Source: an uncultured Tabrizicola sp.
GTDB lineage: Bacteria; Pseudomonadota; Alphaproteobacteria; Rhodobacterales; Rhodobacteraceae
Direction: 5' to 3'
Assembly (NCBI GenBank): GCA_937858255.1
Contig: CALLZQ010000001.1
Coordinates: 1-11,175 of the forward strand
Length of the DNA stretch: 11,175 bases
The notes under the pieces: generated by a model
The model's database searches: none
Seen by the model: the letters and a program-made list of their open reading frames with translations, nothing else
What the model was told of the DNA's origin: nothing
Part shown: positions 1-11,175 of the stretch, piece by piece
Layout: the number at the start of each line of letters is the position of its first letter
Numbering within the stretch: position 1 is the stretch's first letter
Position numbers and translations under genes: made by a program

Positions 1-1
1 T

Positions 2-640
2 GACCCCCCGGCGCTGCGCCACATGCATGATGGGGCGCAAACCTTGGTTTTCCTCGGGCAAGGGGATTGGTTGCTGGGGGCGATCACCGTGGCGGATACC
101 CCGCGCGAAACCTCGGCCCGGGGCATTGTGGCGCTGCGGCAGGCGGGGGTTGGCCGTATCGTGATGATGACCGGCGACCGTGCGCCGGTTGCCGAACGGA
201 TTGCGGCGACGATGAATGTGACCGAGGTGCATGCCGACCTCCTCCCCGGGGATAAGGTAGCGCTGGTCGACAAGCTGGCGGCCGAGGCGCCGACGGCTTT
301 TGTCGGCGATGGGGTGAATGATGCCGCCGCCCTTGCCCGGGCCGATGTGGGCATCGCCATGGGGGTCGCGGGCAGCGAGGTGGCACTTCAGGCCGCCGAT
401 GTCGCCCTCTTGTCCGAGGATATGTCGCGTCTGGCCGAGGCGCATCGTCTGGCCCGACGCACACGCCGCATCATCCGCCAGAACCTTGGCTTTGCCATGC
501 TGGCCATGGCGGTGCTGGTGGTGGGCGGGGCGTTCTTTGCGCTGCCCTTGCCATTGGCCGTCATCGGGCACGAAGGCGGGACGCTGCTGGTTGTTCTGAA
601 CGGGATGCGGCTGTTGTGGGATCCGATCCGTTCGGCCTGA
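2..640 (+). CDS. P1B-type heavy-metal translocating ATPase, C-terminal part (5' end outside window), P1B-4-like
   Basis: This is the C-terminal ~212 codons of a metal-exporting P-type ATPase; the frame is open to the left edge, so the start, the metal-binding N-terminus, the CPC/SPC transmembrane motif and the phosphorylated DKTGT are all off the window. Counting from the Met at base 23, the visible part has the nucleotide/hinge motifs TGDR (residues 50-53) and GDGVND (95-100), then two closing membrane helices (about 154-178 and 179-198). The last helix contains HEGGT (183-187) followed by LLVVLNGMRLL. In the P1B scheme, HEGGT in the final helix, together with SPC in the sixth, marks the P1B-4 subgroup (CoaT/CtpD/PfeT; Co, Fe or Zn export), while ZntA/CadA have an Asp-containing motif there. 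The ATPase identity is near certain; the P1B-4 assignment rests on one motif and the substrate is unknown. It converges on the RND operon. Confidence 0.95.
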   Translation, partial: DPPALRHMHDGAQTLVFLGQGDWLLGAITVADTPRETSARGIVALRQAGVGRIVMMTGDRAPVAERIAATMNVTEVHADLLPGDKVALVDKLAAEAPTAFVGDGVNDAAALARADVGIAMGVAGSEVALQAADVALLSEDMSRLAEAHRLARRTRRIIRQNLGFAMLAMAVLVVGGAFFALPLPLAVIGHEGGTLLVVLNGMRLLWDPIRSA

Positions 641-651
641 GCGGGACAAAG

Positions 652-690
652 AAAAAGGCGGCGCCGGATCTGACCCGCGCCGCCCTGATT
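652..690. terminator. Bidirectional intrinsic terminator between convergent genes
   Basis: A perfect 8-bp GC stem (GGCGGCGC at 657-664 pairs with GCGCCGCC at 677-684, 12-nt loop) lies between the ATPase stop (640) and the pump stop (710). Read on the minus strand, the stem is followed at once by TTTTTC then TTT, a good intrinsic terminator for the RND operon. Read on the plus strand it is followed by CTGATTTT, a weaker U tract that could end the ATPase transcript. Confidence 0.8.
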
Positions 691-709
691 TTCGCAAGGT
701 CACCGTCGG

Positions 710-3700
710 TTATTCGGCGGCCTCCAGCGGTTTCACCGGTCGCGGCCCGGCCATTGCCGCCAATTTGTCGCGCAGCGCCCGCTGCTCGGCATCCAAAAGG
801 GCGATCCGTTCGGCCAGAATGTCATTCGCCGGGCTTTCGGGTTCAGCCTCTTTCTTGCCGATGAAGCGGCCAAAGATCCACCCCATCAGCCGGCTGAGAT
901 CGTCCATGATCAGATAGAACGACGGGACAACCACAAGGCTGAGGACGGTGGACATGATGATCCCCCCGGTCACGGCAATGGCCATCGGCGCGCGGAAGGT
1001 GCCACCCTCGCCCACGCCAAGCGCCGAGGGCAGCATCCCCGCCGACATCGCGATCGAGGGCATGCCGATGGGACGCGCCCGTTTGTGTCCGGCCTCGCCC
1101 ACCGCCGCCGCGCGCGACATGCCACGTGCGCGCATCTCGATGGCAAAGTCGATCAGCAGGATGGCGTTCTTGGTCACGATCCCCATCAGCATCAGCATGC
1201 CGATCATCACCGGCATCGACAGCGGGTTGTTGGTCAGGATCAGCGCCGCCGCAACCCCACCGATGGCCAGCGGCAGCGAGAACAGGATGGTAAAGGGCTG
1301 GATAACCGACCGGAACAGCAGGATCAGCACCGTCAGCACCAGAATCAGGCCCATCACCATGGCGTTGACAAAGCTGGAGACCAGTTCGATCTGCACCTCG
1401 GCATCGCCACCCGGCTTGACCTGCACCCCGGGGGGCACATCGACGGTGGCCACGATCTCTTCGAACCGTTTGGTCGCGGTGTCGAGCGGCACACCTACAG
1501 GCAGGTCGGCGCCGATGGTGGCAACGCGCTGGCGATTCAGACGCTTGACCGTCGCCGGCCCCTCGGCAATCGCGATATCGGCGACGACTGACAGCGGCAC
1601 TGCTGCACCTGTCGCCGTCGGCACCTTGAGCGCAGCAATCCGCGACAGGTTTTCGCGCGTGGCATCGTCCAGCCGCACCCGCACCGGGATTAGCCGGTTG
1701 TCGATAGACAGCTTGGCCAATGCGGCGTCATTGTCGCCGATGGTCGCGACGCGAACCACCGCGGCGATGGTGGCAGTCGTCACACCCAGCCGCGCGGCCT
1801 CTTCGGCGCGAGGGGTGATTTGGATCTCGGGCCGGGGCAGCGAGCTTTCGGTCGAGACGTTGATCAGCAGCGGCTTTTCGGCCTTTTCCTCTTCCGAGAG
1901 GGCCCGTTCCAGCCGGGCAATCGCGGTATTCAGGTCATCCTCATCAGGCGAGAGGATGTTATAGGACACAGGCCGCCCACCCGCGCCGGGACCACCGAGT
2001 TTGAATGCCAGAATATCGGGCACATTTGACAGGCGGGCAAAGACCTCGGCCTCGATCTCAACCTGCGGACGGACACGGCCCGCACTCTCATGCTTGGGCA
2101 GCATCGGGCCGACGACCGGCAAGGCGATCGCCAGATCCATCAGCTTTTTCTCCAGCCCGTTATCCAGACGGTCAAGCACCACGATCATATTGGCACGGCG
2201 GATATCGACATCGCCAAGCGGAGAGGCGCCGCCGATGGTCAGCACCCGGTCAATCCCGTCCACATCGGCAATGGCCTGACGCATCGCCTCGGTCGTACGG
2301 CGGGTGTCGTCCAGCGTCGAGCCGGGCGGCAGTTCAACCGAGATGGCAAAGCGGCTTTCATCATCCGGCGGGAACAGGCTGCCGGGCACCTGAAGCATGA
2401 AGTAGACCGAGACGATCACCACACCGATGGCCCCGACCAGCGTCAGGTAATAGGCCGGAAACCGCAGCTTCTTGAACCCAGGGATGCGGGGCGAGGCGGT
2501 GGTGTGCTTCACCAGCCAGAGATAGCCGCGCATGAACGGCCCCTCTTTGTGATCCTCTTCGACCGCATCCTTGGCCCGCATCAGATAGGCCGCCATCATC
2601 GGCGTGATCAGTCGCGCGACCAGCAGCGAGAACAGCACGGCGATGGCCACAGTCAAGCCGAATTGCCGGAAATACTGCCCCGGAATCCCGGGCATGAAGC
2701 TGACCGGCACAAAGACCGCAACGATGGTCATCGTGGTTGCGATCACCGCAAGACCGATTTCGTCGGCGGCCTCAATCGCGGCGCGGTAGGGCGTCTTGCC
2801 CATGCGGATATGTCGGGCGATGTTCTCGATTTCCACAATCGCGTCATCGACCAGAATGCCTGTCGCCAGCGTCAGCGCAAGGAAGCTGACGAGGTTCAGC
2901 GAAAAGCCGATCATATCCATGAACCAGAAGGTCGGCACCGCCGAGAGCGGCAGCGCCACCGCCGAAATCAGCGTCGCCCGCCAGTTCTTGAGGAAGGCCA
3001 GCACCACCAGAACCGCCAGAACCGAGCCCTCGATCAGCGTGCTGAGTGCGGCCTCATAATTGCCCTTGGTATAGAACACGGCGTCATCGACAACCTTGAT
3101 CTCGACCTCAGGATGGGCAGCGCTGACCTGCGCCAGTGCGGCCTCGGTCGTTTCGGCCACGCTGACCTCAGAGGCACCCTTGGAGCGGTAGACGGAAAAG
3201 ACGACAATCGGTTCACCGTCCGAAGTCGCGAAAGAGCGCTGTTCCTGATAGGTGTCGATCACCTCACCCAGGTCGGTCAGCCGCCCCTTTTCGCCCGAGG
3301 GCGGGGCGAGGGACATGCTGGCCAGTTGCTCGACCGTGCCCTGATCGCCAAGGGTGCGGATCGACTGCTCGCCCCCGCCGATTTCAGACCGGCCAGAGCC
3401 GATATCGACGTTGGTGGCCTTGATTTGCTGGCTGACGGCTAGGGCAGTAATGCCATAGCTGCCCAGTTTCACCGGGTCGAGGACGATGGGGATCTCGCGG
3501 TCTGCGCCGCCGTAGCGGTCCACCCGGCCGATCCCGGCCTTGCCCTGAAGCGCGCGGGTGATGGTATCGTCAACGAACCACGACAATTCCTCCAGCGTCA
3601 TTTCCGGCGCTGAAACGGCAAAGGACAGGATCGCCTGCCCCTCAACCTCGATCCGGCTGACCACGGGCGCCTCGATATCGCCGGGCAGATCGCCGCGGAT

Positions 3701-4042
3701 CCGGTCGATGGCGTCCTTTACGTCCTGCACGGCGCGGTCGGTTGCAATCTCCATGCGGAATTCGACCGCGGTGGTCGACAGCCCGTCATTGACGGTCGAG
3801 GTGACGTTCTTGACGCCGGTCAGGCCGGCGACGGCATCCTCGATTTCCTTGGTGACCTGTGCCTCAAGCTCGGCCGGCGCTGCGCCCGGCTGCACCACCG
3901 AGACGGCGACCAGCGGCACGTCGATATTCGGGAAACGGGTGATCGGCAGAGAGTTAAAGCTCTGCCAGCCCATCACCATGAAGATGATAAAGGCAAGGAT
4001 GGGCGCAATCGGATTGCGAATGGACCAGGCGGAGAAGTTCAT
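710..4042 (-). CDS. RND-family multidrug efflux pump, inner-membrane permease (HAE1/AcrB-type)
   Basis: This is the proton-driven inner-membrane trimer subunit of a tripartite efflux system. The 1110-residue protein (family usually 1020-1060) has the RND layout: TM1 near residues 10-28, a periplasmic porter loop, TM2-6 (about 336-490), a second porter loop (about 555-890) and TM8-12 (about 893-1055). The proton-relay residues are present: adjacent Asp399-Asp400 in TM4 (GILVDDAIVEIEN) and Lys958 in TM10 (GIVTKNAILLIDF). The double Asp and the lack of metal-pump motifs favour the hydrophobe/drug (HAE1) branch over CzcA. I chose the ATG at 4042 over one 57 nt upstream because the family begins MNFSxWSIRNP and GAGGGGG (4048-4054) lies 5 nt before it, overlapping the stop of the upstream adaptor gene. 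About 50 residues after TM12 form a charged, helix-prone tail (heptad-like near 1074-1100) that many relatives lack. A Pro stands where AcrB has Thr978. The substrate cannot be told. Confidence 0.96.
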   Translation of the reverse strand: MNFSAWSIRNPIAPILAFIIFMVMGWQSFNSLPITRFPNIDVPLVAVSVVQPGAAPAELEAQVTKEIEDAVAGLTGVKNVTSTVNDGLSTTAVEFRMEIATDRAVQDVKDAIDRIRGDLPGDIEAPVVSRIEVEGQAILSFAVSAPEMTLEELSWFVDDTITRALQGKAGIGRVDRYGGADREIPIVLDPVKLGSYGITALAVSQQIKATNVDIGSGRSEIGGGEQSIRTLGDQGTVEQLASMSLAPPSGEKGRLTDLGEVIDTYQEQRSFATSDGEPIVVFSVYRSKGASEVSVAETTEAALAQVSAAHPEVEIKVVDDAVFYTKGNYEAALSTLIEGSVLAVLVVLAFLKNWRATLISAVALPLSAVPTFWFMDMIGFSLNLVSFLALTLATGILVDDAIVEIENIARHIRMGKTPYRAAIEAADEIGLAVIATTMTIVAVFVPVSFMPGIPGQYFRQFGLTVAIAVLFSLLVARLITPMMAAYLMRAKDAVEEDHKEGPFMRGYLWLVKHTTASPRIPGFKKLRFPAYYLTLVGAIGVVIVSVYFMLQVPGSLFPPDDESRFAISVELPPGSTLDDTRRTTEAMRQAIADVDGIDRVLTIGGASPLGDVDIRRANMIVVLDRLDNGLEKKLMDLAIALPVVGPMLPKHESAGRVRPQVEIEAEVFARLSNVPDILAFKLGGPGAGGRPVSYNILSPDEDDLNTAIARLERALSEEEKAEKPLLINVSTESSLPRPEIQITPRAEEAARLGVTTATIAAVVRVATIGDNDAALAKLSIDNRLIPVRVRLDDATRENLSRIAALKVPTATGAAVPLSVVADIAIAEGPATVKRLNRQRVATIGADLPVGVPLDTATKRFEEIVATVDVPPGVQVKPGGDAEVQIELVSSFVNAMVMGLILVLTVLILLFRSVIQPFTILFSLPLAIGGVAAALILTNNPLSMPVMIGMLMLMGIVTKNAILLIDFAIEMRARGMSRAAAVGEAGHKRARPIGMPSIAMSAGMLPSALGVGEGGTFRAPMAIAVTGGIIMSTVLSLVVVPSFYLIMDDLSRLMGWIFGRFIGKKEAEPESPANDILAERIALLDAEQRALRDKLAAMAGPRPVKPLEAAE

Positions 4043-4052
4043 CGCCGCCCCC

Positions 4053-5234
4053 TCAGTTCGTCGCAAGGACCGGATTGATCCGGTCGCCGTCACGGACAAA
4101 GGCGCCGGCCTTCACCACCACCTGATCGCCGGGGGCAAGGCCCTCGACAATCTCGACCCAGCCGCCGTCGCGGATGCCCAGCTTGACCGGCACCCGGCTG
4201 ACGGTGCCATCTGTCACCTTCATCACCGCCGCCCCCTCGGGCGAAGAGCCGACCGCCGTGACCGGCACGGCCAGCGCCTCGGTTTCGGTCACCAGAATTT
4301 CGGCATCGACAAACATGCCCGACCGGACCTTGGCTGAATCGTCAATGGCGATCCTGGCGCGACCCAGCCGGGTATTGGCATCGATGGTCGGCTCGACCAG
4401 ACGGATCGTGCCGGTCAGCACTTCATCGCTGCCCACCAGACGCAACTGCGCCTTTTGCCCGATGGCCAGACGCAAGAGATCGGTTTCCGAGACATCGGCC
4501 TTCAGTTCCAGCGCGCCGTCGCGGATCATCGAGAACATCGGCGACCCCGCTGCCGAGGCGACCGCGCCGATCACCGCGTTGCGGGCGGTGATCTCACCGG
4601 CCACGGGGGCCTTCACCTCGGTCCGGCTCAGTTGCAGATCGACATTGGCCAGTTGCGCCTCAACCAGCGCGAGTTGCGCTCGCGCGGCCTCCAGCGACTG
4701 TGTGGCAACGGTGACGCGGGCCGTGGCGGCGATGGCATTGGCGCTGGCCGAATCCGCTGCCGCCTGCGAGGCCGAGCCCTGCTGGCGCAGTTTCGAGGTC
4801 CGCTCGGACACCCGCTGGGCCTCATCGGCTGAGGATTTCGCCTCGAGCATCTGGGCCTCTGCCTGTGCAATCGTGGCCTTGGCCGAGGCGAAAGAGGCGT
4901 AGAACTGGCTGCGTTGCAATTCCAGCGTGGTCTTTGACAGAACTGCCAGCACCTGCCCCTCTGTCACATCGTCGCCCACATCGGCCAAAAGCCGTTCAAT
5001 CGGCTGGCCTTCGATCAGCGGGGCGACCTGAATCATCTCGACGGGCGAAATCAGGCCGGTTGCCACCACCCGGTCCGACATCTTGCGCGGCACGATTGTG
5101 GCGACGGTGATCGAGGGCAGAGTCTGCGCCGCAGCAGGTGCGACATCGGTCGCGGCGGCGGCAGCCTCGGCCAGAACAGGAGAGGAAAGCGTCACAGCAG
5201 CAAGAAAGGTCGTGGCAATCAGAACGGAACGCAT
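4053..5234 (-). CDS. RND efflux periplasmic adaptor (membrane fusion protein)
   Basis: This periplasmic adaptor links the RND permease to an outer-membrane channel. The 393-residue protein starts with an Sec signal (MRSVLIATTF... ending VLA at 20-22, probable cleavage before Glu23). No lipobox Cys is present, so it is not a lipoprotein of the AcrA type. Next come a lipoyl half-motif (about 67-102), an Ala/Gln/Glu-rich alpha-hairpin coiled coil (about 103-203), the second lipoyl half (TEVKAPVAGEI, 205-215), a beta-barrel domain (about 241-315) and a membrane-proximal domain (about 320-390). The start is set by AAAGG at 5243-5247, 8 nt upstream; this Shine-Dalgarno lies within the last two codons of tetR, so translation is probably coupled. 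No outer-membrane factor gene is in the operon, so a TolC-like channel must be supplied from elsewhere. Confidence 0.96.
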   Translation of the reverse strand: MRSVLIATTFLAAVTLSSPVLAEAAAAATDVAPAAAQTLPSITVATIVPRKMSDRVVATGLISPVEMIQVAPLIEGQPIERLLADVGDDVTEGQVLAVLSKTTLELQRSQFYASFASAKATIAQAEAQMLEAKSSADEAQRVSERTSKLRQQGSASQAAADSASANAIAATARVTVATQSLEAARAQLALVEAQLANVDLQLSRTEVKAPVAGEITARNAVIGAVASAAGSPMFSMIRDGALELKADVSETDLLRLAIGQKAQLRLVGSDEVLTGTIRLVEPTIDANTRLGRARIAIDDSAKVRSGMFVDAEILVTETEALAVPVTAVGSSPEGAAVMKVTDGTVSRVPVKLGIRDGGWVEIVEGLAPGDQVVVKAGAFVRDGDRINPVLATN

Positions 5235-5238
5235 CGGT

Positions 5239-5853
5239 TTAGCCTTTCACGGCGGGCAAAGTGATATCTTCTAGAAGTCGGTCGATGGTGCGCAGCACCA
5301 AACGTTGCAGATCGGCGGCGTCGGGCAGATCGGGGCGGCGCATCGCACAGCTTTTGACCATCATGACGATCATCCGGGCATGGCTGCTCCAGCGGCCATG
5401 GGCCTCATCCGGCGAAATCTGGGTCGCACGGGCAAAAACCCTGACCATATGAGACACGATCTCATCTTCCATACGGCAGGATAACTGGGCGATTTCGGGC
5501 TTGCGCAGCGAGGCGGCGTTGATTTCGGCCCAAAGCTGCCCCTCGCCCTGACATCTCGCCTCGTCGATCCTGTCGGCAATCTTGCGCCGCAACGCGCCCA
5601 TGAGGTCGTCTTCCTCCAGCAGCGCGGCAAAATCCTGCTCAAGTTCGACAAGGCTGCGCTCGATCAGCGCGGCGACGATGGCGGCCTTGGAAGGGAAGTA
5701 GCGGTAAAAATTGCCGACGCTCATCCCGGCCGAGCGGGCCAGATCCTGCATCGAGGCGCCGTCGAAACCCTTGCTGGAAAAGGCGACAGACGCCCCTTCG
5801 AGGATTTCCGAAGTGCGCTGATCAAAAGCGGTGACAGGCCGTGGCTGACTCAT
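5239..5853 (-). CDS. TetR-family repressor, first gene of the efflux operon
   Basis: This is a predicted ligand-responsive repressor of its own efflux operon. The 204-residue protein has an N-terminal TetR DNA-binding domain: helix 1 near 13-29, then a helix-turn-helix ending in the family's SVGNFYRYFPSKAAI stretch (about 45-59). An all-helical ligand/dimer domain fills residues 60-200. I start it at the ATG at 5853 (MSQPRP); an in-frame ATG pair at 5881-5886 would put the start inside the operator palindrome and downstream of no good Shine-Dalgarno. The Shine-Dalgarno for 5853 is also weak, so the start remains uncertain. The stop lies 4 nt before the adaptor start. Leading its own pump operon with an operator at the promoter is the AcrR-like autorepression arrangement; the inducer is probably a pump substrate (inference). 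Confidence 0.93.
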   Translation of the reverse strand: MSQPRPVTAFDQRTSEILEGASVAFSSKGFDGASMQDLARSAGMSVGNFYRYFPSKAAIVAALIERSLVELEQDFAALLEEDDLMGALRRKIADRIDEARCQGEGQLWAEINAASLRKPEIAQLSCRMEDEIVSHMVRVFARATQISPDEAHGRWSSHARMIVMMVKSCAMRRPDLPDAADLQRLVLRTIDRLLEDITLPAVKG

Positions 5854-5864
5854 GTCGCAACCCG

Positions 5865-5882
5865 TGAATGAACGTTCATTCA
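5865..5882. promoter_or_regulatory. TetR operator: perfect 18-bp palindrome
   Basis: TGAATGAACGTTCATTCA is an exact inverted repeat (9-bp arms, no spacer) 12 nt upstream of the preferred tetR start. Palindromes of this size and the TGAAT/ATTCA arm type are typical TetR-family operators. Its place between the candidate -10 and the start codon would let a bound dimer block the whole tetR-adaptor-pump operon. The palindrome is read directly; the binding protein is inferred from adjacency. Confidence 0.85.
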
Positions 5883-5911
5883 TCACTTGTGCGACTCTAG
5901 GGAAAGGTCAA
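5883..5911 (-). promoter_or_regulatory. Candidate promoter of the tetR-RND operon
   Basis: On the minus strand a TTGACC -35 box (bases 5906-5911) is followed after 17 nt by AAGTGA (5883-5888) as a poor -10. If it is used, transcription would begin inside the operator palindrome and leave a leader of roughly 20 nt before the ATG at 5853. The -10 matches the consensus badly, so this is a suggestion only. Confidence 0.35.
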
Positions 5912-5954
5912 GATGTAAATTGGCTTTAGATCCGCGATTTTCGTGAAAATGGTG

Positions 5955-5984
5955 AAAAAAGTGGCCGGGGACAATGCCCCGGCC
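5955..5984 (-). terminator. Intrinsic terminator of the small membrane protein gene
   Basis: A perfect 8-bp stem (GGCCGGGG at 5963-5970 with CCCCGGCC at 5977-5984, 6-nt loop) is followed on the minus strand by A, C and then six T (5955-5960). It sits 33 nt past the small gene's stop and upstream of the tetR promoter, so it separates the two same-strand transcription units. Confidence 0.87.
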
Positions 5985-6016
5985 TAGCCGTGAGTGGGTT
6001 GGGAAGGGTGGTGGCC

Positions 6017-6199
6017 TTATCCGAAGAGGGTGGTGATCCCCCAGAACCACAGCGCCGCACCCACCAAGACTGATGGCACGATCCAGACCCCCGCAAGGGT
6101 CCCCTCATCGCGTGTCGGGTCCAGATCGTCATACATGCAAGGACGGATTGGGCGGTCCATGACCAGGGCGAGCGGCTTTTCGGCTGTTAGTATCTGCAT
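6017..6199 (-). CDS. Small single-span membrane protein, unknown function (60 aa)
   Basis: I do not recognise this 60-residue protein. Its polar N-terminal half (1-35) contains one Cys (21) and an acidic patch (DDLDPTRDEG, 24-33). One hydrophobic helix follows (about 36-58, with WIVPSVLVGAALWFWG), ending two residues from the stop. The helix plus short tail suggests a tail-anchored or N-in/C-out inner-membrane peptide. The frame extends upstream to another ATG at 6298, but the strong Shine-Dalgarno GAGGAGG (6208-6214), 8 nt before the ATG at 6199, fixes the start. The dedicated intrinsic terminator downstream supports it as a real, separately transcribed gene. Small subunits or regulators of respiratory or transport complexes often look like this, but nothing here ties it to one. 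Confidence 0.75.
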   Translation of the reverse strand: MQILTAEKPLALVMDRPIRPCMYDDLDPTRDEGTLAGVWIVPSVLVGAALWFWGITTLFG

Positions 6200-6395
6200 C
6201 TCGCGGCCCTCCTCTTCGTGACACCACCTTACGACTTGGGCGCAAACAAAGGCATCCGGGCAAAAGGATTGTGGCCTATCCGGTCGGATTGACACCATCA
6301 GTCAAAGGTCTGGGTCAGGGCCGTTTCAGCCGGGTCAGGCCGGCGCCGGGGGCGGAACGCTGGTCGGCCAGCCCGCCCGCGCCGAATCGCGGCGG

Positions 6396-6830
6396 TCACA
6401 CCAGACGCAAGAGCAGCGCCGTCAGCGTTGCGCGTTCAGACGCCGACAGGGGGTCCAGCGTGCTGGCCGATACCGCCAGCGCCTTGCCGACAACCTGCGC
6501 ATAAAGCGCCTCTCCCTCGGCAGAGAGGGCAACGGTCAGGCGGCGACGGTCCTCGGGGTCGGGGGCTGTCGTGACATAGCCTTGCCGGGTCAGCCGGTCG
6601 ACCACACCTTTGATCGTCGCGGCATCCATGGCAGTTTCCCGGCCGAGCAGGTTTTGCGACAGCGGCCCCAGTTGGCGCAGCCGCGCAAGGACAGCGAACT
6701 GGGTGGTGGTGACTTGCGGGATCGCCTCGGAAAAGATCGCCAGATGCCGTTGTGTGACGCGCCGCAAGATGTAGCCGATCTGGTCATCAAGCAGATAGTC
6801 GGGCAGCGAGGCTGGGTCAGTCTTTTCCAT
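6396..6830 (-). CDS. MarR-family transcriptional regulator, divergent from the Mo-hydroxylase operon
   Basis: The 144-residue protein has the MarR fold throughout: N-terminal dimer helix (DDQIGYILRRVTQRH, about 15-29), winged helix-turn-helix with LSQNLLGRETAMDAATIKGVVDRL (57-80) as helices 3-4, a wing with the conserved DPEDRRRLTVALS (91-103), and a C-terminal dimer helix. It is transcribed away from the molybdenum hydroxylase and reductase genes across a 170-bp repeat-rich region. It most likely represses that operon and is relieved by the substrate or an intermediate. The N-terminal region resembles regulators of aromatic and nicotinate catabolism such as NicR, by my recollection of that family; the ligand is inferred from neighbours. 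The Shine-Dalgarno before the ATG at 6830 is weak (GGGG). No clear terminator follows: the 6340-6372 inverted repeats lack a T tract. Confidence 0.93.
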   Translation of the reverse strand: MEKTDPASLPDYLLDDQIGYILRRVTQRHLAIFSEAIPQVTTTQFAVLARLRQLGPLSQNLLGRETAMDAATIKGVVDRLTRQGYVTTAPDPEDRRRLTVALSAEGEALYAQVVGKALAVSASTLDPLSASERATLTALLLRLV

Positions 6831-6888
6831 ATCCCCGGATTACCCCCCAGCCCCTCGCGGCGCAAGGCGTTGCGGTTTGCCCGCGTGG

Positions 6889-6944
6889 TATCAGCCCCAT
6901 CGACAGTATCAGACCCGTTGACAGAGGGCCGCAAGGGGCCGCAA
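6889..6944. repeat. Two sets of short tandem direct repeats in the divergent promoter region
   Basis: Two abutting 18-bp copies, TATCAGCCCCATCGACAG (6889-6906) and TATCAGACCCGTTGACAG (6907-6924), differ at three positions. Immediately after them GGGCCGCAA occurs twice at a 10-bp offset (6926-6934 and 6936-6944), i.e. one helical turn apart. Both lie between marR and the hydroxylase operon. They could be regulator sites on one face of the helix or a local duplication. Confidence 0.6.
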
Positions 6945-6947
6945 ACT
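6918..6947 (+). promoter_or_regulatory. Candidate promoter of the Mo-hydroxylase / reductase operon
   Basis: A consensus -35 box TTGACA (6918-6923) is followed after 18 nt by CAAACT (6942-6947), a partial -10 that keeps the A2 and T6 positions. Transcription would start near 6954, about 45 nt before the preferred ATG at 7001. The -35 arises from the second 18-bp repeat. On the opposite strand TTGCGG (6929-6934) and GATACT (6905-6910), 18 nt apart, could serve marR, so the two promoters would overlap. Confidence 0.45.
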
Positions 6948-6970
6948 GATTTGCACACAAACAAGTTTGC
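6941..6970. promoter_or_regulatory. Candidate MarR operator: nested inverted repeats
   Basis: This 30-bp AT-richer pocket in a GC-rich region holds several overlapping inverted repeats: GCAAA-CTGA-TTTGC (6941-6954), CAAAC-AA-GTTTG (6958-6969), and outer 7-bp arms GCAAACT (6941-6947) / AGTTTGC (6964-6970). It overlaps the candidate -10 and transcription start of the hydroxylase operon, the expected place for repression by the divergent MarR protein. The repeats are read directly; which arms are bound is unknown. Confidence 0.5.
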
Positions 6971-7000
6971 CGGGGCTACCGCCCTTGGGTGAGAGGTCTT

Positions 7001-7834
7001 ATGAACGCCTATGCCCGCCCGACCAGCCTTGATGCGGCACTGGCCCTGCTGGGCGAGGGGCCGCGGCAGATTCTGGCAGGCGGGACCGATCTTTATCCGG
7101 CTGCCGGGCAGCGTCTGGCCGGGCCGGTTCTCGATCTGGCGGGGATTGCCGATCTGCGTGGGATCAGCCTGTCGCAACAGGGCGGATTGCGCATCGGGGC
7201 CTGTACCCCCTGGACCGAGATTGCCGAGACCGCCTTGCCACCGGCCTGCCGTGCGCTGCAACAGGCCGCGCGTCAGGTTGGCGGGCGGCAGATTCAGAAT
7301 CTGGGGACGCTGGGGGGAAATCTGTGCAATGCCTCGCCCGCAGCCGATGGGGTGCCGCCTCTGCTGGCGCTAGAGGCAATGGTGGAGCTGGCGGGGCCGG
7401 CAGGACGCCGCGGTCTGCCCCCTTCCCACTTTATTGTCGCGCCCCCCCCGACCCCCCCCCGCGCCCCAGAGCTGCTGATAGCCATCCGTATTCCGCCCGA
7501 GGGGCTGCGGGGCACATCGGCCTTTCTCAAACTTGGTGCCCGCGCCTATCTGGTAATTTCAATTGCCATGGTCGCGGTCCGTGTTGTGATGCAAGGGGAT
7601 CGTATCGGCTCTGCCAGTCTGGCGGTGGGCGCCTGTGCCGCCACCGCGCGGCGATTGCCGGGGGTTGAGGCGGCGATTGCCGGGATGTCTGTCGAACAGG
7701 CTGCCGCCGAAGTGACCGAGGCACTGGTTTCCCCCGGGCTTTCCCCGATTGACGATGTGCGTGCAAGCGCCGCCTACCGCCAGAGGGCGGCGGCGGAACT
7801 CTTGCGCCGCGCGCTGCGCGAGGCTGTGGCATGA
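7001..7834 (+). CDS. Molybdenum hydroxylase FAD-binding subunit (CoxM/XdhB-type; probable nicotinate dehydrogenase)
   Basis: This 277-residue subunit carries the FAD that passes electrons from the iron-sulfur clusters to an acceptor in a xanthine-oxidase-family enzyme. Diagnostic FAD motifs are AGGTD (26-30) and TLGGNLCNASPAAD (103-116); the C-terminal CoxM-type domain runs from about 175 (LGARAYLVISIAMVAV) to the end. I prefer the ATG at 7001, which gives the family-like MNAYARPTSLDAALALL and has GAGAGG at 6991-6996; a GTG at 6989 is the alternative. The stop overlaps the next start as ATGA, so the subunits are translationally coupled. Oddity: residues 147-154 (APPPTPPR) replace the usual glycine-containing GPGRT/GYGKT-like segment and are encoded by C8-GA-C9 (7442-7460), possible slippage or sequence error. 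Substrate is inferred from the following genes. Confidence 0.93.
   Translation: MNAYARPTSLDAALALLGEGPRQILAGGTDLYPAAGQRLAGPVLDLAGIADLRGISLSQQGGLRIGACTPWTEIAETALPPACRALQQAARQVGGRQIQNLGTLGGNLCNASPAADGVPPLLALEAMVELAGPAGRRGLPPSHFIVAPPPTPPRAPELLIAIRIPPEGLRGTSAFLKLGARAYLVISIAMVAVRVVMQGDRIGSASLAVGACAATARRLPGVEAAIAGMSVEQAAAEVTEALVSPGLSPIDDVRASAAYRQRAAAELLRRALREAVA
7442..7460 (+). repeat. Double poly-C tract (C8-GA-C9) inside the FAD-subunit gene
   Basis: Seventeen of 19 bases are C, in runs of 8 and 9. The frame is kept, and codes for Pro-Pro-Pro-Thr-Pro-Pro-Arg with flanking bases. Runs of this length are prone to polymerase slippage in vivo and to calling errors. Confidence 0.8.
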
Positions 7835-10491
7835 TCGAATTTACCCTCAACGGTCAGCCTGTCAGCGTCGATGCTGAACCCGCTGCGCGCCTGACCGAGG
7901 TGCTGCGCGACGGGCTGGGCCTGACCGGAACCAAGGTGGGCTGCGATGCGGGAGATTGCGGCGCCTGTACGGTTCTGCTGGACGGGGCGCAGGTTTGCGC
8001 CTGTTTGGTGCCGGCTGGCCGGGCCTCGGGCCGCCATGTCGAGACCGTGGAATCCGCTGCCGCCGATCTTGACCGGCTGAAGGCTGCCTTCCTGCGCCAC
8101 GGCGCTGCCCAATGCGGGATCTGTACCCCCGGCATGCTGATGGCAGGTGCCGATCTCTTGCGGCGCAATCCGCATCCGGCCGAGGCCGAGGCGAAGGAGG
8201 CGCTGGGCGGCGGACTGTGCCGCTGCACCGGCTATCGCAAGATCCCGGCGGCGGTTGGTGATGCCCCGCCCCCGCCGCTGCCCCAGACGGCACAGGTCGG
8301 CGATGCGATTGCCCGGCTTGACGGGCAGGCCAAGGTTGCGGGCGATCTCTTCGGCGCCGATCAGGTGCCGCAAGGGGCGCTGACCCTGATCGCGGTGCGC
8401 TCGCCCTATCCGCATGCTGCCTTTACCATTGGTGATCTGGCCGGATTTACCGCCCGCCCGGGCGTCGCCGCCGTTTTCACCGCCGCCGATATCCCCGGCC
8501 GCAATAGCTTTGGCGCGATCCCAGCCTTTGCCGACCAGCCGGCCATTGCCGCCAGCCCGGCCCGGTTTCGCGGCGAATGCGTGGCGCTGATCGCCTTTGA
8601 ACCGGGCGTCCTGCCAGATAGCGCGGGCTTTCCGATCGAATGGCAACCGTTGCCGGCCCTGAACACCCCGGCCGAGGCCGAGGCCGAGGGCGCCCCACTG
8701 TTGCATCCCACCCGCGCCGGCAATCGGCTGATCGAGGGGCGGATCACCAAAGGCAATGCCGCCGCGGCGATGGCCGGCTGCGCCGTCGTGATCGAGGGCC
8801 GGATGCAGACCGGTTTTGTCGAACATGCCTATATCGAGCCTGAGGCCGGCTCAGCCTGGCTAGAGGGTGAGACACTGGTGATCCGGGCCTGCACACAGGC
8901 CCCGATCATGGATCGCGATGAAACCGCGCAGGTGCTGGCCCTGCCACCCGAGAAGGTGCGGATCATCCCCACAGCCGTCGGCGGCGGCTTTGGCTCAAAG
9001 CTGGATGTCAGCCTGCAACCCTTGCTGGGTCTGGCCGTGCTGCGCACCGGCCGGCCGTGCCGCATGGTCTATTCCCGGGCCGAGAGCATGGCCTCGACCA
9101 CCAAGCGCCACCCGGCGGAAATGTCGGGCCGCATCGGCTGCGATGCCGAGGGGCGCATCGTCGCGCTGGAGTTCGAGGGGCGGTTCAACACCGGCGCCTA
9201 TGCCAGTTGGGGGCCGACCGTCGCGAACCGGGTGCCGGTGCATGTCTCTGGCCCCTATCTGACGCCGCATGTCAGTGCGGCGGCGCGGGCCGTGCATACC
9301 CATGGTCCGGTCTCAGGCGCCTTCCGTGGCTTTGGCGTGCCGCAGGCCGCGCTCTGGCAGGAAACCATCTATGACCGGCTGGCCGACCGCCTGGGTATTG
9401 ACCGGCTGGAGTTCCGCCTGCGCAATGCCCTGCGTGATGGTGACGCCACCGCTACCGGACAGATCCTTCAGGGTGCCGGTATTGCCGCCTGCCTCACCGC
9501 GCTGCGCCACGCATGGACAGCGGCGCTGGCCCGGGCCAAACAGCATCCCGGGCACGGTGTCGGTATCGCCTCTTGCTGGTATGGTTGCGGCAATACTTCG
9601 CTGCCCAACCCCTCGACCATCCGTATCGGCCTTAGCCATCAGGGCCGGGTGGTGCTGCACCAAGGCGCGACCGATATCGGCCAGGGGGCGAATACGGTCA
9701 TCACACAGATCGCGGCGACGGCCCTGGGCTTGCCGCTGGAGGATTTCGACCTGATCGGTCCCGATACCGCGCTGACCCCCGATGCCGGCAAGACCTCGGC
9801 CAGCCGTCAGACCTTTGTCACCGGTCGCGCCGCCAAGGCGGCGGGCGAGGCGCTGCGCGCGCATCTGCTGCGACTGACCAATGCCGGTGCCGGCGCCACC
9901 CTTGCCCTGAAGGGCACGCATCTGACCGCCAGCGAGGGGGCCGAACGGCGCAGCGTCGATCTGGCCAGCCTGCCAACCGATGATCTGGGCTATGCTGTCT
10001 CGGCCGAAGATACCTATGACCCGCCAACCGGCGCGCTGGACGAAAATGGCCAGGGCCGCCCCTATGCCCAATATGGCTATGGTGCGCAGATGGTTGAACT
10101 GGCAGTGGATCAGGCGCTTGGCACCATCCGCCTGATCCGCATCACAGCGGCCCATGACGTCGGCCGCGCCATCAACCCGCAACTCGCCACCGGCCAGATC
10201 GAAGGTGGCATCGCCCAAGGGATCGGCCTCGCCCTGATCGAGGAATATCTGCCCGGCCGTACCGAAAATCTGCATGATTACCTGATCCCGACCATCGGCG
10301 ACGTGCCCCCGATCGACAGCCTTTTGATCGAAATCCCCGATCCCGAAGGCCCTTTTGGTGCCAAGGGCCTTGGTGAGCATGTGCTGATCCCGACGGCACC
10401 GGCCATTCTTAACGCCATCCGCCACGCCACCGGGGCCGAAATCGACCGGGTGCCTGTCCTGCCGCATCGGCTGATACAGGCCATGAAATGA
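7831..10491 (+). CDS. Molybdenum hydroxylase: fused [2Fe-2S]x2 + molybdopterin catalytic subunit (probable nicotinate dehydrogenase)
   Basis: This 886-residue protein combines two subunits that are separate in CoxS/CoxL or NicA/NicB enzymes. Residues 1-~140 are the iron-sulfur part: plant-type cluster Cys38, 43, 46, 58 and second cluster Cys95, 98, 130, 132 (QCGICTPG, CRCTGY). From ~157 follows the molybdopterin-cytosine-dinucleotide part: GGGFGSK (384-390), GAFRGFG (497-502 region), GATDIGQGA (612-620), SASRQTFVTGRA (656-667), EGGIAQG (791-797) and GAKGLGE with the catalytic Glu849. The CO-dehydrogenase active-site loop AYRCSFR is absent, so it is not form I CODH. No signal peptide or cytochrome c domain is seen, unlike NicB of Pseudomonas putida; it is probably cytoplasmic. 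GAGG at 7820-7823 serves as Shine-Dalgarno. The layout resembles Desulfovibrio Mop, but with a separate FAD gene upstream. A hydroxylase of an N-heterocycle is near certain; nicotinate (giving 6-hydroxynicotinate) is inferred from the next gene. Confidence 0.93.
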   Translation: MIEFTLNGQPVSVDAEPAARLTEVLRDGLGLTGTKVGCDAGDCGACTVLLDGAQVCACLVPAGRASGRHVETVESAAADLDRLKAAFLRHGAAQCGICTPGMLMAGADLLRRNPHPAEAEAKEALGGGLCRCTGYRKIPAAVGDAPPPPLPQTAQVGDAIARLDGQAKVAGDLFGADQVPQGALTLIAVRSPYPHAAFTIGDLAGFTARPGVAAVFTAADIPGRNSFGAIPAFADQPAIAASPARFRGECVALIAFEPGVLPDSAGFPIEWQPLPALNTPAEAEAEGAPLLHPTRAGNRLIEGRITKGNAAAAMAGCAVVIEGRMQTGFVEHAYIEPEAGSAWLEGETLVIRACTQAPIMDRDETAQVLALPPEKVRIIPTAVGGGFGSKLDVSLQPLLGLAVLRTGRPCRMVYSRAESMASTTKRHPAEMSGRIGCDAEGRIVALEFEGRFNTGAYASWGPTVANRVPVHVSGPYLTPHVSAAARAVHTHGPVSGAFRGFGVPQAALWQETIYDRLADRLGIDRLEFRLRNALRDGDATATGQILQGAGIAACLTALRHAWTAALARAKQHPGHGVGIASCWYGCGNTSLPNPSTIRIGLSHQGRVVLHQGATDIGQGANTVITQIAATALGLPLEDFDLIGPDTALTPDAGKTSASRQTFVTGRAAKAAGEALRAHLLRLTNAGAGATLALKGTHLTASEGAERRSVDLASLPTDDLGYAVSAEDTYDPPTGALDENGQGRPYAQYGYGAQMVELAVDQALGTIRLIRITAAHDVGRAINPQLATGQIEGGIAQGIGLALIEEYLPGRTENLHDYLIPTIGDVPPIDSLLIEIPDPEGPFGAKGLGEHVLIPTAPAILNAIRHATGAEIDRVPVLPHRLIQAMK

Positions 10492-10510
10492 AACGGGCCG
10501 CCCCTTCATC

Positions 10511-10557
10511 TGTTCAAATATATCCTCGGGGGGTGAATGGCCGCAGGCCAGAGGAGG
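10511..10557. other. Intergenic stem-loop element, possibly a dispersed Rhodobacteraceae-type repeat
   Basis: Within the 97-bp gap between hydroxylase and reductase genes, an AT-rich lead (TGTTCAAATATATCCTC) precedes TGGCC-GCA-GGCCA (10538-10550), itself flanked by CCTC (10524-10527) and GAGG (10551-10554), giving a bulged compound hairpin. The combination 'TTCAAATAT..CCTCGGGGG' plus a GCA-loop hairpin recalls an intergenic motif I have seen repeatedly in Rhodobacteraceae sequences. There is no T tract, so it is not a standard terminator. The AGGAGG at 10552-10557 is 31 nt from the reductase ATG, too far to be its Shine-Dalgarno. Confidence 0.4.
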
Positions 10558-10588
10558 CCAGACATCCCGCCGCAACCGGACCACGACC

Positions 10589-11175
10589 ATGACCCAGCCG
10601 CCCGAGAAAATCCGCTGCGATGCCTGCCCGGTCATGTGCTATATCGCCCCGGGCCAGACCGGCGCCTGCGACCGCTATGCCAATGACGCCGGGCGCATCG
10701 TGCGGACCGACCCGGTGGTGATGCTGTCGCATACGGTTCAGGCAGGCGGGCGTCTTGTCCCTTTTGCCGCCCGCGACTGGGATGGTGAGCCCTTTCCCGA
10801 CGATACTTTCGTGACGGGCATCGGCTCGGGAACCACCTATCCCGATTACAAGCCAGCCCCCTTTATCGTCGCGTCAGAGGTTGAGGGCGCCGATATGGTC
10901 ACTGTGGTGACAGAGGCCATTTTTTCCTATTGCGGCGTCAAGGTGAAGATCGACACCGACCGCTTTCTGGGCCCCGAGGGCGCCACTGTCCGCGCCGGGG
11001 GCGAGGCGATCGGCCATGTCACCACCGCCGAATATGGCAGTCAGATGCTTTCTCTCGGCGGGGTGCATCACCTGACGGGCGGCTCAAATCCCGAGGGCCC
11101 GCTGACCTGCCCCAGCCTGCTTGCGCTGTGCAATGGCGGGGCGGGGGAGCTGGCCAAAGCCAGCGGACCGAACCC
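10589..11175 (+). CDS. hnr: 6-hydroxynicotinate reductase, N-terminal 195 residues (3' end outside window)
   Basis: I recognise this as the family annotated 6-hydroxynicotinate reductase (EC 1.3.7.1), which reduces 6-hydroxynicotinate to 1,4,5,6-tetrahydro-6-oxonicotinate with reduced ferredoxin. The visible part has an N-terminal four-Cys iron-sulfur motif, CX2CX3CX9C (Cys10, 13, 17, 27; IRCDACPVMCYIAPG then TGACDRY), then a conserved stretch VTEAIFSYCGVKVKIDTDR (107-125), TTAEYGSQMLSLGGVHHLTGG and TCPSLLALCN. The frame is open to the right edge; relatives are, as I recall, around 480-500 residues with further Fe-S ligands C-terminally. The ATG at 10589 has only a weak GGA 8 nt upstream, but gives the family-like start. 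It lies 97 bp after the Mo hydroxylase on the same strand, matching the next step in the reductive nicotinate pathway. Recognition is from memory of the family, so the exact reaction is less certain than membership. Confidence 0.78.
   Translation, partial: MTQPPEKIRCDACPVMCYIAPGQTGACDRYANDAGRIVRTDPVVMLSHTVQAGGRLVPFAARDWDGEPFPDDTFVTGIGSGTTYPDYKPAPFIVASEVEGADMVTVVTEAIFSYCGVKVKIDTDRFLGPEGATVRAGGEAIGHVTTAEYGSQMLSLGGVHHLTGGSNPEGPLTCPSLLALCNGGAGELAKASGPN

Follow-up and report, generated by a model that had tools for sequence, protein, structure and literature searches.

A probable operon for nicotinate use by ring reduction in an uncultured Tabrizicola, with HyuAB and UPF0280 as candidate ring-opening and flavin-handling proteins

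The window analysed here, a stretch of 11,175 bases from an uncultured Tabrizicola sp., is the entire contig C1 of a draft genome of 875 contigs that is 83% complete. A MarR family regulator gene (6396-6830, minus strand; Pfam MarR_2, 1.3e-11) is divergent from an operon whose genes lie on the plus strand. The gene for the FAD subunit of a nicotinate dehydrogenase (6989-7834; FAD_binding_5, 5.6e-37; CO_deh_flav_C, 1.5e-16) possibly starts at 7001, where the match to its counterpart in Fuscovulum ytuae (64% identity) begins, and it overlaps by 4 bases the gene of a fused 2Fe-2S/molybdopterin subunit of 886 residues (7831-10491; Fer2, Fer2_2, Ald_Xan_dh_C, MoCoBD_1 and MoCoBD_2). Within the latter, the motif WYGCGNT (residues 583-589; 9577-9597) aligns with W12-Y13 of the medium Mo subunit of Eubacterium barkeri. 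The contig end cuts the gene of a 6-hydroxynicotinate reductase (Hnr; 10589-11175), leaving the first 195 of about 480 residues, which include the iron-sulfur motif CX2CX3CX9C (10616-10669) and the strongly conserved loop GSGTTYPDYKPAPF (residues 79-92; 10823-10864), a stretch of low-confidence structure prediction and a candidate flavin site through Thr82/Thr83. The window MarR is 69% identical to the one at the equivalent place in F. ytuae, and a MarR gene is present in 105 of 141 well-flanked Hnr loci; counts over these 141 loci leave out seven loci whose Hnr is identical to another, one without Hnr, the window itself and L159. The left neighbours of the operon are genes for a TetR regulator, an HlyD-type adaptor and an RND permease (710-5886, minus strand), whose relatives stand beside the nicotinate operon in up to eight distinct same-genus loci (duplicates removed by eye), such that the RND efflux pump may be an old neighbour. 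Between TetR and MarR lies a 93-codon ORF (6017-6298, minus strand) with no Pfam or NCBIfam match, and the C-terminal part of a heavy-metal P-type ATPase (2-640) runs off the left contig end.

The Hnr fragment is 85.9% identical over 184 residues, far beyond chance, to a protein annotated as 6-hydroxynicotinate reductase on a plasmid of F. ytuae. This identity and the Pfam domains bear out the original prediction that a MarR regulator, a xanthine-oxidase-family hydroxylase and an Hnr sit together, and the N-terminal cysteine motif that it described is exact (C10-X2-C13-X3-C17-X9-C27), the four cysteines being invariant in 17 and in 73 aligned Hnr proteins. The fragment sits inside the proteobacterial Hnr tree, with 57-86% identity to the loci compared, and the organism names noticed in a protein search were alphaproteobacterial (among the matches listed, the best 120 of 7999, which included no Firmicute Hnr). 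Its placement relative to the E. barkeri Hnr rests on the published 42% identity between that enzyme and the Hnr homolog of strain SG-6C (PMC3511419). Hnr was found once in its own genome; the full-length protein matched no Pfam or NCBIfam family, and no relative was found among solved folds. Like the E. barkeri enzyme, the window Hnr may reduce 6-hydroxynicotinate in a ferredoxin-dependent manner. Counts that each include the genome of the window put Hnr in 23 of 61 relatives (one of them, G029, with a broken copy), 32 of 398 genomes of a phylum-wide sample and 68 of 385 of a class-wide sample; species genomes encode it in at least 588 stretches.

As the window is a whole contig, it was extended to the right via relatives and via other contigs of the same genome. 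The plasmid of F. ytuae, the nearest named relative, and all ten same-genus stretches compared (L028 to L037, each ~19.5 kb long) share the gene order FAD, Mo/Fe-S, Hnr, UPF0280, DUF1185, a membrane protein of ~457 residues, an ABC transporter of the branched-chain-amino-acid type and HyuA, with HyuB after HyuA wherever the stretch reaches far enough. In the same genome as the window, contig C603 opens at its edge with a match to Hnr residues 444-470, followed by UPF0280, DUF1185, the membrane protein, a binding protein and LivH. Contig C447 has a segment that matches HyuB residues 411-558 (74% identity), lies next to a gene read as gyrB from its translation and stops short of the zinc ligands. 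The nicotinate-type HyuA was not found in this genome (best match 36%). On these sequences, the operon is present in the genome but split by the assembly. A second HyuA/HyuB pair on contig C515 (L287) resembles the nicotinate type only distantly (about 30-36% identity). The ~457-residue membrane protein beside DUF1185, for which no Pfam or NCBIfam family was matched, occurs in 40 of the 141 loci, usually before the transporter (L022:16897-18270; on C603, L159:2375-3820). In G029:C28, Hnr and UPF0280 are both broken by stop codons, as if the module had decayed as a unit.

The fused Mo subunit corresponds to subunits S, L and M of E. barkeri nicotinate dehydrogenase (NDH) joined in one chain. 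When it was searched by halves, the nearest solved relatives of both halves were chains of that enzyme (3hrd), with 251 bits against 147 for the next structure and 198 against 143. We take the substrate-pocket residues of the E. barkeri enzyme to be Gln208 and Phe353 of the large subunit and Tyr13 and Glu289 of the medium subunit; all four positions are identical in the alignments, such that the Mo subunit is of the E. barkeri type in its nearest relative and in its pocket. All 98 long Mo subunits compared from such clusters, a set that counts the window, the query and some duplicate loci, have WYG.GNT around Tyr13. The FAD subunit shows no specific closeness to NDH: the E. barkeri subunit 3hrd_C matches it at 5.8e-20, ninth of 13 by E-value, and is outscored by CO dehydrogenase subunits. 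The fused Mo enzyme had a match in 120 of the 141 loci, at least three of them only 27-28% identical; a NicA/NicB-type enzyme was found in 15, none of which also has the fused enzyme, and neither type in six. A nicotinamidase-like gene, so labelled from a reading of its sequence, is present in 34 of the 141 loci (40 of 139 before duplicate removal), in HyuA-type and enamidase-type clusters alike. The E. barkeri-type NDH, the Hnr motif and this gene make nicotinate catabolism by ring reduction, as originally proposed, the best reading, which is also backed by the enamidase, found in 25 of 54 Hnr genomes of one set and 29 of 68 of another, and by the published Bradyrhizobiaceae cluster. Some loci carry additional genes: a Rieske-type oxygenase (VanA_C) that may add a second substrate in 13 of the 141 (for example, L025:16064-17131 and L027:15544-16614), and, divergent from the FAD gene, a flavin oxidoreductase-like protein of about 720 residues by sequence reading (L037:3646-5808 and 16 other loci, some duplicate).

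An enamidase gene had been expected to the right, and this expectation was not borne out. The amidohydrolase of many Hnr clusters is an enamidase: it matches E. barkeri Ena (2vun) with 361 bits and E 1e-106, against 33 bits for the next match. Matches in other genomes are 61-85% identical; at E 1e-60, none was found in the 83% complete genome of the window or in its 11 Hnr-bearing genus mates, all 11 of which have HyuA, the HyuB piece being what this genome holds. Among 54 Hnr genomes (23 from the relatives and 31 more from the phylum sample), 27 had HyuA only, 23 enamidase only, two both (G182 and G253) and two neither (the draft of the window and G029, with its broken Hnr), at cut-offs of at least 60% identity to the cluster type for HyuA and 61% or more for enamidase. 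Neither gene was found in 26 genomes without Hnr (best HyuA 48%); 14 control genomes were dropped from the comparison set. The class sample, which shares seven genomes with the 54, gave 36 genomes with HyuA, 29 with enamidase, none with both and three with neither among its 68 Hnr genomes (the cut-off for HyuA being 54% and that for enamidase 60%); those three are draft genomes 83, 70 and 86% complete, the first being that of the window. HyuA at 54-60% was found in six of the 317 class genomes without Hnr, enamidase in one and HyuA at 50-53% in three more, and Fisher values for the class-sample pattern are inflated by the relatedness of the genomes. By locus, HyuA is present in 56 of 141, enamidase in 27 of 141 and both in 0 of 189. 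Four genomes of one family (f186: G532, G625, G708 and G778) have a HyuA 58-60% identical to the nicotinate type without Hnr, which may reflect another substrate or Hnr loss, and G504 holds an enamidase 74% identical to the query (G504:C8:32009-33178) with no Hnr at threshold. On a quick Hnr tree of 104 rows, enamidase changes at least eight times, five of these forced by well-supported branches; eleven loci (dense groups thinned), G076 (split), G639 (partial), G023 (cut), G029 (broken) and G773 were left out. A sign test on this tree is circular, as rows with both or neither gene were omitted, so the count of switches is used alone; a separate pair test on three pairs is without power.

The motifs of HyuAB are those of an ATP-dependent lactamase. 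DxGGT, DMGGT and GxxPGP are present in 41, 42 and 42 of 42 HyuA proteins from related clusters, and D39, H103, D106 and H128 of the F. ytuae HyuB, the one sequence compared, correspond to the CapB zinc ligands D41, H99, D102 and H124. Mutating the four zinc-binding residues of CapB abolished caprolactamase activity (PMC8453981), and OplAB opens delta-valerolactam, likewise a six-membered lactam (PMC11033972). HyuAB thus resembles caprolactamase CapAB and oxoprolinase OplAB in its two subunits, ATP motifs and four zinc ligands, and differs from them in its operon and presumed substrate; HyuA scores 474 of the 1000 bits required by the NCBI caprolactamase alpha model. Most likely, HyuAB would perform the ring-opening step of the enamidase at the cost of ATP, since the near-strict either/or pattern and the repeated switching fit one shared step.

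A homologous nicotinate cluster was described in 2012 for Azorhizobium caulinodans (AZC_2804-2790), Bradyrhizobium, Rhodopseudomonas and SG-6C, a Bradyrhizobiaceae strain whose cells degrade nicotinate through 6-hydroxynicotinate, and that cluster holds genes for the first three pathway steps (PMC3511419). The original prediction saw a puzzle in ring reduction by an aerobe; with both route and cluster in print for aerobic alphaproteobacteria (PMC3511419), it is no surprise. We infer that the two unknown proteins of the published cluster are UPF0280 and DUF1185. Compared with A. caulinodans and SG-6C, the hydroxylase here has its 2Fe-2S and Mo parts fused in one chain and its FAD subunit separate, and the presumed third-step enzyme is HyuAB, not an enamidase. 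In E. barkeri and A. caulinodans, reduction to a tetrahydro lactam is followed by hydrolytic opening to formylglutarate (PMC9304392). The window shares with E. barkeri a Mo enzyme closest to its NDH, the Hnr family and, in sister clusters, the enamidase; unlike in E. barkeri, the NDH subunits S, L and M are fused and no enamidase was found in the genus. Alhapel reportedly dealt in 2006 with the nicotinate fermentation of E. barkeri. As for the ferredoxin source that the original prediction had sought, a ferredoxin-NADP-reductase-like gene turned up in 27 of the 141 loci (17 with HyuA and 8 with enamidase in that locus), which suggests NADPH as the electron source in those strains; the ten same-genus stretches showed no such gene.

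We put at roughly 0.8 the probability that the window carries the promoter-proximal half of an operon by which nicotinate is used aerobically through ring reduction, with HyuAB opening the ring and UPF0280 loading flavin. MarR would sense a pathway compound and the LIV-type ABC transporter would import nicotinate, which the FAD and Mo/Fe-S enzyme, judging from homology and active-site identity, would hydroxylate to 6-hydroxynicotinate. Hnr, a presumed Fe-S flavoprotein, would reduce this to 1,4,5,6-tetrahydro-6-oxonicotinate, a six-membered lactam, as homology and the published pathway indicate. In the genus, the lactam would be opened not by an enamidase but by HyuA/HyuB, an ATP-dependent lactamase with two subunits that belongs to the oxoprolinase/caprolactamase family, HyuA activating it with ATP and HyuB hydrolysing it at the zinc site; the enamine from HyuAB would lose ammonia to give 2-formylglutarate, and this hydrolysis, releasing the ammonia, may be spontaneous or involve DUF1185. 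We propose that UPF0280, with its ApbE fold, loads the Hnr flavin or attaches it covalently. A more specific version, which we offer tentatively and at clearly worse than even odds, has two interchangeable forms of the pathway, one with the hydrolytic enamidase and one with ATP-driven HyuAB, whose ATP cost would pull the unfavourable ring reduction, and an Hnr matured by UPF0280 as a flavinyl transferase, probably at Thr82/Thr83.

The replacement of enamidase by HyuAB could also mark a different ring product, with the cluster degrading another N-heterocycle such as a pyridine or pyridone carboxylate, the specificity of the Mo enzyme and Hnr shifted, and HyuAB opening a different lactam or imide. 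The Rieske-type oxygenase genes in 13 of the 141 loci and the resemblance of HyuA to N-methylhydantoinase, oxoprolinase and caprolactamase would agree with such a substrate; however, both locus types share Hnr, UPF0280, DUF1185 and, for the most part, the Mo enzyme, the type switches at least eight times on the Hnr tree, the nicotinamidase-like gene belongs to both cluster types and the NDH pocket residues are conserved, and we regard this explanation as improbable. Somewhat less improbable, though still unlikely, is that HyuAB acts on a later or side product and that ring opening in HyuAB-type strains falls to a hydrolase not recognised as such. HyuAB is tied to ring opening by genome co-occurrence only, DUF1185 has no assigned step, and the E. 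barkeri enamidase also removes ammonia (PMC9304392), which HyuAB chemistry alone leaves unexplained; against this, the two types are nearly mutually exclusive (both in 0 of 68 and in 2 of 54 genomes) and have switched repeatedly, as fits one shared step, and the enzyme family of HyuAB acts on cyclic amides.

For the role of UPF0280 the odds are more even. Its gene is very tightly linked with that of Hnr, and the predicted model of a relative's UPF0280 (L101) has the ApbE fold, matching 19 ApbE-type entries over about 210 of 281 residues at 13-18% identity; both observations favour a flavin transferase acting on a presumed flavoprotein. Unlike ApbE flavin transferases, UPF0280 matched no family in a Pfam search and shares only this low identity with them; presumably it lacks the usual ApbE histidine motif, and its invariant residues around ATSG..GRS appear to differ from those of ApbE. 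As it belongs to a UPF0280/DUF375 branch together with a Desulfovibrio protein (2o34), and as ApbE relatives bind flavin nucleotides, it could instead serve Hnr structurally or in electron transfer, or carry flavin non-covalently, a serious contender whose chances we put a little short of even. UPF0280 is probably a flavin-handling helper that nearly always travels with Hnr. The E. barkeri Hnr is said to carry covalent flavin, and we hypothesise that the flavin attaches at Thr82/Thr83 of the TTYPDYKP loop; both threonines are invariant in 73 of 73 aligned proteins, and residues 77-99 of the predicted L101 Hnr model have pLDDT below 50. A search of the open-licence literature found no paper on UPF0280, the DUF375 matches among those listed being by prefix only and seemingly unrelated. 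DUF1185, whose role is conserved, has solved relatives (3byq and 2qtp) with a chorismate-mutase-like fold, and its label of amino acid synthesis came partly from neighbouring branched-chain amino-acid transporter genes (DUF1185 structure paper). This label is open to question, since transporter genes of that type accompany nicotinate catabolism in the clusters seen here.

The evidence suggests that the window adds a member to a known pathway, and that the variant which uses HyuAB and is partnered by UPF0280 is probably new; no paper joining 6-hydroxynicotinate with hydantoinase was found in the open-licence literature, which speaks only weakly for novelty, and a paper on Paraburkholderia phymatum (PMC5979394) mentions nicotinate once and hydantoinase three times. 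Although nicotinate breakdown by reduction is commonly presented as a feature of anaerobes, 68 of 385 sampled genomes of the class hold Hnr. For a step that lacks an assigned gene in about half of the Hnr genomes, the either/or pattern supplies a candidate enzyme; it also suggests a function for UPF0280, and a HyuAB group now named hydantoinase or oxoprolinase would gain a function.
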